64,000 bases of DNA from Oscillospiraceae bacterium (GTDB taxonomy: Bacteria; Bacillota; Clostridia; Oscillospirales; Ruminococcaceae). Positions within the stretch are counted from its first letter, which is position 1, and every line of letters starts with the position of its first letter. The position numbers were made by a program, and so were the translations under genes. Below, piece by piece: positions 1-64,000 of this stretch. A model generated the notes under the pieces. It saw only the letters and a program-made list of their open reading frames with translations. It searched no databases and was not told where the DNA came from. The stretch is from NCBI GenBank assembly GCA_012729855.1, contig JAAYCI010000004.1, positions 1 to 64,000 of the forward strand, written 5' to 3'.

Positions 1-29
1 ATTTGGAACAAGTGGAACCAAAAGGAAAA

Positions 30-107
30 TGGCGACCCGGATGGGGCTCGAACCCACGACCTCCAGCGTGACAGGCTGGCGTTCTAACCAAACTGAACTA
101 CCGGGCC
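30..107 (-). tRNA. tRNA-Asp (GUC)
   Basis: Read on the minus strand this is a full cloverleaf. The acceptor stem GGCCCGG pairs with CCGGGTC, including one G-U pair. The anticodon loop is CTGTCAC with GTC in the centre, the T-loop is GTTCGAG, and CCA is encoded. It is the last of three minus-strand tRNAs, after Gly and Val. Confidence 0.95.
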
Positions 108-211
108 GTACAAACGTCGCAACTGCAAAAAATGGCTGCTGGTCTGGCTATCTTTGTGCGACGTGCATTCCATCTGTCAAAAATGCCCGGCATTTTTGAC
201 GATTCATTGGA

Positions 212-287
212 TGGTGGGAACAACAGGGCTCGAACCTGTGACCCCTTGCTTGTAAGGCAAGTGCTCTCCCAGCTGAGCTATGCTCCC
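212..287 (-). tRNA. tRNA-Val (UAC)
   Basis: On the minus strand the acceptor stem is GGGAGCA/TGTTCCC and the D-arm is AGCTCAGCTGGGAGAGC. The anticodon loop CTTACAA (anticodon TAC) is closed by CTTGC/GCAAG. The T-arm holds GTTCGAA and CCA is encoded. Confidence 0.95.
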
Positions 288-430
288 AAAAACCGACCCC
301 CTGATAATACCACGCGCGGCATCTGCTTGTCAAGCAATGGGCAGCGGGTTTCACTGCCAAGCGCGAGATACCGCCGCTGGGCGGCGGCATGCGATAAACC
401 CACCAAATATGCAGATGGAATTATCGAAAA

Positions 431-506
431 TGGAGCGGCCAACGAGGCTCGAACTCGCTACCTCCACCTTGGCAAGGTGGCGCTCTACCAGATGAGCTAT
501 GGCCGC
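431..506 (-). tRNA. tRNA-Gly (GCC)
   Basis: On the minus strand the acceptor stem is GCGGCCA/TGGCCGC. The anticodon loop TTGCCAA (anticodon GCC) is closed by CCACC/GGTGG. The T-loop is GTTCGAG and CCA is encoded. It is first of the Gly-Val-Asp group. The spacers at 288-430 and 108-211 show no gene. Confidence 0.95.
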
Positions 507-589
507 ATACACGCCACGCCATTTGCAGCGCGGCGATATTAATTTTACATGATGTGCCACCTTTTGTCAAGGCTGTCGGCGGTAAATCA

Positions 590-1459
590 TTACTTAATTT
601 TCTGCGATATTCCGTTAATATCAAATTCATACACTTTGTTGCAAAAATGGCATTCCACCTGCACGGCGGGGTTTTCCTGCCGCATGGCTTCCAGTTCGTC
701 GGCGCCAAGGCTGGCCAGTATGTCCTGCGTACGTTCCCGGCTGCAGGTGCAGCGGTATTCAACCGTGCGTTTTTCCAGTATTTCCGGCCCCAGCCCTTTA
801 AGGGCAAGATGCACCATGTCTTCCGGGGTGCCGCCATTTTCCAGTAAATCGGTAACGGAGAGCATCTCCGCCACATTCTTTTCCACGGCGGTAATTTCCT
901 CTTCCAGCGCGCCCGGCATCAGCTGCAGCAAAAAGCCCCCGGCCCGGCGGATAGAAAGGTCGGCGTTTACCAGCACGCCCAGCGCGCATACGGTTGGTGT
1001 CTGCTCGCTGGCGGCGTAGTAGGCGGTGATATCCTCGGCAATCTCCCCGCTTACCAGCGGTGTTTGCCCGATATACGGCTCTTTCATCCCCAGGTCTTTC
1101 ATCACCGAAAGCGTGCCTTCATGGCCCACCGCGCCGCCCACATCCAGCTTACCGTCGGCGCGCAGCGGTATTTCCACCACATTGTTTCCAGCGTATCCGC
1201 GCACGTTGGCGTCACCGTCCGACACCGCCACCAGCACGCCTGCCGGCCCGCCGCCATCAATGCGCAATGTCAGGCTGTCCTGCGGGTTTTTCAGCCAGCT
1301 GCCCATCAGCGACGCCGCCGTAAGCAGGCGGCCCAGCCCCGCCGACACCACCGCGCTGGGCTGGTGCAGGCGTTCCATCTCCTTAACGACCTCGGTGGAG
1401 TCCAGCGCGCAAACCACGATGCCGCCACTCTCTGAAAGTGCACGTACCATATTATCCAT
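590..1459 (-). CDS. hslO: Hsp33 redox-regulated chaperone
   Basis: A 289-residue protein of normal Hsp33 length. Hsp33 is a cytosolic holdase that binds unfolding proteins once its zinc centre is oxidised. The C-terminal redox switch is visible as a CTC pair about 55 residues from the end and a CHFC pair about 20 from the end, the CXC...CXXC zinc ligands of the family. The start at 1459 has AAGGAA eight bases upstream. It is the last gene of an engB-methyltransferase-hslO run on the minus strand. Confidence 0.93.
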   Translation of the reverse strand: MDNMVRALSESGGIVVCALDSTEVVKEMERLHQPSAVVSAGLGRLLTAASLMGSWLKNPQDSLTLRIDGGGPAGVLVAVSDGDANVRGYAGNNVVEIPLRADGKLDVGGAVGHEGTLSVMKDLGMKEPYIGQTPLVSGEIAEDITAYYAASEQTPTVCALGVLVNADLSIRRAGGFLLQLMPGALEEEITAVEKNVAEMLSVTDLLENGGTPEDMVHLALKGLGPEILEKRTVEYRCTCSRERTQDILASLGADELEAMRQENPAVQVECHFCNKVYEFDINGISQKIK

Positions 1460-1501
1460 TGCTTATATTCCTTATATTATAAAGTTATTATTCAAATTGT
1501 T

Positions 1502-2236
1502 TTATATTTTTCTGGCTGTTACCAGCAGGCGCTGGCTGGTTGGCAGCACGGGGCCAAAACGCTCTCCATCACACTGCTCCAGTACTTTCAGCCCATTTTT
1601 TTGCAGAATTTCGGCCAATTTATCGGGCATGTGGGCATACTCGATGAACCGCTCGCGAAAAACCATCTGCGCCCTTTCATAGCCGGTTACCGATATGTGT
1701 GTCGCCTGCTGTTCAGGGTCGTACCGGTTCTCCCACACGCAGCGGGTCTGTGGCCCGGTCTCTATCTCAAACACGTTGTTTGCCAGCACATGGGCATGCT
1801 TGTGGGGGGTGTTCACGTCAAAAATGAAAACGCCGCCCTTTTCCATAAAAAGCGCCACACGCTCCACCGTTTCCGCCAGTGCTTTTTCATCCAGGTGGTT
1901 CAGCGTATCAAAGCTGGACACCGCCGCACGGATGGTGCCGTACAAATCCAGTTTTGCCAAATCCTGGCACAGCAGCAGGATATCCCCCCTGCCCTGCTCC
2001 GCCGCTTTTTCCCGGAAGACGCTCAGCATGTCGGGCGAGGCGTCCACGCCAATCATGTCATAGCCGTGGGCAGCCAGGCGCAGGCACAACTCGCCGGTGC
2101 CGCAGCCCAGGTCGGCCACAATGCCGTTCGGTACGCCATGCCGGGCCAACCGCGTGACCATCTCGTCCGCAAGGCGGTCGTAATCGGCCTCGGTATTCAG
2201 GCTATCATACCAATAGGCAAAATCCTGGTAGGCCAT
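1502..2236 (-). CDS. class I SAM-dependent methyltransferase
   Basis: A 244-residue protein with a Rossmann methyltransferase core. Motif I is VADLGCGTGELCLRLA near residue 42 and an acidic residue ends strand 2 in GVDASPDML. The substrate cannot be told from the sequence; small-molecule and protein targets are both possible. AAGGAG lies five bases before the ATG. It sits 26 bases after engB and 42 before hslO, so the three are probably co-transcribed. Confidence 0.82.
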   Translation of the reverse strand: MAYQDFAYWYDSLNTEADYDRLADEMVTRLARHGVPNGIVADLGCGTGELCLRLAAHGYDMIGVDASPDMLSVFREKAAEQGRGDILLLCQDLAKLDLYGTIRAAVSSFDTLNHLDEKALAETVERVALFMEKGGVFIFDVNTPHKHAHVLANNVFEIETGPQTRCVWENRYDPEQQATHISVTGYERAQMVFRERFIEYAHMPDKLAEILQKNGLKVLEQCDGERFGPVLPTSQRLLVTARKI

Positions 2237-2262
2237 GGGCGCTCCTTCGCTTGTCTGCCATC

Positions 2263-2901
2263 TTAATCCGCATCTGTGTTGGCCGCCTGTTCTTCTTCTA
2301 CCGTTTTCGGCGCTACACCCGCCTGCTGCATCGCGGCCTGCAATTCGGCGATTCCCAGTCCCTTTTCCGCACTGGTCAACACCACCTGCCGGCAGTCAAA
2401 TGGGGCTAAAATGCCGGTAAATTCCTCGATAATTCTGGCATATTGCGAGGGCTTAAACTTATCGGCCTTGGTCAGCACCCCTACAAAAGGTATCTGGTAG
2501 TGCGCCAGGTATTCCAGCATCTGCATGTCGTCTTTTGAGGGCGGATGCCGGCAGTCCAGCAGCTGCATCATCAGGCGAATGTCCCGCGCGCCGGCAAAGT
2601 AGCCGTTGATCAGCTCGTCCCAGCGGCGGCGCTCGGCGCCCGAGGTTTTGGCATAGCCATAGCCCGGCAGGTCCACCAGATAAGCCTCGCCCGCCCCATA
2701 GAAGTTGATGGTGGCCGTTTTGCCGGGCGTGCCGCTTACCCGGGCCAGCCGCTTGCGGTTGCACAGCTTGTTGATGAGCGAGGACTTGCCCACATTGGAG
2801 CGCCCCGCGAAAACAAACTCCGGCAGGCTGGAGGCCGGTAGCTGCCTGGCCAAACCATAGGCCGCGCCGAATGCCGCTTTATTGAAGTCCGGGCAATCCA
2901 T
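2263..2901 (-). CDS. engB: ribosome biogenesis GTPase EngB/YsxC
   Basis: A 212-residue single-domain GTPase needed for 50S subunit assembly in Gram-positives. G1 is GRSNVGKSS near residue 33, the G2 region is GTPGKTATINF, G3 is DLPGYG and G4 is TKADK. GGAGGGG lies five bases before the ATG. It follows lon, a position it also holds in Bacillus (clpX-lon-ysxC), which supports the assignment. Confidence 0.95.
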   Translation of the reverse strand: MDCPDFNKAAFGAAYGLARQLPASSLPEFVFAGRSNVGKSSLINKLCNRKRLARVSGTPGKTATINFYGAGEAYLVDLPGYGYAKTSGAERRRWDELINGYFAGARDIRLMMQLLDCRHPPSKDDMQMLEYLAHYQIPFVGVLTKADKFKPSQYARIIEEFTGILAPFDCRQVVLTSAEKGLGIAELQAAMQQAGVAPKTVEEEQAANTDAD

Positions 2902-3029
2902 GCGTTCCCCTCCATTTCCTTCGCTCGGTGTAAAAACCGCTTTACCATCATACCATCTATGCGTCTAAATTGCCACTTTGATTTTGGCCTGCGGTACGGT
3001 TGTTTATCTCCGCATGCCCACACATAACA

Positions 3030-3063
3030 GGGAATCGGGGCCACTGCAGCTTCCCCGATTCCC
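3030..3063 (-). terminator. hairpin downstream of lon
   Basis: An 11-bp perfect stem (GGGAATCGGGG/CCCCGATTCCC) lies 42 bases past the lon stop. No T-run follows on either strand, so it may be a 3'-end stabiliser or a weak terminator. The rest of 2902-3104 shows no gene. Confidence 0.5.
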
Positions 3064-3104
3064 ATTGCAGGGCCAAAGCCCCGCCAGGTTCAATTGGTTG
3101 TTAA

Positions 3105-5570
3105 TTATTGCGGCAGTTCTTTCCCTGCCTCTTCGGCCGGGGCTTTCACCGGGGGTTTGGGCGCGGTTTTGGTGCGTGGCCGGCTGCCTTGCCCTCCGCT
3201 CTTGCGCCTCTTGGGCCCGGCCGGCAGCATGGACACGGCAAAAGCCTCCTCCAAATTGCCCACCGGCACAAACTCAATGTGTTCCTTCACCTCGTCGTCC
3301 ACGTCGTACAGGTCAGACAGGTTGTCCTTCGGAATCAGCACCTGCTTCATGCCCTCGCGGTAAGCCGCCATGCTCTTTTCCTTCAGGCCGCCTATGGGCA
3401 GCACCAGGCCGTGCAGGGTGATTTCCCCGGTCATGGCCACGTCGGAGCGCACCGGCCGGCCGGACAGGCAGCTGAGCAGCGCCGTGGCCAGCGTAATACC
3501 GGCCGACGGGCCGTCCTTGGGCACGGCGCCCTCGGGCGCGTGGATGTGGATGTCGGCGTCCTTGAAGACGGTCGGGTCGAAGTCAAATTCGCCAGCCTTT
3601 GCCTTGGCGTAGGTAATGGCCAGGCGGGCGCTTTCCTTCATCACGTCGCCCAGAGAGCCGGTCAGCTCCAGCTTGCCGCTGCCGTGCTCGGTAATCTGCA
3701 CCTCGATGGGCAGTATCTCGCCGCCCACACTGGTCCAGGCCAGGCCGTTGGCAATGCCAATGGCGTTGGCTTTGTTGAAGAAGGACGGCTTCACCCGCTT
3801 GGGCCCCAGCAGCTGCTCCAGGTTCTGGGCGCTCACGGTCACCTTCTCCTTTTCGCCGGCGGCAATCGTCTTGGCGCATTTGCGCAGCACCTCGGTGATG
3901 GCACGCTCCAGGTTGCGCACGCCGGCCTCCTGGGTGTAGCTGTCTATCAGCGCGTACAGCGCGGTGTCGGTCAGCTTCACCTTGCCCTTCAGGCCATTCT
4001 TTACCAGCTGCTTGGGCAGCAGGTGCTTTTTGGCAATGTTGAACTTCTCCACCCGGGTGTAGCTGGACAGCTCAATCACATCCATACGGTCCAGCAGCGG
4101 CCGCGGAATGGTGCCCAGGTCGTTCGCCGTGGTGATGAAAAGAACGTCGCTCAGGTCGAACGGAATATCCAGGTAATGGTCTTTAAAGGTTTTGTTCTGC
4201 TCGGGGTCCAGCGCCTCCAGCAGCGCGGCGGCCGGATCTCCGCGAAAGTCGCTGGCCAGCTTGTCAATCTCATCCAGCAGCAGCAGCGGGTTGCGGCTTT
4301 TGGCGGTGTTTATGGCGCTGATGATCTTGCCGGGCATCGCCCCGATATAGGTGCGCCGGTGGCCGCGAATTTCGGCCTCGTCGCGCACACCGCCCAGGCT
4401 CATGCGGGCATACTTGCGGCCCAGCGTGTCGGCTATGGAGTGGGCGATGGATGTTTTGCCCACGCCCGGCGGGCCCACCAGGCAGATGATCTGGCTCTTC
4501 ACCTCGGGCGCCAGCTTGCGTACGCTCAGCAGCTCCAGAATACGCTCCTTCACCTTTTTCATACCATAATGGTCACGGTTCAGGGTGGCCTCCGCCTTTT
4601 TGATGTCCAGGTTGTCCACCGTCTCGGTGTTCCAGGGCAGCTCCACGCAGGTGTCCAGATAGGTGCGAATCACCGCCGCCTCCTGGCTGCTGCCCTGCAT
4701 GCGGGACAGCCGGTCGGCCTCCTTCAGCAGCTTTTCCTCAGCCTCCTGCGGCAGTTTCAGCTCCAATATCTTCTCGCGGTAACGCTCGGCCTCGCCGCGG
4801 GTGTCTTCGCTTTCATCCAGCTCCCCGGCAATGGCACGCATCTGCTCCCGCAGGTAGTAATCGCGCTGGTTTTTGTCCATCTGCTCGGATACCTTCTCCT
4901 GGATATCCTTCTCGATGGTCATGATCTTGCTCTCGTTTTGCAGCAGGTTCAGTATCTTTTCCAGGCGTTCCAGCAGCGATGTGGTAGAAAGCACATCCTG
5001 CTTGTCGGTGTACTTGAACATCAGGTTGGCGGGGATATACTCCGACAGGAACTGGGCGTTGTCCCCGGTGAGGATGGTGAACACCACGTCCTTGGGCAGG
5101 CGGGGGTTCAGCGTCAAAAACTTTTCAAAGGTCTCCTTGATGCTGCGCAGCAGTGCTTCGCCGTGGGCGGCGTCCTGCGCACGGATAGGCCGCACGGGCG
5201 CGCTGCGTGTGGTGGCCAGCAAAAAGCTGCCGCTGCTCTCCAGCGTTACCAGCTTGGCGCGGTACCGCCCCTCCACAATCACCTTCACCAAGTCGTCCGA
5301 GATGCGCAGCAGCTGCTTTACCTCGGCCACCACGCCATAGTCATACAGGTCGGCAATCTCGGGGCTGTCCACGTCCATGTCTTTCTGGGTCACCAAAAAA
5401 ACGCTGTTGCCATTGGTCATAGCCCATTCTATTGCGGCAATGGATTTCGCCCGGCCCACCTCAAAATGGATGATGTTGCCCGGGAAAACCACCAGCCCGC
5501 GCAGGGCTATTGCCGGCAGGCGCACGGTCTCGCTGCCGCCTTTTAACTTAACTTTTACTTTTTCGGCCAT
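3105..5570 (-). CDS. lon: ATP-dependent protease La (Lon)
   Basis: An 821-residue soluble AAA+ serine protease that degrades misfolded and regulatory proteins. In order it shows the N-terminal substrate domain ([15 protein letters not shown]), a coiled-coil middle, Walker [10 protein letters not shown], Walker B LLLDEIDK, and the C-terminal Ser-Lys protease domain with the nucleophile in KDGPSAGIT and the dyad lysine in PIGGLKEK. The frame is open 22 codons further upstream. The start at 5570 is chosen because GGGAG precedes it and the product then begins MAEKVKV. The C-terminus carries a Lys/Pro-rich tail of about 35 residues. Confidence 0.96.
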
Positions 5571-5755
5571 TTCACCGCTCCCTTTGTAAACGAATGGGCA
5601 AAAAACGCCTTGATAGCGTCCCGTGCCCACAATCATCCCACCGCTGGTTTAAATGCCGGTTTATGACTGGCAATCACAAACCACACAAACGCAGTATGGA
5701 ATATTAAATTCGTTTATACGCGTTTATTATAAAATCGAAACGTCAAACTGTCGAA

Positions 5756-5782
5756 TTAGCACTCATCACGTTCATCTGCTAA
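5756..5782 (-). promoter_or_regulatory. CIRCE-like HrcA operator at lon
   Basis: TTAGCACTC, nine bases, then ATCTGCTAA. The left arm matches the CIRCE consensus (TTAGCACTC-N9-GAGTGCTAA) exactly and the right arm keeps TGCTAA. It begins nine bases downstream of the -10 box of the lon promoter, so bound HrcA would cover the transcription start region. Confidence 0.65.
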
Positions 5783-5791
5783 TATGAATTT

Positions 5792-5820
5792 ATTATACAC
5801 AATAAATGTGAATAAAGCAA
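5792..5820 (-). promoter_or_regulatory. sigma-A promoter of lon
   Basis: On the minus strand TTGCTT (5815-5820), a 17-base spacer, then TATAAT (5792-5797). It reads into the CIRCE-like operator and then lon. It lies in an AT-rich island between clpX and lon. Confidence 0.75.
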
Positions 5821-5851
5821 GTGAAACCACATGGCACCAACCGACAAAACA

Positions 5852-5875
5852 GGCAGGCGGTTTTCACCCCCTGCC
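5852..5875 (-). terminator. possible clpX terminator
   Basis: On the minus strand GGCAGG and CCTGCC enclose a 12-base loop, followed by TGTTTTGT, 11 bases past the clpX stop. The stem is short. Confidence 0.45.
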
Positions 5876-5885
5876 CTTTTCAGCC

Positions 5886-7220
<1,335 letters not shown>

Positions 7221-7263
7221 ATTTCTCCTTTGTCTGTAGCTGGCTTGCCGCTGTAGCCGCCTT

Positions 7264-7427
7264 GGGGTGTGTTTTTAATCAGGGAGATACACAGAGCCGA
7301 GCAGATTTGCTGGCGGTTCAAGGCGTTTTGCCGCGGCAAACCTGGGGGTTTGCAAGGGAAAACAACGCAGAAACGGCGGCGCAGATGCCGAACTTGTGCA
7401 TTTTGGAGATTTAAAAGCGCACTCTGG
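7264..7427. repeat. MITE-like element, copy A
   Basis: An imperfect terminal inverted repeat (left near 7265-7285, right 7404-7426; the core TGTGTTTTTAA-like arm matches about 11 of 13). Inside are GCCGAGC (7296 on), CAAGGCG, the hairpin core GCAAACCTGGGGGTTTGC, and CAACGC. The same order recurs in copies B, C and D. It ends at the clpP stop codon and fills most of the clpP-clpX gap. It has no coding capacity. Confidence 0.6.
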
Positions 7428-8012
7428 TTAGCGTGGCACCAGTATTTTATCCACCAGGCCATATTCTTTGGCTTCATCCGCGCTCATAAAATGGTCGCGG
7501 TCGGTATCGCGTTCCACCACTTCCAGCGGCTGGCCGGTAGCCTCCGCCAGCAGCACGTTCAGTTTTTGGCGCATCTTCAAAATGCGCTCGGCCATAATCT
7601 TGATATCGCTGGCCTGGCCCTGTGCGCCGCCGGACGGCTGATGGATCATGATCTCGCTGTTGGGCAGCGCCATGCGCTTGCCCTTCTGGCCGGCTGCCAG
7701 CAGGAAAGCCCCCATGGAGGCCGCCATGCCAAAGCAGATGGTGGATACTTCACTCTTGATGTACTGCATGGTGTCGTAGATGGCCATGCCGGCGGTGATG
7801 GACCCGCCCGGGCTGTTGATGTAGAGACTGATGTCCTTGTCGGGATCAAGCCCCTCCAAATAAAGCAGCTGCGCCACAATCAGGCTGGCCGTGGTATCGT
7901 TCACCTCGTCGCTCAGCATAATGATGCGGTCATTCAAAAGCCGCGAGTATATGTCGTAGGAGCGTTCTCCTCTGGCGGTCTGTTCCACCACATAAGGTAC
8001 CAAACTGGCCAA
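7428..8012 (-). CDS. clpP: ClpP protease subunit, TTG start
   Basis: A 194-residue serine protease subunit of the ClpXP barrel. The triad is visible as S99 (MAASMGAF), H124 (MIHQP) and D173, with spacings of 25 and 49 as in E. coli ClpP. The start is TTG at 8012: GGAGG stands seven bases upstream and the product begins [11 protein letters not shown], the usual ClpP N-terminus. It follows tig by 72 bases and precedes clpX. Confidence 0.97.
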
Positions 8013-8039
8013 AATCTTTCCTCCGTTGCTGCTCGCTTG

Positions 8040-8067
8040 ATTATAGTGGTAAAATACGGCGTATTTT
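8040..8067 (-). promoter_or_regulatory. clpP promoter -10 with palindromic operator
   Basis: On the minus strand TATAAT at 8040-8045. Upstream, where the -35 would fall, is a perfect palindrome AAAATACGGCGTATTTT (8051-8067; arms of seven, three-base centre). No CtsR-type direct repeat is seen. The palindrome could be an operator for an unidentified repressor. Confidence 0.45.
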
Positions 8068-8084
8068 ATAGAAAAATGTCTGGT

Positions 8085-9527
8085 TTAGCCCTCGGTCTGT
8101 TCCACGGCTGCTTCAGCCTTGGCGTCTTCCGGTTTTTCATCGGCTTTTTTGGTGGTTTTTGCCGCCTTTTTGGCCGGTGCTTTTTTAGCGGCGGGCTTTT
8201 TGGCCGGCGCTTTTTTCTCGCCTTCGGCAGGTTCTTTTTCCTTGGGCTTGTCGGTCACCTTGGCTTTTTCCTTCACCAGGTCTACGGCCTTGTTCACGGC
8301 CAGGTCCTTGGCAATCTGTTCGCTGGGCATCAGGTTGCGCACCTGGTCGGCCTCCATGCCAAAGCGTTCGGCAATGCGGGCAATCTCGGCCTCAATGTCC
8401 TCTTCAGTGGCAACAATGCCCTCCAGCCGCACCACGGCCTCCAGCGCCAGGCGCATCTTCACCTGCTTTTCGGCCTGCTCTTTAAAGCCCTCGCGGAAGG
8501 CGGCGTCATCCATGCCGGAGAACTGCATGTAGGTCTCCAGGTTCATGCCCTGCTGCTGCAGGCGGAACTCAAAGTCCCGCACCATGTCATCGATGCGGTT
8601 CTCGTACATCACCTCAGGGATCTCCCCCTCGATGGTCTCCACAATCTGCTCGATCAGCTGGTTTTCCATCTCCATGTCGGCCTGCTCGTCAAGCTGCTTT
8701 TGCAGGTTTTCACGGATATCCTTTTTCAGCTCGTCCAGCGTGTCGAAGTCGCTCACGTCCTTGGCAAACTCGTCGTCCAGCTCGGGCAGCTCTTTATACT
8801 GCACCTCATGCAGCTTTATTTTAAAGACCACCGGCTTGCCGGCCAGGTCTTCGGCGTGGTACTCCTCGGGGAAGCTCACGTTGATGTCAAATTCCTCGCC
8901 GGCGGTGTGGCCCACCACCTGCTCCTCAAAGCCGGGGATGAACTGGCCGGAACCCAGCGTCAGCTTGAAGTGCTCGCCCTTGCCGCCGTCAAAGGGCACG
9001 CCGTCCGAAAAGCCCTCGTAGTCCAAATCGGCTATGTCGCCGTCCTGGGCGGGGCCTTCACGGGTAAGCAGGCGGGCGTTGCGCTCCTGCATCCGTTCCA
9101 GCTCGGTGTCCATCACGGCATCCTCCACCGTTTCCACAAAACGGGTGGCCTCCAGGCCGGTATAGTTGCCAATCTCCAGCTGCGGCGCCACAATAACCAC
9201 GGCTTTCAGCACCGCGCCGTCATCCAGGGAGATGGTGTCCAGCTCCACCTGCGGCTGGCTGATGGGCTCAAGGCTGGCTTCCTTCAACGCCTCTTCATAC
9301 ACCTGGGGGAACAGGTCGTTCACGGCATCGAAATGGAAGACATCGGCGCCATACATTTTTTCAATGAGATTACGCGGGGCATGCCCCCGGCGGAAGCCAG
9401 GCACATTGTACTTCTTCGCATCGCGCCGGTAAACCGCCGAGATAGCATCCTTCAGTTGCGCCGGCTCAATCAAAATCTCAAGCTCGTGCGTGTTGGCACC
9501 GGTTTTTTCAGCCTTGTTCAGTTTCAT
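8085..9527 (-). CDS. tig: trigger factor with Lys/Ala-rich tail
   Basis: A 480-residue ribosome-associated chaperone and peptidyl-prolyl isomerase. The N-terminal ribosome-binding signature VPGFRRGHAP is near residue 43. The PPIase (FKBP-like) domain follows (about 150-245), then the helical chaperone arms. Typical trigger factors have about 430 residues. Here roughly 65 extra residues form a tail of Lys, Ala, Pro and Glu with KKAPAKK and KKPAAKK repeats, like histone H1 or nucleoid proteins, ending acidic. GGAGG lies eight bases before the ATG. It heads the tig-clpP-clpX-lon run. Confidence 0.95.
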   Translation of the reverse strand: MKLNKAEKTGANTHELEILIEPAQLKDAISAVYRRDAKKYNVPGFRRGHAPRNLIEKMYGADVFHFDAVNDLFPQVYEEALKEASLEPISQPQVELDTISLDDGAVLKAVVIVAPQLEIGNYTGLEATRFVETVEDAVMDTELERMQERNARLLTREGPAQDGDIADLDYEGFSDGVPFDGGKGEHFKLTLGSGQFIPGFEEQVVGHTAGEEFDINVSFPEEYHAEDLAGKPVVFKIKLHEVQYKELPELDDEFAKDVSDFDTLDELKKDIRENLQKQLDEQADMEMENQLIEQIVETIEGEIPEVMYENRIDDMVRDFEFRLQQQGMNLETYMQFSGMDDAAFREGFKEQAEKQVKMRLALEAVVRLEGIVATEEDIEAEIARIAERFGMEADQVRNLMPSEQIAKDLAVNKAVDLVKEKAKVTDKPKEKEPAEGEKKAPAKKPAAKKAPAKKAAKTTKKADEKPEDAKAEAAVEQTEG

Positions 9528-9678
9528 TTATGGTTCCTCCAAATTGAGAATTACAAGTCAGTATAGCATAGAATTATCAATATTGCTATCCTATTTTAAA
9601 GCCATGATTTTATAGCCGGGCCATGGCCCTGCCGCCTTTATATACATTATACACTCTGGCCGGGCCAATTTGGGCGCA

Positions 9679-10395
9679 TTATTCCCCGATATTATTGACA
9701 TTATTGTAAATACGCATCGGGCAAAACCCCAGTGCGTCGGCACTTATCAGCTTGTAGTCAATGCCGGCCACCACACCCTGTACCGCATAGCGAATGGCCA
9801 CCCCGTGCAAGTGCCCGTAGTAGCAGCGCCGCACGCCAAATTCCTGCAGCAGCGCCACAATATCCCCCGCCACACCGTTTTGATGCAGCGGCGGGTAGTG
9901 CAGGAATACCACCCGCTCGGCGCCCGGGTCCTGCTTCGCGGCGTCCTCTAGCGACGCCCGCAGGCGGCCAGCCTCCCGGTTCATCACCTTCTGGTCGGGT
10001 GGGGCCTCCGAGTCCACCATCCAGCCGCGGGTACCGCACACCGCCATACCGTCCGCCATTACGCTGTTGTTGTGCAAAATGTGCAGGCTGTCAAACCCGT
10101 TTTGTGCGCACCACGCTTCCATCTTGGTGCGGGTGGCCCACCAGTAGTCGTGGTTGCCTTTCAAAATAAGCTTTTGGCCGGGCAGGCTTTGAATGAAAGA
10201 GAAATCCTCCACGGTGTTTTGCAGCTGCATCGCCCAGGAAGTATCGCCCGCCAGCACCACGGTGTCTTGCGGCTGCACCAGCGCCTCCCAGTGGGCTTTC
10301 AGCCGCTCCACATAGCCCTGCCAGCCAGGGAAAATATCCATGGGTTTGTCGGCGCCCAGCGAGAGATGCAAATCGCCTATTGCATAAAGTGCCAT
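9679..10395 (-). CDS. calcineurin-like metallophosphoesterase
   Basis: A 238-residue protein with the metal-binding motifs in order: IGDLHLS (D-x-H), AGDTSWAM (GD), KGNHDYWW (GNHD), and near the C-terminus YGHLHG. These mark a binuclear metallophosphoesterase; the substrate is unknown. The frame is open further upstream, but GGAGG lies four bases before the ATG at 10395 and the product then begins ALYAIGDLH. It follows thrC by 13 bases. Confidence 0.88.
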   Translation of the reverse strand: MALYAIGDLHLSLGADKPMDIFPGWQGYVERLKAHWEALVQPQDTVVLAGDTSWAMQLQNTVEDFSFIQSLPGQKLILKGNHDYWWATRTKMEAWCAQNGFDSLHILHNNSVMADGMAVCGTRGWMVDSEAPPDQKVMNREAGRLRASLEDAAKQDPGAERVVFLHYPPLHQNGVAGDIVALLQEFGVRRCYYGHLHGVAIRYAVQGVVAGIDYKLISADALGFCPMRIYNNVNNIGE

Positions 10396-10408
10396 GCCGC
10401 CTCCATTT

Positions 10409-11866
10409 TTACAGGGTAAGCGGCACGCCAACAATCGCGCTGGCGTCAATTACATCTGTAAAGCGTACCGGCTTTTCACTCAGTGTGGCCAGCGACTGTG
10501 GCGCGGGCACCCCGCTGAAAGCCTCCAGGGCGCGCACCGCTGCAAACTCATCCTCGGCCACCGGTTGGCCCAGCGCGCGCAACACGTCCCGGCTAAACTT
10601 ATAGGGGCTGGCGGTGGACAGCACCACCACCGGGCGGCCGTCGCCGGCGGGGGTTTCCCTGCACACACGCAACGCCACGGCGGTATGGGGGTCGGCCAGG
10701 TAGTGGTGCTCCTGGTACACTTGCCAAAGCTCATCGTACACAGCGGCTTCGTCGGCCCAGCCAGCCGAGAATGTCTCGCGGATGCGTTCCATCTGCTCCG
10801 CCGGCACCTGATAGCCGTCGTTTTCGGCCAGGTCGGCCATCCAGGCGCGCACGGTGGCATCGCTGCCACAGGTATGCCACAAAAGCCGCTCCAAATTGGA
10901 GGACACCACAATATCCATCGACGGTGAACTGGTTTTGTGGAAAGGCCGCTTGGCATTGTAGTGGCCGGCCTCCAAAAAGTCCGTCAATACGTTGTTCTTA
11001 TTCGATGCGCAAATCAGCCGGCCAATGGGCAGGCCCATGCCCTTGGCATACCACCCGGCCATGATGTCGCCAAAGTTGCCGGTGGGCACGCAGAAGTCTA
11101 TCAAATCGCCATAGCGGATGCGCTTTGCCTCGCAGAGCTTCAGGTAGCTGGTAACATAGTAAACCACCTGCGGCACCAGCCGCCCCCAGTTTATGGAGTT
11201 GGCGCTGGAGAGCTTCTTGTTCTTTGCGGCCAGCGCGGCGGCCAGCGCGGCGTCTACAAAGGCGGCTTTCACGCCCCGTTGGGCGTCGTCAAAGTTGCCA
11301 TGCACCCCGTAGGCGCCCACATTGCCGCCTTCCCGGGTCACCATCTGCAGCCGCTGCAGCTCGCTGGTGCCGTCTTCGGGGTAAAACACCGTGATTTTGG
11401 TGCCCGGCACATCCTGGAAGCCAGCCTGCGCCGCGCCGCCGGTATCGCCCGACGTGGCCACCAGCACCAGTGTTTCGCTGGTGTCGTTCAGCATGGTTTT
11501 GGCCTGTACCAGCAAGCGTGGCATCAGCTGCAGGGCATAATCTTTAAAGGCCGCCGTCGGCCCGTGCCACAGCTCCAGGCTGTAGAGGCTGTCGTCCAGC
11601 CGCACCAGCTCGCCCACCTTGCCGCCAAAGCCCGCGCCGTAGCTTTCGGCCAGGGCTTTTTGCAGGAAAGCCGCGTCGTAGTCAGTTAAAAACTGCTGCA
11701 GCACCTGCAGGGCGGTATCCGTGTAGCTCAGGCCCTGCAGGGCGGAAAAATCCATTTTGGGCAGGCTGGTGGGCACAAACAGCCCGCCGTCCGGCGCCAG
11801 GCCTGTCACAATGGCTTCGGCACTGGTGGCTTTGCGGGCATTGTCGCGTGTGCTGGTGTATTCCAT
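10409..11866 (-). CDS. thrC: threonine synthase
   Basis: A 485-residue PLP enzyme converting O-phosphohomoserine to threonine. The PLP-lysine motif is GPTAAFKDYALQ near residue 105. The phosphate-binding loop region ATSGDTGGAAQAG and the GVHGNFDDAQ motif of the long ThrC class follow. The frame runs on upstream through repeat copy B, but GGAGGGG just before the ATG at 11866 and the family N-terminus (YTSTRD) fix the start. No other threonine genes lie near. Confidence 0.95.
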   Translation of the reverse strand: MEYTSTRDNARKATSAEAIVTGLAPDGGLFVPTSLPKMDFSALQGLSYTDTALQVLQQFLTDYDAAFLQKALAESYGAGFGGKVGELVRLDDSLYSLELWHGPTAAFKDYALQLMPRLLVQAKTMLNDTSETLVLVATSGDTGGAAQAGFQDVPGTKITVFYPEDGTSELQRLQMVTREGGNVGAYGVHGNFDDAQRGVKAAFVDAALAAALAAKNKKLSSANSINWGRLVPQVVYYVTSYLKLCEAKRIRYGDLIDFCVPTGNFGDIMAGWYAKGMGLPIGRLICASNKNNVLTDFLEAGHYNAKRPFHKTSSPSMDIVVSSNLERLLWHTCGSDATVRAWMADLAENDGYQVPAEQMERIRETFSAGWADEAAVYDELWQVYQEHHYLADPHTAVALRVCRETPAGDGRPVVVLSTASPYKFSRDVLRALGQPVAEDEFAAVRALEAFSGVPAPQSLATLSEKPVRFTDVIDASAIVGVPLTL

Positions 11867-11903
11867 GGTCCCCTCCGAAAAATTAATTGCGAGAAACTTA
11901 CTA

Positions 11904-12127
11904 GATGGTGTTGACATGAGATGAAATGCGTTGGATTTGCGGCCAAAATTTTCGCAGTCCAAGGCGGACGATTGAGCAACCCTTGGTGGGTTGCGATTGA
12001 CTGGCGCCGCAGCGCTGTTTCGGAGCGCAACCGGGCAAAGCCCGGCGCTTGGCGCGAAAATGGACAACGCAGGAATGCGGAAGTTTTGGCCGCATAGACG
12101 TACCGTTGAACTCATGTCAACACCATC
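11904..12127. repeat. MITE-like element, copy B
   Basis: Perfect 17-bp terminal inverted repeats, GATGGTGTTGACATGAG at 11904-11920 and its complement at 12111-12127. Inside are CAAGGCG (11970 on) and the hairpin core GCAACCCTTGGTGGGTTGC, followed by a second small hairpin (CCGGGCAAAGCCCGG near 12030). It fills the 360-base gap between yraN and thrC. The TIR differs from the other copies while the core is shared. Confidence 0.65.
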
Positions 12128-12226
12128 CAATAATTCAGCCAAAAAATCGTGCAAAATTGCCTGTCGGCAGGCATAAGAATTATTGCCGGATGCACTTCCA
12201 AAAGCACAGCATGCAGCGCCCTCCAC

Positions 12227-12586
12227 TCACAGGCCGAACGCGTCCTCAATGCGATGGATAGCCGGCAGCCCGGCAGCGGGCAGCTCCACCTCCACCACAT
12301 CAAAACGGATAAAAGGCTCCCCCAGCTTGTGCTGCTGCAGATAGTGCTGTGCCGCCAGTATCAGCTTGCGCTGCTTATGGGCGTCTACCGCCTCGCGGCC
12401 GGAAACCCGCGCAGACGGGGCGCGGGTTTTCACTTCGGCAAACACCAGCAGGCCGTCTTTCTCCAGTATCAGGTCAAGCTCGCCGTGGCGGGTGCGGTAG
12501 TTGCTTTCCCGCAGGGTGTAGCCGTCTTGCGCATAGTGCTCGGCCGCCAGGGCCTCGCCCTGCGCACCCGTTTGCCGGCGGGTCAC
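12227..12586 (-). CDS. YraN/UPF0102 nuclease-fold protein
   Basis: A 119-residue protein of the UPF0102 family, normal length. The family signature is clear: GEALAAEHYAQDGY, then NYRTRHGELDLI, then FAEVKTRAP, the E-x-K of a restriction-endonuclease-like fold. Its role is unclear but it often neighbours rnhB, as here, with a 4-base overlap to the rnhB stop. It is the last gene of the lepB-rbgA-rnhB-yraN run. Confidence 0.9.
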   Translation of the reverse strand: MTRRQTGAQGEALAAEHYAQDGYTLRESNYRTRHGELDLILEKDGLLVFAEVKTRAPSARVSGREAVDAHKQRKLILAAQHYLQQHKLGEPFIRFDVVEVELPAAGLPAIHRIEDAFGL

Positions 12587-13206
12587 GCCAGGCCCCTTTT
12601 CTTCAAAAAGCTTTTGCGGTAAAAAGGCTGCAGGCCGTGCTGCTCCAACAATTCATAGTGCAGCTTGGTGGGGTAGCCCTTGTGCTGGGCCAGCGCGTAT
12701 TGGGGGTACTGCTTATCCAGTTCCACCATGTGGCGGTCGCGCGTTACCTTGGCCAGCACCGATGCCGCCGCGATGCACGCCGACTGCGCGTCCCCCTTGG
12801 TAACAGCCACACAACGCTGCGGCAGCCGAGGGGTCTTGTCGCCATCCACCAGCACGCAATCTGGTGTGGTGGCCAGCCCTTCTACCGCCAGCCGCATGCC
12901 CAGCAACGTGGCCTGTAATATGTTCAGTTCATCTATCTGCCGGGGCGGCACCAGTACCACCTGCCAGGCGATAGCCGTCTCGGTGATACGCTGGTACAGC
13001 GCCTCCCGGCGGGCTTCGTTCAGCTTTTTGGAGTCATCCAGCCCTTCCAGCAGCGTATCAGGGTCCAGTATCACCGCGGCCACCGCCACCGGCCCGCACA
13101 GCGGCCCGCGGCCGGCTTCGTCCACGCCGCACAGCCGCGGCGCTTCGGCCCGCCACTCGGCGTCGAACTGGTAAAGCCGCCGGGGGTCACTCGGTTGTTT
13201 TGCCAT
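12583..13206 (-). CDS. rnhB: ribonuclease HII
   Basis: A 207-residue enzyme that cuts the RNA strand of RNA-DNA hybrids and removes misincorporated ribonucleotides. The catalytic DE pair is in CGVDEAGRGPL near residue 25. Further active-site regions are LDDSKKLNE and LVDGDK. The start at 13206 has GGAGGAG seven bases upstream and overlaps the end of rbgA by 20 bases. Confidence 0.95.
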   Translation of the reverse strand: MAKQPSDPRRLYQFDAEWRAEAPRLCGVDEAGRGPLCGPVAVAAVILDPDTLLEGLDDSKKLNEARREALYQRITETAIAWQVVLVPPRQIDELNILQATLLGMRLAVEGLATTPDCVLVDGDKTPRLPQRCVAVTKGDAQSACIAAASVLAKVTRDRHMVELDKQYPQYALAQHKGYPTKLHYELLEQHGLQPFYRKSFLKKRGLA

Positions 13207-14086
13207 CGGCCATCTCCTCCGGTGTTTCCAGCGATACCCTGCCCAGCTTGCCGCCGCGGAACTCATCGAGCACCACAATGGCCGCACGGTGGGTATCTAC
13301 CTCGCCGCCGCCCATCAGCATGCCGCGCCGGCGGCCCACGGCCTCCAGTATCTGCCAGCCCTCGCCGGCAAGATCGTCTTCTGTCAGCTTGAAGCGGGCG
13401 TTCAGCTCTTTGGCGTAGCGCTCACCCAACTGTGCCAGCAGGCCGGCCGCAATCTCCTCGGTGTCCAAAAGCTTGTCGGGGATGGAGCCGATGAGCGCCA
13501 GGTTCACCGCGGTGTGGGCATCGTCAAAGCGCTTCCACAGCACGCCCGGCATGTCCATCAGCTCATACGCGCCGGCGCTTATCCACTGCTCGCCCCGGGT
13601 AACACCCGGGCGGTCGGCCGCCTTGGCGCGCGCGCCGCCGGCCCAGTTGTTTATAAAGGTAGACTTCCCCACGTTGGGAATACCGGTCACCATCAGGCGG
13701 GTTTTGGCGCCCTGCATGCCCTTGCGCTCCCGTTTGGCAAACAGCGCGCCCAGCGCGCCCTCCACCGCCTGCCTGGCCTTGGCGGAGGACCCCTTGGCCT
13801 TGCTGTTTATCGCCACGCAGCCCATCTCCTCGCCGGTGAAAAAGCGCAGCCACCGCGCGGTGACGGCTTCGTCGGCAAGGTCGGCCTTGTTCATCACATA
13901 CAGGCGCGGCTTGCCTCCAGAAAGCGCCTGCAGCTCGGGGTTCAGGCTGGCGTGGGGCATGCGGGCGTCCAGCAGCTGCACTACGGCGTCCACCTGGGGC
14001 AGCTTTTCCTTCGCTCTGCGCAACGTGCGCGTCATATGCCCGGGAAACCACTGGATGGGCGCGCGGTTGGGCTTTTCTCCGCTCAC
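13187..14086 (-). CDS. rbgA: ribosome biogenesis GTPase RbgA (YlqF)
   Basis: A 299-residue circularly permuted GTPase acting in late 50S assembly. The N-terminal WFPGHM signature is at about residue 12. The G motifs come in permuted order: G4 MNKADL, then G1 GIPNVGKST, then G3 DMPGVLW. It overlaps lepB by four bases at one end and rnhB at the other. The lepB-rbgA-rnhB order is common in Bacillota. Confidence 0.95.
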   Translation of the reverse strand: MSGEKPNRAPIQWFPGHMTRTLRRAKEKLPQVDAVVQLLDARMPHASLNPELQALSGGKPRLYVMNKADLADEAVTARWLRFFTGEEMGCVAINSKAKGSSAKARQAVEGALGALFAKRERKGMQGAKTRLMVTGIPNVGKSTFINNWAGGARAKAADRPGVTRGEQWISAGAYELMDMPGVLWKRFDDAHTAVNLALIGSIPDKLLDTEEIAAGLLAQLGERYAKELNARFKLTEDDLAGEGWQILEAVGRRRGMLMGGGEVDTHRAAIVVLDEFRGGKLGRVSLETPEEMADGKTTE

Positions 14087-14622
14087 GAGATAAGCCCGAA
14101 CTTATTGATGGGGAAAATGCGTAAAATCACTTCGCCCAAAATGTCCCGCTCGTCAATATAGCCAATCTCGCTGTGGCGGCTGTCTATGGAATACATGCGG
14201 TTGTCGCCCATCAAAAACACCTTGCCCTCGGGCACCACCACCGGGAACTCAATGTCGTACTGGCGGCGGGTCAGGTCGTTGATGTAGGGCTCGTCCAGCA
14301 GCTGGTCGTTCACAAACACGTCGCCGGTCTCAAAGTCGATGTCTATGACGTCCCCCTCCAGGCCGATCACCCGTTTCACCAGCGGGGCGCCGTAGTTGGT
14401 GTATCCGTCCACTACCACCACATCCCCGTGCTGTGGGGTATAGGCAATGCTGCGTATTAAAAGCTGCTCGCCATTGTCCAGCGTGGGCACCATGGAAAGG
14501 CCGTCCACGTTCACGGTGCGCACAATAAACAGCAGCACCACCAGCACGATGGCCAGCGCAAAAATCAAAGCATCGAACCATTCCAGCACGGCGGTATTCC
14601 GCTCCCGCTGTTTTTGTTCCAT
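14083..14622 (-). CDS. lepB: signal peptidase I
   Basis: A membrane serine protease of about 179 residues that removes signal peptides. One N-terminal membrane segment (about 10-32) is followed by the nucleophile serine in GLSMVPTLDNG, the general-base lysine in PLVKRVIGLEGD, and the GDNR box (LMGDNRMYSIDSR). An in-frame GTG lies five codons upstream at 14637; neither start has a clear ribosome-binding site, and the ATG is preferred. Overlaps rbgA by four bases. Confidence 0.93.
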   Translation of the reverse strand: MEQKQRERNTAVLEWFDALIFALAIVLVVLLFIVRTVNVDGLSMVPTLDNGEQLLIRSIAYTPQHGDVVVVDGYTNYGAPLVKRVIGLEGDVIDIDFETGDVFVNDQLLDEPYINDLTRRQYDIEFPVVVPEGKVFLMGDNRMYSIDSRHSEIGYIDERDILGEVILRIFPINKFGLIS

Positions 14623-14670
14623 ACCCGGCACACCCACTTTCCATTTGCTTGCAACAGCTTATATAATAAA

Positions 14671-14697
14671 GAAAAAGGGGGCAATTGTATTGCCCCC
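14671..14697 (-). terminator. rplS terminator
   Basis: On the minus strand GGGGGCAA/TTGCCCCC (8-bp stem, 5-base loop) followed by TTTTTC, just past the rplS stop. A textbook intrinsic terminator separating rplS from lepB. Confidence 0.88.
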
Positions 14698-14706
14698 TGC
14701 GGTAGG

Positions 14707-15048
14707 TTACAGCTTTTGTTTGACCTTGGCAGCCTTGCCGGTGCGCTGCCGCAGATAGTACAGCTTTGCCCGGCGCACCTTGCCTTTGCGCACCACTTCC
14801 ACTTTTTCCACGAAGGGGGAATGGATGGGAAAGACGCGCTCTACGCCCACGCCGTAGGAAAAGCGGCGCACGGTGAAGGTCTCGGAAATGCCGCCGTGCT
14901 TTTGGGCAATCACCGTTCCTTCAAACACCTGGATACGTTCACGCTCGCCTTCCTTGATACGTACCGAGACACGCACGGTGTCACCAATGTGGAAGGTGGG
15001 CAGCTCGGGTTTCAGCGAGCTTTCGGAAATAATCTTCAGCGGGTCCAT
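14707..15048 (-). CDS. rplS: 50S ribosomal protein L19
   Basis: A 113-residue protein that sits at the 30S-50S interface. Family blocks are visible: [26 protein letters not shown], and the C-terminal [12 protein letters not shown]. The frame opens three codons earlier with TTG, but GGAGG is ten bases before the ATG and only one base before the TTG, so the ATG at 15048 is taken. It has its own terminator. Confidence 0.97.
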
Positions 15049-15165
15049 GGTTGGCAATCCTCCATTTTTTTATTGAACATTCATGCCCGGGAAAAGGCCC
15101 GGCAGAGGACTGTCCGTTTCATGCGATGCATAACCCTGCTGGTGGAGCCAGCAGACACCAACGCC
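15049..15165 (-). ncRNA. possible rplS leader RNA
   Basis: About 110 bases upstream of rplS hold a 7-bp hairpin (CTGCTGG/CCAGCAG at 15136-15154) and GC-rich pairing around CCGGGC. Autoregulatory L19 leaders are known in Bacillota. The match here is by position only; no consensus could be checked. Confidence 0.3.
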
Positions 15166-15180
15166 TAAACATAGTAGCAC

Positions 15181-15207
15181 AAACCCCCTTTTTATGCAAG
15201 GGGGTTT
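15181..15207. terminator. hairpin between phosphotriesterase gene and rplS
   Basis: AAACCCCCTT/AAGGGGGTTT with a short T/A loop. The T-run (ATTTTTAT) follows on the plus strand, whereas the nearby gene that ends here is on the minus strand, so direction is uncertain. Confidence 0.4.
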
Positions 15208-15259
15208 GGCATTTTTATCTGCTTATTCTGCACGCAGCCGCATGTATGCGTCCAAATGC

Positions 15260-16245
15260 TTATTCGCCGTAAAAAGCCGCGGGGTTTTCATACAGCATGT
15301 GGTGCAGCTGGTCTTCCGTCACGCCGCGTTTGCGCAGTTCGGGCAGCACATAGTCCCCCATGCTTTCCCATTTCTGCTTCCCAATCAGCGGCGCCAGGCG
15401 TTCCAGCGCTTCAGCCCAAGACCGCCCCAGCCAATGCTGCACCTTGTCAAAGCTCAACATGATTTTATCGCCGTACCCGTCTTTCAGCAGCTGGGTCAGG
15501 CACCGGAAACGTTCGTCGTCGGTGGGCATACCCATCATTTCAAGGTCCTGCGTTATGCGGTCAAACGCCACGTAAAAGCCTTTTTCCAGCACCTTCCTCT
15601 GCACATCCACATCGGTGCAGCCGCAAAAGTGCCCTATTTGCACCTGGCGGGGGTTCACCTTATGCTCCAGGAAAAAATCGGCCTGTTCAATCAGGCAGGT
15701 GCCCGCTGTTGTGTGGGTAATGATACGCACGCCGGGGTCTTCGCCCGCCAGGCGGCGCGGAAGAAGTTCTGCTCGTAAGGGGTAATCTCTCCGTGGCTGC
15801 TGGCCAGCTTGATGACGCCGGCCTTAATGCCGGTTTTGGCCACACCCTCGTAAAGTTCCCGCTTCATCATTTGGTAGATCTCGTCTTCCACATTGTAGCC
15901 CACGCCTGCCCTGAACATAAAATAGGCCGGCGCGCCCTCGCCCTGGTAATAATAGCCGGTGCTGCAAATCACGTTCAGGCCGGTGGCAATGGAAAGGTCT
16001 TTCAGCAGCTCCACATCGCGCCCGCACTCGTTGGCGGTGGCATCCACTATGGTGCTTATCCCCTGGGCCTTGATTCTTCCGGCAACCTCAACCATTTCAG
16101 CCGTTAACGCATCACGGTCAAACGCATCATAGCTGATGTCGCCCGCATAGCCTGGGTAGCCGAACACAAAGTGCTCGTGTGCCAGAACGCCACCCAACAC
16201 GTCGGACGAAACAGGCCCTGTAACTGTGTTGGTCATTCCGCTCAT
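15260..16245 (-). pseudogene. phosphotriesterase-family hydrolase, frameshifted
   Basis: Two overlapping frames together make one complete phosphotriesterase-like TIM barrel of about 325 residues. The first frame (start 16245, GGGAGG seven bases upstream) carries the HxH metal motif in LAHEHFVF and the bridging lysine region GVIKLASS. The second frame carries ITHTTAG (His), QIGHFCG (His) and MLSFDKVQHW (Asp). All expected metal ligands are present, but the frame changes by one base near 15745-15757, after FFRAA and before LAGEDPGV. It could be a recent mutation or a base-calling slip in a GC-rich run. Substrate unknown; lactonase activity is common in this family. Confidence 0.85.
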
Positions 16246-16355
16246 CTTGCAACCTCCCTTTTTTATATTCGCTTCGCGCGAACTCCCGACTGTTTTGGAG
16301 TTCACGTTGGAACATCACCCTTTCTCTACTTCTGGCCGCATAATAGCGGTTGTCA

Positions 16356-17666
16356 TCAACGCTCAAACGGGTTGTCGGCGCTTACCTGGGTGCAGCCCGT
16401 GCCGCGCACCCACAGCACGTGGCAAGCCCCTTCGCCAAATACATTTTCCAGTGCGGCGCGGTAGTCGTCCAGCAGGTCGTCGGGCACAAAGGCCTGGATG
16501 GTACCGGCAAACCCCCCACCCTGCAGCCGCCAGGCGCCCCTGCCGTTTAGCACCGTTTGCGACAGTGCCAGGGCGACGGGCAAATCCTGCTGTTCCGGGC
16601 TACCGGGGCTATAGGCGTTCTGGTTGTACTCAAAGGACGAGTGCCCGCACTCTACCACCTTCTGTAAAAAAACCTCCATATCGCCCCGGGTGATGGCACG
16701 GGCCATGGCCTTAACGCGGTCGCACTCGGCATAAAAGTGCAGGGCCCGCAGCACGGCGCGGTCGCCCTCGGCGGCGCGCACCTGCGGCAGGGCTTTCATC
16801 AGGTCGTCCTGTGGCAGCTCCCGCAGTACGTTTTTGCCAAAGTAGCCGGCCACACTTTCCATCTCGCGGCGAATGGCCGCGTAGTCGCCGGTAAGGTTTG
16901 CGTGGTTGCCGCGGGTGTCGGTAATCACCAGCGCAAAGCCCGCCTTGGCAAGGTCGAAGGGCAGCTTCTCCACCACCGGGTTTCGGGGGTCCTTCAGGTC
17001 TATGGTGATGGCGCTGCCCACCGCGCAGGCGGTCTGGTCCATCAGGCCGGAGGGCTTGCCGAAAAAGTTGTTCTCCGCCCCCTGCCCGATAAGACCCAGC
17101 TGCACCGGCGAAAAACGGTTGTGGTTGTACAGCCCGTTCAGCACAGCACCCATGCATACCTCAAATGCCGCCGAGCTGGACAGCCCGCTGCCCGGCAGCA
17201 CGTTGGAGGTGGTGTAGGCGTCGAACCCGCCCACCACACCGCCCCGCTGGGCGATGCCGGCCGCCACGCCGCGTATCAGCCCGGCCGAACGGCCAGACTC
17301 TTCGATGACCGGCTGCAGCTGCGACAGGTCTACTGTATCCAGGCCCGGAAAGCCCTGCGAGCGCACCCGCGCGATATTCTCGGCATTTTTGGCCACCACC
17401 GCAATGATGTCCAGGTTCACCGCCGCCGCCAGCACAATGCCGTGGTTGTGGTCGGTGTGGTTGCCGCCAATCTCGGTGCGGCCCGGCACCGAAAACAACT
17501 CCAGCTCCCGCCCGCTTTCGTAGGTAGCCTCAAACTGGTAGATTGCCTCTGTGTAGCGCTGGCGCTGGGCGGCTATCTGTTCCGGTTTGGGCCCGTAAAG
17601 CACCCGGAAAACCGGGTCATAATCGCCATTTCGGATATCGAGGATCAATTTGCCGGCTATCGGCAT
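16356..17666 (-). CDS. galK: galactokinase (GHMP kinase)
   Basis: A 436-residue cytosolic kinase that phosphorylates galactose in the Leloir pathway. The sugar-binding signature reads GRTEIGGNHTDHNHG near residue 55, the GHMP ATP loop is VLPGSGLSSSAAFE, and the C-terminal motif is LQGGGFAGTIQAFV. It is longer than the 380-residue enterobacterial enzyme, as in several clostridial forms. GGAGG lies eight or so bases before the ATG at 17666. It is divergent from an AraC regulator, a plausible controller. No galT or galE is nearby. Confidence 0.9.
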   Translation of the reverse strand: MPIAGKLILDIRNGDYDPVFRVLYGPKPEQIAAQRQRYTEAIYQFEATYESGRELELFSVPGRTEIGGNHTDHNHGIVLAAAVNLDIIAVVAKNAENIARVRSQGFPGLDTVDLSQLQPVIEESGRSAGLIRGVAAGIAQRGGVVGGFDAYTTSNVLPGSGLSSSAAFEVCMGAVLNGLYNHNRFSPVQLGLIGQGAENNFFGKPSGLMDQTACAVGSAITIDLKDPRNPVVEKLPFDLAKAGFALVITDTRGNHANLTGDYAAIRREMESVAGYFGKNVLRELPQDDLMKALPQVRAAEGDRAVLRALHFYAECDRVKAMARAITRGDMEVFLQKVVECGHSSFEYNQNAYSPGSPEQQDLPVALALSQTVLNGRGAWRLQGGGFAGTIQAFVPDDLLDDYRAALENVFGEGACHVLWVRGTGCTQVSADNPFER

Positions 17667-17691
17667 GGCCACCACCTCCGCTCTACTTATT

Positions 17692-17719
17692 ATTATATCG
17701 CATTTTGTTGCGATGTAAA
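17692..17719 (-). promoter_or_regulatory. galK promoter with palindromic operator
   Basis: On the minus strand TTTACA (17714-17719), a 16-base spacer, TATAAT (17692-17697). The spacer is itself a palindrome: ATCGCA-N6-TGCGAT at 17697-17714. A repressor or activator bound there would control galK directly. Confidence 0.65.
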
Positions 17720-17917
17720 GCCGAAAGCTGTCATGTTCACACACTGTTCTTTCTCGGGCGCCACAAGGGCGGGGCAGCTGTTTTATATGGATTTTTGCCG
17801 GCCTGCCTGCTATAATAGTTGAGATATATAATCCGGTTAAATTTATGAACGGCGTGCTGCACCCTTCATACACTATTTTTCTCCCCACAAATATGGGGAC
17901 GCAAAGGACTGTTTTAT

Positions 17918-18748
17918 TTGAAAGAACCGCTGATGAGCGCCATACCGCCAGCACCCCACGCGGCCGGGCTGGACATCCACCACTGCGGGCTGGAGCAGTG
18001 CCTTGCGGGCCACAGCTGGGGCCCCGGCATCCGCGACCATTTTTTGCTGCATTTTGTGCTTTCCGGCGCCGGGTATGTTACGCTGGATGACGCAGAGTAT
18101 GCCATTGCCGGTGGGGACTTGTTTTTGGCACACCCCGGGCGGCGGGTGCGGCATACCGCCCACCAGGACGACCCCTGGGCTTACTACTGGGTGGCTTTCA
18201 GCGGTGCGCAGGCCGGCGGCCTGGCCGGTTGCCTGCCTTTTACGCCCGACACCCCGGTATACCACACCGCCCACCCGGGGCCCCTGCGCGACGCGCTGCA
18301 GGCATTGTGCGACGGCCACGGCACCCGGGCCCACCATGGGGCCCGCAGCGCCGGGCTGTTTTGCCTGTTTGTGGCGCTGCTGCTGGAGGAAATTGCCATT
18401 GCCGAAAAGGACGCCGGGCAGCCAGAACCGTATCTGGAAAAAGCGGTCCGCTTTATCCACTTCAACTACGCCCGCGATATCACCGTGGACGACATTGCCA
18501 AGGCGGCGGGCCTCAGCCGCAGCCACCTGTACCGCCTGTTCATGACGGCGTTCGGCTACCCGCCCATCACCTACCTTACCAACTGGCGGGTGCAAAAGGC
18601 CTGCCAGCTTATTGAGAGCACCTCCCTCTCCATGTCGGAGATCGCCTGCTCGGTGGGCTTTTCCGACCAGTTCTATTTTTCCCGGGTTTTTAAAAAGGCG
18701 GTGGGCATGCCCCCAAGCCGCTACCTGCAAGCCCGGGGGGAACCCTGA
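17918..18748 (+). CDS. AraC-family transcriptional regulator
   Basis: A 276-residue regulator with an N-terminal cupin-type sensor (about 20-120, HFVLSGAGYVTLDD and GDLFLAHPG) and two C-terminal helix-turn-helix units (about 175-270, AKAAGLSRSHLYRLF and IACSVGFSDQFYFSRVFKK). This is the layout of sugar-responsive AraC/MelR-type activators. The TTG at 17918 has AAAGGA nine bases upstream; the ATG at 17933 is the alternative start. A TATAAT at 17811-17816 may be its -10 box. It is divergent from galK and overlaps rlmD (TGATG). Confidence 0.88.
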   Translation: MKEPLMSAIPPAPHAAGLDIHHCGLEQCLAGHSWGPGIRDHFLLHFVLSGAGYVTLDDAEYAIAGGDLFLAHPGRRVRHTAHQDDPWAYYWVAFSGAQAGGLAGCLPFTPDTPVYHTAHPGPLRDALQALCDGHGTRAHHGARSAGLFCLFVALLLEEIAIAEKDAGQPEPYLEKAVRFIHFNYARDITVDDIAKAAGLSRSHLYRLFMTAFGYPPITYLTNWRVQKACQLIESTSLSMSEIACSVGFSDQFYFSRVFKKAVGMPPSRYLQARGEP

Positions 18749-20111
18749 TGCCGCTGCTGAAGAACCAAATGGTGCCACTGACGATAAACGCACTGTCCAG
18801 CGACGGCAACGGCATTGGCCGGCACGATGGGCAGGTGGTATTTGTACCCGCGGCCGCCGTGGGCGACGAACTGCGTGTGAAAATAGTAAAGCCCGCAAAG
18901 AAGTATGCCTATGGGCGTATAGAGCAGGTGGTCACCCTGGGCCCGGCCGCCAGCCTGTGGACTGCCCCGTGGCCAACCGCTGCGGCGGCTGCAGCTTCCG
19001 CCATTTGAGTTATGCCGCAGAGCTGAACGCCAAGCAGCACTTTGTGCAGGACGCCCTGCTGCACATCGGCCATATTGAGGCCCCGGTACGGCCCATCCTG
19101 CCCTCCCCGCTGGAAAACCGTTACCGCAACAAGGTGCAGTACCCGGTGCAGCCCGGCAGGGACGGCGCGCTGGTTTATGGCTTCTATGCGCCCCGCAGCC
19201 ACCAGGTGGTGCCCTGTGATGACTGCCTGCTGCAAAACCAGCGGCTGAACCAAATTGCGGCCGCCACCGCGGCCCTGCTGCAGCAGGCCGGCGCGCAGCC
19301 CTACCACGAAACCACCCGCCAAGGCCTGGTGCGGCATATTTATTTGCGCCAAAGCAACGCCACGGGCGATGTGCTGCTGTGCCTAGTGCTTACCAGCAGC
19401 CAATTGCCCGGCGCCGAGCAACTTGTTGCCGAACTGCCCGCCGCCTTCCCCGAAATAAAGACCATTGTGCTGAACCTGAACCCCGATAACACCAACGTTG
19501 TCACCGGGGCGGAATCCATCACCCTGTATGGCGGCGGTGTTATTCACGATGTGCTGGCCGGTGTGCCCATGCGGCTGGGCGTACACACCTTCGCCCAGGT
19601 GAACACCCCGGCGGCCGAGCGGCTGTTTGGGGCCCTAAAGCATTATGCCGCGCCCAAGGCCGACGACGTGCTGCTCGACCTCTACTGCGGCGCCGGGGTC
19701 ATTGGGCTGTCGATGGGCACCACCGCCGGGCAGGTGCTGGGGGTGGACACGGTGCCCCAGTCCATTGAAAGCGCCCGGCTGAACGCCCGCGAGATGGGCC
19801 TTGCCAATACCCGTTTCCTTTGCGAGGACGCCCAAACCGCCGCCGAACGCCTCGCGCGCGAGGGCCTGCGACCCGATATCGTCACGCTGGACCCGCCCCG
19901 CAAGGGGGTGGATGCCGCCACCCTGCAGGCTGTGTGCGCCATGGCCCCGCCCCGCCTGGTGATGATAAGCTGCAACCCCGCCACCCTGGCGCGCGACCTG
20001 GCCCTGCTGTGCCAAAACGGCTACACCGTGCAGGCCGTGCAGCCGGTGGACATGTTCCCCCGCACACGCCATGTGGAGTGCGTGGTGCTGCTGACAAAAG
20101 CAGCGCCATAG
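18748..20111 (+). pseudogene. rlmD: RlmD-type 23S rRNA uracil-C5 methyltransferase, frameshifted
   Basis: A TRAM domain (VPLTINALSSDGNGIGRH) starts at 18748 in one frame. The reading moves to another frame near 18940-18960, where VDCPVANRCGGCSFRHL gives the iron-sulfur cysteines. The rest is an intact RumA/TrmA-type methyltransferase: DLYCGAGVIGLSM, LDPPRKGVD, and the catalytic Cys in ISCNPATLARDL. One base added or lost restores a protein of about 454 residues. Real decay would normally leave more damage, so a sequence error in GC-rich DNA is likely. The start overlaps the AraC stop as TGATG. Confidence 0.88.
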
Positions 20112-20227
20112 CACGGATTTTGCCCTGATGCTTATTGTAACAGGCGGCAACCGGAAGCTGAAAAGACTGTGCCGGGAAAATGGGTATTTAATAGCAAATA
20201 ATTAGCACATCAATTGGAGGGGATCTT

Positions 20228-22150
20228 ATGCGAGACGGCTTTATCCGGCTGGCGGCCGCTTCTCCCGCACTGCGGGTGGCCGACTGCGCCTTTAACGCAC
20301 AACAGATTGCAGACGCGGCGCGCATGGCCGCGCAGGACGGCGCGCACGTCCTGGCCACGCCCGAGCTGGGCATCACCGGCTATTCTTGCGGCGATTTGTT
20401 CCAGCAGCCCACCCTGCTGGACGCCGCCGAGGCCGGGCTGCGCGCCATTTGCGAGGCCACCGCCAGCCTGCCGCTGCTGTTGGTGGTGGGCCTGCCGCTT
20501 CGGCACCGCGGCAAGCTGTACAACTGCGCCGCCATTCTAAGCGAGGGCCACGTGCTGGGCCTGGTGCCCAAAAGCCACCCGGCAAACCATGGCAGCTTCC
20601 AGGAGCTGCGCCTCTTCAGCCCGGCGTTTGGTGGCATTGAGCGCTTTGAAACCGGATTTTTGCGTGGCGTGCCCATTGGCACCCAGCTGCTGTTCCGCTG
20701 CGATGAACAACCCGCGCTCATTGTGGCGGCCGAGGTGTGCAAAGACCTGTGGGTGCCGGCGCCGCCCTCCATCTTCCACGCCGTGGCGGGCGCCACCGTC
20801 ATTGTCAACCTGTCGGCCAACAACGAGACCATCGGCATGGCCAACAGGCGGCGCGAGCTGGTGCGCAGCCACTCGGCCCGCCTGATATGCGCCTACCTCT
20901 ATGCCGAATCCGGCCCGGATGAATCCACCACCGACGGGGTGTTCGCCGGGCACAATATGGTGGCGGAAAATGGCGCGCTGCTGGCCGAGGCCAAGCCCTT
21001 TGGCCCCCAATATACCACCGCCGACATCGACCTGGGCCGCATTGCGCACGACCGCCTGTACGACACTGCCTTCCCCGACGCGGGCGGCGAAGGCTACCTG
21101 ACCATCGGGTTTTCGCTGCCGCTGCGCGAGACAGCGCTGGCCAAGCCACCCAGCCAAAGCCCCTTTGTAACACAAAACCCGGCCAAGCTGGCCGAGCACT
21201 GCGAAACCATCCTGAACATTCAGGCGGCCGGGCTGCGCAAGCGCCTGCAGCATGTGGGCCAGAACGTCGCCGTGCTGGGCATCTCCGGCGGGCTGGACAG
21301 CACCCTCGCCCTGCTGGCCACCGCCCGCGCCTTCCAGGCCATGGGCCAGCCGGCGGCCAATATCCTGGCGGTAACCCTGCCAGGCTTTGGCACCACGGGG
21401 CGCACGCAGGCCAACGCCGAAAAGCTGTGCCAGCTGCTGGGCGCCACCCTGCTTACCATCGACATCAGGGACACCGTGCTGTCTCATTTTGACGCCATTG
21501 GCCACAGCGAGAGCCAGCACGACGAAGTGTTTGAGAACGCCCAGGCCCGCATGCGCACCCTGACGCTGATGGACCTGGCCAACCAGAAAAACGGCATGAT
21601 GGTGGGCACCGGCGACCTGTCTGAGCTGGCGCTGGGCTGGGCCACCTACAACGGCGACCACATGAGCATGTACGGTGTCAACGCCGGTATCCCCAAAACG
21701 CTCATCCGCAAGGTGGTGGCCCACGAGGCCGCCCAAAAACCCGAGCTGCAGGCCGTGCTGCAGGATATCCTGGACACCCCGGTGAGCCCCGAGCTGCTGC
21801 CCGCCAAGGACGGCGAGATCGCCCAGCAAACCGAGGACATCGTTGGCCCCTACCTGCTGCACGATTTCTTCCTCTACTACACGCTGCGCTGGGCTTTTAC
21901 CCCGCGCAAAGTCTTCCGCCTGGCCAAGCTGGCCTTTGCCGGCACCTACGACACCGCCACCCTCTGGAAATGGATGGATGTTTTTTACCGGCGCTTCTTT
22001 GCCCAGCAATACAAGCGCAGCTGCCTGGCCGATGGCCCGGCGGTGGGCCGGGTAAGCCTGTCGCCCCGGGGCGCCTGGCACATGCCCAGCGACGCCTCGG
22101 CCGCCGTGTGGCTGGCGGAGCTGGCCGAGATAAAAAAGCAACTGGCATAG
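20228..22150 (+). CDS. nadE: glutamine-dependent NAD+ synthetase
   Basis: A 640-residue two-domain enzyme making NAD from deamido-NAD. The N-terminal nitrilase-type amidase shows the Glu (TPELGITGYS), Lys (LVPKSHP) and Cys (AAEVCKDLW) triad. The C-terminal synthetase has the PP-loop GISGGLDSTLA and GTGDLSELALGW. GGAGGGG precedes the ATG. The 116 bases upstream hold no other gene. A bidirectional terminator follows. Confidence 0.96.
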   Translation: MRDGFIRLAAASPALRVADCAFNAQQIADAARMAAQDGAHVLATPELGITGYSCGDLFQQPTLLDAAEAGLRAICEATASLPLLLVVGLPLRHRGKLYNCAAILSEGHVLGLVPKSHPANHGSFQELRLFSPAFGGIERFETGFLRGVPIGTQLLFRCDEQPALIVAAEVCKDLWVPAPPSIFHAVAGATVIVNLSANNETIGMANRRRELVRSHSARLICAYLYAESGPDESTTDGVFAGHNMVAENGALLAEAKPFGPQYTTADIDLGRIAHDRLYDTAFPDAGGEGYLTIGFSLPLRETALAKPPSQSPFVTQNPAKLAEHCETILNIQAAGLRKRLQHVGQNVAVLGISGGLDSTLALLATARAFQAMGQPAANILAVTLPGFGTTGRTQANAEKLCQLLGATLLTIDIRDTVLSHFDAIGHSESQHDEVFENAQARMRTLTLMDLANQKNGMMVGTGDLSELALGWATYNGDHMSMYGVNAGIPKTLIRKVVAHEAAQKPELQAVLQDILDTPVSPELLPAKDGEIAQQTEDIVGPYLLHDFFLYYTLRWAFTPRKVFRLAKLAFAGTYDTATLWKWMDVFYRRFFAQQYKRSCLADGPAVGRVSLSPRGAWHMPSDASAAVWLAELAEIKKQLA

Positions 22151-22180
22151 ATATTCGGGAAACCATATTTCCGCGGGCAT

Positions 22181-22219
22181 AGAATGGCGGCAGGTGATAA
22201 ACGCACCTGCCGCCATTCT
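22181..22219. terminator. bidirectional terminator after nadE
   Basis: A 16-bp perfect stem AGAATGGCGGCAGGTG and its complement around a 7-base loop, between the convergent nadE and the solute-binding protein fragment. TATTAT follows on the plus strand. Confidence 0.7.
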
Positions 22220-22266
22220 ATTATGGGTAGTCTCAGGCCATAATGTTTACGGCCCGCCTTGTCATG

Positions 22267-23154
22267 TCAGCTCCAGGTGGCCTCAGCCAGCCAGGTGATC
22301 ATGTGGGAATTGTCGTGGTAAGTTGTAAGCCCTTTGGTGGTGGCAACAAACCCGTTCAGCTGGAAGATGACGCATTCCCTGGCCTGGCTGGAAAGCATTT
22401 CCAGCATGTCGGCGTAGGCCGCTTCGCGCGTGGCCACATCCGCTTGCCGCAGGTTATCCTGCACGATGGCGTCTATCTCTGGAACGCTGATGCTGTTGAA
22501 GTTGTAAAACCCGGTGGAATCATAGGCATACCAGTACATCAGCGGCGCCCAGTATTCCTGTATGGCAATCTCCATGTACACCAGTTCTGCGTTGGCCCGG
22601 TCGCCGGTCAGGCTTTGGAACCACAGGGCGGATTCCTGCTCTTCTACCTCCACCACGATGCCCGACTGTGCGAGCGACGCCTGCACAGCGGTGCTGAACT
22701 GCTGCACATAGGTGTTTGAAAGGGATTTCAGCTGCAATGTCAGCGGGTTGCTTTCATCGTAGCCGGCCTCTGCCAACAGGCCTTTGGCCTTCTCGGGGTC
22801 AAACGCATATTTGGTTATCCGGCTGTCATCGTAGCCCTCGCCAATCTTGGGCATCTGTGTCCAGGTATCGGTGTTGTAGCGGCCTTCGGCCACCATAATA
22901 TTGATGCTTTCCCTGTCGAGCGAATGCAGGATGGCCTGGCGCACCCGCACGTCGGAAAGCTTGGGCGACTGGTTGTTCATGGCAATGCCCTGTACGTTCA
23001 CCCTGTCAAACGACTGGGTATCGAAGTTGGGGTCTGCTTCAAACTCCGCCTGCTCGTTAAGCGCGACGTTATACACCACATCCATTTCGCCGCTGCGCAT
23101 GGCAATAACGGCGGAGTTGAAATCGGAAATGGGCCGGAAGTGGATCATTATCAA
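22267..23154 (-). pseudogene. C-terminal part of a peptide-type solute-binding protein (SBP_bac_5)
   Basis: About 295 residues matching the second half of family-5 extracellular solute-binding proteins: the hinge region MRSGEMDVVYNVA, then LSDVRVRQAILHSLDRESI, FDPEKAKGLLAEAGY and the C-terminal lobe. The signal peptide, lipobox and roughly the first 200 residues are missing. The first in-frame ATG has no ribosome-binding site and lies only 12 bases after the stop of the ABC permease gene. No oligopeptide permease genes are near. It looks like a rearrangement remnant. Confidence 0.8.
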
Positions 23155-23166
23155 TGATAGCAGAAT

Positions 23167-24681
23167 TTATTCGTGGCGGATAGCCTCCAGCGAGGAGATC
23201 TTCACCGCGCGGTTGGCCGGCGCAATGCCGGACAGCAGGCCCACCACCGTGGCGAACACCAGCGCCACCACCACCAGCCATATCGGAATGATGGAAAGCT
23301 GCATGTCGGGCATCATCTGGCTCATGTAGCTCAGGCCAAACATGCCGGCAATATCAATGTTGCCCTCAATGCCCAGGAAAGTCATAATCTGTGGCAGGTA
23401 ATTGAGCAGCAGGCTTAGCAGGTAGCTTAGCACCACGCCCAGCAGGCCCCCCACCAGGCCAATGGCGCCCGACTCGATCAGGAACATCTCGCGGATGTTG
23501 CCCAGCTTGCAGCCCAGCACCTTCATCACGCCTATTTCCTTGGTGCGCTCGTAAATGGCCATGGTCATGGTGTTGGCAATGTTCAGCGCCGCCACCAAAA
23601 GGGACACCAGCCCCAGCGCGCCCATCATCATCTGGGTTTGGGCCACCTGGCCCTGTATCTGCTCACGCTCGGAGCTCATGGAGTACAGCTGGTAGCCAAT
23701 CTCGCGAATCTGCTTTTCAACAGCGGGCATGTTGCTGACGTTGTCCACCTTCACATAGACGTTGTTGTAGCCGCCCACGTTCACGGTGTCGCCGGTGTCC
23801 ATGCCAAAACTGCTGCTGTACATCACCCCGCCGCCGCCGCCGGACGACTGCCCGGTCAGGCGCTTGTAGTCGGCCTCAATCTTCTTCACATCGGTCATCG
23901 ACATTACAACCCCGTAGCGGATGTCCCAGTCGTTGTTGGAGTTGATAAGCCCTGTTACCACCAGCTCATAGTCCTTGTACTTCGGGTTTCCCTCGTCGTC
24001 GTACCCCACCTCCAGGCGGTAGGTCAGCTTGCTGGTCATGGGGTCGAAGAAGAAGTTCTCGGGGTTCAGCAGCGTGCCGTTTTCGTCATACTGCGGCAGG
24101 TTGGACGGAATGCCGGAGTACATGGCTTCCTCGGTGTCGTACTCAGGGTATTTCTGTTTGTTGGGGTTATTCCAGCTCAGGCGGCTGTCGGTGAAGTTGA
24201 AGATGCTCTGCACACCCAGCATCACCTGGATTTTATCTTTGCCCAGGTTCTGGCCGTCCAGCCAGTTGCCGGTTACCAGCTCGTAGCCCATGGGCTCCAG
24301 CGCGTCGGCGTCCATACCAATCACATTGGCCCAGCTGGCCTCGTAGCGGTTGTTGTTGCCGGCCGTCACCGAGCCATAGAAGCTGGGGTAGTACATCGGG
24401 GTGGCGGCCACCACATGGTCCAGGGCTTTGAACTTGGTCACCATATCATCGTCCAGGTCGGGCGTGCCCTGCTGGGCGCCGTAGCTCTGCACGGTTATTT
24501 TGGTCAAGTCGCCCCAGTTCTGCAGCATTTCGTCGGTGGCCAGGTTTACCGCAATGCCCAGGCTCATCATTACCACAATGGCGCAAACACCCACCACCAC
24601 GCCAATAACGGTAAGCACTGTGCGGCCCTTGCGGCGGCGCAGGTTGTCTACGGAAAAGCGAAAAAGATCAGAAATCTTCAT
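23167..24681 (-). CDS. MacB/FtsX-type ABC transporter permease
   Basis: A 504-residue membrane protein. The N-terminal segment (about 18-42, TVLTVIGVVVGVCAIVVM) is followed by a large extracytoplasmic domain (about 45-370) with a Ser/Gly stretch SSGGGGGVMYSS, then three C-terminal segments of the FtsX type (about 365-390, 410-440, 470-495). It overlaps the CARDB-like gene by 14 bases and follows the matching ATPase, so the three form one operon. Such systems export or act mechanically on envelope substrates; the cargo is unknown. Confidence 0.85.
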   Translation of the reverse strand: MKISDLFRFSVDNLRRRKGRTVLTVIGVVVGVCAIVVMMSLGIAVNLATDEMLQNWGDLTKITVQSYGAQQGTPDLDDDMVTKFKALDHVVAATPMYYPSFYGSVTAGNNNRYEASWANVIGMDADALEPMGYELVTGNWLDGQNLGKDKIQVMLGVQSIFNFTDSRLSWNNPNKQKYPEYDTEEAMYSGIPSNLPQYDENGTLLNPENFFFDPMTSKLTYRLEVGYDDEGNPKYKDYELVVTGLINSNNDWDIRYGVVMSMTDVKKIEADYKRLTGQSSGGGGGVMYSSSFGMDTGDTVNVGGYNNVYVKVDNVSNMPAVEKQIREIGYQLYSMSSEREQIQGQVAQTQMMMGALGLVSLLVAALNIANTMTMAIYERTKEIGVMKVLGCKLGNIREMFLIESGAIGLVGGLLGVVLSYLLSLLLNYLPQIMTFLGIEGNIDIAGMFGLSYMSQMMPDMQLSIIPIWLVVVALVFATVVGLLSGIAPANRAVKISSLEAIRHE

Positions 24682-26155
24682 CGTTGTCGTCCTCCAGATC
24701 GGCAGCTGCCTTCCTGGCCTTCCGCTTTTTCAGTATCACCACCAGCACAATGACGACCACAACTATCACACCCACAATGATGAGCACCCAGCCCCACACC
24801 GGCATCCCTTCAGGCTCTTCGGGCACCGGGTCTATGGGGTACGGGTCGATCATGCCGTCATCGCCGCCGCTAAAGTCCTCCACGGTAATGGTAAAGGGGT
24901 AATCCAGCGTTTTCAGCTCACCCCGGCTGTTCTCGTACTCCACCACAATTTTGGCGTCTATCTGCCCCGGGGTGGAGGCGATGATGCTGAAATCGGCACT
25001 GTTCTGGCTGCCGGAGGCAATGTTGCCCACATACTGGCGGCCCATATCGGTGGAAAGGCCCTCGCCCTCCACATATACCGTTACGTTGTTGATGGTCTCC
25101 TTGCCCTTGTTCACCAGCGTCACGCTGGTAAAGCCGCTGCCGTCGTCCACGCCGGCGGTCAGGTAGTCGGGCGCCGTCACATTGGAAATCTCAAAGCGCT
25201 CGGGCTGTACCAGCGGGATGGTCACGTCCATGTCGGCCGTCACGGCGCTGCCGTCTTCGGCATTCACGCCCGCCACGCTGATGGTGAGGGTATAGCTGCC
25301 CTCCTCGGCCACGGCGCTGGGCAGCAGCTCAAAGGCCACCGGCACCGTTTGGTTGGGGCCCACCCGGCCCACGTAGGAAATGCTCTGCCCGGTGGAGAGG
25401 GATATCTCCTTGGGCAGCACCAGGTTAACCGACACGTTCTCCACGCCGTAGGTGCCGTTGGTGCTCATCAGCTCGGCGTCCAGGTTGAACACGTTGCCCG
25501 CCGTCACATTCGGCCCGCCAAAGTTGACGGATTTCAGCACAAAGCCGGTGGAACGGCTGGGCTCGCTGCTGCTGTCGGAGGAATCATCGGTGGATTCCAC
25601 GCACTGGTTCAGTGTCAGCGACAGGCTTTGCACCGGCACCGACGCGTTGTTGTGGTAGAACAAATCGAACTGCACTGTGTTGCCCACGCCGGTGTAGGTA
25701 AGCTGGAAGTCCAGCGTGAAGTAAGCCCCGGAGCTGGTTTTGTGCTTGGTTACCTGGGGGTATATGTTGCTGTTGGTGGTAAAGGAGGACGTGTTCAGCT
25801 TGGCCTCGGGGTTGTAGCTGCTGCTTACCCCGTCGCGGTTGTCCCGTATGCGGATAAACAGGCTGAAGGTCATATCCTTGGTAATGGTGCTGGGAACATT
25901 GCCTGCCCCCTGGGTGATCTCATAGCTGACAATCTCCAACCCGCCAATCGGTTCGACGTCAGGTTCGCTTGACCCACCACCAGCGTTACTGCCAGAGCTG
26001 GGATCGCCGCTGGCGTCAGACCACTGTATGCTGCCGGCATTATCAGCGGGCACAGCCGCCATGGCGCTCAGGGGGGGCAGCGCGGCGGTGCTCATCACAA
26101 GGGCCAGGCTCACCGCAAGGGCGCTCAGCAGGTTTCCTACACGCTTCTTTATCAT
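24668..26155 (-). CDS. membrane-anchored CARDB-like surface protein
   Basis: A 495-residue protein with a signal peptide (about 1-35), then beta-rich repeats resembling CARDB/NEW3 adhesion domains (about 60-430), and a C-terminal membrane segment (about 445-470, GWVLIIVGVIVVVVIVLVV) with a Lys-rich then acidic cytosolic tail. It lies between an ABC ATPase and its permease and overlaps the permease start. It may act as an extracytoplasmic partner of the transporter, taking the place an HlyD protein holds in other MacB systems. That role is inferred from position. Confidence 0.75.
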   Translation of the reverse strand: MIKKRVGNLLSALAVSLALVMSTAALPPLSAMAAVPADNAGSIQWSDASGDPSSGSNAGGGSSEPDVEPIGGLEIVSYEITQGAGNVPSTITKDMTFSLFIRIRDNRDGVSSSYNPEAKLNTSSFTTNSNIYPQVTKHKTSSGAYFTLDFQLTYTGVGNTVQFDLFYHNNASVPVQSLSLTLNQCVESTDDSSDSSSEPSRSTGFVLKSVNFGGPNVTAGNVFNLDAELMSTNGTYGVENVSVNLVLPKEISLSTGQSISYVGRVGPNQTVPVAFELLPSAVAEEGSYTLTISVAGVNAEDGSAVTADMDVTIPLVQPERFEISNVTAPDYLTAGVDDGSGFTSVTLVNKGKETINNVTVYVEGEGLSTDMGRQYVGNIASGSQNSADFSIIASTPGQIDAKIVVEYENSRGELKTLDYPFTITVEDFSGGDDGMIDPYPIDPVPEEPEGMPVWGWVLIIVGVIVVVVIVLVVILKKRKARKAAADLEDDNDEDF

Positions 26156-26203
26156 CTTTCTTCCTCCGCTTCCTTCAGTTGCTGTCCTATATCCCCAACA
26201 ATA

Positions 26204-27100
26204 TTATGGATTCTGGCCTGTGCCTGCTTCCCCGGTGGTGTTTCCGCCGGGGTTCTGTGTGTCGGGCAGGTCGGCCTGTATCACGTTGTGCATCACTTTT
26301 TCGGCAAAGCGCGCCTGCTGGGCTTGCTCGGCGTGTTCCGCCTGCTCGGCTTCCTCCGCCATCAGGGTCTTTTCGTCCAGGTCGGCAAACAGGGCATCCC
26401 GGTTGGCCTTTTTGGTGGCTTCGTCCAGCTTTTCGTTGCTTATCACGTGCCCGTCCTGCAGGGTGATGATCCTGTCGCCGCAGGAGGAGAGCTCCCGCTC
26501 GTGGGTCACCATCACAAAGGTGATGTTGTGGCTCTCGGCCCGCTCCAACATGGTGCGCAGCACCTGCCGGGTGGTATGGGTGTCCAGGTTGCCTGTGGGC
26601 TCGTCGGCAAATATTACCTGCGGCTTGCCCACAAAGGCGCGGGCAATGCCCACCCGCTGCTGCTGGCCGCCGCTCATCTCGGTGGGCTTGTGGCCCGCGC
26701 GCTTGCCCAGGCCCATCTGCTTCAGCTCATACACCGCCCGCTTCATGCGCTTGCGGCGGCTCATACCGGTAAACATCAGCGGCAGCGCCACGTTCTCGGC
26801 GGCCGTCAGCTGGGCCAGCAGGTTGTAGCTTTGGAAGATAAACCCCAGGTTCTCCTGCCGGAAGACCGCCAGCTGGTTTTCATCCATGGCCGACACCTTC
26901 TTGCCATTGATGGCCACCAGCCCCCGGGTGGGTTTTTCCAGCCCGGCCAGCATGTTCAGCAGGGTGGACTTCCCGCTGCCCGACTGCCCCACGATGCAGC
27001 AGATTTCACCCTGCTCTATCTCCAGGTCGATGTTGGCCAGCGCCACCACCTTTTCCTTGCCCACCCGGTATACTTTCCGTAGTTGTTCGGTCCGAATCAT
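26204..27100 (-). CDS. MacB/LolD-type ABC transporter ATPase
   Basis: An ATPase of about 298 residues with Walker A GQSGSGKST, Q-loop, signature MSGGQQQRV, and Walker B VIFADEPTGNLD. The last 70 residues form an unusual Glu/Ala/Gln-rich extension (EEAEQAEHAEQAQQ) of likely coiled coil. The ATG at 27100 is chosen because the product then starts IRTEQLRKVY. An upstream GTG at 27148 lacks a ribosome-binding site. First gene of the ATPase / CARDB-like / permease operon. Confidence 0.9.
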   Translation of the reverse strand: MIRTEQLRKVYRVGKEKVVALANIDLEIEQGEICCIVGQSGSGKSTLLNMLAGLEKPTRGLVAINGKKVSAMDENQLAVFRQENLGFIFQSYNLLAQLTAAENVALPLMFTGMSRRKRMKRAVYELKQMGLGKRAGHKPTEMSGGQQQRVGIARAFVGKPQVIFADEPTGNLDTHTTRQVLRTMLERAESHNITFVMVTHERELSSCGDRIITLQDGHVISNEKLDEATKKANRDALFADLDEKTLMAEEAEQAEHAEQAQQARFAEKVMHNVIQADLPDTQNPGGNTTGEAGTGQNP

Positions 27101-27289
27101 CACCGGCAAACTGGTTTTCCCCCTTTGCGCCACATGGCCGGCGCGCACGTAATATATTTATTCAAGTATATCCACCTAATAAAACGGTCAAATGCCCCGG
27201 AATATTTCATTCCGGCTGGCAACAATCTTGTTTATTATACCCTATCGAGAAACGAAACACCATGATTTTACAATTTTATACTAAAACCA

Positions 27290-27413
27290 CTTCAAAACCG
27301 ATACGGTTTTGAAGCCGCGCGAGAGAAGCGCGCCAAACCGCCCGAAGGGCGGTTTGGCTGCCGTTCATACGCAAACGCGCACCCGCAGGGTGTGCTGGCA
27401 GGCTTCGCCTGCC
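27290..27413. repeat. array of five tight hairpins
   Basis: Five stem-loops in a row within 124 bases, each with a very short loop. 27290-27314: CTTCAAAACCG, loop ATA. 27316-27332: CGCGC arms, loop GAGAGAA. 27333-27357: CCAAACCGCCC, loop GAA. 27377-27395: GCGCACCC/GGGTGTGC, loop GCA. 27397-27413: GGCAGGC, loop TTC. No coding frame. It lies between the start of the ABC ATPase gene and the end of the next upstream gene. Confidence 0.65.
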
Positions 27414-27474
27414 GGCTTGACTATGTCACATTTACCGATGTATTTACAAGCCTTTTTATGTATTTTTTTACATT

Positions 27475-27514
27475 GAAAGCGCCGGGCGGTAATGCTTTGC
27501 CGCCCGGCGCTTTC
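27475..27514. terminator. strong hairpin after membrane-anchored protein gene
   Basis: A 15-bp perfect stem GAAAGCGCCGGGCGG with a 10-base loop, 16 bases past the stop of the gene at 27530. On the minus strand it is followed by CAATGTAAAAAAAT, so the T-run is lacking. Probably a terminator or 3' stabiliser. Confidence 0.55.
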
Positions 27515-27529
27515 AGTATATTTGTTCAA

Positions 27530-28753
27530 TTAGCCGGCCACCGTAAAGGCGTATTGCACCGGCTCGCTCAGCGGGGCGTCGGCGTTCTGGGTGCTTTGGG
27601 CGGTCACCCACATCACATAGTTGCCGGCGGCCAGGCCGCTGGTGGCAAAGGTTACCCGCGCGCTGTAGGGTTCTTTATCGGTGTTGGTGGCAGCGGTAGC
27701 CTGGCCGTAGTGGGTGCCGGTATAGCCGCTGCCGGCGTCTTTCACCTGCTTGGCGGTGGGGGCGGCGGCGCCGGAATCGGTTACCAGCCCGTACACGTTG
27801 GACGGCGCACCCGTCTGCATGGTAAAGGCTACGCTGCCCGAGGAGGCCGAGTCGGACGTGGGCTGCTGGGTAAGCTGCGGCGCCTGGCCGGACGGGCTGT
27901 ACAGCAATATCACCGTCACGCCCGGTTGCCACACATCGGTCTCATTCTCCACCGCGTTCACCAGCAGGTAGTAGGTCTTGCTCAGGTCGGGCAGCTCATA
28001 GGTTTCGCTTTTGCCGGCGCTGTTTACGGAGTAGGTCTGCTTTTTGCTCACCGCGCCCTGCAGGGCCATGTCGCGCCGGAAATAATCGTAGAAAGCACCG
28101 GTGCCGATGGCCTCGCCGCTGGTGGACACAATGGCGTTGAGGGTGGAATCCACGTCGGTTTTAAAGGTGATCGTGGCCGTCTTGCCGCTTACAGATATCG
28201 CCGGCGCGGCCGAAAACTCCGGCGGGTCCTGAGGCTCCGGCTCAGACGACACACTGGCGCTGCTGTCCGGCTCGGAGACATCGCTTGCGCTGCTGTCCAC
28301 CGGCTGTACCACCTCAATGGTGGCGCCGCCGCTAAAGCTGCCGGCGTCTGTGGTGTATTGCAAGGTGATGGTCAGCGTGCCGGCCTCCAGTGGGGTGCCG
28401 TTCGCCGGTGTCAGCGCGAACATCTCAGGCGTTTCGGCCAGCATCTCCATCGTCAGTGGCTGGCGGGGGCCCTCGCTGGTGCCCACCGGCTGGCTGTCCT
28501 GCATATTCTCCAGCACTTCGCAGTATTCCAGGCTCATGCCGGCATAGTCCAGGCTTTGCCCCGCCTGCAGCTGGCTGGGCGACAAAATGAACAGCCGCAC
28601 GCCCGACACCACCTGGGTGGTTTGCCCGGCGCTGGAGTCCTCCGGTTTATTTTCGCCGTTCACCCGGTTTATCAGCATCACCGCCAGCACGGCAATCAGC
28701 ACCACCAGCGCCACAATAACCACCCCGGCGATGATCAAGTTCCGTTTACGCAT
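27530..28753 (-). CDS. membrane-anchored extracellular protein, unknown function
   Basis: A 407-residue protein with a short basic N-terminus (RKRN), one membrane segment (about 6-29) and an extracellular part. A Ser/Asp/Glu/Pro linker (about 190-220) separates two beta-rich halves that resemble Ig or fibronectin folds. I do not recognise the family. The start at 28753 is chosen because AAGGAG lies six to seven bases upstream; the ATG at 28774 has none. It neighbours the ABC/CARDB operon but is separated from it by the hairpin array. Confidence 0.75.
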   Translation of the reverse strand: MRKRNLIIAGVVIVALVVLIAVLAVMLINRVNGENKPEDSSAGQTTQVVSGVRLFILSPSQLQAGQSLDYAGMSLEYCEVLENMQDSQPVGTSEGPRQPLTMEMLAETPEMFALTPANGTPLEAGTLTITLQYTTDAGSFSGGATIEVVQPVDSSASDVSEPDSSASVSSEPEPQDPPEFSAAPAISVSGKTATITFKTDVDSTLNAIVSTSGEAIGTGAFYDYFRRDMALQGAVSKKQTYSVNSAGKSETYELPDLSKTYYLLVNAVENETDVWQPGVTVILLYSPSGQAPQLTQQPTSDSASSGSVAFTMQTGAPSNVYGLVTDSGAAAPTAKQVKDAGSGYTGTHYGQATAATNTDKEPYSARVTFATSGLAAGNYVMWVTAQSTQNADAPLSEPVQYAFTVAG

Positions 28754-28807
28754 AGCCCGCTCCTTTTCAGCCATTTATTCTGGATTAATCGGGAATTTCC
28801 GCTTTTT

Positions 28808-28968
28808 AGAGCGTTTGGAGAAAAGAAATATACAATCAACGCCGAGCCAAAGGGGCTTTAGGCAAGGCGCGGAATCGAAGCAATCCTTGGTGGATTGCGA
28901 GATTTCGCAACGCGGCATAAAGCCGCTTTGGCCGGGGGTGGTGTGTAATTCTTTTCGGAAAACGCTTT
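28808..28968. repeat. MITE-like element, copy C
   Basis: A 20-bp terminal inverted repeat with 16 matches (AGAGCGTTTGGAGAAAAGAA at 28808-28827 and the complement of AAAGCGTTTTCCGAAAAGAA at 28949-28968). Inside are GCCGAGC, CAAGGCG, the core hairpin GCAATCCTTGGTGGATTGC and CAACGC, as in copies A and D. It occupies half of the 342-base gap 28754-29095; the remainder shows nothing clear. Confidence 0.65.
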
Positions 28969-29095
28969 AGTTCAATAGGTAAACGCACCCCGGCGGCAAA
29001 ATATTGCATCGGCTTTTGCCCTTTGTTGCCACCATAGCCAATTGCAAATTGTTATGCCCACAACAGCACCGCGCTATAATCACTACAATCTGAAA

Positions 29096-30331
29096 TCAAG
29101 TGGTCAGGTATTGCGTCAGCTTCGCCCATATTTTTTGTGTATTGACGAAATCGCGGTGGTGCCTTTGAACGTTTCTGTGATAATAATTAAGCTCATCCAG
29201 CACTTTCATAAAATGGGGATTGTTAAAGTATTTACACATTTTGGGCAAGGTGACTAAAAGCTTGTCCTGCATTTCCGCAATTTGGGCATCGTATTGGCTG
29301 GGGCTGGTGATATACAGCAGCAACGGTTTGTAGCGAACCCACCCAATACACGCTTTGAAAAAACGTGTTTGCACCGCCGCCGAATCTGCATTGATTTTTT
29401 TCAAGGACACCGGAAGCACCCCATCCATCAGGGGTATGTAGAAAGAAAACGCGTCATGAAACGTGTAGCAGGGCACGCGCAACACTTTCCTGCCGCTTAA
29501 GCAGGTGCTGAGAAAGGTATCTTCCCCGCGCGCCTTGGGCGGGTTATAAAATGGATATACCCGTAAAGGGTTCTTCAAATTGATACACAGGTTGGAACCG
29601 GATATGAATTTGGCGCCATTTATTTCCGGCACTTCCTCAATGGTATCCATGATTAAGATGCTTGTATCCGCATAGGTTACGCCGCCATTTTCCATAACCT
29701 TTTTTATTTTGTCCCAGCGGATAATATCATTACTAATGGCTTCGATGAACAAACGGAAATCTTCTTCCGTCAAGGCATCGTTAAAGGCAATTTGAGGTAT
29801 GGGGGATATATACCCGCAGTGATGCCCGTTTGTGATATCGGCATTGCCAATGTGCTGAAGATGGGTCATCAACACATGCTGCCCACCCCAAAGCGCGGTA
29901 GCCCTTGAATGGGTAACCGCCATCGGATACTCGTCATCATCAAGGAAAATAAGATAATCCATATGGTTTTTAAGGGCAAAATAAAGGATGGCGTTGCGCT
30001 TTGCCGCATACCCGCCTTTGAAAAAGAGTTCGGCTTCGGCCTTGTTCAGAACACCGCTGCCCAGCAACGCTTTAATTTCTCGCAGCAACATTTCAGCGCC
30101 AATAAAGCAGGTGTCGTCAATCAGGTTCGTCAGTTTCCTGTTCACATTGGTATAATCCGACACCTTGGTATTGGAATACTTCAGGTCATAGGCAACAAAA
30201 AGGTTCAGCATAACATTTTCTCTGTCTGTTAAGCCGCATTCCCTCCAGTTGTAGATATTTGTTTTCAAAACCTTTTGAAAACTTTTTCGCCCTGTAGCAA
30301 AGCCAATTCCCAGCTTTATGTTCTTTTTCAA
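29096..30331 (-). CDS. GT-A-fold glycosyltransferase-like protein
   Basis: A 411-residue protein of uncertain family. YLIFLDDDEYP (about 134-144) looks like the DxD metal site of a GT-A glycosyltransferase, and GARFI-like/SNLCINL and the later RGEDTFLS (about 270) would fit donor and acceptor loops. The N-terminus starts KKNIKLGIGFATGRKSF. Base composition is visibly more AT-rich than its neighbours, suggesting transfer. A TATAAT (30377-30382, minus) lies upstream. No polysaccharide genes are near. Confidence 0.55.
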   Translation of the reverse strand: MKKNIKLGIGFATGRKSFQKVLKTNIYNWRECGLTDRENVMLNLFVAYDLKYSNTKVSDYTNVNRKLTNLIDDTCFIGAEMLLREIKALLGSGVLNKAEAELFFKGGYAAKRNAILYFALKNHMDYLIFLDDDEYPMAVTHSRATALWGGQHVLMTHLQHIGNADITNGHHCGYISPIPQIAFNDALTEEDFRLFIEAISNDIIRWDKIKKVMENGGVTYADTSILIMDTIEEVPEINGAKFISGSNLCINLKNPLRVYPFYNPPKARGEDTFLSTCLSGRKVLRVPCYTFHDAFSFYIPLMDGVLPVSLKKINADSAAVQTRFFKACIGWVRYKPLLLYITSPSQYDAQIAEMQDKLLVTLPKMCKYFNNPHFMKVLDELNYYHRNVQRHHRDFVNTQKIWAKLTQYLTT

Positions 30332-30498
30332 TGCCCCTCTCCTATTTTGCGGTCAAAAAATCCATTGAATATGACTATTATAACACAGAAATAAAAAATA
30401 AATTCCAGTTTATGGCCTGGCAGCCCGCATAAAATCTTGTTTTCGGCCTCACAAAGTTCACAAAGTATTGAGCTGCAGATGCTTCAGCTGGTGAAACA

Positions 30499-30534
30499 GG
30501 GAAACGGTATGGCTATAAAGCCATACCGTTTCCC
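30499..30534. terminator. hairpin after crotonase gene
   Basis: A long perfect stem GGGAAACGGTATGGCT and its complement around a 4-base loop, 35 bases past the crotonase stop. No long T-run follows, but the sites of the flanking genes fit a transcript end. Confidence 0.6.
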
Positions 30535-30569
30535 AAAGCCACTTGATTTCACAGCAATATAATACGTCT

Positions 30570-31346
30570 TTATCTGTTCTTGAAATCGGGTGTGCGTTTG
30601 TTGATGAAAGCGTCCACGCCCTCCACCTTGTCTTCTGTGATGAAGGTCTGGTAGGTGGCCTCCAGCTCGGCGGCCATGCCCTGCTCAATGGTAAGGTTGC
30701 GCACATAGCCCACAGCGCGCTTGGCGTGCTGCACGCCCAGCGGGGCGTTGGCGGCAATCTTTTTGGCCAGCGCCATGGCTTCGTCCATCAGCGCCTCGGG
30801 CGCATAAACGCCCTGCACCAGGCCAATTTGGTAAGCTCTGTCGGCCTTCACATGCTCAGCCGAGTAGATCATCTTCTTGGCCTCGCCCACCGGGATGCTC
30901 TGGGCCAGGCGCTGGGTGCCGCCGTAGCCGGGCACAATGCCCAGGCTCACTTCGGGCAGGCCCATGCGGGCTTTTTCCGAGGCCAGGCGGATGTCGCACA
31001 CCAGGGCCAGCTCCAGCCCGCCGCCCAGCGCAAAGCCGTTGATGGCGCCGATGACCGGTGTTTTGAAGTTTTCGATCAGGGTGAAAAGCCGCTGGCCCCG
31101 GCTGCTGATGTCGCGGACATTGTCGCGGGTCCAGTTGGGGAATTCTTTAATGTCGGCGCCGGCCACAAAGGCCTTGTCGCCCGCGCCGGTAAGAATGACT
31201 ACCCGCACGTCGTTGTTATCCTCCAGCGCGCCAAAGGCGGCGTACAGGCCGTTGATGACGTCCACGTTCAGTGCGTTCATTGGCGGGTTGTCTATGGTTA
31301 CAATGGCGATATACCCGTCATAAGAAACAGATACAGGATTGCCCAT
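30570..31346 (-). CDS. enoyl-CoA hydratase/crotonase
   Basis: A 258-residue crotonase-fold enzyme interconverting crotonyl-CoA and 3-hydroxybutyryl-CoA, or a related pair. Oxyanion-hole segments are FVAGADIKEF and NGFALGGGLELALVCD. Both catalytic glutamates of true hydratases are present (in GGGLELAL and LPEVSLGIVPGYGG). It is 25 bases after the acyl-CoA dehydrogenase gene and is the last gene of the C4-acyl-CoA cluster. Confidence 0.9.
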   Translation of the reverse strand: MGNPVSVSYDGYIAIVTIDNPPMNALNVDVINGLYAAFGALEDNNDVRVVILTGAGDKAFVAGADIKEFPNWTRDNVRDISSRGQRLFTLIENFKTPVIGAINGFALGGGLELALVCDIRLASEKARMGLPEVSLGIVPGYGGTQRLAQSIPVGEAKKMIYSAEHVKADRAYQIGLVQGVYAPEALMDEAMALAKKIAANAPLGVQHAKRAVGYVRNLTIEQGMAAELEATYQTFITEDKVEGVDAFINKRTPDFKNR

Positions 31347-31371
31347 GGGTGTGCTCCTCCTTATGTGTTGC

Positions 31372-32523
31372 TTATTCTTTTTCCAAAGCGCGGGAGATGA
31401 CCATCCGCTGCACCTGGTTGGTGCCTTCGTAAATCTGCTGGATCTTCGCGTCGCGCAGGTGGCGCTCCACGTCGCCGTCGCGCAGGTAGCCCTTGCCGCC
31501 CAGTATCTGCACGGCGTCGGAGCAAACCTTCATGCCCATGTCGGACGCAAAGCACTTGGCCATGGCCGATTCCTTGCCAAAGGGCTTGCCCTGGTCGCAC
31601 AGCCAGGCGGCGTGCAGCACCATCCATTTGGCGGCTTCTATCTGCATGGCCATGTCGGCCAGCATGAAGGAGATGGCCTGGTTGGTGATGATGGGCTTGC
31701 CAAAGGTGATGCGCTCCTTGGCGAAAGCCATGGCCTTTTTGTAGGCGCCCATGGCGTTGCCCACGCTCAGCGCGCCAATGCCAATACGGCCCACGTCCAG
31801 CGCCTTCATGGCGGCCTTGAAGCCCTTGCCCTCTTCGCTGAGGCGGTTGGCGGCGGGCACGCGGCAGTTTTCAAAAATCAGTTCCTTCTGCACGCTGCTC
31901 CAAATGCCCATCTTCACCTCTTGCTTGCCAAAGGTAAAGCCGGGGGTGCCTTTTTCCACAATAAACGCGCTGATGCCGTTTGCGCCCTTGGATTTGTCGG
32001 TCATCGCCATCACGGTGTACACCTCGGCAAACTCCGCGTTGGTGATGTAGATCTTCTTGCCGTTCAGGATGTAGTCGTCGCCGTCGCGCACGGCGGTGGT
32101 CTCCTGCATGGCGGCGTCGCTGCCGGCGTTTTCCTCGGTCAGGCCGAAGGCGCTCAGCTTTTTGCCCTGTGCCACCGGCACCAAGTATTTTTGCTTCTGC
32201 TCTTCGCTGCCAAAGTCCTGGATGGGCACGGTGCCCAGGGAAAGGCCCACCGAGAAGCCGGCGGCCACGCCGCTGTCCACCTGGCCAATTTCGAACATGG
32301 AAAGCGCGTAGGAAATAACGCCCATGCCCAGGCCGCCGTACTCTTTGGGGATGGAAACGCCCAGCCAGCCCTTGGGGCCCATCTTGTTCATCAGGATGTC
32401 AAACGCGCCGCTGAAATCCTCGCTCTCGTCACGTTCGGCCGCACCGGGGGCCACTTCTTTTTGCAGAAAGTCCCGCAGCTCGTCCACATAGGCCTGTTGT
32501 TCTTTTGTCAGTTCGAAATTCAT
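31372..32523 (-). CDS. acyl-CoA dehydrogenase (butyryl-CoA type)
   Basis: A 383-residue FAD enzyme of normal length that reduces or forms the 2,3-double bond of short acyl-CoA. The substrate-loop motif AFGLTEENAGSD and the catalytic glutamate in QIYEGTNQVQR near the C-terminus are present. GGAGGGA precedes the ATG. The 205-base gap upstream (32524-32728) is AT-rich and may hold a promoter. No etfA or etfB is in the window, though the butyryl-CoA type needs them. Confidence 0.92.
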   Translation of the reverse strand: MNFELTKEQQAYVDELRDFLQKEVAPGAAERDESEDFSGAFDILMNKMGPKGWLGVSIPKEYGGLGMGVISYALSMFEIGQVDSGVAAGFSVGLSLGTVPIQDFGSEEQKQKYLVPVAQGKKLSAFGLTEENAGSDAAMQETTAVRDGDDYILNGKKIYITNAEFAEVYTVMAMTDKSKGANGISAFIVEKGTPGFTFGKQEVKMGIWSSVQKELIFENCRVPAANRLSEEGKGFKAAMKALDVGRIGIGALSVGNAMGAYKKAMAFAKERITFGKPIITNQAISFMLADMAMQIEAAKWMVLHAAWLCDQGKPFGKESAMAKCFASDMGMKVCSDAVQILGGKGYLRDGDVERHLRDAKIQQIYEGTNQVQRMVISRALEKE

Positions 32524-32728
32524 ACTTTTCCCTCCAATACTGTGATTAGTTGATATATCAAATATATATTACATAAACAAAATACCACATTATGCCTGCA
32601 GTGGCAATACACGCGAGCCTAAAAAGTACATAAACTTAATATCGGGTGTTTTTGGGGTATATTATGCCCATTTTCTGGCATTTCACAATATCTTTATGCG
32701 GGCGCCGGGTTTGGCAGCAGGCAACGGC

Positions 32729-33934
32729 TTACACATTCTCCACCAGCATGGCCAGGCCCTGGCCGCCACCTATGCACAGGGAGTCCACGCCGTACTTGGC
32801 ACCCCGGCGCTTCATCTCATAAATAAGGGTGGTAAGCAGGCGGGTGCCGCTGTTGCCCAGCGCGTGGCCGTGGGCCACGGCGCCGCCGTTCACGTTCACA
32901 CGCTTGTACAGCTCGGTGCCCATGTCCATGCCCAGCTCCTTCAGCACGCCCAGGCTTTGGGCCGAGAACGCCTCGTTGAACTCGAACAGGTCCACGTCTT
33001 CCAGCTTGAGGTTTGCCTTTGCCAGCGCTTTCTGGGTGGCGCCCACCGGGCCCAGGCCCATCACGGCGGGATCCAGGCCCACCACGCCGGAGGAAACAAT
33101 CTTCACCAGCGGCTTCACGCCCAGCTCCTTGGCTTTGTCCTCGCTCATCACCACCACGGCCGACGCGCCGTCGTTCATGCCGGAGGCGTTGCCGGCGGTC
33201 ACGGTGCCGTCGGGCTTGAAGGAGGGCTTCAGCTTGGCCAGCGATTCCATGGTGGTCTCACGCCGCACATGCTCGTCGGTGTCAAACACAAAGCTGCTCT
33301 TGCGCTCCTTCACTTCAAACGGCACGATTTCATCCTTGAACTTACCGGCGTCCTGCGCGGCAATCATCTTCTGCATGCTGTCAAAGGCAAACTTGTCCTG
33401 CTCCTCGCGGGTGATTTTATAGCGCTCGGCAATGTTCTCCGCGGTGATGCCCATGTTCAGGTTGGGGTAAAGCTGGGGCGGCTGCACGTTGGCCGTGCCA
33501 TACATGAACATGTCGTACAGGGGCTTGTTGCCCATGCGCAGCGGGTTGGCCCGCACGGAGGGGTCGAGGAAGTACAGGTAGCGGGACATCACTTCCACAC
33601 CGCCGGCCATCACAATGTCGGCGTCGCCGGCCATAATCTGATAGGCGGCGTTCACCACCGCCTGCAGGGAGGACGCGCACTGGCGGTCTACCGTGTAACC
33701 GGGCAGGCTTTCGGGCGCGCCGGCCAGCAGCAGCGAGGTACGTGCCACGTTGGGGGTGTAGCCGTACACACTGCCAAAAATCACTTCGTCCAGCTGGTCC
33801 AGCGTAATGCCCGACCGCTTGGCCGCTTCCTTGATGACGGCAGCGCCCAGATCCTGCCCCTCGGTGTTTTTCAGGCTGCCCAGGTAGCCGCCCACCGCCG
33901 TTCTGCACGCACTGGTAATTACAACTGTTTTCAT
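32729..33934 (-). CDS. acetyl-CoA C-acetyltransferase (thiolase)
   Basis: A 401-residue thiolase that condenses or cleaves acetoacetyl-CoA. The nucleophile is C86 in VDRQCASSLQAV. The His motif reads GGAVAHGHALGNSG, where most relatives have GHPLG, and the second Cys is in SLCIGGGQG. GAGGTGA precedes the ATG. It is separated from the dehydratase by a terminator-like hairpin. Confidence 0.92.
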   Translation of the reverse strand: MKTVVITSACRTAVGGYLGSLKNTEGQDLGAAVIKEAAKRSGITLDQLDEVIFGSVYGYTPNVARTSLLLAGAPESLPGYTVDRQCASSLQAVVNAAYQIMAGDADIVMAGGVEVMSRYLYFLDPSVRANPLRMGNKPLYDMFMYGTANVQPPQLYPNLNMGITAENIAERYKITREEQDKFAFDSMQKMIAAQDAGKFKDEIVPFEVKERKSSFVFDTDEHVRRETTMESLAKLKPSFKPDGTVTAGNASGMNDGASAVVVMSEDKAKELGVKPLVKIVSSGVVGLDPAVMGLGPVGATQKALAKANLKLEDVDLFEFNEAFSAQSLGVLKELGMDMGTELYKRVNVNGGAVAHGHALGNSGTRLLTTLIYEMKRRGAKYGVDSLCIGGGQGLAMLVENV

Positions 33935-33986
33935 TGCAGGTCACCTCTTTCCAGTTTTTCCATTCTACTTTGACCGTGAACATCAC

Positions 33987-34019
33987 AAATTCCCGGGAAC
34001 GGTTAGCCCCCGGGAATTT
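33987..34019. terminator. hairpin between dehydratase and thiolase genes
   Basis: An 11-bp stem AAATTCCCGGG/CCCGGGAATTT with an 11-base loop, downstream of the dehydratase stop. TTTGTG follows on the minus strand, TTTCTT on the plus. It could attenuate the downstream genes. Confidence 0.6.
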
Positions 34020-34105
34020 TCTTGGATTACATATTCAATTTGTTGCCCTCAGACGCGCTTTTCATCGCAAACACCCTATGCAACCAAATTTTTCTATGCG
34101 TGTAT

Positions 34106-35539
34106 TCAGGTTTTGATGCCGGCCAGGTTCTTGGCCAGCTGCATTTTGCCTTTCAGGTCGTAGTTCTTCATAATGGCGATGTCTTCCATAACGGGCGAGC
34201 CGCCGCCGTGCACGCCGGCCACACCAATCATCACCTGGCCGTACTCGCCGGTCAGGATATCGCTGGCCAGCGCGAAGGCGCGCCAGTTGTCCTCGGAGGA
34301 AACGCCTTCCTTGCGGGTGACATACTTCTTCACATAGTCGCCCACCAGCGGGCTGTTCCACTGGGCGCTCATGGGCAGGGTGGCGGAAAGGCCACCGGCC
34401 ACGTCGGCCAGCACGTTCAGCTCGTGGTACACGTTGTGGCCCGCATGGCGGCGGCCCACGTTGGCAAACACCACGTTGGGCATCTGGGTGCCGGAGGAAG
34501 CCTTGGTGCTCTTGTAGCCCGCGGCAATACCGGCGGCGTACACCAGCTCGGCCACGCTGATCAGGTCGGCCAGCTTCTCCTTCACGTGGCCCTGGCGGGC
34601 AACGTTCTGGTAGTCGGCCAGCAGGGCCACGGTGCCGGTAATGATATCGCCGATGCCGGGCTTGCAGCCGGTGTAGCTATGGCGGTGGAAAAGCGCGAAG
34701 TTCAGCGCGTAGTTGCCGGCAAACTCATATTCGCCGTTCAGGAAGATGCGCTCGTTGGGCACAAACACGTCGTCGAACACGGTCATGCTCTCCAAATCGC
34801 CAATGTTGGCAAACGGCGCGTTCAGGTTGTCCTCACGCGGGTGGGAGAACGCCTCGCGCACGATGAGGTGCAGGCCCTCGGTGTCGGCCGGGATGGCGAA
34901 GGAGATGGCGTAGTCCTTCTCGTCTTCCATCATCACGCGGGTGGGCACCACGATGATCTCGTCGGCCACGGGGGCCATGGTGTTGTGCACTTTACAGCCG
35001 CGCACCACCACGCCGTCGGGGCGGCGCTCCACCACATGCAGGTATTGGTCGGGGTCCCACTGCTGGGCCGGGCGGGCAGCGCGGTCACCCTTGGTATCGG
35101 TTTGGGCGCCGCCGGCCACCAGGTCGTTCTCCTGGAAGAATTCCAGGTATTTCATAAAGTTATCGTAGTAGTGGGTGCCGTGCTTTTTGTCCACGTCCAG
35201 CGCGGCGGCGGAGATGCCGTTCAGCATGTCGCAGCCCATGCAGCGCTGGATGCAGCCGCCGGCCATGTTGCACATTTTACGGGTCATCTCCTGCTTGTCC
35301 AGCAGGTCCTGCGGGCTCTGGTGGATATGGGTGAAGCGGTTAATCTTCTTGCCCGAGATGTGCGAGGTGGTTGTCAGCAGGGGCTCATACTCCGGGTTGT
35401 CGGCCAGGGCGAAGGTATAGCGGATAACCTGGCTGCCTTTGATGACCATCGGGTGGGTACGGTCAACCTGTTTGCCATCGATATACAGGTTGGGGCGCAT
35501 TTTGGCCAAATCGGCCAGGTATTGTTCTTGTGTTCTCAC
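34106..35539 (-). CDS. abfD: 4-hydroxybutyryl-CoA dehydratase / vinylacetyl-CoA isomerase (AbfD-like)
   Basis: A 477-residue flavin/[4Fe-4S] enzyme of the 4-hydroxyphenylacetate 3-hydroxylase fold. The cluster ligands of AbfD are matched: C96 and C100 in GGCIQRCMG, then a His and Cys seven apart in FHRHSYTGCKPG. The usual flavin-only hydroxylases lack these, so dehydration of 4-hydroxybutyryl-CoA to crotonyl-CoA is the best call. The start is GTG at 35539, with GAGGG seven bases upstream and a product beginning RTQEQYLADL; an ATG seven codons earlier lacks a ribosome-binding site. Confidence 0.85.
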   Translation of the reverse strand: MRTQEQYLADLAKMRPNLYIDGKQVDRTHPMVIKGSQVIRYTFALADNPEYEPLLTTTSHISGKKINRFTHIHQSPQDLLDKQEMTRKMCNMAGGCIQRCMGCDMLNGISAAALDVDKKHGTHYYDNFMKYLEFFQENDLVAGGAQTDTKGDRAARPAQQWDPDQYLHVVERRPDGVVVRGCKVHNTMAPVADEIIVVPTRVMMEDEKDYAISFAIPADTEGLHLIVREAFSHPREDNLNAPFANIGDLESMTVFDDVFVPNERIFLNGEYEFAGNYALNFALFHRHSYTGCKPGIGDIITGTVALLADYQNVARQGHVKEKLADLISVAELVYAAGIAAGYKSTKASSGTQMPNVVFANVGRRHAGHNVYHELNVLADVAGGLSATLPMSAQWNSPLVGDYVKKYVTRKEGVSSEDNWRAFALASDILTGEYGQVMIGVAGVHGGGSPVMEDIAIMKNYDLKGKMQLAKNLAGIKT

Positions 35540-35597
35540 AGTCTTCCCTCTTTCTTTCATTAAGGTTTAATAATGAACCATTTTACAATTGCCGCAT

Positions 35598-35774
35598 TCA
35601 GTTGCTCTGTTCCTCAATGGCGCCGGCTATGCAGTAGTTTATGCATCTGCCACAGTCGGTGCACCGCTCCTCCATCACCTCGTAAACCGTCTTGCGTACA
35701 ATGGCGTGTACCGGGCAGGCCACCAAACAGGCCCCGCACAAGATACACTTGTCTGCTCGAATCGTCGCTGGCAT
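35598..35774 (-). CDS. 2[4Fe-4S] ferredoxin, 58 residues
   Basis: A small gene. The protein has two cluster motifs: C10, C13, C16 and C20-P, then C38, C41, C44 and C48. The second lacks the usual proline after the last cysteine. AAGGTG lies about nine bases before the ATG. It is the first gene after the promoter at 35899-35927 and ends 58 bases before the dehydratase start, so it is probably an electron partner or maturation aid of that cluster. Confidence 0.9.
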   Translation of the reverse strand: MPATIRADKCILCGACLVACPVHAIVRKTVYEVMEERCTDCGRCINYCIAGAIEEQSN

Positions 35775-35898
35775 TTCGTGTCACACCTTGTCCGTTTTTC
35801 GTGTAAGAGACCGCCCGCTGTTTACCCGCACACTGTGAAAAGTGTCCCTCCGGAATAAAGAAACCGGCACAAAAATTGTTTACAATCTCTTCAATAAC

Positions 35899-35927
35899 AT
35901 TATAAAGTATTGTGCAGGGCAGGTCAA
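35899..35927 (-). promoter_or_regulatory. promoter of the ferredoxin-dehydratase operon
   Basis: On the minus strand TTGACC (35922-35927), a 17-base spacer, TATAAT (35899-35904). The leader to the ferredoxin ATG is about 115 bases and contains GGAGGG near its middle without an ORF of note. Confidence 0.8.
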
Positions 35928-36059
35928 TAGTAAAGCACTAAATTAAATGTCTGACATACTTTTTTTCGCTGTATGGCCATATATTTACACCAATCCCTCA
36001 CACATTGCACACACCACCGCCAAACCCCGGTATGTGGCACGGCGGCAGGGTCAAGCTGG

Positions 36060-36959
36060 TTAGCTGCGCTGGGACGCTTCTTCCTGCCGGCGCACCTGCT
36101 TTTTCAGAGGCAGCAGCATGCGGGTCTCGCGTTTGTATTGCGCGTAGCCGGTTTTGCTCTGCCGGTAGCGGGCGTCGGCCATGGGGATGCTGACCACCAG
36201 AAACAGCAGCGTGTTGGCCAGCGCGCCAACCACCAGCGGCCACTGCGCCGGCAGCACCGACACCATGATGACATAGACGCCCCACCACATCAAAATCTCG
36301 CCCAGATAGTTGGGGTGGCGGGAGTACTTCCACAGCCCCACGCGTATCAGTTCGCCGCGCGCGGACGTTTTCCGGAACTGCGCCATCTGGCTATCGGCCA
36401 CCCACTGCAGCGTGGCGGCCAGGATGCAGATGGCCCACCCCACGGCCGTGCCCCAATTGACGCCGCCGCCGTCCCGCACATAGGCCACGGCGGGCATCAT
36501 GGCCAGGAACACCACAATGGTGGGCACAAAGTGAATGCCCACAAAGCTGACGACCGGGTAAAAGGCCCCGGTCTTCTTGCGCAGCATGTCGTAACGCCAG
36601 TCCTGGTGGTTCAGGTTGGTAAAGCACAGCGCCCAGTTGGCCGTAAGGCGCACGGCCCAATAGCACACCACCAGCAGCAGCATGAGGGCCCCGAACGAGA
36701 AGTTGCCATAATATGCCATCATCGCGCACAGAATGACCGGCGGCGCCACGCTCCAGTATGGGTCATACACCGAGGCGTTTTTCAGCACCAGCCCGGCTAT
36801 GTAGACAAACAGCGTGGCAGCGGCGTCGGCTGCAAACAGCCGCCAAAAAAGCCCCAGCTGCGCCAGCGCCGCAAACACCACAAAAGCCACTACAGCGGCC
36901 ACAATATATATTAAAGCAATAAAAATAATGCTCTGTGCTTTCTTTGCCTTGAAGCCCAT
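36060..36959 (-). CDS. DUF1295-family membrane protein
   Basis: A 299-residue protein with about six or seven membrane segments. The C-terminal block reads GLWKYSRHPNYLGEILMWW and then GYAQYKRETRMLLP, the signature shared by DUF1295, steroid 5-alpha-reductase-like and isoprenylcysteine methyltransferase proteins. Enzyme activity on a lipid or prenyl substrate is possible but unproven. It stands alone between two operons. Confidence 0.85.
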   Translation of the reverse strand: MGFKAKKAQSIIFIALIYIVAAVVAFVVFAALAQLGLFWRLFAADAAATLFVYIAGLVLKNASVYDPYWSVAPPVILCAMMAYYGNFSFGALMLLLVVCYWAVRLTANWALCFTNLNHQDWRYDMLRKKTGAFYPVVSFVGIHFVPTIVVFLAMMPAVAYVRDGGGVNWGTAVGWAICILAATLQWVADSQMAQFRKTSARGELIRVGLWKYSRHPNYLGEILMWWGVYVIMVSVLPAQWPLVVGALANTLLFLVVSIPMADARYRQSKTGYAQYKRETRMLLPLKKQVRRQEEASQRS

Positions 36960-37107
36960 GTTTTCCGCCTTCGCTATAACACTTGTTGTAATACCCTCAC
37001 CACCTGATTATAGTGTATTGTCGTATTTTGTGCAATATTGGATGTTGTGGCGTATTTGCAGCAGGCGTAAATCATGCGTTTTGTCTTGTTTAAACAACGC
37101 CATGCCA

Positions 37108-37142
37108 TAAAAAAACCCACCAAAAGTGTCTCTTGGTGGGTT
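37108..37142 (-). terminator. terminator of the HlyD/MacB operon
   Basis: On the minus strand AACCCACCAA/TTGGTGGGTT (10-bp stem) followed by TTTTT, 40 bases past the permease stop. Confidence 0.88.
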
Positions 37143-37182
37143 TTGGGGTAATTGTTCCGGCTTAAAACCTGTTTTCCCTCTA

Positions 37183-38469
37183 TTATTCGTACCGCAGCGC
37201 GTCTATGGGGTCCAGCTTGGCCGCTTTGTTGGCCGGGTAGTAGCCAAAGAACACGCCAATAGCCATGGAAAAACCGGTGGCCAGCGCAATGGTGGCGATA
37301 GACGGCGAAGCCGCCGTGCCGATGAGGCTGGCGCCCCACACCCCCAGCAGCGTGCCCAGCCCAATGCCGATGACACCGCCGACCAGGCAGATGATGACGG
37401 CCTCTACCACAAACTGCACGCGGATCTCGCCGTTGGTGGCGCCAATGGCCTTGCGGGTGCCAATCTCGCGGGTGCGCTCGGTGATGGATACCATCATGAT
37501 GTTCATCACGCCGATGCCGCCCACCAACAGCGATATGCCGGCAATGGCCGCAATGGCCAGCTCGATGGTATCCATCATGCTGCTCACCGTGTCCATCATG
37601 CTTTCCATGCTGGTCAGGCTCACGCCGTAGTCGGCGTTGCGGGAATAGTATTTGTCAAAGAAGGTGGTGGCTGCTTCGGCAAAGGCGGTGGAATTGGTGC
37701 CGGCTGTGGTAACGATGGTGGCGTTGGAATATCCACCGCTGCCGGTAACCTTATTGGCGGTGGCCAGCGGGATGTACACGGTGGTGGAGAGGTCTTTATC
37801 GGATGCCGTTTGCCCGCCCATCATGCTGCTGGCCTGGTATTCGTACACGCCCACAATGGTATAGATGCCCACGTGCTCGCCCGCTGTAATGGTAATTTGC
37901 CGGCCCAGCGGGTCTTTACTGCCAAACATGTTGCTCACCAGCTTGTCGCTTACCACGGCCACCTTTTTGGCGCCGGCGTTGTCGCGGCTGTTCAAAAAGC
38001 GGCCGCTGGCCACGGTGAGGCTGTTGGCGTCGGCGTAGCCGTCGTTCACACCGGTAAGGCTGAGGTTGGCGTACAGCCGCCCGCTGGTGGTTTGCCCGCT
38101 GCCCACACTGTCGCTGAGGCTGATGGCCTTGATCTCATCGGGAAATGTAGCGCGCAAATCGTCCAGCATGGCGTCGGTCAGCAGGTTTTTGTCGTCTATT
38201 GCGCCGCCGGAGGAGATCCCCATCAGGCTGGCCATGCCATTGCCGCCACTGCGGCCTTCCTCCTTCTTGCTTTGCAGCGAGAGGGTAACATTGTTCACCC
38301 CCAGGCCCGACATGCTGTCGGTCACCGAGCCGGTAAGGGAATCGCCCAGCGTGAGGATGGCGATGACCGACCCAATGCCGATGATGATGCCCAGCATGGT
38401 AAGCAGCGCGCGCATTTTATTGGCCCACAGGCTGGAAAATGCCTGGGAGATGTTTTCCACTAAATTCAT
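37183..38469 (-). CDS. MacB-type ABC transporter permease
   Basis: A 428-residue permease with an N-terminal membrane segment (about 18-40, MRALLTMLGIIIGIGSVIAI), a MacB periplasmic-core-like domain (about 50-290), and three FtsX segments (about 290-420). The cytosolic motif ERTREIGTRKAIGA is typical. It is the last gene of an HlyD / ATPase / small ORF / permease operon, probably exporting peptides or drugs across the membrane. Confidence 0.92.
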   Translation of the reverse strand: MNLVENISQAFSSLWANKMRALLTMLGIIIGIGSVIAILTLGDSLTGSVTDSMSGLGVNNVTLSLQSKKEEGRSGGNGMASLMGISSGGAIDDKNLLTDAMLDDLRATFPDEIKAISLSDSVGSGQTTSGRLYANLSLTGVNDGYADANSLTVASGRFLNSRDNAGAKKVAVVSDKLVSNMFGSKDPLGRQITITAGEHVGIYTIVGVYEYQASSMMGGQTASDKDLSTTVYIPLATANKVTGSGGYSNATIVTTAGTNSTAFAEAATTFFDKYYSRNADYGVSLTSMESMMDTVSSMMDTIELAIAAIAGISLLVGGIGVMNIMMVSITERTREIGTRKAIGATNGEIRVQFVVEAVIICLVGGVIGIGLGTLLGVWGASLIGTAASPSIATIALATGFSMAIGVFFGYYPANKAAKLDPIDALRYE

Positions 38470-38478
38470 TGGCTCACC

Positions 38479-38622
38479 TCACGCCCGGCCGGCATCGGGC
38501 CGCCGGCTGCGCCACAGGCATAGCCCGCACACCGCCCCAAGGATAGCCCCGGCGGCCAGCAGGCCTTTGCGCAGGGCCACAAACCGCTGGCGCTGCGCGC
38601 CAAACATAAACGCGTGGTACAT
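38479..38622 (-). CDS. small membrane protein, 47 residues
   Basis: An ORF coding for 47 residues. Its ATG overlaps the ATPase stop as TGATG, and its TGA comes 9 bases before the permease ATG. The product has a basic start (RQRFVALRKG), one hydrophobic segment (about 20-38, LLAAGAILGAVCGLCLW) and a basic end. Translational coupling and the lack of any other use for the gap suggest a real small subunit, though family support is lacking. Confidence 0.55.
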   Translation of the reverse strand: MYHAFMFGAQRQRFVALRKGLLAAGAILGAVCGLCLWRSRRPDAGRA

Positions 38623-39335
38623 CACACAGCCACCCCCTCTGCAAAGCTGCCGCGGCGCTCGCCCACAATACTGCCGTCCTTCAGTGTGATGATGCGCCCG
38701 GTCTCCTCGGCCAGTTCCTGGCTGTGGGTGATGAGCACAATGGTTTTGCCATGGTTTTTGTGCAGGTCGTGGAAGAGGTCCATCACCATGCGGCCGGTCT
38801 GGCTGTCCAGCGCGCCGGTGGGCTCGTCCGCCAGGATGATGGAGGGGTCGCACGCCATGGCGCGGGCAATGGCCACCCGCTGCTTCTGCCCGCCCGAGAG
38901 CTCGTTCGGCTGGTGGTGCATGCGGTCGCCCATGCCCACCATCTCCAGCAGCTCTTTGGCGCGCTGCCGGCGCTTGCCGCCGGAAACGCCAGCGTACAGC
39001 AGCGGCAGCTCCACATTGCGCCGTGCCGTGCTGCGGCCAATCAGGTTGAAGGTTTGGAACACAAAGCCAATCTCCCGGTTGCGCACATGAGACAGCTCTT
39101 TGTCCGACTCATTTCGCACATCGATGCCGTTCAAATAATAGCGGCCATCGCTGGGCTTGTCCAGAATGCCCAATATGTTCATGATGGTAGACTTGCCGCT
39201 GCCGCTCTCGCCCACAATGGAGATAAACTCCCCTGCCTGTACTGAAAGGTTGATGCCGTTCAGCACCTGCAGCTCGTTCTCCTTGCCTTCGTAGTAACGC
39301 TTGATGATGTTTTCCATCTGAATCATCACTGCCAT
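38622..39335 (-). CDS. MacB-type ABC transporter ATPase
   Basis: A 237-residue ATPase with Walker A GESGSGKST, signature ELSGGQKQRV and Walker B IILADEPTGALD, of the MacB/LolD class. GGAGG is 11 bases before the ATG at 39335, which lies one base after the HlyD stop. A further ATG at 39326 is possible. Energises the permease at 37183. Confidence 0.92.
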   Translation of the reverse strand: MAVMIQMENIIKRYYEGKENELQVLNGINLSVQAGEFISIVGESGSGKSTIMNILGILDKPSDGRYYLNGIDVRNESDKELSHVRNREIGFVFQTFNLIGRSTARRNVELPLLYAGVSGGKRRQRAKELLEMVGMGDRMHHQPNELSGGQKQRVAIARAMACDPSIILADEPTGALDSQTGRMVMDLFHDLHKNHGKTIVLITHSQELAEETGRIITLKDGSIVGERRGSFAEGVAV

Positions 39336-39336
39336 A

Positions 39337-40935
39337 TCAGCCGCCACCTCCCCCGCCGCCAAACATGAAGCCGCCGGCGGTGCTTGTGCTCACATTCTTG
39401 CCCTCGGGGTCGGCCAGCAGCTGCATGCCTGCCTCCAGGCCGGCGCCCGAAATCTCGATGTAATAGTCGGTCTCCATGCCGGTTTCCACCGCAATGGCCC
39501 TGCCGGCCGGGGCGGCTTCCTCGCCGGGCGGCGTGTTCGGCGGGGCCGCCGGGCCGGCATCCTCATTGGCGGCCGGCTCGTAGGCATACACCACGGTCTG
39601 GCCTGTGGCGTCGGTGGTAACGGCGTCGTAGGGCACGGCAAACACGCCGTCCCTGGCCTCGGTAACAATGTTGAGTTTGGTGCTCATGCCAATGGCCAGA
39701 GCGCCCACGGGGCTGGTCACCTCCGCCACCACGGTGAAGTTGCCGCTGGTGTCGGTGGCTTTGGGCGAAACGCTCTTCACCCGGCCGGTCCATTCCTCAC
39801 CACTCACGGCGTCGGTGGTAATGGTCACCGGCATACCGGTGCGCACCAGAACCGCGTCATATTCGGGGATGCTGGAGGTGATCTCCAGCTTGTCGGTGTC
39901 CTCGATGGTGAACAGCGCCGCCCCGGCGGTGGCCGTGGTACCCATGGTGCTGCCGCCGGCACTCTGGCCCACCTCGGCGCTCATGGATGTGATGGTGCCC
40001 GAGACGGGCGCTTCTATCACACACTTTTCTTTGTCTTCCAGGTAGCCCTCCAGCTGGGTGCGGTAGGTGGCGGTGCTGTCCTTCACCTTCAGGGTGTTGA
40101 TGGTGTCCTGCGCGTTCTCAATGCTGATGGAGTTGGTGCGCCAGGCGGTCTCGCGGCTTTGCACCTTGGCGTCGTAGGTGGCCTGGGCCTGGTCTGCCGC
40201 GGCGCTTTTGGTGGCCTCCGCCTGCTCGGCCACCGTCAGGGCGGCCTGGGCCTCGGTAACGGCCTGCTGCAGCTGCAGGGTCACACCCGGGTCGTAGCCC
40301 TCGTCGCCCTCGGCAGGCGCGGCCGCCAGCGCCTTTTCGGCGGCTTTCAGCGCCGATTTTTTCTCTTTGCGGTCCGCTTTGGCGCTCTGGTAATCATCAT
40401 TGGCGCTGTTTATGGCATCTTGAGCGTCCTGCACCTCGCCCGCCAGGCGGTCATCGTCCAGCGTGCGCTGGTTGCCCGCGTCCTCCAGCTTGCGCTCGGC
40501 CTGCGAAAGGGACAGCGCGTCCTGCGCGTTGGTGTCGCTGATGGTCTTTTGCACGGTGGCAATGTCCTTGTCCAGGTCGGTGCTGTCCAAAAGGGCCAGC
40601 GGCTGCCCGGCGGTTACCCGGCTGCCCTCCTCCACATACACCTCGGTTATGTCGTTGGCAAGGCTGCTGGTCACGTCGCGGCTCACGCTGCTTTGCAGGG
40701 TGCTGGTACCGCTGACGATCTGCTGCAGGTCCACACGCTCCAGCGTAAGGGTTTGGGGCGGCGCCACCGTATTGGCTGCCGCGCGGTTCATGCTGGCCAT
40801 GAAGCCCAGCACCACCGCCGCCACAACAACCACGATAACCAAAAAAATGACCAGCTTTTTATGCTTTTTGAGAAAGCCACGGAACCGGCCGCCGCCGGCG
40901 CCTTTTTCTTTGGGGATTTGCCGCGAGTCTGTCAT
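39337..40935 (-). CDS. HlyD/RND-type membrane fusion protein
   Basis: A 532-residue adaptor. A basic Gly-rich N-terminus is followed by one membrane segment (about 29-50). A lipoyl-like half motif flanks a long coiled-coil hairpin (about 110-290, rich in Ala, Glu, Gln). The second lipoyl half (CVIEAPVSGTITSM) and beta-barrel follow. The C-terminus ends in a run of glycines (FGGGGGGG) after a Pro/Ala-rich loop. First gene of the efflux operon; bridges the transporter to the envelope. Confidence 0.9.
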   Translation of the reverse strand: MTDSRQIPKEKGAGGGRFRGFLKKHKKLVIFLVIVVVVAAVVLGFMASMNRAAANTVAPPQTLTLERVDLQQIVSGTSTLQSSVSRDVTSSLANDITEVYVEEGSRVTAGQPLALLDSTDLDKDIATVQKTISDTNAQDALSLSQAERKLEDAGNQRTLDDDRLAGEVQDAQDAINSANDDYQSAKADRKEKKSALKAAEKALAAAPAEGDEGYDPGVTLQLQQAVTEAQAALTVAEQAEATKSAAADQAQATYDAKVQSRETAWRTNSISIENAQDTINTLKVKDSTATYRTQLEGYLEDKEKCVIEAPVSGTITSMSAEVGQSAGGSTMGTTATAGAALFTIEDTDKLEITSSIPEYDAVLVRTGMPVTITTDAVSGEEWTGRVKSVSPKATDTSGNFTVVAEVTSPVGALAIGMSTKLNIVTEARDGVFAVPYDAVTTDATGQTVVYAYEPAANEDAGPAAPPNTPPGEEAAPAGRAIAVETGMETDYYIEISGAGLEAGMQLLADPEGKNVSTSTAGGFMFGGGGGGG

Positions 40936-41193
40936 GCATCAACATTCCTTCCATGCTTTTTCTGCTTTTGCCGCCTATACCAAAGCGGCAAAATAGCCCA
41001 TGTGCCTATTTATATAAAATGGGAAACTGGCGCCATTATACCGGGCCAAGGTAAACTCAGTATCAACGTGCGGGGCCAGAAAAAATTATCATATTTTGCA
41101 CACAAACATATACCAACCGCACACCCACCCATGTGTGGTATCTCGTGGCCATATCGTGTATGATAAAGGCAGCAGCCACAAGGAGGTGGGCAG

Positions 41194-42135
41194 ATGACAA
41201 AGCAGACATTCACCTATCTTTCGGCAGACCAAAAAACGCCCATACACGCGGTAATATGGGCGCCGGAAACACAACCCGCAGCCATCCTGCAAATTGCCCA
41301 CGGTATGGTGGAGTTTATAGACCGGTACGACGCATTCGCCGCCTATTTGACCGCCCAGGGCTTTCTGGTGGCCGGCAACGACCACCTGGGCCACGGGGCT
41401 TCGGTAACCGGCGAGGAACATTGGGGCTACTTTGCCGAGGTGGGCGGCGCCGACTGCGTACTGGAGGACATGCGCCAGCTTACCCTGCTGGCAAAAACGC
41501 GCTGCCCCGGTGTGCCGTTTTTCCTTTTGGGGCACAGCATGGGGTCCTTCTTTACCCGGAAATATCTTTGCCTGTATGGCAAAGAACTAAACGGCGCCAT
41601 CATCTGCGGCACCGGCTGGCAGCCGGCGGCGGCGCTGGCCACCGGCAGCTTCCTCACCCGGCTGCTGGCGGTGTTCCGCGGCTGGCACTACCGCAGCAAA
41701 TTCATAGACAAGCTGGCCTTTGGCGGCATGAACAAGCCCTTTGAGCCCGCCGCCACCCCCAAAGACTGGCTGACGCGGGACGCACGGGTGGTGCAGGCCT
41801 ACCTGCAAGACGCGCGCAACGGCTTTATCTTCACCCTCAACGCCTGTCACGGCCTGTTCAGCACCATTGCGTATGTGCAAAACCCCAGGCACCTGGCCCA
41901 CATGCCCAAGGCGCTGCCGGTGCTGTTTATCGCCGGCCAGGCCGACCCCGTGGGCAACATGGGCAAAGGCGTGGAGAAGGTTGCCGCCACCTTTACGCAG
42001 GCAGGTATGCAGCAGGTTAAAACCATATTGTACCCCGAATACCGGCATGAGATTTTAAACGAGCTGGGGAAAGAAGTGGTGTACAAAGACGTGGCCGAAT
42101 GGATACGCAGTGTCATTGCCTCGCAGGATGGTTGA
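41194..42135 (+). CDS. alpha/beta hydrolase (monoacylglycerol lipase-like)
   Basis: A 313-residue soluble hydrolase of the PldB/MGL family. The nucleophile elbow is LLGHSMGSFF (about 113), the acid lies in IAGQADPVGN, and the His in EYRHEILNE. The oxyanion region is LQIAHGMVEF. AAGGAGGTG lies before the ATG. It is divergent from the HlyD operon. The 258-base gap between them (40936-41193) holds no gene, only an imperfect inverted repeat near 41108-41139. Confidence 0.88.
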   Translation: MTKQTFTYLSADQKTPIHAVIWAPETQPAAILQIAHGMVEFIDRYDAFAAYLTAQGFLVAGNDHLGHGASVTGEEHWGYFAEVGGADCVLEDMRQLTLLAKTRCPGVPFFLLGHSMGSFFTRKYLCLYGKELNGAIICGTGWQPAAALATGSFLTRLLAVFRGWHYRSKFIDKLAFGGMNKPFEPAATPKDWLTRDARVVQAYLQDARNGFIFTLNACHGLFSTIAYVQNPRHLAHMPKALPVLFIAGQADPVGNMGKGVEKVAATFTQAGMQQVKTILYPEYRHEILNELGKEVVYKDVAEWIRSVIASQDG

Positions 42136-42172
42136 GCCGCCATGCCTGCCACCCTTGCCACACAAAGCCAAA

Positions 42173-42208
42173 GAAGCCGGTACCGCCCAAATGGGAGGCA
42201 CCGGCTTC
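42173..42208. terminator. bidirectional terminator after hydrolase gene
   Basis: GAAGCCGGT/ACCGGCTTC with further internal pairing, followed by TTCATTT on the plus strand. It separates the convergent hydrolase and lipoprotein genes. Confidence 0.78.
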
Positions 42209-42238
42209 TTCATTTAAAACGCTTATAGTCCTGTAGGC

Positions 42239-43117
42239 TTAATAAACAAACTCGCACACATAGCCGCCGTCCTGCCAGTAGATATTCACATAGCTGAGCA
42301 GCCAGGGGTTGAAGCTGTCGTAGGAGTTGCTGGTGTCGCCATCCACGTCGGTGATGTACAGCGTCCACTCGGTGTTCAGCCAGTCGCCCTGGGAGGCCAC
42401 GCCCGTAACCGTGGTGGACTCTCCGCCATACAGAATGGCCGGCAGGATGTCGATATCATCGGAGGCGCCGGCGTTCCGCACGCCCATGTGGATGGAGTAG
42501 ATGTCGTAAGAGGACTCATTATACACGTTGAAGGTATACTGGCCGTTGGTGTCGTTGCCGGTACCGGTTACAACAGGCTCAGGTTCGGGGGCGGTTCCGC
42601 CGCCGCCGCCAACATCATCTGTCGCATTGGTACCATCCACCGTGCCCGCCACTGTGGAACTGTCGCCGTCGGGGCCGTAAACCACAGCCTGCAGGCCGTC
42701 GTCGGCAAACTCAATAAGTACTTCCGAGCCGTCCACCAGCGTAACGCGGGAGAACAGGTACACATACTTGTCTTCATCCACAATGCGCAGGTCATAGGTG
42801 TCAAACTCATACTTTTGCAGGGAAATGTCGTATGAACCGCCGCTTTTGAGGATGCTGGTGCTGCCCAATTGGTCGATGCCCCAGTCGTTCGACGCCGTGG
42901 GCGTTGCGTACAGCTCATTGAAGATATAGGTGGTGTTGTTGGTAATGGCCACATCAATGGTATCACTGCCGGTTGGGGTAGGGTCCGGGGTGGTGGCGGG
43001 CGTGCTGGCAGGCGGTGCGGGGGTGGAACTGGAGGCCGGGGTTTTCGGGTTTCCGCACGCTACCAGAAACACCGCAATCATAACCAGGCCAAGGCATGCA
43101 GTAAAGCTTTTTTTCAT
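42239..43117 (-). CDS. lipoprotein with two related beta domains
   Basis: A 292-residue lipoprotein. The signal peptide ends in a lipobox (FLVACG, lipidated Cys near residue 21). A Thr/Pro/Ser linker follows, then two domains of about 90 residues that look alike (ITNNTTYIFNELYATP... and VYNESSYDIYSIHMGV..., each with an Asp-rich turn), joined by a Gly/Pro linker. I do not recognise a function. The start at 43117 has GGAGG nine bases upstream. It lies downstream of the LuxR regulator and may be its target. Confidence 0.8.
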   Translation of the reverse strand: MKKSFTACLGLVMIAVFLVACGNPKTPASSSTPAPPASTPATTPDPTPTGSDTIDVAITNNTTYIFNELYATPTASNDWGIDQLGSTSILKSGGSYDISLQKYEFDTYDLRIVDEDKYVYLFSRVTLVDGSEVLIEFADDGLQAVVYGPDGDSSTVAGTVDGTNATDDVGGGGGTAPEPEPVVTGTGNDTNGQYTFNVYNESSYDIYSIHMGVRNAGASDDIDILPAILYGGESTTVTGVASQGDWLNTEWTLYITDVDGDTSNSYDSFNPWLLSYVNIYWQDGGYVCEFVY

Positions 43118-43196
43118 AAATGTTATCCTCCATTGCAGGTATAGGGGCCGGTAGGTCACTCCCTAAATAGCATACCGCAACGCAGGACTTTTGATA

Positions 43197-45713
43197 TCAT
43201 CGATAAGAGATGAGGCCGTGCTCGGAGAGCTTGCTTTCCAGCAGGTTCCGTTTGCTTTTCAGGGTGCTGTCTATGCCCAGTTTACTATACACTGCCTGCA
43301 GGTGGGTGCGCACGGTGGCTACAGAGGTACCTGTTGCCTCGGCAATCTCCTGGTTGCTGCGGCGCATGGCCGCCAGCAGGGCAATCTCATGCTCCCGCGC
43401 CGTGAGGGAAAACGCCGTGCCCGTACCGCTGTAAGGCTGTTGCTTTTTTCGGGCCTGCTGCAGGCTGGCTGCCATGCCCTGAATGGCCGCCGTGTCCGCT
43501 TTGGAGGGCGCCCCCGCCATGCCGGCCAGGAGCGGCAGCACCTCTTCGCCATACTCGGCAAAGGGCAGCAGCAAGCCATCGGGCAGGGCCAGGGCCAGCG
43601 CCTGCGCCAGGTGCTTCTGCGCCTGCTGCATGCCACCCGAACGGTAGTATGCGCAGCCAAGAAAAACACCCCCATAAATTTGTGGAATGAGATTGCCCGC
43701 CGTCTGGGCATCCGCCATAAAAAGTTCGGCCAAAGCATACAGGCGGGCATAGTCCTTCACCGCCAGGCAGTATTGCAGGTGCACCATCTGCGCAAAGGGT
43801 ATGGCCGGCAGCGGCAAAAGCCCCTCGTCAAAGCTGCCCGCTTTCAGCCAGGCAACCAGCTTTTCAGGGCGGCCCAGCAGGCACCATAAATGCCCAAGGG
43901 CCATGTCGGCCGCAAACTCCAAAGACGGCAGGGCGCTTTCCGTGTCCGCTTCCAGGCGCTGCAGTGCGGTGCTAAGCGCGGCTTTATCCCCGCTTAGCAT
44001 GGCCAGGCGCGCCTGCACATATGCCTCACACAGCAGCAGGCTGCTTTGGCCAAAGCGCCGGGCAAGGTACTCCCCCTGCAGGCATTTTTCCCGCGCGCCC
44101 TCCACCCTGCCCTGGTACAGCAGCCTTTCGGCGGCCATCATCTGCGCGCCGCCGCTGCCGTGGCCGTCGGCCAGCTGGGTGTAGGCCGGCAGGCAAGCCT
44201 CCATGTGGGCCAGCTCTTCCGCCAGCCGCCCCGCCTCGCGGTGGTACATGTACAGCACCGACGGGCAGCCCATGGTCCAGGGAACGGCGCGGTTCACCAG
44301 GCGCGAACGCCCTTTGATGAGCGCATAGGCCTGCTGGTGGCAGGCGCCCATCTTTTCAATGTCGTTATAAACGGCAAAGCTCTGCATCAGGGCCAGCTCG
44401 CCCAGCAGCTTGTTTTTTTCTTCCCCGGGCAGCGGCAGGCCGGGAATCATCGCCTCAATTTCCCCGCACAGGCGCATATAGCTCTCGTAGTGGCCGGCCG
44501 CAAACAGCTCATAGCAAAAGGCCAGCAGGTTCAGCGGGTAGTCGCGCTTCACATCCTCGGGGCATTGCAGCAGAATATCCTCGATCATCTCCGCCGAGCA
44601 CAGCTCGCCCGCCGAGTGCAGCTCTACGTCGGTAAGGGCAACGGCGAACAGGCGGCGGTACTCGCCCGCGGCGTGGTAGCAGGCCACCGCCATCAGCTTG
44701 TTACCCACCTTTTCGCTCCACAGCCCGGCCTGCAGCCAGGCCTGCCGGCGGAAGTCCTCGCTTTGCTGGTCATGCAGCTCCCGCAGCATTTCCAGCAGCA
44801 GGGCGTGGAAATAGTAGCGTTTTTCCTGCGCGTTGTAGCGCACAAAGCCGCGGCAGCTCAGCACCTGCGGCAAATCCTGGGGCAAATAATCCGCCTGCAG
44901 CAGATGCTGCACCTGCGGCAAAGTGAAGGACTGGAACAGCGACAGCTTCAGCAGTATTTGCTGCGCGTGCGTGTCCAGGTGCAGCCACACAAACTCCCGC
45001 ATCAGGCGGAACAGGTCATGGGCGGACGCGCCGCTGCCCGTGCCCTCGGCCGCGTGCAGCAGCTGCAGGTAAACGGCGGCCATCCAGCCCTCGGTTTTCT
45101 GCCACACGGCGGCCACTTCCGCGCGGGGCAGCGCCAGCCCCACCCTGGCAAAATAATCGGCCACTTCGTCCTCGGTGAGCGCAAACCACTCCTGCCCCAC
45201 AAAGTGCACCGCACGGCTGGCCAGCTGCCGCACACTGCCCTCCAGCGGCTGCGATACCAGCACGACGTGCAGCCGTTCGCCGGGCATCTGTTCCCACAGC
45301 ATGGCAAAATTGCCGGGGAACTGCCCGGCCCAATACTGGAAGTTATCAATCACAATATAGCTTTCCTCATCGCCGCCCAGCCCGTGCAAAATCTCGGCTA
45401 TGGCGCCCAGCGTTTTGGGGCTGGGTTCACCCAAAGCCATCAGCCGCCCGGAAGCCGCGCGGTCCACCCGGGACAACAACTGGCAGAAACGCTGCCAGCC
45501 CGCCCACAGGTCTTCGTCCTCCAAAACCGTGAACCAAATGACCTGCTGCTGGGGCAGCCGGCTGAACAGCATCTCGTGCACCGCAGTGGTTTTGCCGTAG
45601 CCGGAGGGCGCCTCCACGTAGGTGATGGGGGCACGCAGCATGCCCGCCAGGCGCTGGCCAAGGCGGGGCGAGAGGTATTTCATCTCAAGGTTGGGCATTT
45701 TCTTGCGTGGCAT
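43197..45713 (-). CDS. MalT-like LuxR regulator (LAL type)
   Basis: An 838-residue ATP-dependent regulator. The N-terminal STAND-type P-loop is EAPSGYGKTT (about 36-45) and the Walker B-like YIVIDNFQYW follows near 120. A long helical TPR-like region (about 330-700) leads to the C-terminal LuxR helix-turn-helix (about 770-825: LTAREHEIALL, SNQEIAEATG, TVRTHLQAVYSKLG). Such proteins sense a small ligand. It has its own promoter and precedes the lipoprotein gene. Confidence 0.92.
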   Translation of the reverse strand: MPRKKMPNLEMKYLSPRLGQRLAGMLRAPITYVEAPSGYGKTTAVHEMLFSRLPQQQVIWFTVLEDEDLWAGWQRFCQLLSRVDRAASGRLMALGEPSPKTLGAIAEILHGLGGDEESYIVIDNFQYWAGQFPGNFAMLWEQMPGERLHVVLVSQPLEGSVRQLASRAVHFVGQEWFALTEDEVADYFARVGLALPRAEVAAVWQKTEGWMAAVYLQLLHAAEGTGSGASAHDLFRLMREFVWLHLDTHAQQILLKLSLFQSFTLPQVQHLLQADYLPQDLPQVLSCRGFVRYNAQEKRYYFHALLLEMLRELHDQQSEDFRRQAWLQAGLWSEKVGNKLMAVACYHAAGEYRRLFAVALTDVELHSAGELCSAEMIEDILLQCPEDVKRDYPLNLLAFCYELFAAGHYESYMRLCGEIEAMIPGLPLPGEEKNKLLGELALMQSFAVYNDIEKMGACHQQAYALIKGRSRLVNRAVPWTMGCPSVLYMYHREAGRLAEELAHMEACLPAYTQLADGHGSGGAQMMAAERLLYQGRVEGAREKCLQGEYLARRFGQSSLLLCEAYVQARLAMLSGDKAALSTALQRLEADTESALPSLEFAADMALGHLWCLLGRPEKLVAWLKAGSFDEGLLPLPAIPFAQMVHLQYCLAVKDYARLYALAELFMADAQTAGNLIPQIYGGVFLGCAYYRSGGMQQAQKHLAQALALALPDGLLLPFAEYGEEVLPLLAGMAGAPSKADTAAIQGMAASLQQARKKQQPYSGTGTAFSLTAREHEIALLAAMRRSNQEIAEATGTSVATVRTHLQAVYSKLGIDSTLKSKRNLLESKLSEHGLISYR

Positions 45714-45827
45714 GGGTGCGGCGCTTCCTTTCGCGGGCGTTTATAACGGGGCTGTTTAGCTTCATGGATGTCAACTGTTCATTGGGGCGTCTTTGGATAT
45801 CCCCCAGCCAGAGGTATATTTGACTTA

Positions 45828-45856
45828 ATTATAAGTAGTGCCGGAAAATAAAGCAA
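45828..45856 (-). promoter_or_regulatory. promoter of the LuxR regulator gene
   Basis: On the minus strand TTGCTT (45851-45856), a 17-base spacer, TATAAT (45828-45833). It leaves a leader of about 110 bases. The gap 45714-46010 otherwise holds only the upstream terminator. Confidence 0.75.
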
Positions 45857-45927
45857 TGACGTATGTTGCAGGGCCGGTTTTTCACGCACCTGAGCATGTT
45901 GCATGGTTACATGCCCTGAAAGCCCTC

Positions 45928-45968
45928 CATCAAAAAACATCATGGCATAGCCATGATGTTTTTTGATG
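45928..45968. terminator. bidirectional terminator after MFS gene
   Basis: A 19-bp perfect stem CATCAAAAAACATCATGGC with loop ATA; the A/T-rich arms give a T-run on both strands. It ends the XRE-MFS transcript. Confidence 0.85.
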
Positions 45969-46010
45969 ATCATGATAAAACGGCTTATGTGCAGCCACTT
46001 TTTTCACAAG

Positions 46011-47249
46011 CTACAAGCGGGGCTCGGCGCCTTGCGATGCTTCAGAAGTGGCAACTGCCTGTACCGCTTCCACGGACGCAGCCGGCGCCCCTTTTTTCAG
46101 TTTGTCGGGGTTGGGAATCAGGTAGGCAATAACAAGGGCGAGCACCGCCACGCCTGTGATGGTGTACATGGCGGCCGGCAGGCCGTAGTTGTCCCCCACC
46201 CAGCCAATAACCGGCGCCAGCATGCCCCCGATGCTGACCGTAAGGCCCAGCATGATGCCCGAGGAAAGGCCCACCCGGTTGGGCAAAAAACCCTGCCCCA
46301 GCACAATCATGGTGCTGTGCGCCCCGCTCATGGCGAACGCGATGGGAACAAGCATGAAGGTGGCAAAATAGACGTTGTTGCTAACGGAAAAGATGAGCAG
46401 CAGTGGCACCAGGGCCGTGAAAGCAATGCGGATGATGCGGTTGAAGCCAAAGCGGTCGGCCAGGCGCCCGCCCAGCAGGGTGGCCACCGCCCCAATAATG
46501 GCGTACAGCGTCAGGCTGCCGCTGGCCGCCACCTCGGTTTGCGCCAGCACACCAATGAAATACAGCGGAATAAAGGTGGTGAGGCCGTAGCCCATGATGG
46601 AGCGGAAGGTGATGCCCGTTGACACCAACGCGAAAGCCGGCCAGTTGTCCTTCTGCGCCTGCCCTGCTGTTTGGTTTTTTTTGGCGTTGTGGGCAGAGAA
46701 CTCCCGCAGGGTTTTTATTCTGGCAAAGATAACCAGTGCCATGATGACGGCTGGAACCAGAAAGATGACCGTGCCCCTCAGGCCCCAGGCCGTAAGCGCC
46801 ACAGAAGCCAGGATGGGGCCTATGGAAAAGCCAATATTGCCGCCAACGGCAAAGATGCTCATGCCCGTGCCTTTTTTCTCGCCCGCCACCACATTGGCAA
46901 TCTTGCCGCCCTCGGGGTGGAAAAGGGCAATGCCAATGCCGGAGAGCATCACGGCGAAAAAGATGGCCCAGTAGTTGTCCAAAAAGCCGATCATGGCCAG
47001 CCCGCCGCCAGCCAGCAGCACGCCCAGGCCCATCAGCCAGGGCCAGGAGACTTTGTCGCCAAAATAGCCGCAGAGGGGCTGCACCAGGGAGGAAACCGAG
47101 CTGGCCGCAAACACCAGCCCCGCCGCCGACGCGTAGCTGATGTTGTTGTTTGCCACCAGAAACGGCAGGATGGCCGGCAGCGCGCCCTGGTTGATGTCGG
47201 TGCAAATATGCCCAAACATGGTCAGGTACCGGTAACGGCCTATTTTCAT
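46011..47249 (-). CDS. MFS transporter, fosmidomycin-resistance (Fsr) type
   Basis: A 412-residue membrane protein with about 12 segments. The N-terminus RYRYLTMFGHICTDINQGALPA resembles the Fsr signature (FGHxxxDxxQGxLPA) of fosmidomycin exporters. The GHxxAD-like and PEGGKIAN motifs also fit. It is preceded by an XRE-cupin regulator on the same strand (41-base gap), which probably controls it. Substrate unknown. Confidence 0.85.
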   Translation of the reverse strand: MKIGRYRYLTMFGHICTDINQGALPAILPFLVANNNISYASAAGLVFAASSVSSLVQPLCGYFGDKVSWPWLMGLGVLLAGGGLAMIGFLDNYWAIFFAVMLSGIGIALFHPEGGKIANVVAGEKKGTGMSIFAVGGNIGFSIGPILASVALTAWGLRGTVIFLVPAVIMALVIFARIKTLREFSAHNAKKNQTAGQAQKDNWPAFALVSTGITFRSIMGYGLTTFIPLYFIGVLAQTEVAASGSLTLYAIIGAVATLLGGRLADRFGFNRIIRIAFTALVPLLLIFSVSNNVYFATFMLVPIAFAMSGAHSTMIVLGQGFLPNRVGLSSGIMLGLTVSIGGMLAPVIGWVGDNYGLPAAMYTITGVAVLALVIAYLIPNPDKLKKGAPAASVEAVQAVATSEASQGAEPRL

Positions 47250-47290
47250 GGTGAACTCCCCCCGTCTTGGTAGAAACCCGCAGTTGCTCC

Positions 47291-47854
47291 CTATCGGTTT
47301 ATCCTGGACTCAATGGTCAAAAGCTCCGCCGCCGCGTCGGCGTTATTCACATACCGGTGCTTGCGGCGGGGCGGAATGCGCAGGGTATCGCCCTCGCAGA
47401 TAATAAAATGGGTGGCCTCGAAGTGGACGGTTACGCTGCCGCACAGCACAAACACGATCTCCTCGTTCGCATGGCTGTGAAACGCGCCGTTATAGGTCTG
47501 GGCATGCGCCTCACAGCGCACCAGCGTCATGCGCAGGCCGGCATTCATGCTGGCAGGCGTCAGCAGGTTATAAAAAATGTAGCGCTCATCGGGGTTGTAG
47601 GTTTGGGGGCGGTCCTTTTTGCGCAAAATCAGCGCGGCCTCGTCCTCCTCCTCGGTAAGCAGCTCGGGAACAGACAGCTCCATGGCGGCGGCCAGGGCGC
47701 ACAGCACGCTAAGGCTCGGGTTGGCAAGGTCCCGTTCCATCTGGCTGATAAGCGCCGTACTCAGGCCGCTCTTTTCCGCCAGCGCCCTGATGGTGAGGTT
47801 ATGCGCCTTACGGTAGCCGGCAATCTTGCCGCCAATATTTACAGTGCTCATCAT
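47291..47854 (-). CDS. XRE-family regulator with cupin domain
   Basis: A 187-residue regulator. The helix-turn-helix is at about 12-65 (AEKSGLSTALISQMERD), and the C-terminal cupin at about 115-185 (FHSHANEEIVFVL, GDTLRIPPRRKHRY). This class often senses a small molecule and controls the neighbouring exporter or catabolic gene, here the MFS gene. An AT-rich palindrome (47910-47922) upstream may be its operator. Confidence 0.9.
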   Translation of the reverse strand: MMSTVNIGGKIAGYRKAHNLTIRALAEKSGLSTALISQMERDLANPSLSVLCALAAAMELSVPELLTEEEDEAALILRKKDRPQTYNPDERYIFYNLLTPASMNAGLRMTLVRCEAHAQTYNGAFHSHANEEIVFVLCGSVTVHFEATHFIICEGDTLRIPPRRKHRYVNNADAAAELLTIESRINR

Positions 47855-47909
47855 CTCACCCCATGGTGTTCAATGTAGCAGATGCAGGCGCAAAAGTAAA
47901 TATCATAAA

Positions 47910-47922
47910 ATAATTTAATTAT
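47910..47922. promoter_or_regulatory. possible operator of XRE-MFS operon
   Basis: ATAATTTAATTAT, a 13-base palindrome in an AT-rich patch 56 bases upstream of the XRE start. Candidate -35 and -10 boxes overlap it but are poor. Confidence 0.35.
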
Positions 47923-48026
47923 AGTTAACACCCGGGTGCGCCTACCGCCGCCAGATGGCACTGTGCGAACTCATAAAAAGCACTTTTACAGGGCGCTTTC
48001 CTGCGGGAAGCCTCATGCTGAAGCCA

Positions 48027-48065
48027 TTTGGCTCCCCCGGTAAAACCGGGGGGTGGGGAGCCAAA
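48027..48065. repeat. GC-rich hairpin TTTGGCTCCCC
   Basis: TTTGGCTCCCC and its complement enclose an inner CCGG/CCGG pairing. It lies in the 293-base gap 47855-48147 with no gene. It resembles short dispersed hairpins common in clostridial genomes, though only one copy is seen here. Confidence 0.45.
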
Positions 48066-48080
48066 GCACACAAACAGAGA

Positions 48081-48110
48081 AAAAGACACCCGAAAAACAG
48101 GGTGTCTTTT
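48081..48110. terminator. terminator after Big_2/leucine-rich surface protein gene
   Basis: AAAAGACACCC/GGGTGTCTTTT with an 8-base loop. A T-run follows on the minus strand, 37 bases past the stop of the gene at 48148. Confidence 0.82.
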
Positions 48111-48147
48111 ATCATCCCGACAGACAATCATTGTCGATGCACAGTTT

Positions 48148-49599
48148 TTATTCCACCGTCACTGTGTACTTTGCCGTTTTCCCGCCCGCTTTAACCGTGA
48201 TAACAGCGGTGCCCTTTTTCTTGGCAATCAACAGGCCGCCTTTGTCAACCGTGACAACGCTTTTGTTGTTGGACGAGAACGTCACCTGGACGGCGGTTGC
48301 GGAAGTTGACTGGTACTTGCCGTCAACCTTTTTGCGCTTGCCCACTTTCATCGAGCTTGGCACGTTTGCGGTGACGGATTTCACCCTGACTGTTTTCGCG
48401 GTTTTCTTGAGAACCGTCACTTTCAGCTTATCGGTTTTGCCGTTGGCCGCTTTCGCAACGATGGTTGTTATCCCGGGTGTTTTCGCGGTAATCTTGCCAG
48501 CTTGTGAAACCGTCGCCACATCGGGGTTTGTGCTGGTGTAAGTGATTTTAGACGCCTTGCCGGTGCTCGCGTACGCGGTTGCCGGGATGACAATCGACTT
48601 GCCGGCGCCTATTCTGACAGCGGTTTGCGGGAACTGCGTGGAGGGGGTGACTTTGCTTGCCGTGGAAGCCGGTGTGTTTTCCACAACAGAAACGGTAAAA
48701 TTCTTATATTTGCGTGTGTTTATTTGGGCAGAAATCGGCTCCCAAGGGGTTGTAAACTTTACGGTTGAAGGGGTCATCTTCCAAGATTTGAATGTTTTGA
48801 CCGAAAAGTAGCTGACTGAAAGCGTGCCGGGCACGCCGGCTTCACGGCCATTCACATGATGATACGTGAAGCGTATTTTATCATATTGGGGGTGCTTGAA
48901 AGTGATGGTGTTTCCGTCTTCCAAAATGAGTTTATTGGTAATGTTTTGGAGAGAGCCCCACAAATGAAAACCATAATATGAATAGGAAAGATTGTTGCAT
49001 CCCTTTATATTCACAGACTCAAAAGTGTTTACGTTTTTGCCCCACGATGTGTTGTAGAAATTTCTATCAACAGACACAAGAGACACACTGGGTATCCCCG
49101 TAAGGTCCAGGTCGCGTATTTTATTGCCAGACGCATCGAACGACTCGATTTTTGGGAGATTTTGCAAATGAATTTCAGTAATACCAACATCATACAACGC
49201 CAGCGTACGCAGTTCGGAAAGACCCGAAAGATATAATGGCGCATTGAGATTGCCGGCGTTTTCTTTTGTAAGCTGAATATCTGTAAGCCGAATCTCTCGA
49301 GGAGAATAATCTCCGCTTTCGCCCGCAGAGGAGAAATATTCGCCTTCAAACGTGGCAAAAGTCCAGCTCCATGGTTCATTCAAAGCATAACGGGACATCA
49401 ATGCCGGGTGCTTTTGAATCAAAGTGTTAATAACTTGCACGTCAGCAGAATTGTACTCCGCCAATGGCGGGGGCTTAAGCGGTGGTTCTGCTGCAAACAC
49501 CGGCACGCTTGCAAACGATATGAGCATGACCACGGCGAGCAAACTGGCGCACATTTTCTGAATGGTTTTCTTCGTAGCCGATATCCCGTAATTCCTCAT
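48148..49599 (-). CDS. secreted leucine-rich and Big_2 surface protein
   Basis: A 483-residue protein with a signal peptide (about 1-36). A leucine-rich-repeat-like stretch follows (about 115-190: LSELRTLALYDVGI, LPKIESFDASGNKI), then a beta domain, then two bacterial Ig-like (Big_2) domains (about 310-483: SKITYTSTNPDVATVSQAGK, VTFSSNNKSVVTVDKGG). No sortase motif or membrane anchor is seen. GGAGG is nine bases before the ATG. Likely cell-surface binding; partner unknown. Confidence 0.82.
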   Translation of the reverse strand: MRNYGISATKKTIQKMCASLLAVVMLISFASVPVFAAEPPLKPPPLAEYNSADVQVINTLIQKHPALMSRYALNEPWSWTFATFEGEYFSSAGESGDYSPREIRLTDIQLTKENAGNLNAPLYLSGLSELRTLALYDVGITEIHLQNLPKIESFDASGNKIRDLDLTGIPSVSLVSVDRNFYNTSWGKNVNTFESVNIKGCNNLSYSYYGFHLWGSLQNITNKLILEDGNTITFKHPQYDKIRFTYHHVNGREAGVPGTLSVSYFSVKTFKSWKMTPSTVKFTTPWEPISAQINTRKYKNFTVSVVENTPASTASKVTPSTQFPQTAVRIGAGKSIVIPATAYASTGKASKITYTSTNPDVATVSQAGKITAKTPGITTIVAKAANGKTDKLKVTVLKKTAKTVRVKSVTANVPSSMKVGKRKKVDGKYQSTSATAVQVTFSSNNKSVVTVDKGGLLIAKKKGTAVITVKAGGKTAKYTVTVE

Positions 49600-49642
49600 A
49601 CCAATTTACCTCCAGCGCATTACCACAATTTGAACCGAAACC

Positions 49643-49670
49643 ATTATAACGTTTGCTTACCAAATTGCAA
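49643..49670 (-). promoter_or_regulatory. promoter of the Big_2 surface protein gene
   Basis: On the minus strand TTGCAA (49665-49670), a 16-base spacer, TATAAT (49643-49648), 44 bases before the ATG. Confidence 0.72.
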
Positions 49671-49757
49671 CCACAAATACAAAGCCAAAGCATGCGGGGT
49701 ACTTTTGTGTGGTTTGTGGGTGACGCGTTTTCCGGTGTCATTAAAAGTCAAATATGG

Positions 49758-49898
49758 GTAAAAGTGCTTACGTACAGCGGCGATACCTTCACCATTACAA
49801 ACAGCCACTCGCCAGAGCCAACCCGCTGAACCATCGTAAAATCTTGGGAAGACAACGGCAACCAGAAAGGTAACCGCCCGGAATCTATACAGGTTCAG
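49758..49898 (+). pseudogene. Cna-B domain relic
   Basis: Plus-strand translation gives YSGDTFTITNSHSPEP, a stop (TGA at 49827), then IVKSWEDNGNQKGNRPESI and QVQ. This is the junction of two Cna-B (collagen-binding protein B-type) repeats: the TNSH end of one and the V-K-W-D-N-Q-G-R-P start of the next. It has no start codon and an internal stop. It is a leftover of a large surface adhesin gene, abutting the Rep relic. Family reading is by eye. Confidence 0.6.
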
Positions 49899-50647
49899 CC
49901 GGTCTCCACCAGCACCCAGTGAATATTCACCGAAAATACCGTAAATCCCATGCCATCCCCGGGTGGCAAAGCAACTGGGTAGCCGTCCAGGTAGTTAAGC
50001 ATGTCACTAATTTTTATGTGCTTGTTCCCACTTCGAAATTCTTCAAACACAATCACATCTTGGCCAGAATAACTATCAAATGGATGATTATAGTCCGTCA
50101 CCCTATAAACTTTGTCATATCCATATTCTTCCATAACTCCACGTGTTTTTCCGGTGCCGGTGGCCCCGAAAATATAAGTGACACGTAAATCACGCCAAGT
50201 GGTTCTAAACTTGTTCATCATCAAGTCTTGGCGGATTCGGTCAAGGCTAGATGAATATCTCATGTATTCGGCACTTTCTTCATAAATCTCTGCATTGCTT
50301 TTCCCATTCAGCAGCATCTTCTTTAGTAGGTGCAAGTCCGATCTTGCACCGCGCCCAGCGGGGAGTTTGCCATATTGATACTGTTTGCCCTCAATGCGTG
50401 TGTCCTCTTTGGGATCGCCAGCCCATTTCCCTGTCTTGAACACATAATCGCGCGCTTGCTCTGGTGTGCCAAGGCGCTTCTCTACATGGGAATTTCCAAG
50501 TAGTTCAGCAACAGAGCGCCCATAAACACTATTTTTCAAAGCAATATATAAATGATAATGGGGCGTTTCTTCTTTCAGCCCTATTTCCATGCTATAGCAA
50601 AAGTAAACAATATTGGGGAAGATTTCTAAGACATATGTTGAATCCGA
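49895..50647 (-). pseudogene. CRESS-type Rep (HUH endonuclease + SF3 helicase), truncated
   Basis: About 250 codons open from 50647; an ATG lies at 50590. Numbered from that ATG, the HUH motif is PHYHLYI (H11, H13), the nicking Tyr motif is YVFK (Y49, K52), Walker A is GATGTGKT (142-149) and Walker B DVIVFEEF (178-185). A degenerate motif C (FSVNIHW) comes near the end. This is the rolling-circle Rep layout of circoviruses and of bacterial pCRESS plasmids. Motif 1 and the first 40 or so residues are missing, and the C-terminus stops soon after motif C. An integrase relic faces it. Confidence 0.8.
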
Positions 50648-50930
50648 CTATATTTTTACATGGGAAGATGGAACAGTGATTATCCCCGGCTATGCTTCAC
50701 ACAAAATGAAAAAGATTGTAGCACAAAACAACTTGAAAAAGGTCACATTGCATCAACTTCGACACTCTTGCGCTAGTATTCTGATTTCTGAATTTGGCTT
50801 TACATTGATGGATGTAAAAGATTGGCTGGGGCATTCTGATATTAAGATGACCGGCAACCTATATGGCCATTTGGAATACGGGCGCAAGATAAACATGGCA
50901 AAAACATTTGATAAAAAATTGGGGGCATAA
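50613..50930 (+). pseudogene. C-terminal fragment of a tyrosine recombinase (integrase)
   Basis: 105 residues holding the second half of a phage-type integrase: the Box II motif TLHQLRHSCASIL (H47, R50, H51), the LGHS motif (H74) and the nucleophile Y84 in TGNLYGHLEY. The N-terminal arm and core-binding domains and the first catalytic arginine are absent. The homology begins near 50645, exactly where the Rep frame ends. It runs toward tRNA-Thr, the usual placement of an integrase beside its attachment site. Confidence 0.85.
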
Positions 50931-50955
50931 CTTTTTTAGACCGAGAAACCAACAA

Positions 50956-51007
50956 ATAAAAAATCCACTCCGCATATCGAATAATACGACATACATAAGT
51001 GGATTTT
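50956..51007 (-). terminator. terminator of tRNA-Thr
   Basis: On the minus strand AAAATCCACT/AGTGGATTTT (10-bp stem, 28-base loop) followed by TTATTTG, just past the tRNA 3' end. Confidence 0.6.
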
Positions 51008-51009
51008 CG

Positions 51010-51085
51010 TGGAGCTGGTGGACGGACTTGAACCCCCGACCTGCTGATTACAAATCAGCTGCTCTACCAACTGAGCTACACCAGC
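51010..51085 (-). tRNA. tRNA-Thr (UGU)
   Basis: On the minus strand the acceptor stem is GCTGGTG/CACCAGC. The anticodon loop TTTGTAA (anticodon TGT) is closed by CTGAT/ATCAG. The T-loop is GTTCAAG and CCA is encoded. Its 3' end faces the integrase relic, so it is the likely attachment site of the lost element. Confidence 0.95.
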
Positions 51086-51226
51086 GGGTTTTGTTTGGTA
51101 AAATGACTATTCTGTCCCGAAATGTTCAATTATACAGTTTCGCGCCTCTTATCTTATCAATTATTCCCTATTTTGTAAAGATATACTTTTAATAGGTAAA
51201 AACAAAAATAAAACCCAAATAAATAT

Positions 51227-51252
51227 GCCCGAGGCACCTGTTTGCCTCGGGC
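51227..51252. terminator. terminator after ABC-2 permease gene
   Basis: GCCCGAGGCA/TGCCTCGGGC, loop of six, followed on the minus strand by ATATTTATTT. It lies 28 bases past the permease stop. Confidence 0.7.
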
Positions 51253-51279
51253 GGTCACACACCCATGTTTTTTTAAATA

Positions 51280-52002
51280 TCAACCCTTTACCAGGCAGGC
51301 CCACGCGCTCAGGCCAAGGCCGGCCAGCCCCATCACGATGCGAGACACCAGATACTGCGCCGGCACTGCAAACGGGATGACACCCTCCCGCAAAGCGGCG
51401 CTTTGGGCCCCGGCCAAAATGGCGTTGCCAAACAGGTCTACCGCCGGCGGCATGGAAAACCCTGCAAAAGCCGCGAAAAACAGCAGCGCAAGCAGCAGAT
51501 AAACCAGGTTATGGTGCACTTTTCCCAGCCACAGCCCCACGCCCATATAGAAAAACAGCGCCGGCAACACCACCAGCACCGCCAGCGGCCACATCCAGCC
51601 CAGGCCTGTGTACTGGAACTGTATAACACAGAACAGCGCATAGGCCAGCAGCACCAGCAATGCCGCGCACAAAAATGCCACGGCAATGGTGCCCAGCTTG
51701 ATGCCCTTGCGCACATAGCCGGGCGTTGGCGTGGCCGAGGCGAGCGTCTCCACCGCTTTTTCGCGCGGGGCTAATTGGCGGGAGACAAAAAACAGCATGG
51801 CTGCACACAAAAACGGCAGCAGCCGGCACAGGTAAGCCAAAAAGCTCCAGGGCGAAAACGGGGCGGTGTCGGCATAGCCGAACATCACCTCTGTTTTAAG
51901 CAGGTAGGCGGCATACACCAGCGTGACGGCGGTGATGAAGATAAACGGCTTGGACAAAGCAACCCGCCGCAGCTCGTAGCGGAATATTTTGGCTCTATCC
52001 AC
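51280..52002 (-). CDS. ABC-2-type membrane protein
   Basis: A 240-residue protein with about six membrane segments and a basic cytosolic start (RAKIFRYELRRVALSKPF), typical of ABC-2 permease subunits. It overlaps the upstream M1-peptidase/permease gene by eight bases. With that gene and the ATPase it forms a three-gene ABC system of unknown cargo. Confidence 0.75.
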   Translation of the reverse strand: MDRAKIFRYELRRVALSKPFIFITAVTLVYAAYLLKTEVMFGYADTAPFSPWSFLAYLCRLLPFLCAAMLFFVSRQLAPREKAVETLASATPTPGYVRKGIKLGTIAVAFLCAALLVLLAYALFCVIQFQYTGLGWMWPLAVLVVLPALFFYMGVGLWLGKVHHNLVYLLLALLFFAAFAGFSMPPAVDLFGNAILAGAQSAALREGVIPFAVPAQYLVSRIVMGLAGLGLSAWACLVKG

Positions 52003-54232
52003 GTTCCAGCGCCTCCTTTTCCAAGCCCATATGCCTTAGGAACGCGGTATAGGTGGCCTGGTAGATATTATCCTTGTATTTTCCCCGGAACTCAGCCAGG
52101 CGCTGGACAAACACGGCCTCCCCGCCCACCATTTCCTCCGCCCGCATCAGAAGGGCGGGCATCAGGTCGTAGTGGGACAAACCGTTGTAGCTGTTGTACA
52201 TTGCCAGGGTGTCTGCCTGCGTCAGGTCTTTGACATAGTCCCGCTGGGTGAGGTAAAAGGCGTTTTGCAGGCGGTTGGTATTTTCCTGCCACACATCCAC
52301 AAACTCCCGCCGGGCATATGCCTCGCCGTATAGTTCTTTCATGTACAGGTAGGTGCTGTAGCAGGTCAGGCCCTCGCTGCTCCAGGGCGAGGCCATATCC
52401 TGTGCGCCCAGGCCCCACCAATGGTGGGCCACCTCATGAACAGCCGTACCAATACCGCCGCCGCCCTCGCGGTTGGCGGTGCCGGGCTCGGTTTTATAGT
52501 TCCCGCCGGCAAATGCTGTCTCGCCAAACATTGACACATTGCCTATCATCCAGCCGCCCAGAACGCTGGCGTCCAGCTCCAATATAACAAGCGGCTGCCC
52601 GCCCATATCCAGCGGCCCAAAGCGGTCGGTGAAAAAGTCGATGGCACCCTTCAGTACGCCTGCCGCGTCCGACTCCCGCATTGCTTCGGTTTTGTTCCGG
52701 AAATAGGTAAGCTGCACCGCATTGCCGCCCGCCTCAAACGTTTCCTCTACATAGTCCCCTGCAATCATCCAGGTGCCCGGCGTTATCCGGGTGGCGTAGC
52801 TTTTGTACCCCGGCACATCACACGGCACTTCTACAAATGCTTCCCCCCAAAGGGGGATGGGACTGAGGTTGTCGGCCAGTGTTACCGTACAGTCGGCCGT
52901 CTCTGTGTAGACCGGAGCGGGTGGCTGGCAGGGCAAAAAATACATGAGCATAACAAAATCATCTGTTATGCAGCTGATAAGCATCTGTGCGTCCCGGCGG
53001 TTGCGCGGGTAGCCGCCAAAGCGGATCTCCAGCTCTGCTTTCTCTGCCAGCCCGTTGAGAGACACATGATAAACCGATTGCATGAAGCTGTCGTTTTTCT
53101 CCTTGGTGAACGGCATGGGCCTGCCGTCCAGCAGCACCTCGTGGATATCCAGCCCTGGCGCGCCCGCCAGCGGCAGCACGGCCTCTCCGGTTCCGCGGCT
53201 TGTCAGGTTATAGCGTATCGTGGCCTCCAGGCGGTGGGCGTCTTTGTCCACAAACATCTCTGCCCGGCCGTGCGTCAGGCTAAGGCTCGGATTGCTTTCA
53301 GCTTTTATCTGCATAGCATCATAGTCTGTGAACACGGTGACGATGCCGGTTTGGGGGTCGATATGTTGCCTGTTTTCAAGCATTGGCCCGTTGTCTATCA
53401 GCGGCTGATAAACCGCCAGCAGGGCGCTGCCGGCCACCAAAACCGCCACCAGCACCGGCAGGGCTGCTTTGCGGCAGTTGTGCAAAAACGAGCGCGCCAG
53501 GCCCATGCCATAGCGGCGCACACACAGAATGCCCAGCAGGTAAACCCCCAGCGCCGCCGGCAGCCACACCAGGCGGGTATACAGCAGCGTGAAAAACTGC
53601 GTCTGGCTGCCGGTAGCATCGGACAGTGATGTTACCGCGGTTCTCAGCCACGGCAGCAGAAACGGGCCATAGAGTACTTGTATGCTGTCGAACACCACGG
53701 CCAGCCCCACCACAATGATGCCCGCCTCCAGGCTGCGGGAGATGAGGTAGACGCCGGCGGCCAGCAGTATGCACAGCGCCAGCCCGCCGTAGTACAGCAG
53801 CAGCCATACCCATAAAAAGGTTTGAATATCAAAAATGCTGCCCATAATGGCAGCGGTGTAGGGCAGCAGCGCGCACATGGCCACCAGCACCGCCCCCAGC
53901 ATAATGGCCAGCAGGGCCAGCGTTTGGCGCACCACGTGGCCAACGGGGCTTGTGGCGCTGCTCACCAGGGCGTCCATGTTGGCCCGCTGCATGCGCTGCA
54001 GCTCCAGCAGCACAAAAATGGCCACGGCCAGCCCGGCAAATGTTACCGCCAGCTTTGCCGGCTGCAGCATCAGCACGGTGGACATGGTGCCGCTGTAGTA
54101 GCGCTGGCCCAGGCCAAACATGTCGGTGCACAGAATAATGGGCAGCAGCAGGATGACGGCCAAAAACAGCCAGCTTCTTTTCTGGCGTAACAGGCGGCCC
54201 AGCTCGTGCCCGGTCAGGCGCAGTGTTCTCAT
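51995..54232 (-). CDS. ABC permease fused to M1-type metallopeptidase
   Basis: A 745-residue protein. The N-terminal third (about 1-270) is an ABC-2-like membrane domain of about six segments after a cytosolic RLTGHELGRLLRQKRSW start. A seventh segment near 265 leads to an extracellular M1-type domain. The zinc motif is HEVAHHWW (about 580) and a Glu follows in SSEGLTCY. The GxMEN exopeptidase motif is altered (GGWMIGN). The HExxH-to-Glu spacing is 16 rather than the usual 18. ATGA overlap with the upstream ATPase. Confidence 0.85.
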   Translation of the reverse strand: MRTLRLTGHELGRLLRQKRSWLFLAVILLLPIILCTDMFGLGQRYYSGTMSTVLMLQPAKLAVTFAGLAVAIFVLLELQRMQRANMDALVSSATSPVGHVVRQTLALLAIMLGAVLVAMCALLPYTAAIMGSIFDIQTFLWVWLLLYYGGLALCILLAAGVYLISRSLEAGIIVVGLAVVFDSIQVLYGPFLLPWLRTAVTSLSDATGSQTQFFTLLYTRLVWLPAALGVYLLGILCVRRYGMGLARSFLHNCRKAALPVLVAVLVAGSALLAVYQPLIDNGPMLENRQHIDPQTGIVTVFTDYDAMQIKAESNPSLSLTHGRAEMFVDKDAHRLEATIRYNLTSRGTGEAVLPLAGAPGLDIHEVLLDGRPMPFTKEKNDSFMQSVYHVSLNGLAEKAELEIRFGGYPRNRRDAQMLISCITDDFVMLMYFLPCQPPAPVYTETADCTVTLADNLSPIPLWGEAFVEVPCDVPGYKSYATRITPGTWMIAGDYVEETFEAGGNAVQLTYFRNKTEAMRESDAAGVLKGAIDFFTDRFGPLDMGGQPLVILELDASVLGGWMIGNVSMFGETAFAGGNYKTEPGTANREGGGGIGTAVHEVAHHWWGLGAQDMASPWSSEGLTCYSTYLYMKELYGEAYARREFVDVWQENTNRLQNAFYLTQRDYVKDLTQADTLAMYNSYNGLSHYDLMPALLMRAEEMVGGEAVFVQRLAEFRGKYKDNIYQATYTAFLRHMGLEKEALERG

Positions 54233-55110
54233 GATGCCGCCTCCCCCCGCGCCATGGCGTAAATGTAGGCGTCTTCCAGCGTGGGGGTGGTGGGCCGGGC
54301 AAAGGCCGGCAGCCTCTCGGCCACCAGGCGGTAGGTGGTGCTCTGGGGCGTTACCACCTTGGAGGTTACCTGGCAGCCGTGGGTGCCGGCCATCAGGTCC
54401 GCCTCACCCGCAGCGCACACATAGGCGCCCACATGCCCGGCGCTCAGGGCCAGCAGGCCGTCGGGCGGGCCGTCGTAGCGTATCAGGCCCTCGTGCAATA
54501 CAATAAGCCGGTTGCATACCGACTGCACATCCTCGATGATATGGGTGGACAGGATGAGGATCTTGTCCCTGGCCTCCTCCACAAACACGTTGCGCATGCG
54601 GATGCGCTCCTCCGGGTCCAGCCCGACGGTAGGTTCGTCCATAATGAGCAACTGCGGGCTGCCCAGCAGGGCCTGCGCAATGCCCACCCGCTGCTTGAAC
54701 CCGCCCGACAGGGTGGCTATCCGGCTGCCCTGCCGTTCCTCCAGCCCGCACAGCGGCAGCACCCGCTCAATGTTTTCGCGGGCGGTGTGGCGCATCTCTT
54801 TCATGGCGGCCATGTAGTCCAAAAACTGCCACACGGTCAGCTCCTCATACAGGCCGTATTCCTGCGGCAGGTAGCCCAGGGTTTTACGCAGGGCGGTTTC
54901 CTGCTTTTGCAGGGGCGTACCGTCCAGGGTGATCTTTCCTTCTGTGGGCAGCAGGCCCAGGGTCAGCAGCTTCATCAGGGTGCTTTTGCCCGCGCCGTTC
55001 GGCCCCAAAAGGCCTATGAAGGCGGGCGCTGAGAGGTCGGTGTCGATGCCGGACAGCGCCATTTTTCCGCCGGGGTATTGTTTCTTGATGCCTCGGATAG
55101 AAAACTCCAT
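54229..55110 (-). CDS. ABC transporter ATPase
   Basis: A 293-residue ATPase with Walker A GPNGAGKST, signature LSGGFKQRV and Walker B LLIMDEPTVGLD, and the C-terminal region of ABC-2 drug/bacteriocin-type ATPases. The start at 55110 gives EFSIRGIKKQY, with a G-rich ribosome-binding site seven bases upstream. Overlaps the M1-fusion gene by four bases (ATGA). First gene of the three-gene system. Confidence 0.92.
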   Translation of the reverse strand: MEFSIRGIKKQYPGGKMALSGIDTDLSAPAFIGLLGPNGAGKSTLMKLLTLGLLPTEGKITLDGTPLQKQETALRKTLGYLPQEYGLYEELTVWQFLDYMAAMKEMRHTARENIERVLPLCGLEERQGSRIATLSGGFKQRVGIAQALLGSPQLLIMDEPTVGLDPEERIRMRNVFVEEARDKILILSTHIIEDVQSVCNRLIVLHEGLIRYDGPPDGLLALSAGHVGAYVCAAGEADLMAGTHGCQVTSKVVTPQSTTYRLVAERLPAFARPTTPTLEDAYIYAMARGEAAS

Positions 55111-55191
55111 GCTGTGCCCCCCCTTTCTCTGCATGCACGTGGTTACGCGTCTATTCGACAGTATTTGCGGGGTTGTGTTTTTAGGATAACA

Positions 55192-55232
55192 TAAAAAAAC
55201 GTCCTTGCGCAGGGCAAAGCCTGAACAAGGAC
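55192..55232 (-). terminator. terminator of the thiamine operon
   Basis: On the minus strand GTCCTTG/CAAGGAC with inner AGGC/GCCT pairing, then GTTTTTTT. Lies about 120 bases past thiD. The stretch 55233-55354 shows no gene. Confidence 0.8.
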
Positions 55233-55354
55233 ATTATTTACATGCAGTTCACAAATTACGTTGTGGATAACGGTTTGGCGGTGTGCTTTGCTTTGCCGGC
55301 AGCGCATAAAAAACCGCGGCAAAAGCATCTGGCTTTTACAATCGAAGGGTAAAA

Positions 55355-56188
55355 TCATCCTTGCGCCCGGGCGGTGCGGTTTACCGCAACATCAGCCGGG
55401 CCGGTTGTAACGATGTTGTGGGTATGGTTCAGCGGGCCGGAGCCCTTGCCCAAATCCAGCATGGCGGCCAGCGCGCCGGTAAGGTAGCACTTGGCCTGCC
55501 GGATGCTCTCGTCCAGCGAAAGCCCCACCGCCAGGCCGCAGGCAATGGCGGACGACAGCGTGCACCCGGTGCCATGGGTGTTGGGGTTGTCTATGCGCTC
55601 AAAACGGTACCAGTGTGCCTGGCCGTTTTCGTACAGAAGGTCTATGGCGTCGTTCACCAGGTGGCCGCCCTTTACCAAAATGGCGCCGGGGTAGCTTTGG
55701 GCTATGGTTTCCGCCGCGGCCATCATGCCCGCCTCGTCGTGTATGGAAAGGCCGCTGAGGATCTCGGCCTCGGGGATGTTGGGGGTGATGAGCGCAGCTA
55801 GGGGGAACAACCTTTCCACCAGCGCCGCCTGCGCGTTGTCCGACAGCAGCTTGTACCCGCTGGTAGAGACCATTACCGGGTCCACCACAATGTTTTGTGC
55901 GCCGTAAGCACACAGTTTATCGGCAATCACCGCAATGATTGCACTGTTTGACACCATGCCTATCTTCACGCTGTCGGGGAAGATATCGGTGAAGATGCAG
56001 TCCAGCTGCTGGGCCACAAAGCCGGGGCTGGCCTCGAAGATGCCGGCCACGCCCTGGGTGTTCTGGGCCGTCAGCGCGGTGATGGCGCTCATGGCGTACA
56101 GCTTGTGGGCGGTGATGGTTTTGATGTCTGCCTGGATGCCGGCGCCGCCGCTGCTGTCGGAGCCCGCTATGGTTAGAACCGTTTTCAT
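55355..56188 (-). CDS. thiD: hydroxymethylpyrimidine (phosphate) kinase
   Basis: A 277-residue ribokinase-fold enzyme that phosphorylates HMP to HMP-P and HMP-PP for thiamine synthesis. The N-terminal TIAGSDSSGGAGIQADIKT and the anion-hole motif NTHGTGCTLSSAIA with its catalytic Asp region are present. Last gene of the thi operon; its ATG overlaps the HAD gene end. Confidence 0.96.
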   Translation of the reverse strand: MKTVLTIAGSDSSGGAGIQADIKTITAHKLYAMSAITALTAQNTQGVAGIFEASPGFVAQQLDCIFTDIFPDSVKIGMVSNSAIIAVIADKLCAYGAQNIVVDPVMVSTSGYKLLSDNAQAALVERLFPLAALITPNIPEAEILSGLSIHDEAGMMAAAETIAQSYPGAILVKGGHLVNDAIDLLYENGQAHWYRFERIDNPNTHGTGCTLSSAIACGLAVGLSLDESIRQAKCYLTGALAAMLDLGKGSGPLNHTHNIVTTGPADVAVNRTARAQG

Positions 56189-56832
56189 GTGAACAGCCCC
56201 TCCGTCTCGTGAAAATGGGTGATGTAGTAGTCGGCCAGCTTTTGTACGGTGTCGCCGTCGTGTTCAAAGGGGTCTTGCACGGCGGCCACGGTGAAGCCGG
56301 CCTGCTTGGCGGTGCGTACGGCGTACAGCGCGTCCTCAAACACGCAGGTGGCGGCTTTGGGCGTGCCCAAAAAGTGCAGCGCCGTGTGGAAGATATGCGG
56401 CTCGTCCTTGCCGTGCCCCACACCCGAGCAGGTGAAAACGCCGCCAAAATAGCCCCACAGCCCAGTGCGGGTAAGGGCGGCCTCCACCAGGTGGTGGTCG
56501 GTGGCGGTGGCCAGGCACATGCGCACGCCCCGCTTGTGCAGGCTTTCCAGAAACGCCGGCACGCCGGCTTTGGGCTGCACCTGGTGGGCGTAGTAGTCCT
56601 CTATCATCGCGTTCACGCCGGCCATCAGGGCGTCGGCGCTGTCGGTCAGGCCGTATTCGTCCTGGTAGTGGCGCACCGCCTGGTACAGGCTCATGCTGCG
56701 GAACCTGGCGTCCAGCCCGGGCTTGGGTGTGATACCCCGGCTGCGCAGGTAGTTGCCGCCAATGGTGTCCCATATCACCATGGAATCTAGCAGGGTGCCG
56801 TCCACGTCGAATATCGCGCCCTCCAGCTTCAT
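56185..56832 (-). CDS. HAD-family phosphatase in thiamine operon
   Basis: A 215-residue haloacid-dehalogenase phosphatase of subfamily IA. Motif I is FDVDGTLLDS (nucleophile Asp), motif II is CLATATD, and the later VFEDALYAV holds the acidic pair. The start at 56832 overlaps the thiE stop (GCATGA), so it is co-translated. Placed between thiE and thiD it may dephosphorylate thiamine phosphate or a pyrimidine intermediate; that is inferred from position. Confidence 0.85.
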   Translation of the reverse strand: MKLEGAIFDVDGTLLDSMVIWDTIGGNYLRSRGITPKPGLDARFRSMSLYQAVRHYQDEYGLTDSADALMAGVNAMIEDYYAHQVQPKAGVPAFLESLHKRGVRMCLATATDHHLVEAALTRTGLWGYFGGVFTCSGVGHGKDEPHIFHTALHFLGTPKAATCVFEDALYAVRTAKQAGFTVAAVQDPFEHDGDTVQKLADYYITHFHETEGLFT

Positions 56833-57470
56833 GCGTCCACCAGCTTTTCCGCCAGCGCGCGCAGTTCCCTGCATTCCGCCTCAATGTCGGCGCTGGCGAA
56901 GATAGCCGACACCAGGGCGACGCCGTTTACCCCGGTGCCGCGCAGCTGCAGCATGTTCGCTTTGGTGATGCCCCCGATGGCCACCACGGGAATGGACACG
57001 GCATTGCAGATGGCCCTGGCCGTCTCATGGCTCACCGCGCTGGCGTCCAGCTTGGTGCCGGTGGGGAACATGGCCCCCACGCCCAGGCAGTCGGCCCCGG
57101 CGGCCTGGGCTGCCAGCGCCTGCTCCACGGTGTCGGCCGATACGCCAATGATCATTCCCTCGCCCACCAATGCCCGCACCTTGCCGGCCCGCATGTCGCT
57201 TTGGCCCACGTGGATGCCGTCGGCCCCGCAGCGGATGGCCACCTCAACATTGTCGTTGACGATGAAGGGCACGCCATACCGTGTGCATATGGCTTTCAGG
57301 CGGATGGCTTCCTCCAGGAAAGCGGCGTCATCCAGCTCCTTTTCCCGCAGCTGCACACAGGTGGCGCCGCCTTTTAAGGCCGCCTCCACCTGCTGCTCCA
57401 GCGTTTGGGTGCCGGTCCAGGCGCGGTCGGTCACCGCGTACAGCAGCATGTGTTTTTTATCGCAGGTCAT
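56829..57470 (-). CDS. thiE: thiamine phosphate synthase
   Basis: A 213-residue TIM-barrel enzyme joining HMP-PP and thiazole phosphate. Family motifs: CVQLREKELDD, IVNDNVEVAIRCGADGIHVG, IGVSADTVEQA and GAMFPTGTK. Overlaps thiM by 14 bases upstream and the HAD gene by four downstream. Confidence 0.96.
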   Translation of the reverse strand: MTCDKKHMLLYAVTDRAWTGTQTLEQQVEAALKGGATCVQLREKELDDAAFLEEAIRLKAICTRYGVPFIVNDNVEVAIRCGADGIHVGQSDMRAGKVRALVGEGMIIGVSADTVEQALAAQAAGADCLGVGAMFPTGTKLDASAVSHETARAICNAVSIPVVAIGGITKANMLQLRGTGVNGVALVSAIFASADIEAECRELRALAEKLVDA

Positions 57471-58278
57471 AGTTGGCCTCCCTCTCCAGGTCTGCTCCGG
57501 TCAGGTTGGTAACCGCGTCCAGGATATAGCCGCGGTAGGCGAAGTTGCCGTCCTGCTGTGCCATGCGGGCAAAGGCCCTTTCGCCACACAGGCCCATGGC
57601 GCACACGGCAGCGGCGGCCGCCTGCAGCGGGTGGCCGGGGCTGGCCGCCACACAGGCAGCTGCCAGGGCCGATAGCTGGCAGCCCACACCGGTGACTAAG
57701 CGCATCATGGGGTGGCCGTTGCGTATGCAGTAGGCCTGCTGGGCGTCGGCCACAATGTCTATGGCGCCGGTGATGGCCACCACTGCCCCGGTTTTGGCGG
57801 CAAACTGCCTGGCAAACGCCACCGCCCCGGCCAGGGTGTCCTCGGTCACGGCGTCGGCCAGGTCGGCGTCCACCCCCTTGGTGGTGCCGCTGCCCAGCGC
57901 CAGGGTTTTCACCTCGGAGATATTGCCCCGTATGACCGCGAACCGCACTTCCTCAAGCAGGTGGTGGGCCGTTTGGGTGCGCAGGGCCGAGGCCCCGGCG
58001 CCCACAGGGTCGAACACCACCGGGCGGCCCAGCGCGTTGGCCCTTTTGCCGGCGGCCAGCATGGCGGGAATGGTGCGCGCGTTCAGTGTGCCGATGTTGA
58101 GGTTCAGTCCGCCGCACAGCGCGGTGATTTCCTCCACCTCGCCAATGTCATCGGCCATGATGGGCGACGCGCCGCAGGCCAGCAGGATGTTGGCGCAGTC
58201 GTTCACGGTGACATAGTTGGTGATGCTGTGGATGAGGGGCGCTTGGGCACGGACGTTGTCCAGGATGTTACGCAGCAT
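57457..58278 (-). CDS. thiM: hydroxyethylthiazole kinase
   Basis: A 273-residue kinase salvaging the thiazole moiety. Visible motifs are HSITNYVTVNDCANILLA at the N-terminus, ACGASPIMADD, FDPVGAGAS and the C-terminal VTGVGCQLSALAAA. The ATG at 58278 overlaps the cytX stop by 11 bases. With thiE and thiD it gives salvage rather than full synthesis; no thiC or thiG lies here. Confidence 0.95.
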   Translation of the reverse strand: MLRNILDNVRAQAPLIHSITNYVTVNDCANILLACGASPIMADDIGEVEEITALCGGLNLNIGTLNARTIPAMLAAGKRANALGRPVVFDPVGAGASALRTQTAHHLLEEVRFAVIRGNISEVKTLALGSGTTKGVDADLADAVTEDTLAGAVAFARQFAAKTGAVVAITGAIDIVADAQQAYCIRNGHPMMRLVTGVGCQLSALAAACVAASPGHPLQAAAAAVCAMGLCGERAFARMAQQDGNFAYRGYILDAVTNLTGADLEREANYDLR

Positions 58279-59446
58279 GTTTTTTGGCTCCCAACACTTT
58301 ATTGACGACCAGGCACAGCAGGCCGGTGATGACCATGACCGGGATGGTGCTGCCAATGGGCAGGTCTATGGCCAGGAACACCCGGTAGACCACAAAGCCC
58401 ACCAGCCACAGCACCAGGTTCACCCAGTTGGCCTTTTTGGCCGAGCTGTCTTTTTTTAGCATGAAGTAGTCCACGATGAGGATAACGATCATGGGCGCGA
58501 ACACCGAGCTGATGAGGTAGAGGAAGGCCTCGAACTGGGACACCGGCGCAAAAATGGCCAGCACCATGCCAATGATGCCCACCACGATGGCCACCGGTTT
58601 TTCTTTTAGTTTTGCGGTGATGCTCTCGGCGCTTACACCGGCGGAGTACACGTCCAAAAAGGTGGTGGTAACGGTGGAAAAGATGATGATGATAAGCGCC
58701 GCGATGCCCAGCCCGGCTTTCAGCATGATGGCGGCGATATCGCTTTCGCCGGTGAAAAGGGCTGCGCCCATGCCGATGATGTACATCCAGCAGCTGGCTG
58801 CAAAGTAGACAACTGTGCTGGTGAGGGTGGCGCCAAAGGGCTTTTTGGCGCTGCGGGTATAGTCGGATATCAGCGGCAGCCAGGACAGCGGCATGGCGAT
58901 GCTCAGCTCTATGGCCGCGCCAAAGCCCAGCGCCTCACTGCTGATAAGGGGCTCGCCACCGTTGAAGATGACCACACTGAGCACGATGGTGAGCACAAAC
59001 AGCGCGGCCATGGCCACTATATTCACCTTGCCCAGGTTCTTCACACCAATAAGCACCCACACAATGATGAGCGCGCCGATGATGAGGCACCAGCCCCAGT
59101 TGCCCAGCGCCGGAATGACCGCCGCGGCCGCCGACGCCCCGCCGGCAATCATCACGGCCGTCCAGCCCACCAGCTGCAGTACGTTCAGCACCGAGAACAG
59201 CAGCGAGCCTTTGCCGCCAAAGGACATCTTGACGGTCTCCATGGCGCTTTTGCCGGTGCGCGCGCCAATAAGCCCCGCCAAAAACAGCAGCACACAGCCA
59301 ATAACATGCCCTACGACGATGGCCAGCAGCCCCTTGCCAAAGCCCAGCGGTGCGAACAGTGTGCCGGTCATGATCTCGGCAATGGACACCGCCGCGCCAA
59401 ACCAGATGAGGCCGTTTGAAAAGGTGGATGTCTTCTTCTCCTGCAT
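58268..59446 (-). CDS. cytX: putative hydroxymethylpyrimidine transporter CytX
   Basis: A 392-residue NCS1-type membrane protein with about 12 segments. The N-terminus FSNGLIWFGAAVSIAEIMTG and the SYTRSAKKP-like cytosolic loop fit CytX, the HMP transporter found in TPP-riboswitch operons. GAGG is eight bases before the ATG at 59446. The gap to thiW (59447-59628) shows no gene. Confidence 0.9.
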   Translation of the reverse strand: MQEKKTSTFSNGLIWFGAAVSIAEIMTGTLFAPLGFGKGLLAIVVGHVIGCVLLFLAGLIGARTGKSAMETVKMSFGGKGSLLFSVLNVLQLVGWTAVMIAGGASAAAAVIPALGNWGWCLIIGALIIVWVLIGVKNLGKVNIVAMAALFVLTIVLSVVIFNGGEPLISSEALGFGAAIELSIAMPLSWLPLISDYTRSAKKPFGATLTSTVVYFAASCWMYIIGMGAALFTGESDIAAIMLKAGLGIAALIIIIFSTVTTTFLDVYSAGVSAESITAKLKEKPVAIVVGIIGMVLAIFAPVSQFEAFLYLISSVFAPMIVILIVDYFMLKKDSSAKKANWVNLVLWLVGFVVYRVFLAIDLPIGSTIPVMVITGLLCLVVNKVLGAKKHAA

Positions 59447-59628
59447 ACCAGTTCCCTCATTTCCCGGGAAGGCCACAGGCAGTGCTTTTTGGGTATAGCA
59501 AAGCTAAGCATGTGTTGGCCAATGTGTGGCCCCGCACATACCGCAGCTACTGCCCTGTGGTTTCCCAAATTTTATATGCACATGCGCGGGGAAAGCAGCA
59601 GGGCCCAAAAGCTGCGGACCGGGGCATG

Positions 59629-60135
59629 TTACATCGCCATACGGTTCAGCGCCCCCGCCTTGCGCAGGGCCACTACAATGATACCGGCCAGCACGGCGCC
59701 GGCGGCGGTGGAAATAAGGAACGGCACGACATAGGCATAAAACGCGATACTGCCCGCGCTTTGCCCCATGAAAATGATGGCAATGGGGTACGACAGCAGC
59801 CCGCCCAGCACCGCGGTGCCAAACACCTCGCCCAGCAGGGTAAGGGGCAGGTTTTTAAGCTTCCAGTACACAATACCGCACAGCAGCGCCCCGCACATGC
59901 TGCCGGGGAAAGCCAGCAGGCTGCCCAGGCCCAGCAGGTTGCGCAGCAGGCTGGCCGTAAAGGCCACCCCCACGCCGTACCACGGCCCCAGCAGCACCGC
60001 GCACAGAATGTTCACCACGTGCTGCACCGGGGCGCAGCGGCTGCCAAACATCGGGAAGGATATCAGGCTGCCCAGCACGGCCACCGCACACAGTATACCG
60101 GCCATGGTTAGTTTTTTTACGTTGGTCCTTTTCAT
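59629..60135 (-). CDS. thiW: thiazole transporter component ThiW
   Basis: A 168-residue membrane protein with about five segments, an ECF-type S-component-like protein for the thiazole precursor. The signature CAPVQHVVNILCAVLLGPWY is clear. The start at 60135 has GGAG nine bases upstream; an earlier TTG is directly against the ribosome-binding site. First gene of the thi operon, but about 410 bases below the riboswitch terminator. Confidence 0.92.
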   Translation of the reverse strand: MKRTNVKKLTMAGILCAVAVLGSLISFPMFGSRCAPVQHVVNILCAVLLGPWYGVGVAFTASLLRNLLGLGSLLAFPGSMCGALLCGIVYWKLKNLPLTLLGEVFGTAVLGGLLSYPIAIIFMGQSAGSIAFYAYVVPFLISTAAGAVLAGIIVVALRKAGALNRMAM

Positions 60136-60181
60136 TTTCAGCAACTCCTCTCAGCGCTCAATGCAAAGGGGAAACGGCACG

Positions 60182-60287
60182 CAGCAGCGGCTTTTCCCTT
60201 GCCATGTGGCGGGGCCAAAACCCCGGGAAATCGGTCGAGACTTACTGGTCTCCTCTCACGCCGGAACACGGCTTCCCATCGCTGCTG
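60182..60287 (-). ncRNA. structured RNA candidate in thiW leader
   Basis: An 8-bp outer stem (CAGCAGCG 60182-60189 with CGCTGCTG 60280-60287) encloses a three-way junction: closing stem 60225-60229/60273-60277, arm GAGAC/GTCTC (60237-60252) and arm GCCG/CGGC (60260-60272). A GGGG/CCCC hairpin lies at 60211-60224. It matches no riboswitch consensus I know. It lies 46 bases before the thiW ATG. Confidence 0.45.
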
Positions 60288-60330
60288 AATCCTCCGGGCC
60301 CAGGGCGCTCCCCCTTTGCCCGCCGGCCCA

Positions 60331-60492
60331 GAGTCTGTTTTCAAATGGGAGAAATGACCAAAGCCGAGCGGAGTTGGTGGCCCTGCAAGGCGCTTTTCCG
60401 CCGCAAACCTTGGTGGTTTGCAAGGAGAAGCAACGCGGCAGGGGCGCCAAAAACGCTGGATTTGGGCGTTTTGGAGATTTGAAAACAGACTC
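60331..60492. repeat. MITE-like element, copy D
   Basis: Perfect 16-bp terminal inverted repeats, GAGTCTGTTTTCAAAT at 60331-60346 and its complement at 60477-60492. Inside are GCCGAGC, CAAGGCG, core GCAAACCTTGGTGGTTTGC and CAACGC. It closely resembles copy A, including GGGAGA after the left arm. It is inserted in the leader between the TPP-riboswitch terminator and thiW. Confidence 0.75.
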
Positions 60493-60544
60493 CAGGGCCG
60501 GGTGCTATTTTCCCCTATGCACTTCCCTTCTGAAAAAGAGTATG

Positions 60545-60577
60545 AAAAAAAGAGGCCCCCCAAAAACAGGGGACCTC
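60545..60577 (-). terminator. TPP-riboswitch expression-platform terminator
   Basis: On the minus strand GAGGTCCCC (one bulge) pairs with GGGGCCTC and is followed by TTTTTTTC. It lies directly below the TPP aptamer, so it is the likely thiamine-controlled attenuator of the thi operon. Confidence 0.85.
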
Positions 60578-60596
60578 CCAAAATAAGCCAATACTG

Positions 60597-60690
60597 CGAC
60601 TCCCTACGGTGGCATTATCCACATCAGGTTGGAAGGGTCGAAGCCTCAAGGACTTCCTCTCAGCCTGCCAAAAGCAAGCTCCCCTGTTAT
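60597..60690 (-). ncRNA. TPP riboswitch (THI element)
   Basis: The minus strand carries the conserved blocks in order: ACAGGGGAGC, GGCTGAGAGGAAG, GACCCTTCCAACCTGAT, GGATAATGCC and GTAGGGA. This is the full THI box. TPP binding should favour the terminator just downstream and shut off thiW, cytX, thiM, thiE, the HAD gene and thiD. Confidence 0.96.
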
Positions 60691-60698
60691 TTGTGCTT

Positions 60699-60728
60699 AT
60701 TATACTCCCGCCGGGGCTGCCGCGTCAA
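60699..60728 (-). promoter_or_regulatory. promoter of the thiamine operon
   Basis: On the minus strand TTGACG (60723-60728), an 18-base spacer, TATAAT (60699-60704), about 10 bases before the riboswitch 5' end. Confidence 0.85.
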
Positions 60729-60804
60729 GTTTTTTTGCGCCCGTGCGGTGCCCGATAAGCGCAGGCACCGCACGCACAGGGTAAATAATTCGCTTTGATG
60801 GATA

Positions 60805-60837
60805 AAGGGCGTACCGGTTTTATCCAGGTACGCCCTT
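60805..60837. terminator. terminator after large secreted protein gene
   Basis: AAGGGCGTACC/GGTACGCCCTT with an 11-base loop, 24 bases past the stop of the gene at 60861. T-run is weak. Confidence 0.7.
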
Positions 60838-60860
60838 GTATCCTTAAATTGTATTTTTTA

Positions 60861-63800
60861 CTAAGCCACCTCAATTTTCACACTGGCCTTTTTGCCATTG
60901 GCCGTCTTTACGGTAATGGTGGCCGTGCCTTTCTTCCTGGCCGTTACCACGCCCTTGCTGCTTACCGTGGCCACGCTTTTTTTACTGCTGGACCACGCCA
61001 GCTTTGGCTTGCCGGCGGGGTAATAACCACTCTTATACGTGAACTGTGGCCTCAATGTAAGCTTTTTGCCCTTTTTCAGGGTCTGCGCATTATTGGCAAA
61101 GGCTATCTTTTTTACCGGCGACACCACATTCACCGTGGTGCTGGCGCTTAGCCCGCCGGCCGACACCGTGATGACCGTGCTGCCCTCCTTGATGGGCCAC
61201 ACGGCGCCAAACTCGTTCACTGTGGCTACTTTTTCATTGCTGCTTTTCCAGGTAAAAACCAACCCGGTGGCATCTGCTGGCCCGTACCAGCCCTGCACGT
61301 AGGTATATTTGCCCGCACCCTTTTTTATTGGCCCTTGCGTCAACTCCAGTGTTTGCAGTGGTATTGCCGTGTCTACCACCTTCACGCTCAACGTAGCCGT
61401 TTCGCCGTCCGATGCAGTGGCCTTTATGGTTACATTGCCGGTTTTATAGGTCGTAATTTTTCCCTTGCTGGACACCGTAGCCACATTTTTATTGGACGTT
61501 TGATATTTTACCTTGAGCTTGTCGCCATAGTAGGTATAGGCTCTCGCCGGCACCGTGGCTGTATCCCCCTTAACAAGTGATAGTGCCCCCTGAATGAAGC
61601 TTATCGAATGGGTTCTGGCCTTTACCGTCACTGTACAAGATGCCTCGAACTCGCCGTCTTCTGTAACCACACGCAACACAGCCGTACCCTTTTTTAGCGC
61701 TACAGCCGTGGTCTTCAGCGGGTCGTCTGTGTGGTAATAACCATCCACCACTTTAAAGTTGCTGCAATACCACCGAACATTTTTATTGGTGGCATTGCTG
61801 GGGTAAACCTTGGCGTACAGTTCCCCTTTTTCCGCCGTCCCCAGCTTCAGCGTACTTTTACTAAGCGATATGCCTGTTACAGGAATAGGGTCTTCGGTGA
61901 CAGTTATGGTACAAACAGCGGTCAGGCTCCCATCCTCTGCAACCACAATGATTTCTGCAACACCAAGGGCTCGGGCCGTAAATTGTATTGTGCTATAACC
62001 ACTACCATAATCTATATTGACTATACTGGGATTGCTGGAGCGCGTGTTCCAAAGCTTCACCAAAGCATTGGCGGGTAAAACAGAAACGGTTATCGTCAAT
62101 GTATCACCCACACGCATGAGACAATGGGATTGACTGAGCTGCACACCTTCAACCGGCTGGCCAATAGTAACCCGGCAGGATGCCTTGGCTCGCCCCAAGG
62201 TATCCTTGGCGGTGATAGTGGCGGTTCCGCTGCTTGCCACAGCGGTAGCCACACCATTTTGGTCAACGGCAATGGTGCCGGGGTCACTGCTTGTCCATTC
62301 CAGCGGGTGATGGCTGAAAGCCGTGTTGGAAAAACTGGCTTTGAACTGATGGGATGTGCCGGGAGACAAGACTTTTCTTGCTAAACCAATAGACAAAGTC
62401 ACAGAGACTGATTTAACAACATTATCGGCGAACTCATAGTAAAGTTCATTTGCTTCTGTAAAATAGAAAGCATCATAATCTTGAGAGGTCATGGTAGGGT
62501 ATTTATCAGGGTCTGGTTGCACAATCACTTCATCAGTAAAAGAAATTGAAGATTCACAATTTATTCTGGCACTTGCCGCCAAAGGCCCAATTAACTGAAT
62601 GGGCACCGTACTTCGAGTGTACAAAATATTGTCGCCGGGGGTTTCTCCAATTATAACATTGCCCTGAAGCAAAACGACGGCAGTCGAGTAAACATATATG
62701 CCTGTTCCAACACCGCCTGTGCAACCGGCAATGGTTCCGCCGTTCATGGTCAATCGCGGCTTCCCGGTATGCTCGCCAGTGTCTCTATCATATGTTGTCA
62801 GGTAAATCCCCGCACCCAGGATAAAGGAACCATCTCCTGTCAATGTACAGTTGCGAATTTCCCCATTATTGATGGTAAGATCGCCCAGATTATAAATGCC
62901 TCCGCCAGTTGAAATAGCGCCACAATTGATGATACTGCTCTCGTCTATCAGCATGGTGCCCTTGTTATAGGCCCCGCCGCCGGAACCACTAAAAGAACCA
63001 CTATTGATTTTGCAATTCTCGATGCGGCTGCCACTGTACATGGTTACAGTGCCCAGATTATATATTCCTGCACCGCCGGTAACCCCTGAATAATACTTTA
63101 AATCTTTATTCCTCAGCGTAGCAGCATTCCTCATCACCAGTGTTCCGTCGGCCTCCACCCAGACGATAGAGCCGTGCTCGTTTCCGTCGGCGTCCAGAAT
63201 GATATTGTCCAAAGTGACCGTGCAGCCGCTTACCGCCAACGTATACGCATCTTCACCCGCGCTTTGACGGAGAGTTTGCGTTCCCGATTGAGATTTGAGG
63301 GTGACATTTTTTGTGATCATCACACCACTAAAAGAAATGTTGCTGCCGGGCAAGACCTCAATAGTCCCGCCGTCGTTCACCTTGTCCAGCGCGTCCTCCA
63401 GTGTGTTGGCATGGCTGGCGCCGGGCGCGCCGGCGGCGCCCAGGGTAACGGTATCCACCCCCTGGGTGGCTGCCTGGGGTTCCTCTTCGTCGCTCGCGTC
63501 ATCCGCATCGCCTGGCTCTGCCGTTTCCTCAGGGGCCAGCGAAGCATCGCTGGCGTCAGGCATACTGTCAGAACCGTCGGCGCTGCCATCTGGGGCCACA
63601 CTGCTGTCGGGCAAGCTGGTATCAGACGCACTGGCGCTTTCATCTGGCTCGGGCAGGGCGCTTTGGTCATCGCTTCGGCTGGAATCGGCGCTGCTGCCCT
63701 GCCCGGAATCCTCCGGCGGGGCGAAACTGTCGGGCTGCGAGGCCGGCTGGCTTGTGCTGTCCGGGCCCGCTTCTTCGCCGGCCTGGCTGCCGCCGGCAGA

Positions 63801-63950
63801 AGCTTCCTCCAAAGCACCTGAACTGATGGCGGTGCTGCCGGAAATACTGCTGTCTGGCCCCGCTGCCAGTACCGGCGTGGCAAGCAACCCCGTCACAAGC
63901 ACCACAGCCGCCAATACAAAACTCACCCATTTTTTAAAAGCTGCGCGCAT
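60861..63950 (-). CDS. large secreted beta-helix and Big_2 surface protein
   Basis: A 1029-residue protein. Signal peptide (about 1-30), then a Ser/Asp/Glu/Pro-rich low-complexity region (about 30-165). A right-handed beta-helix domain follows (about 170-430) with repeats such as GGAGIYNLGTVTMYSG and GGGIYNLGDLTINNGE. At least five Big_2 Ig-like domains end the protein (about 520-1029; SSDPGTIAVDQNG, TSNKNVATVSSKG, SSKKSVATVSSKG). No LPxTG or C-terminal membrane anchor. AAGGGG precedes the ATG. Probably an adhesin or polysaccharide-binding protein. Confidence 0.85.
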   Translation of the reverse strand: MRAAFKKWVSFVLAAVVLVTGLLATPVLAAGPDSSISGSTAISSGALEEASAGGSQAGEEAGPDSTSQPASQPDSFAPPEDSGQGSSADSSRSDDQSALPEPDESASASDTSLPDSSVAPDGSADGSDSMPDASDASLAPEETAEPGDADDASDEEEPQAATQGVDTVTLGAAGAPGASHANTLEDALDKVNDGGTIEVLPGSNISFSGVMITKNVTLKSQSGTQTLRQSAGEDAYTLAVSGCTVTLDNIILDADGNEHGSIVWVEADGTLVMRNAATLRNKDLKYYSGVTGGAGIYNLGTVTMYSGSRIENCKINSGSFSGSGGGAYNKGTMLIDESSIINCGAISTGGGIYNLGDLTINNGEIRNCTLTGDGSFILGAGIYLTTYDRDTGEHTGKPRLTMNGGTIAGCTGGVGTGIYVYSTAVVLLQGNVIIGETPGDNILYTRSTVPIQLIGPLAASARINCESSISFTDEVIVQPDPDKYPTMTSQDYDAFYFTEANELYYEFADNVVKSVSVTLSIGLARKVLSPGTSHQFKASFSNTAFSHHPLEWTSSDPGTIAVDQNGVATAVASSGTATITAKDTLGRAKASCRVTIGQPVEGVQLSQSHCLMRVGDTLTITVSVLPANALVKLWNTRSSNPSIVNIDYGSGYSTIQFTARALGVAEIIVVAEDGSLTAVCTITVTEDPIPVTGISLSKSTLKLGTAEKGELYAKVYPSNATNKNVRWYCSNFKVVDGYYHTDDPLKTTAVALKKGTAVLRVVTEDGEFEASCTVTVKARTHSISFIQGALSLVKGDTATVPARAYTYYGDKLKVKYQTSNKNVATVSSKGKITTYKTGNVTIKATASDGETATLSVKVVDTAIPLQTLELTQGPIKKGAGKYTYVQGWYGPADATGLVFTWKSSNEKVATVNEFGAVWPIKEGSTVITVSAGGLSASTTVNVVSPVKKIAFANNAQTLKKGKKLTLRPQFTYKSGYYPAGKPKLAWSSSKKSVATVSSKGVVTARKKGTATITVKTANGKKASVKIEVA

Positions 63951-64000
63951 AAACCCCTTCCCCTTTCACCTGTCAATTCCCGCTTATAAAGCATCTTACA

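Follow-up and report, generated by a model that had tools for sequence, protein, structure and literature searches.

Beside the tRNA-Thr(UGU) gene of a gut-type Clostridia genome lies a relic locus of two broken genes, one for a CRESS-type Rep and one for a tyrosine integrase, which together are probably the no longer functional remains of a small pCRESS-type integrative rolling-circle element. Because its Rep matches p4M RepA, the locus is placed as a relic of a known kind, the integrated pCRESS-type plasmid; this class of element is already published, and what is new here is one more decayed copy. Since no second direct repeat was found, the locus is given the status of a relic, and its membership in the class is drawn from its relatives. 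The features of the locus within the 64,000-nucleotide stretch of DNA that was analysed (the window) are listed here with the evidence for each.

49964..50632, minus strand: Rep remnant (PF02407, PF00910, alignment with relatives, tblastn limits, motif scan)
49895..49963, minus strand: non-Rep tail of the Rep frame (homology of nearly all relatives stops at 49964-49967)
50626..50632, no strand: Rep/integrase head-to-head junction (Rep homology from 50632/50629, integrase homology from 50628)
50628..50930, plus strand: integrase remnant, last ~100 residues (PF00589, identity to the L104 and L149 integrases, tree)
51010..51085, minus strand: tRNA-Thr(UGU), intact, presumed attachment site (ARAGORN)
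49891..49930, plus strand: weak tRNA-3'-end-like sequence, inverted, suggestive only as a possible att remnant (local alignment)

The frame 49895-50647 on the minus strand is open for 250 codons, and in 2000 base shuffles of this stretch it never stayed open. The first-pass annotation had assigned the whole of it to the Rep; the frame is open as described, but Rep homology covers only 49964-50632 in tblastn, reaching 50641 at most with a profile, and is cut at both ends. About 223 codons remain, from the central part of an HUH endonuclease-SF3 helicase of CRESS type. The frame matches Viral_Rep (PF02407) above the cut-off (E 3.7e-7), RNA_helicase/SF3 (PF00910) just under it (E 5.9e-4), solved CRESS Reps in the PDB (best E 5e-6) and full-length bacterial Reps at 39-51% identity. 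The HUH, YxxK and SF3 Walker motifs were recovered: motif scan and an alignment of the window Rep with 16 relatives place HUH motif II at frame residue 30 as HYH and YxxK motif III in DYVFK, with YVFK at frame residue 68, both conserved among the aligned sequences, and the motif scan found the SF3 Walker A (GATGTGKT) and Walker B (VIVFEEF) kept. Motif I (UUTU-like; RKWQLTINNP in the relatives) is absent because of truncation, the homology beginning past it, and neither motif C (SN) nor the conserved CRY...RRI C-terminal part was found in the Rep by alignment and motif scan. After LDGYPVALP the sequence departs from that of the relatives, with the C-terminal ~80 residues lost, and the stretch of the frame from 49963 to 49895 is unlike the Rep of any relative, a second Rep breakpoint lying at ~49964. 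With motif I gone from one end, and motif C plus the C-terminal part from the other, the Rep is cut at both ends and, judged from its sequence, should no longer work. No further copy of the window Rep occurs in its own genome, and PHROGs and NCBIfam gave no family for it. That the truncated Rep (ATG 50590, 231 codons, HUH, YxxK and Walker motifs kept) stays open as a domesticated dominant-negative protein, blocking incoming CRESS-Rep plasmids or filamentous phages, has a next to negligible probability.

On the plus strand, 50613-50930 encodes a C-terminal tyrosine-integrase fragment (PF00589, E 1.1e-12), with integrase homology from 50628, which bears out the earlier description of such a fragment by the 3' end of tRNA-Thr. 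The remnant is 55% identical to the integrase of L104 and 50.5% to that of L149, and the active-site HxxR, H and Y are retained. Because the N-terminal domain and part of the catalytic domain are missing, the integrase should no longer be functional either. The 3' end of tRNA-Thr(UGU) points towards the integrase stop at a distance of 79 bp. A second copy of this 3' end was found in the window neither at up to 3 mismatches nor by repeat search, and the inverted look-alike at 49891-49930 has a local alignment score of 14, which was matched by 12 of 300 shuffles. Left of 49964 there were no convincing remnants of Xis, the integrase N-terminus, FtsK or Zot, and the left flank 49600-49990 had no DNA match across 120 relatives. 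The first-pass annotation had proposed searching related genomes for an intact integrase-Rep element at tRNA-Thr(UGU) and comparing empty sites; no such element was found among the relatives, nor was an empty site, the four congeners (63-78% complete) having the tRNA with other flanking genes and no synteny here. Adjoining the scar, 48148-49599 on the minus strand encodes a secreted-looking protein with Big_2 Ig-like domains, and the region 47200-50000, which spans this gene, had no DNA match in the four congeners. In a genome of the same genus (G248), another full-length tyrosine integrase (L064:516-1702, PF00589 3e-30) lies beside tRNA-Thr(UGU); the site may be a repeated target. The own genome also carries a full-length integrase of the same subfamily as the remnant beside tRNA-Leu(UAA) (L172:5700-7031, contig C60), with no CRESS Rep there.

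The only PLSDB match of the window Rep was p4M RepA from Bifidobacterium (NC_003527, tblastn E 4e-18), in agreement with the CRESS/pCRESS type proposed at first reading, and no grouping with unrelated helicases was seen. p4M is the name-giver of the p4M-like cluster, which is pCRESS1-3, and 97.5% of the Reps of groups other than pCRESS7 and 9 are in elements site-specifically integrated in bacterial chromosomes (PMC6668415, Kazlauskas et al. 2019). The YLxH signature of motif III is absent in the window Rep, which has YVFK instead and belongs to the p4M-like/pCRESS1-3 cluster. A FtsK gene stands directly before RepA in p4M and likewise in L026, L028, L018 and L149. The window thus resembles the integrated pCRESS plasmids (PMC6668415) in its HUH-SF3 Rep without YLxH and in the match to p4M RepA, and its relatives share with them the site-specific integration with direct repeats and the FtsK-Rep pair of p4M; unlike these plasmids the window holds fragments of Rep and integrase, head to head, with no second att site.

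Relatives of the Rep were found at E <= 1e-8 in 28 of 397 genomes of the same family and at E <= 1e-15 in 30 of 394 genomes of the order, and in about 9-19 kb around most Rep loci the genes for Rep, integrase, Xis, FtsK and Zot were located by HMMs made for the purpose, and tRNAs and tRNA repeats were mapped as well. In relatives from the same family and order the Rep adjoins Xis and an integrase, and direct repeats of a tRNA 3' end flank several of them, seven Rep-bearing loci in total (L030, L104, L020, L026, L167, L102 and L037). Five of them are given here.

L030 (G223 C6): tRNA-Thr(CGU), 48 bp perfect repeat, spacing 3278 bp
L104 (G272 C7): tRNA-Ser(UGA), 55 bp perfect repeat, 3711 bp
L020: tRNA-Ala(GGC), 53 bp repeat, 6086 bp
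L026: tRNA-Leu(CAG), 7706 bp
L102: tRNA-Pro repeats, 11.1-kb element, integrase 418-1701 (minus strand), Rep 2195-3241 (plus strand)

The gene content of L030 is only a ribbon-helix-helix-like gene, Rep, Xis and integrase. These bounding repeats give good support to the view that elements of this class integrate site-specifically into tRNA genes, including tRNA-Thr (not the UGU isoacceptor itself). The earlier suggestion of a replicon integrated at the tRNA stands in so far as relatives are Rep-Xis-Int elements at tRNA 3' ends, one of them at tRNA-Thr(CGU), but none was found at UGU. The locus L149 (G751 C26:1-5300), at tRNA-Pro(GGG), has the best-scoring integrase together with a 47% identical Rep in colinear order, and the orientation of its tRNA-Pro to the integrase matches that of tRNA-Thr to the integrase in the window. 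L149, L030 and L104 are the closest combined homologues of Rep and integrase and have, like the window, the integrase C-terminus adjoining a tRNA 3' end; unlike the window they are intact, colinear and at other tRNA genes. A useful by-product is thereby a set of minimal Rep-Xis-Int elements, 3.3-3.7 kb long and from the same family and order, whose att repeats in tRNA genes are exact.

In the window, Rep codon ~40 meets integrase codon ~309 head to head with no intervening DNA (within about 5 bp). A junction near 50645 had been predicted; it does exist, and its position is 50626-50632, about 15 bp away. The Rep had also been said to face the integrase, but the two genes point apart, 5' stump to 5' stump. 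Among 32 relatives with Rep and integrase close together (some loci being near copies, and L156, L157 and L160 being omitted as distant or unclear), the order is colinear from Rep to integrase in 28, the exceptions being L102 and L144 (divergent), L100 (convergent) and L169 (integrase before Rep). Colinear order holds in all six Rep elements whose integrases come closest to the window fragment (L149, L104, L030, L020, L033 and L167). Because deletion cannot make two head-to-head stumps from colinear genes, an inversion or the rarer divergent ancestor is needed, and the single deletion of the first-pass annotation does not agree with this gene order. It seems that inversion, and not only deletion, scrambled the element, with deletion after or along with the inversion, because the other junction is missing, as is all of the element from Rep codon ~260 on.

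The two remnants with their limits, the tRNA, and intact relatives with their gene order are what was observed; from these we infer that the element integrated at this tRNA, that an inversion took place, and in which order things happened. In the intact ancestor, Rep was probably followed by a small HTH_17 excisionase-like gene and then by a tyrosine integrase, all colinear, and the C-terminus of the integrase lay by the attachment site. As judged from the relatives, the integrase would have inserted the circular element by recombination at the 3' end of tRNA-Thr(UGU) and restored the tRNA, and from what is known of the family, the Rep would have nicked an origin and unwound the DNA so that the excised circle could replicate by the rolling-circle mode. 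Later the stretch between Rep codon ~40 and integrase codon ~309 would have been inverted, which produced the head-to-head junction at ~50630, while a deletion with its end at ~49964 would have removed the N and C termini of the Rep, Xis, the integrase N-terminus, any cargo and the distal att. The lesson would be that scars at tRNA genes may form by inversion and not by deletion alone. A second head-to-head Rep was seen at a contig end in a relative (L033/L068, G245 C26:70-1177), where the N-terminal part is inverted relative to the C-terminal part, by inversion or assembly artefact.

Inversion is not strictly needed, because the divergent order occurs in L102, with integrase (minus) and Rep (plus) within its tRNA-Pro-bounded element, and in L144, with the same arrangement and the Rep most identical to that of the window (51%). 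From such an ancestor, two deletions that took both 5' halves and the C-terminal side of the Rep would give the locus, which corresponds to the version of the first-pass annotation; this is rather unlikely, about three times less likely than the inversion account, as the integrases of L102 and L144 are outside the subfamily of the window (30% identity, or no match) and the six elements with the closest integrases are all colinear. An assembly artefact, the true locus being a colinear element or remnant, would fit with a genome in 113 contigs, with a junction known from this one fragmented assembly and with the similar Rep at the contig end of G245 C26; it is very improbable given that the junction is deep inside a 160.6-kb contig, far from the ends, that the Rep has a second, unrelated breakpoint at 49964 and that the genome has no second Rep copy.

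The integrase subfamily has a wide distribution (116 of 397 genomes of the family at E <= 1e-60), and a CRESS Rep was within the 1.5 kb flanks of only 4 of the 30 best integrase loci, so adjacency of Rep and integrase is by itself weak evidence of a common source. The GC content is 43.5% for the Rep and 38.3% for the integrase, a gap of 5.2 points, which is as large in only 1 of 13 intact pairs and there in the opposite direction. Together with the head-to-head order and the different integrase at tRNA-Thr(UGU) in L064, these points agree with two different elements at the same tRNA, each leaving one fragment, that were later fused. This is nevertheless improbable, as the pieces abut with nothing between them and a Rep accompanies the closest integrases: in a tree built from the C-terminal 100 integrase residues, where Rep-linked rows were partly chosen for being so and branch support is modest, each of the five nearest rows by path comes from a CRESS-Rep element, L104 being the sister (90/81). 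Because of these five neighbours, a single element as the source of both pieces is favoured, if not proven.

The Rep family is also present in circular records annotated Inoviridae ('bajarodino') with a Zot/pI gene, and in the IMG/VR element L144, which has Zot, a coat-like small membrane protein and the highest Rep identity to the window; the IMG/VR scan gave no relative with the window Rep alone and three with the alignment. Zot was also found beside a Rep of the same family in L029 and L037. An SF3-containing inovirus Rep family is already recorded as iPF_00203 (PMC6813254, Roux et al. 2019). The Inoviridae records share the Rep family with the window at 39-51% identity, and iPF_00203 is likened by description; unlike these inoviruses the window has no pI/Zot, coat or other phage gene, and no inovirus ORF was convincingly matched in 49400-51300 apart from Rep-related frames. 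In a 57-row Rep tree, Zot-bearing and FtsK-bearing elements interleave, with at least three changes of the Zot label forced by well-supported branches. Such records and the interleaving speak for an alternative in which the source of the Rep was an inovirus (filamentous phage) prophage instead of a capsid-less plasmid, and the scar is what remains of that prophage. This origin is quite improbable, since the window has no Zot or coat remnant, its integrase subfamily accompanies Rep-Xis elements showing no Zot (L030, L104, L020, L149 and L167) and the supported sister of its Rep, L169, is without Zot.

Because the Zot and FtsK labels interleave, the Rep tree suggests repeated exchange between plasmids and filamentous phages of Clostridia. 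Since one Rep family serves capsid-less plasmids as well as inovirus-like elements with Zot, traffic between such plasmids and phages can be put to the test in Clostridia. The loci concerned, in integrative plasmids that are minimal or carry FtsK and in the Zot-bearing elements, include L021-L025, L029, L037, L144, L146, L163, L166 and L170. Two further observations were made on the intact relatives. TTTCTAACA blocks are repeated near both ends of L030 (8411-8431 and 11409-11429) and L104 (6698-6719 and 10120-10141) and may be arm-type integrase sites. The tRNA-Ala element L020 has an AAA ATPase and RloB pair (L020:632-2889; PADLOC AbiLi 8e-85, AbiLii 2e-19), and CRESS-Rep integrative elements can thus carry anti-phage cargo.
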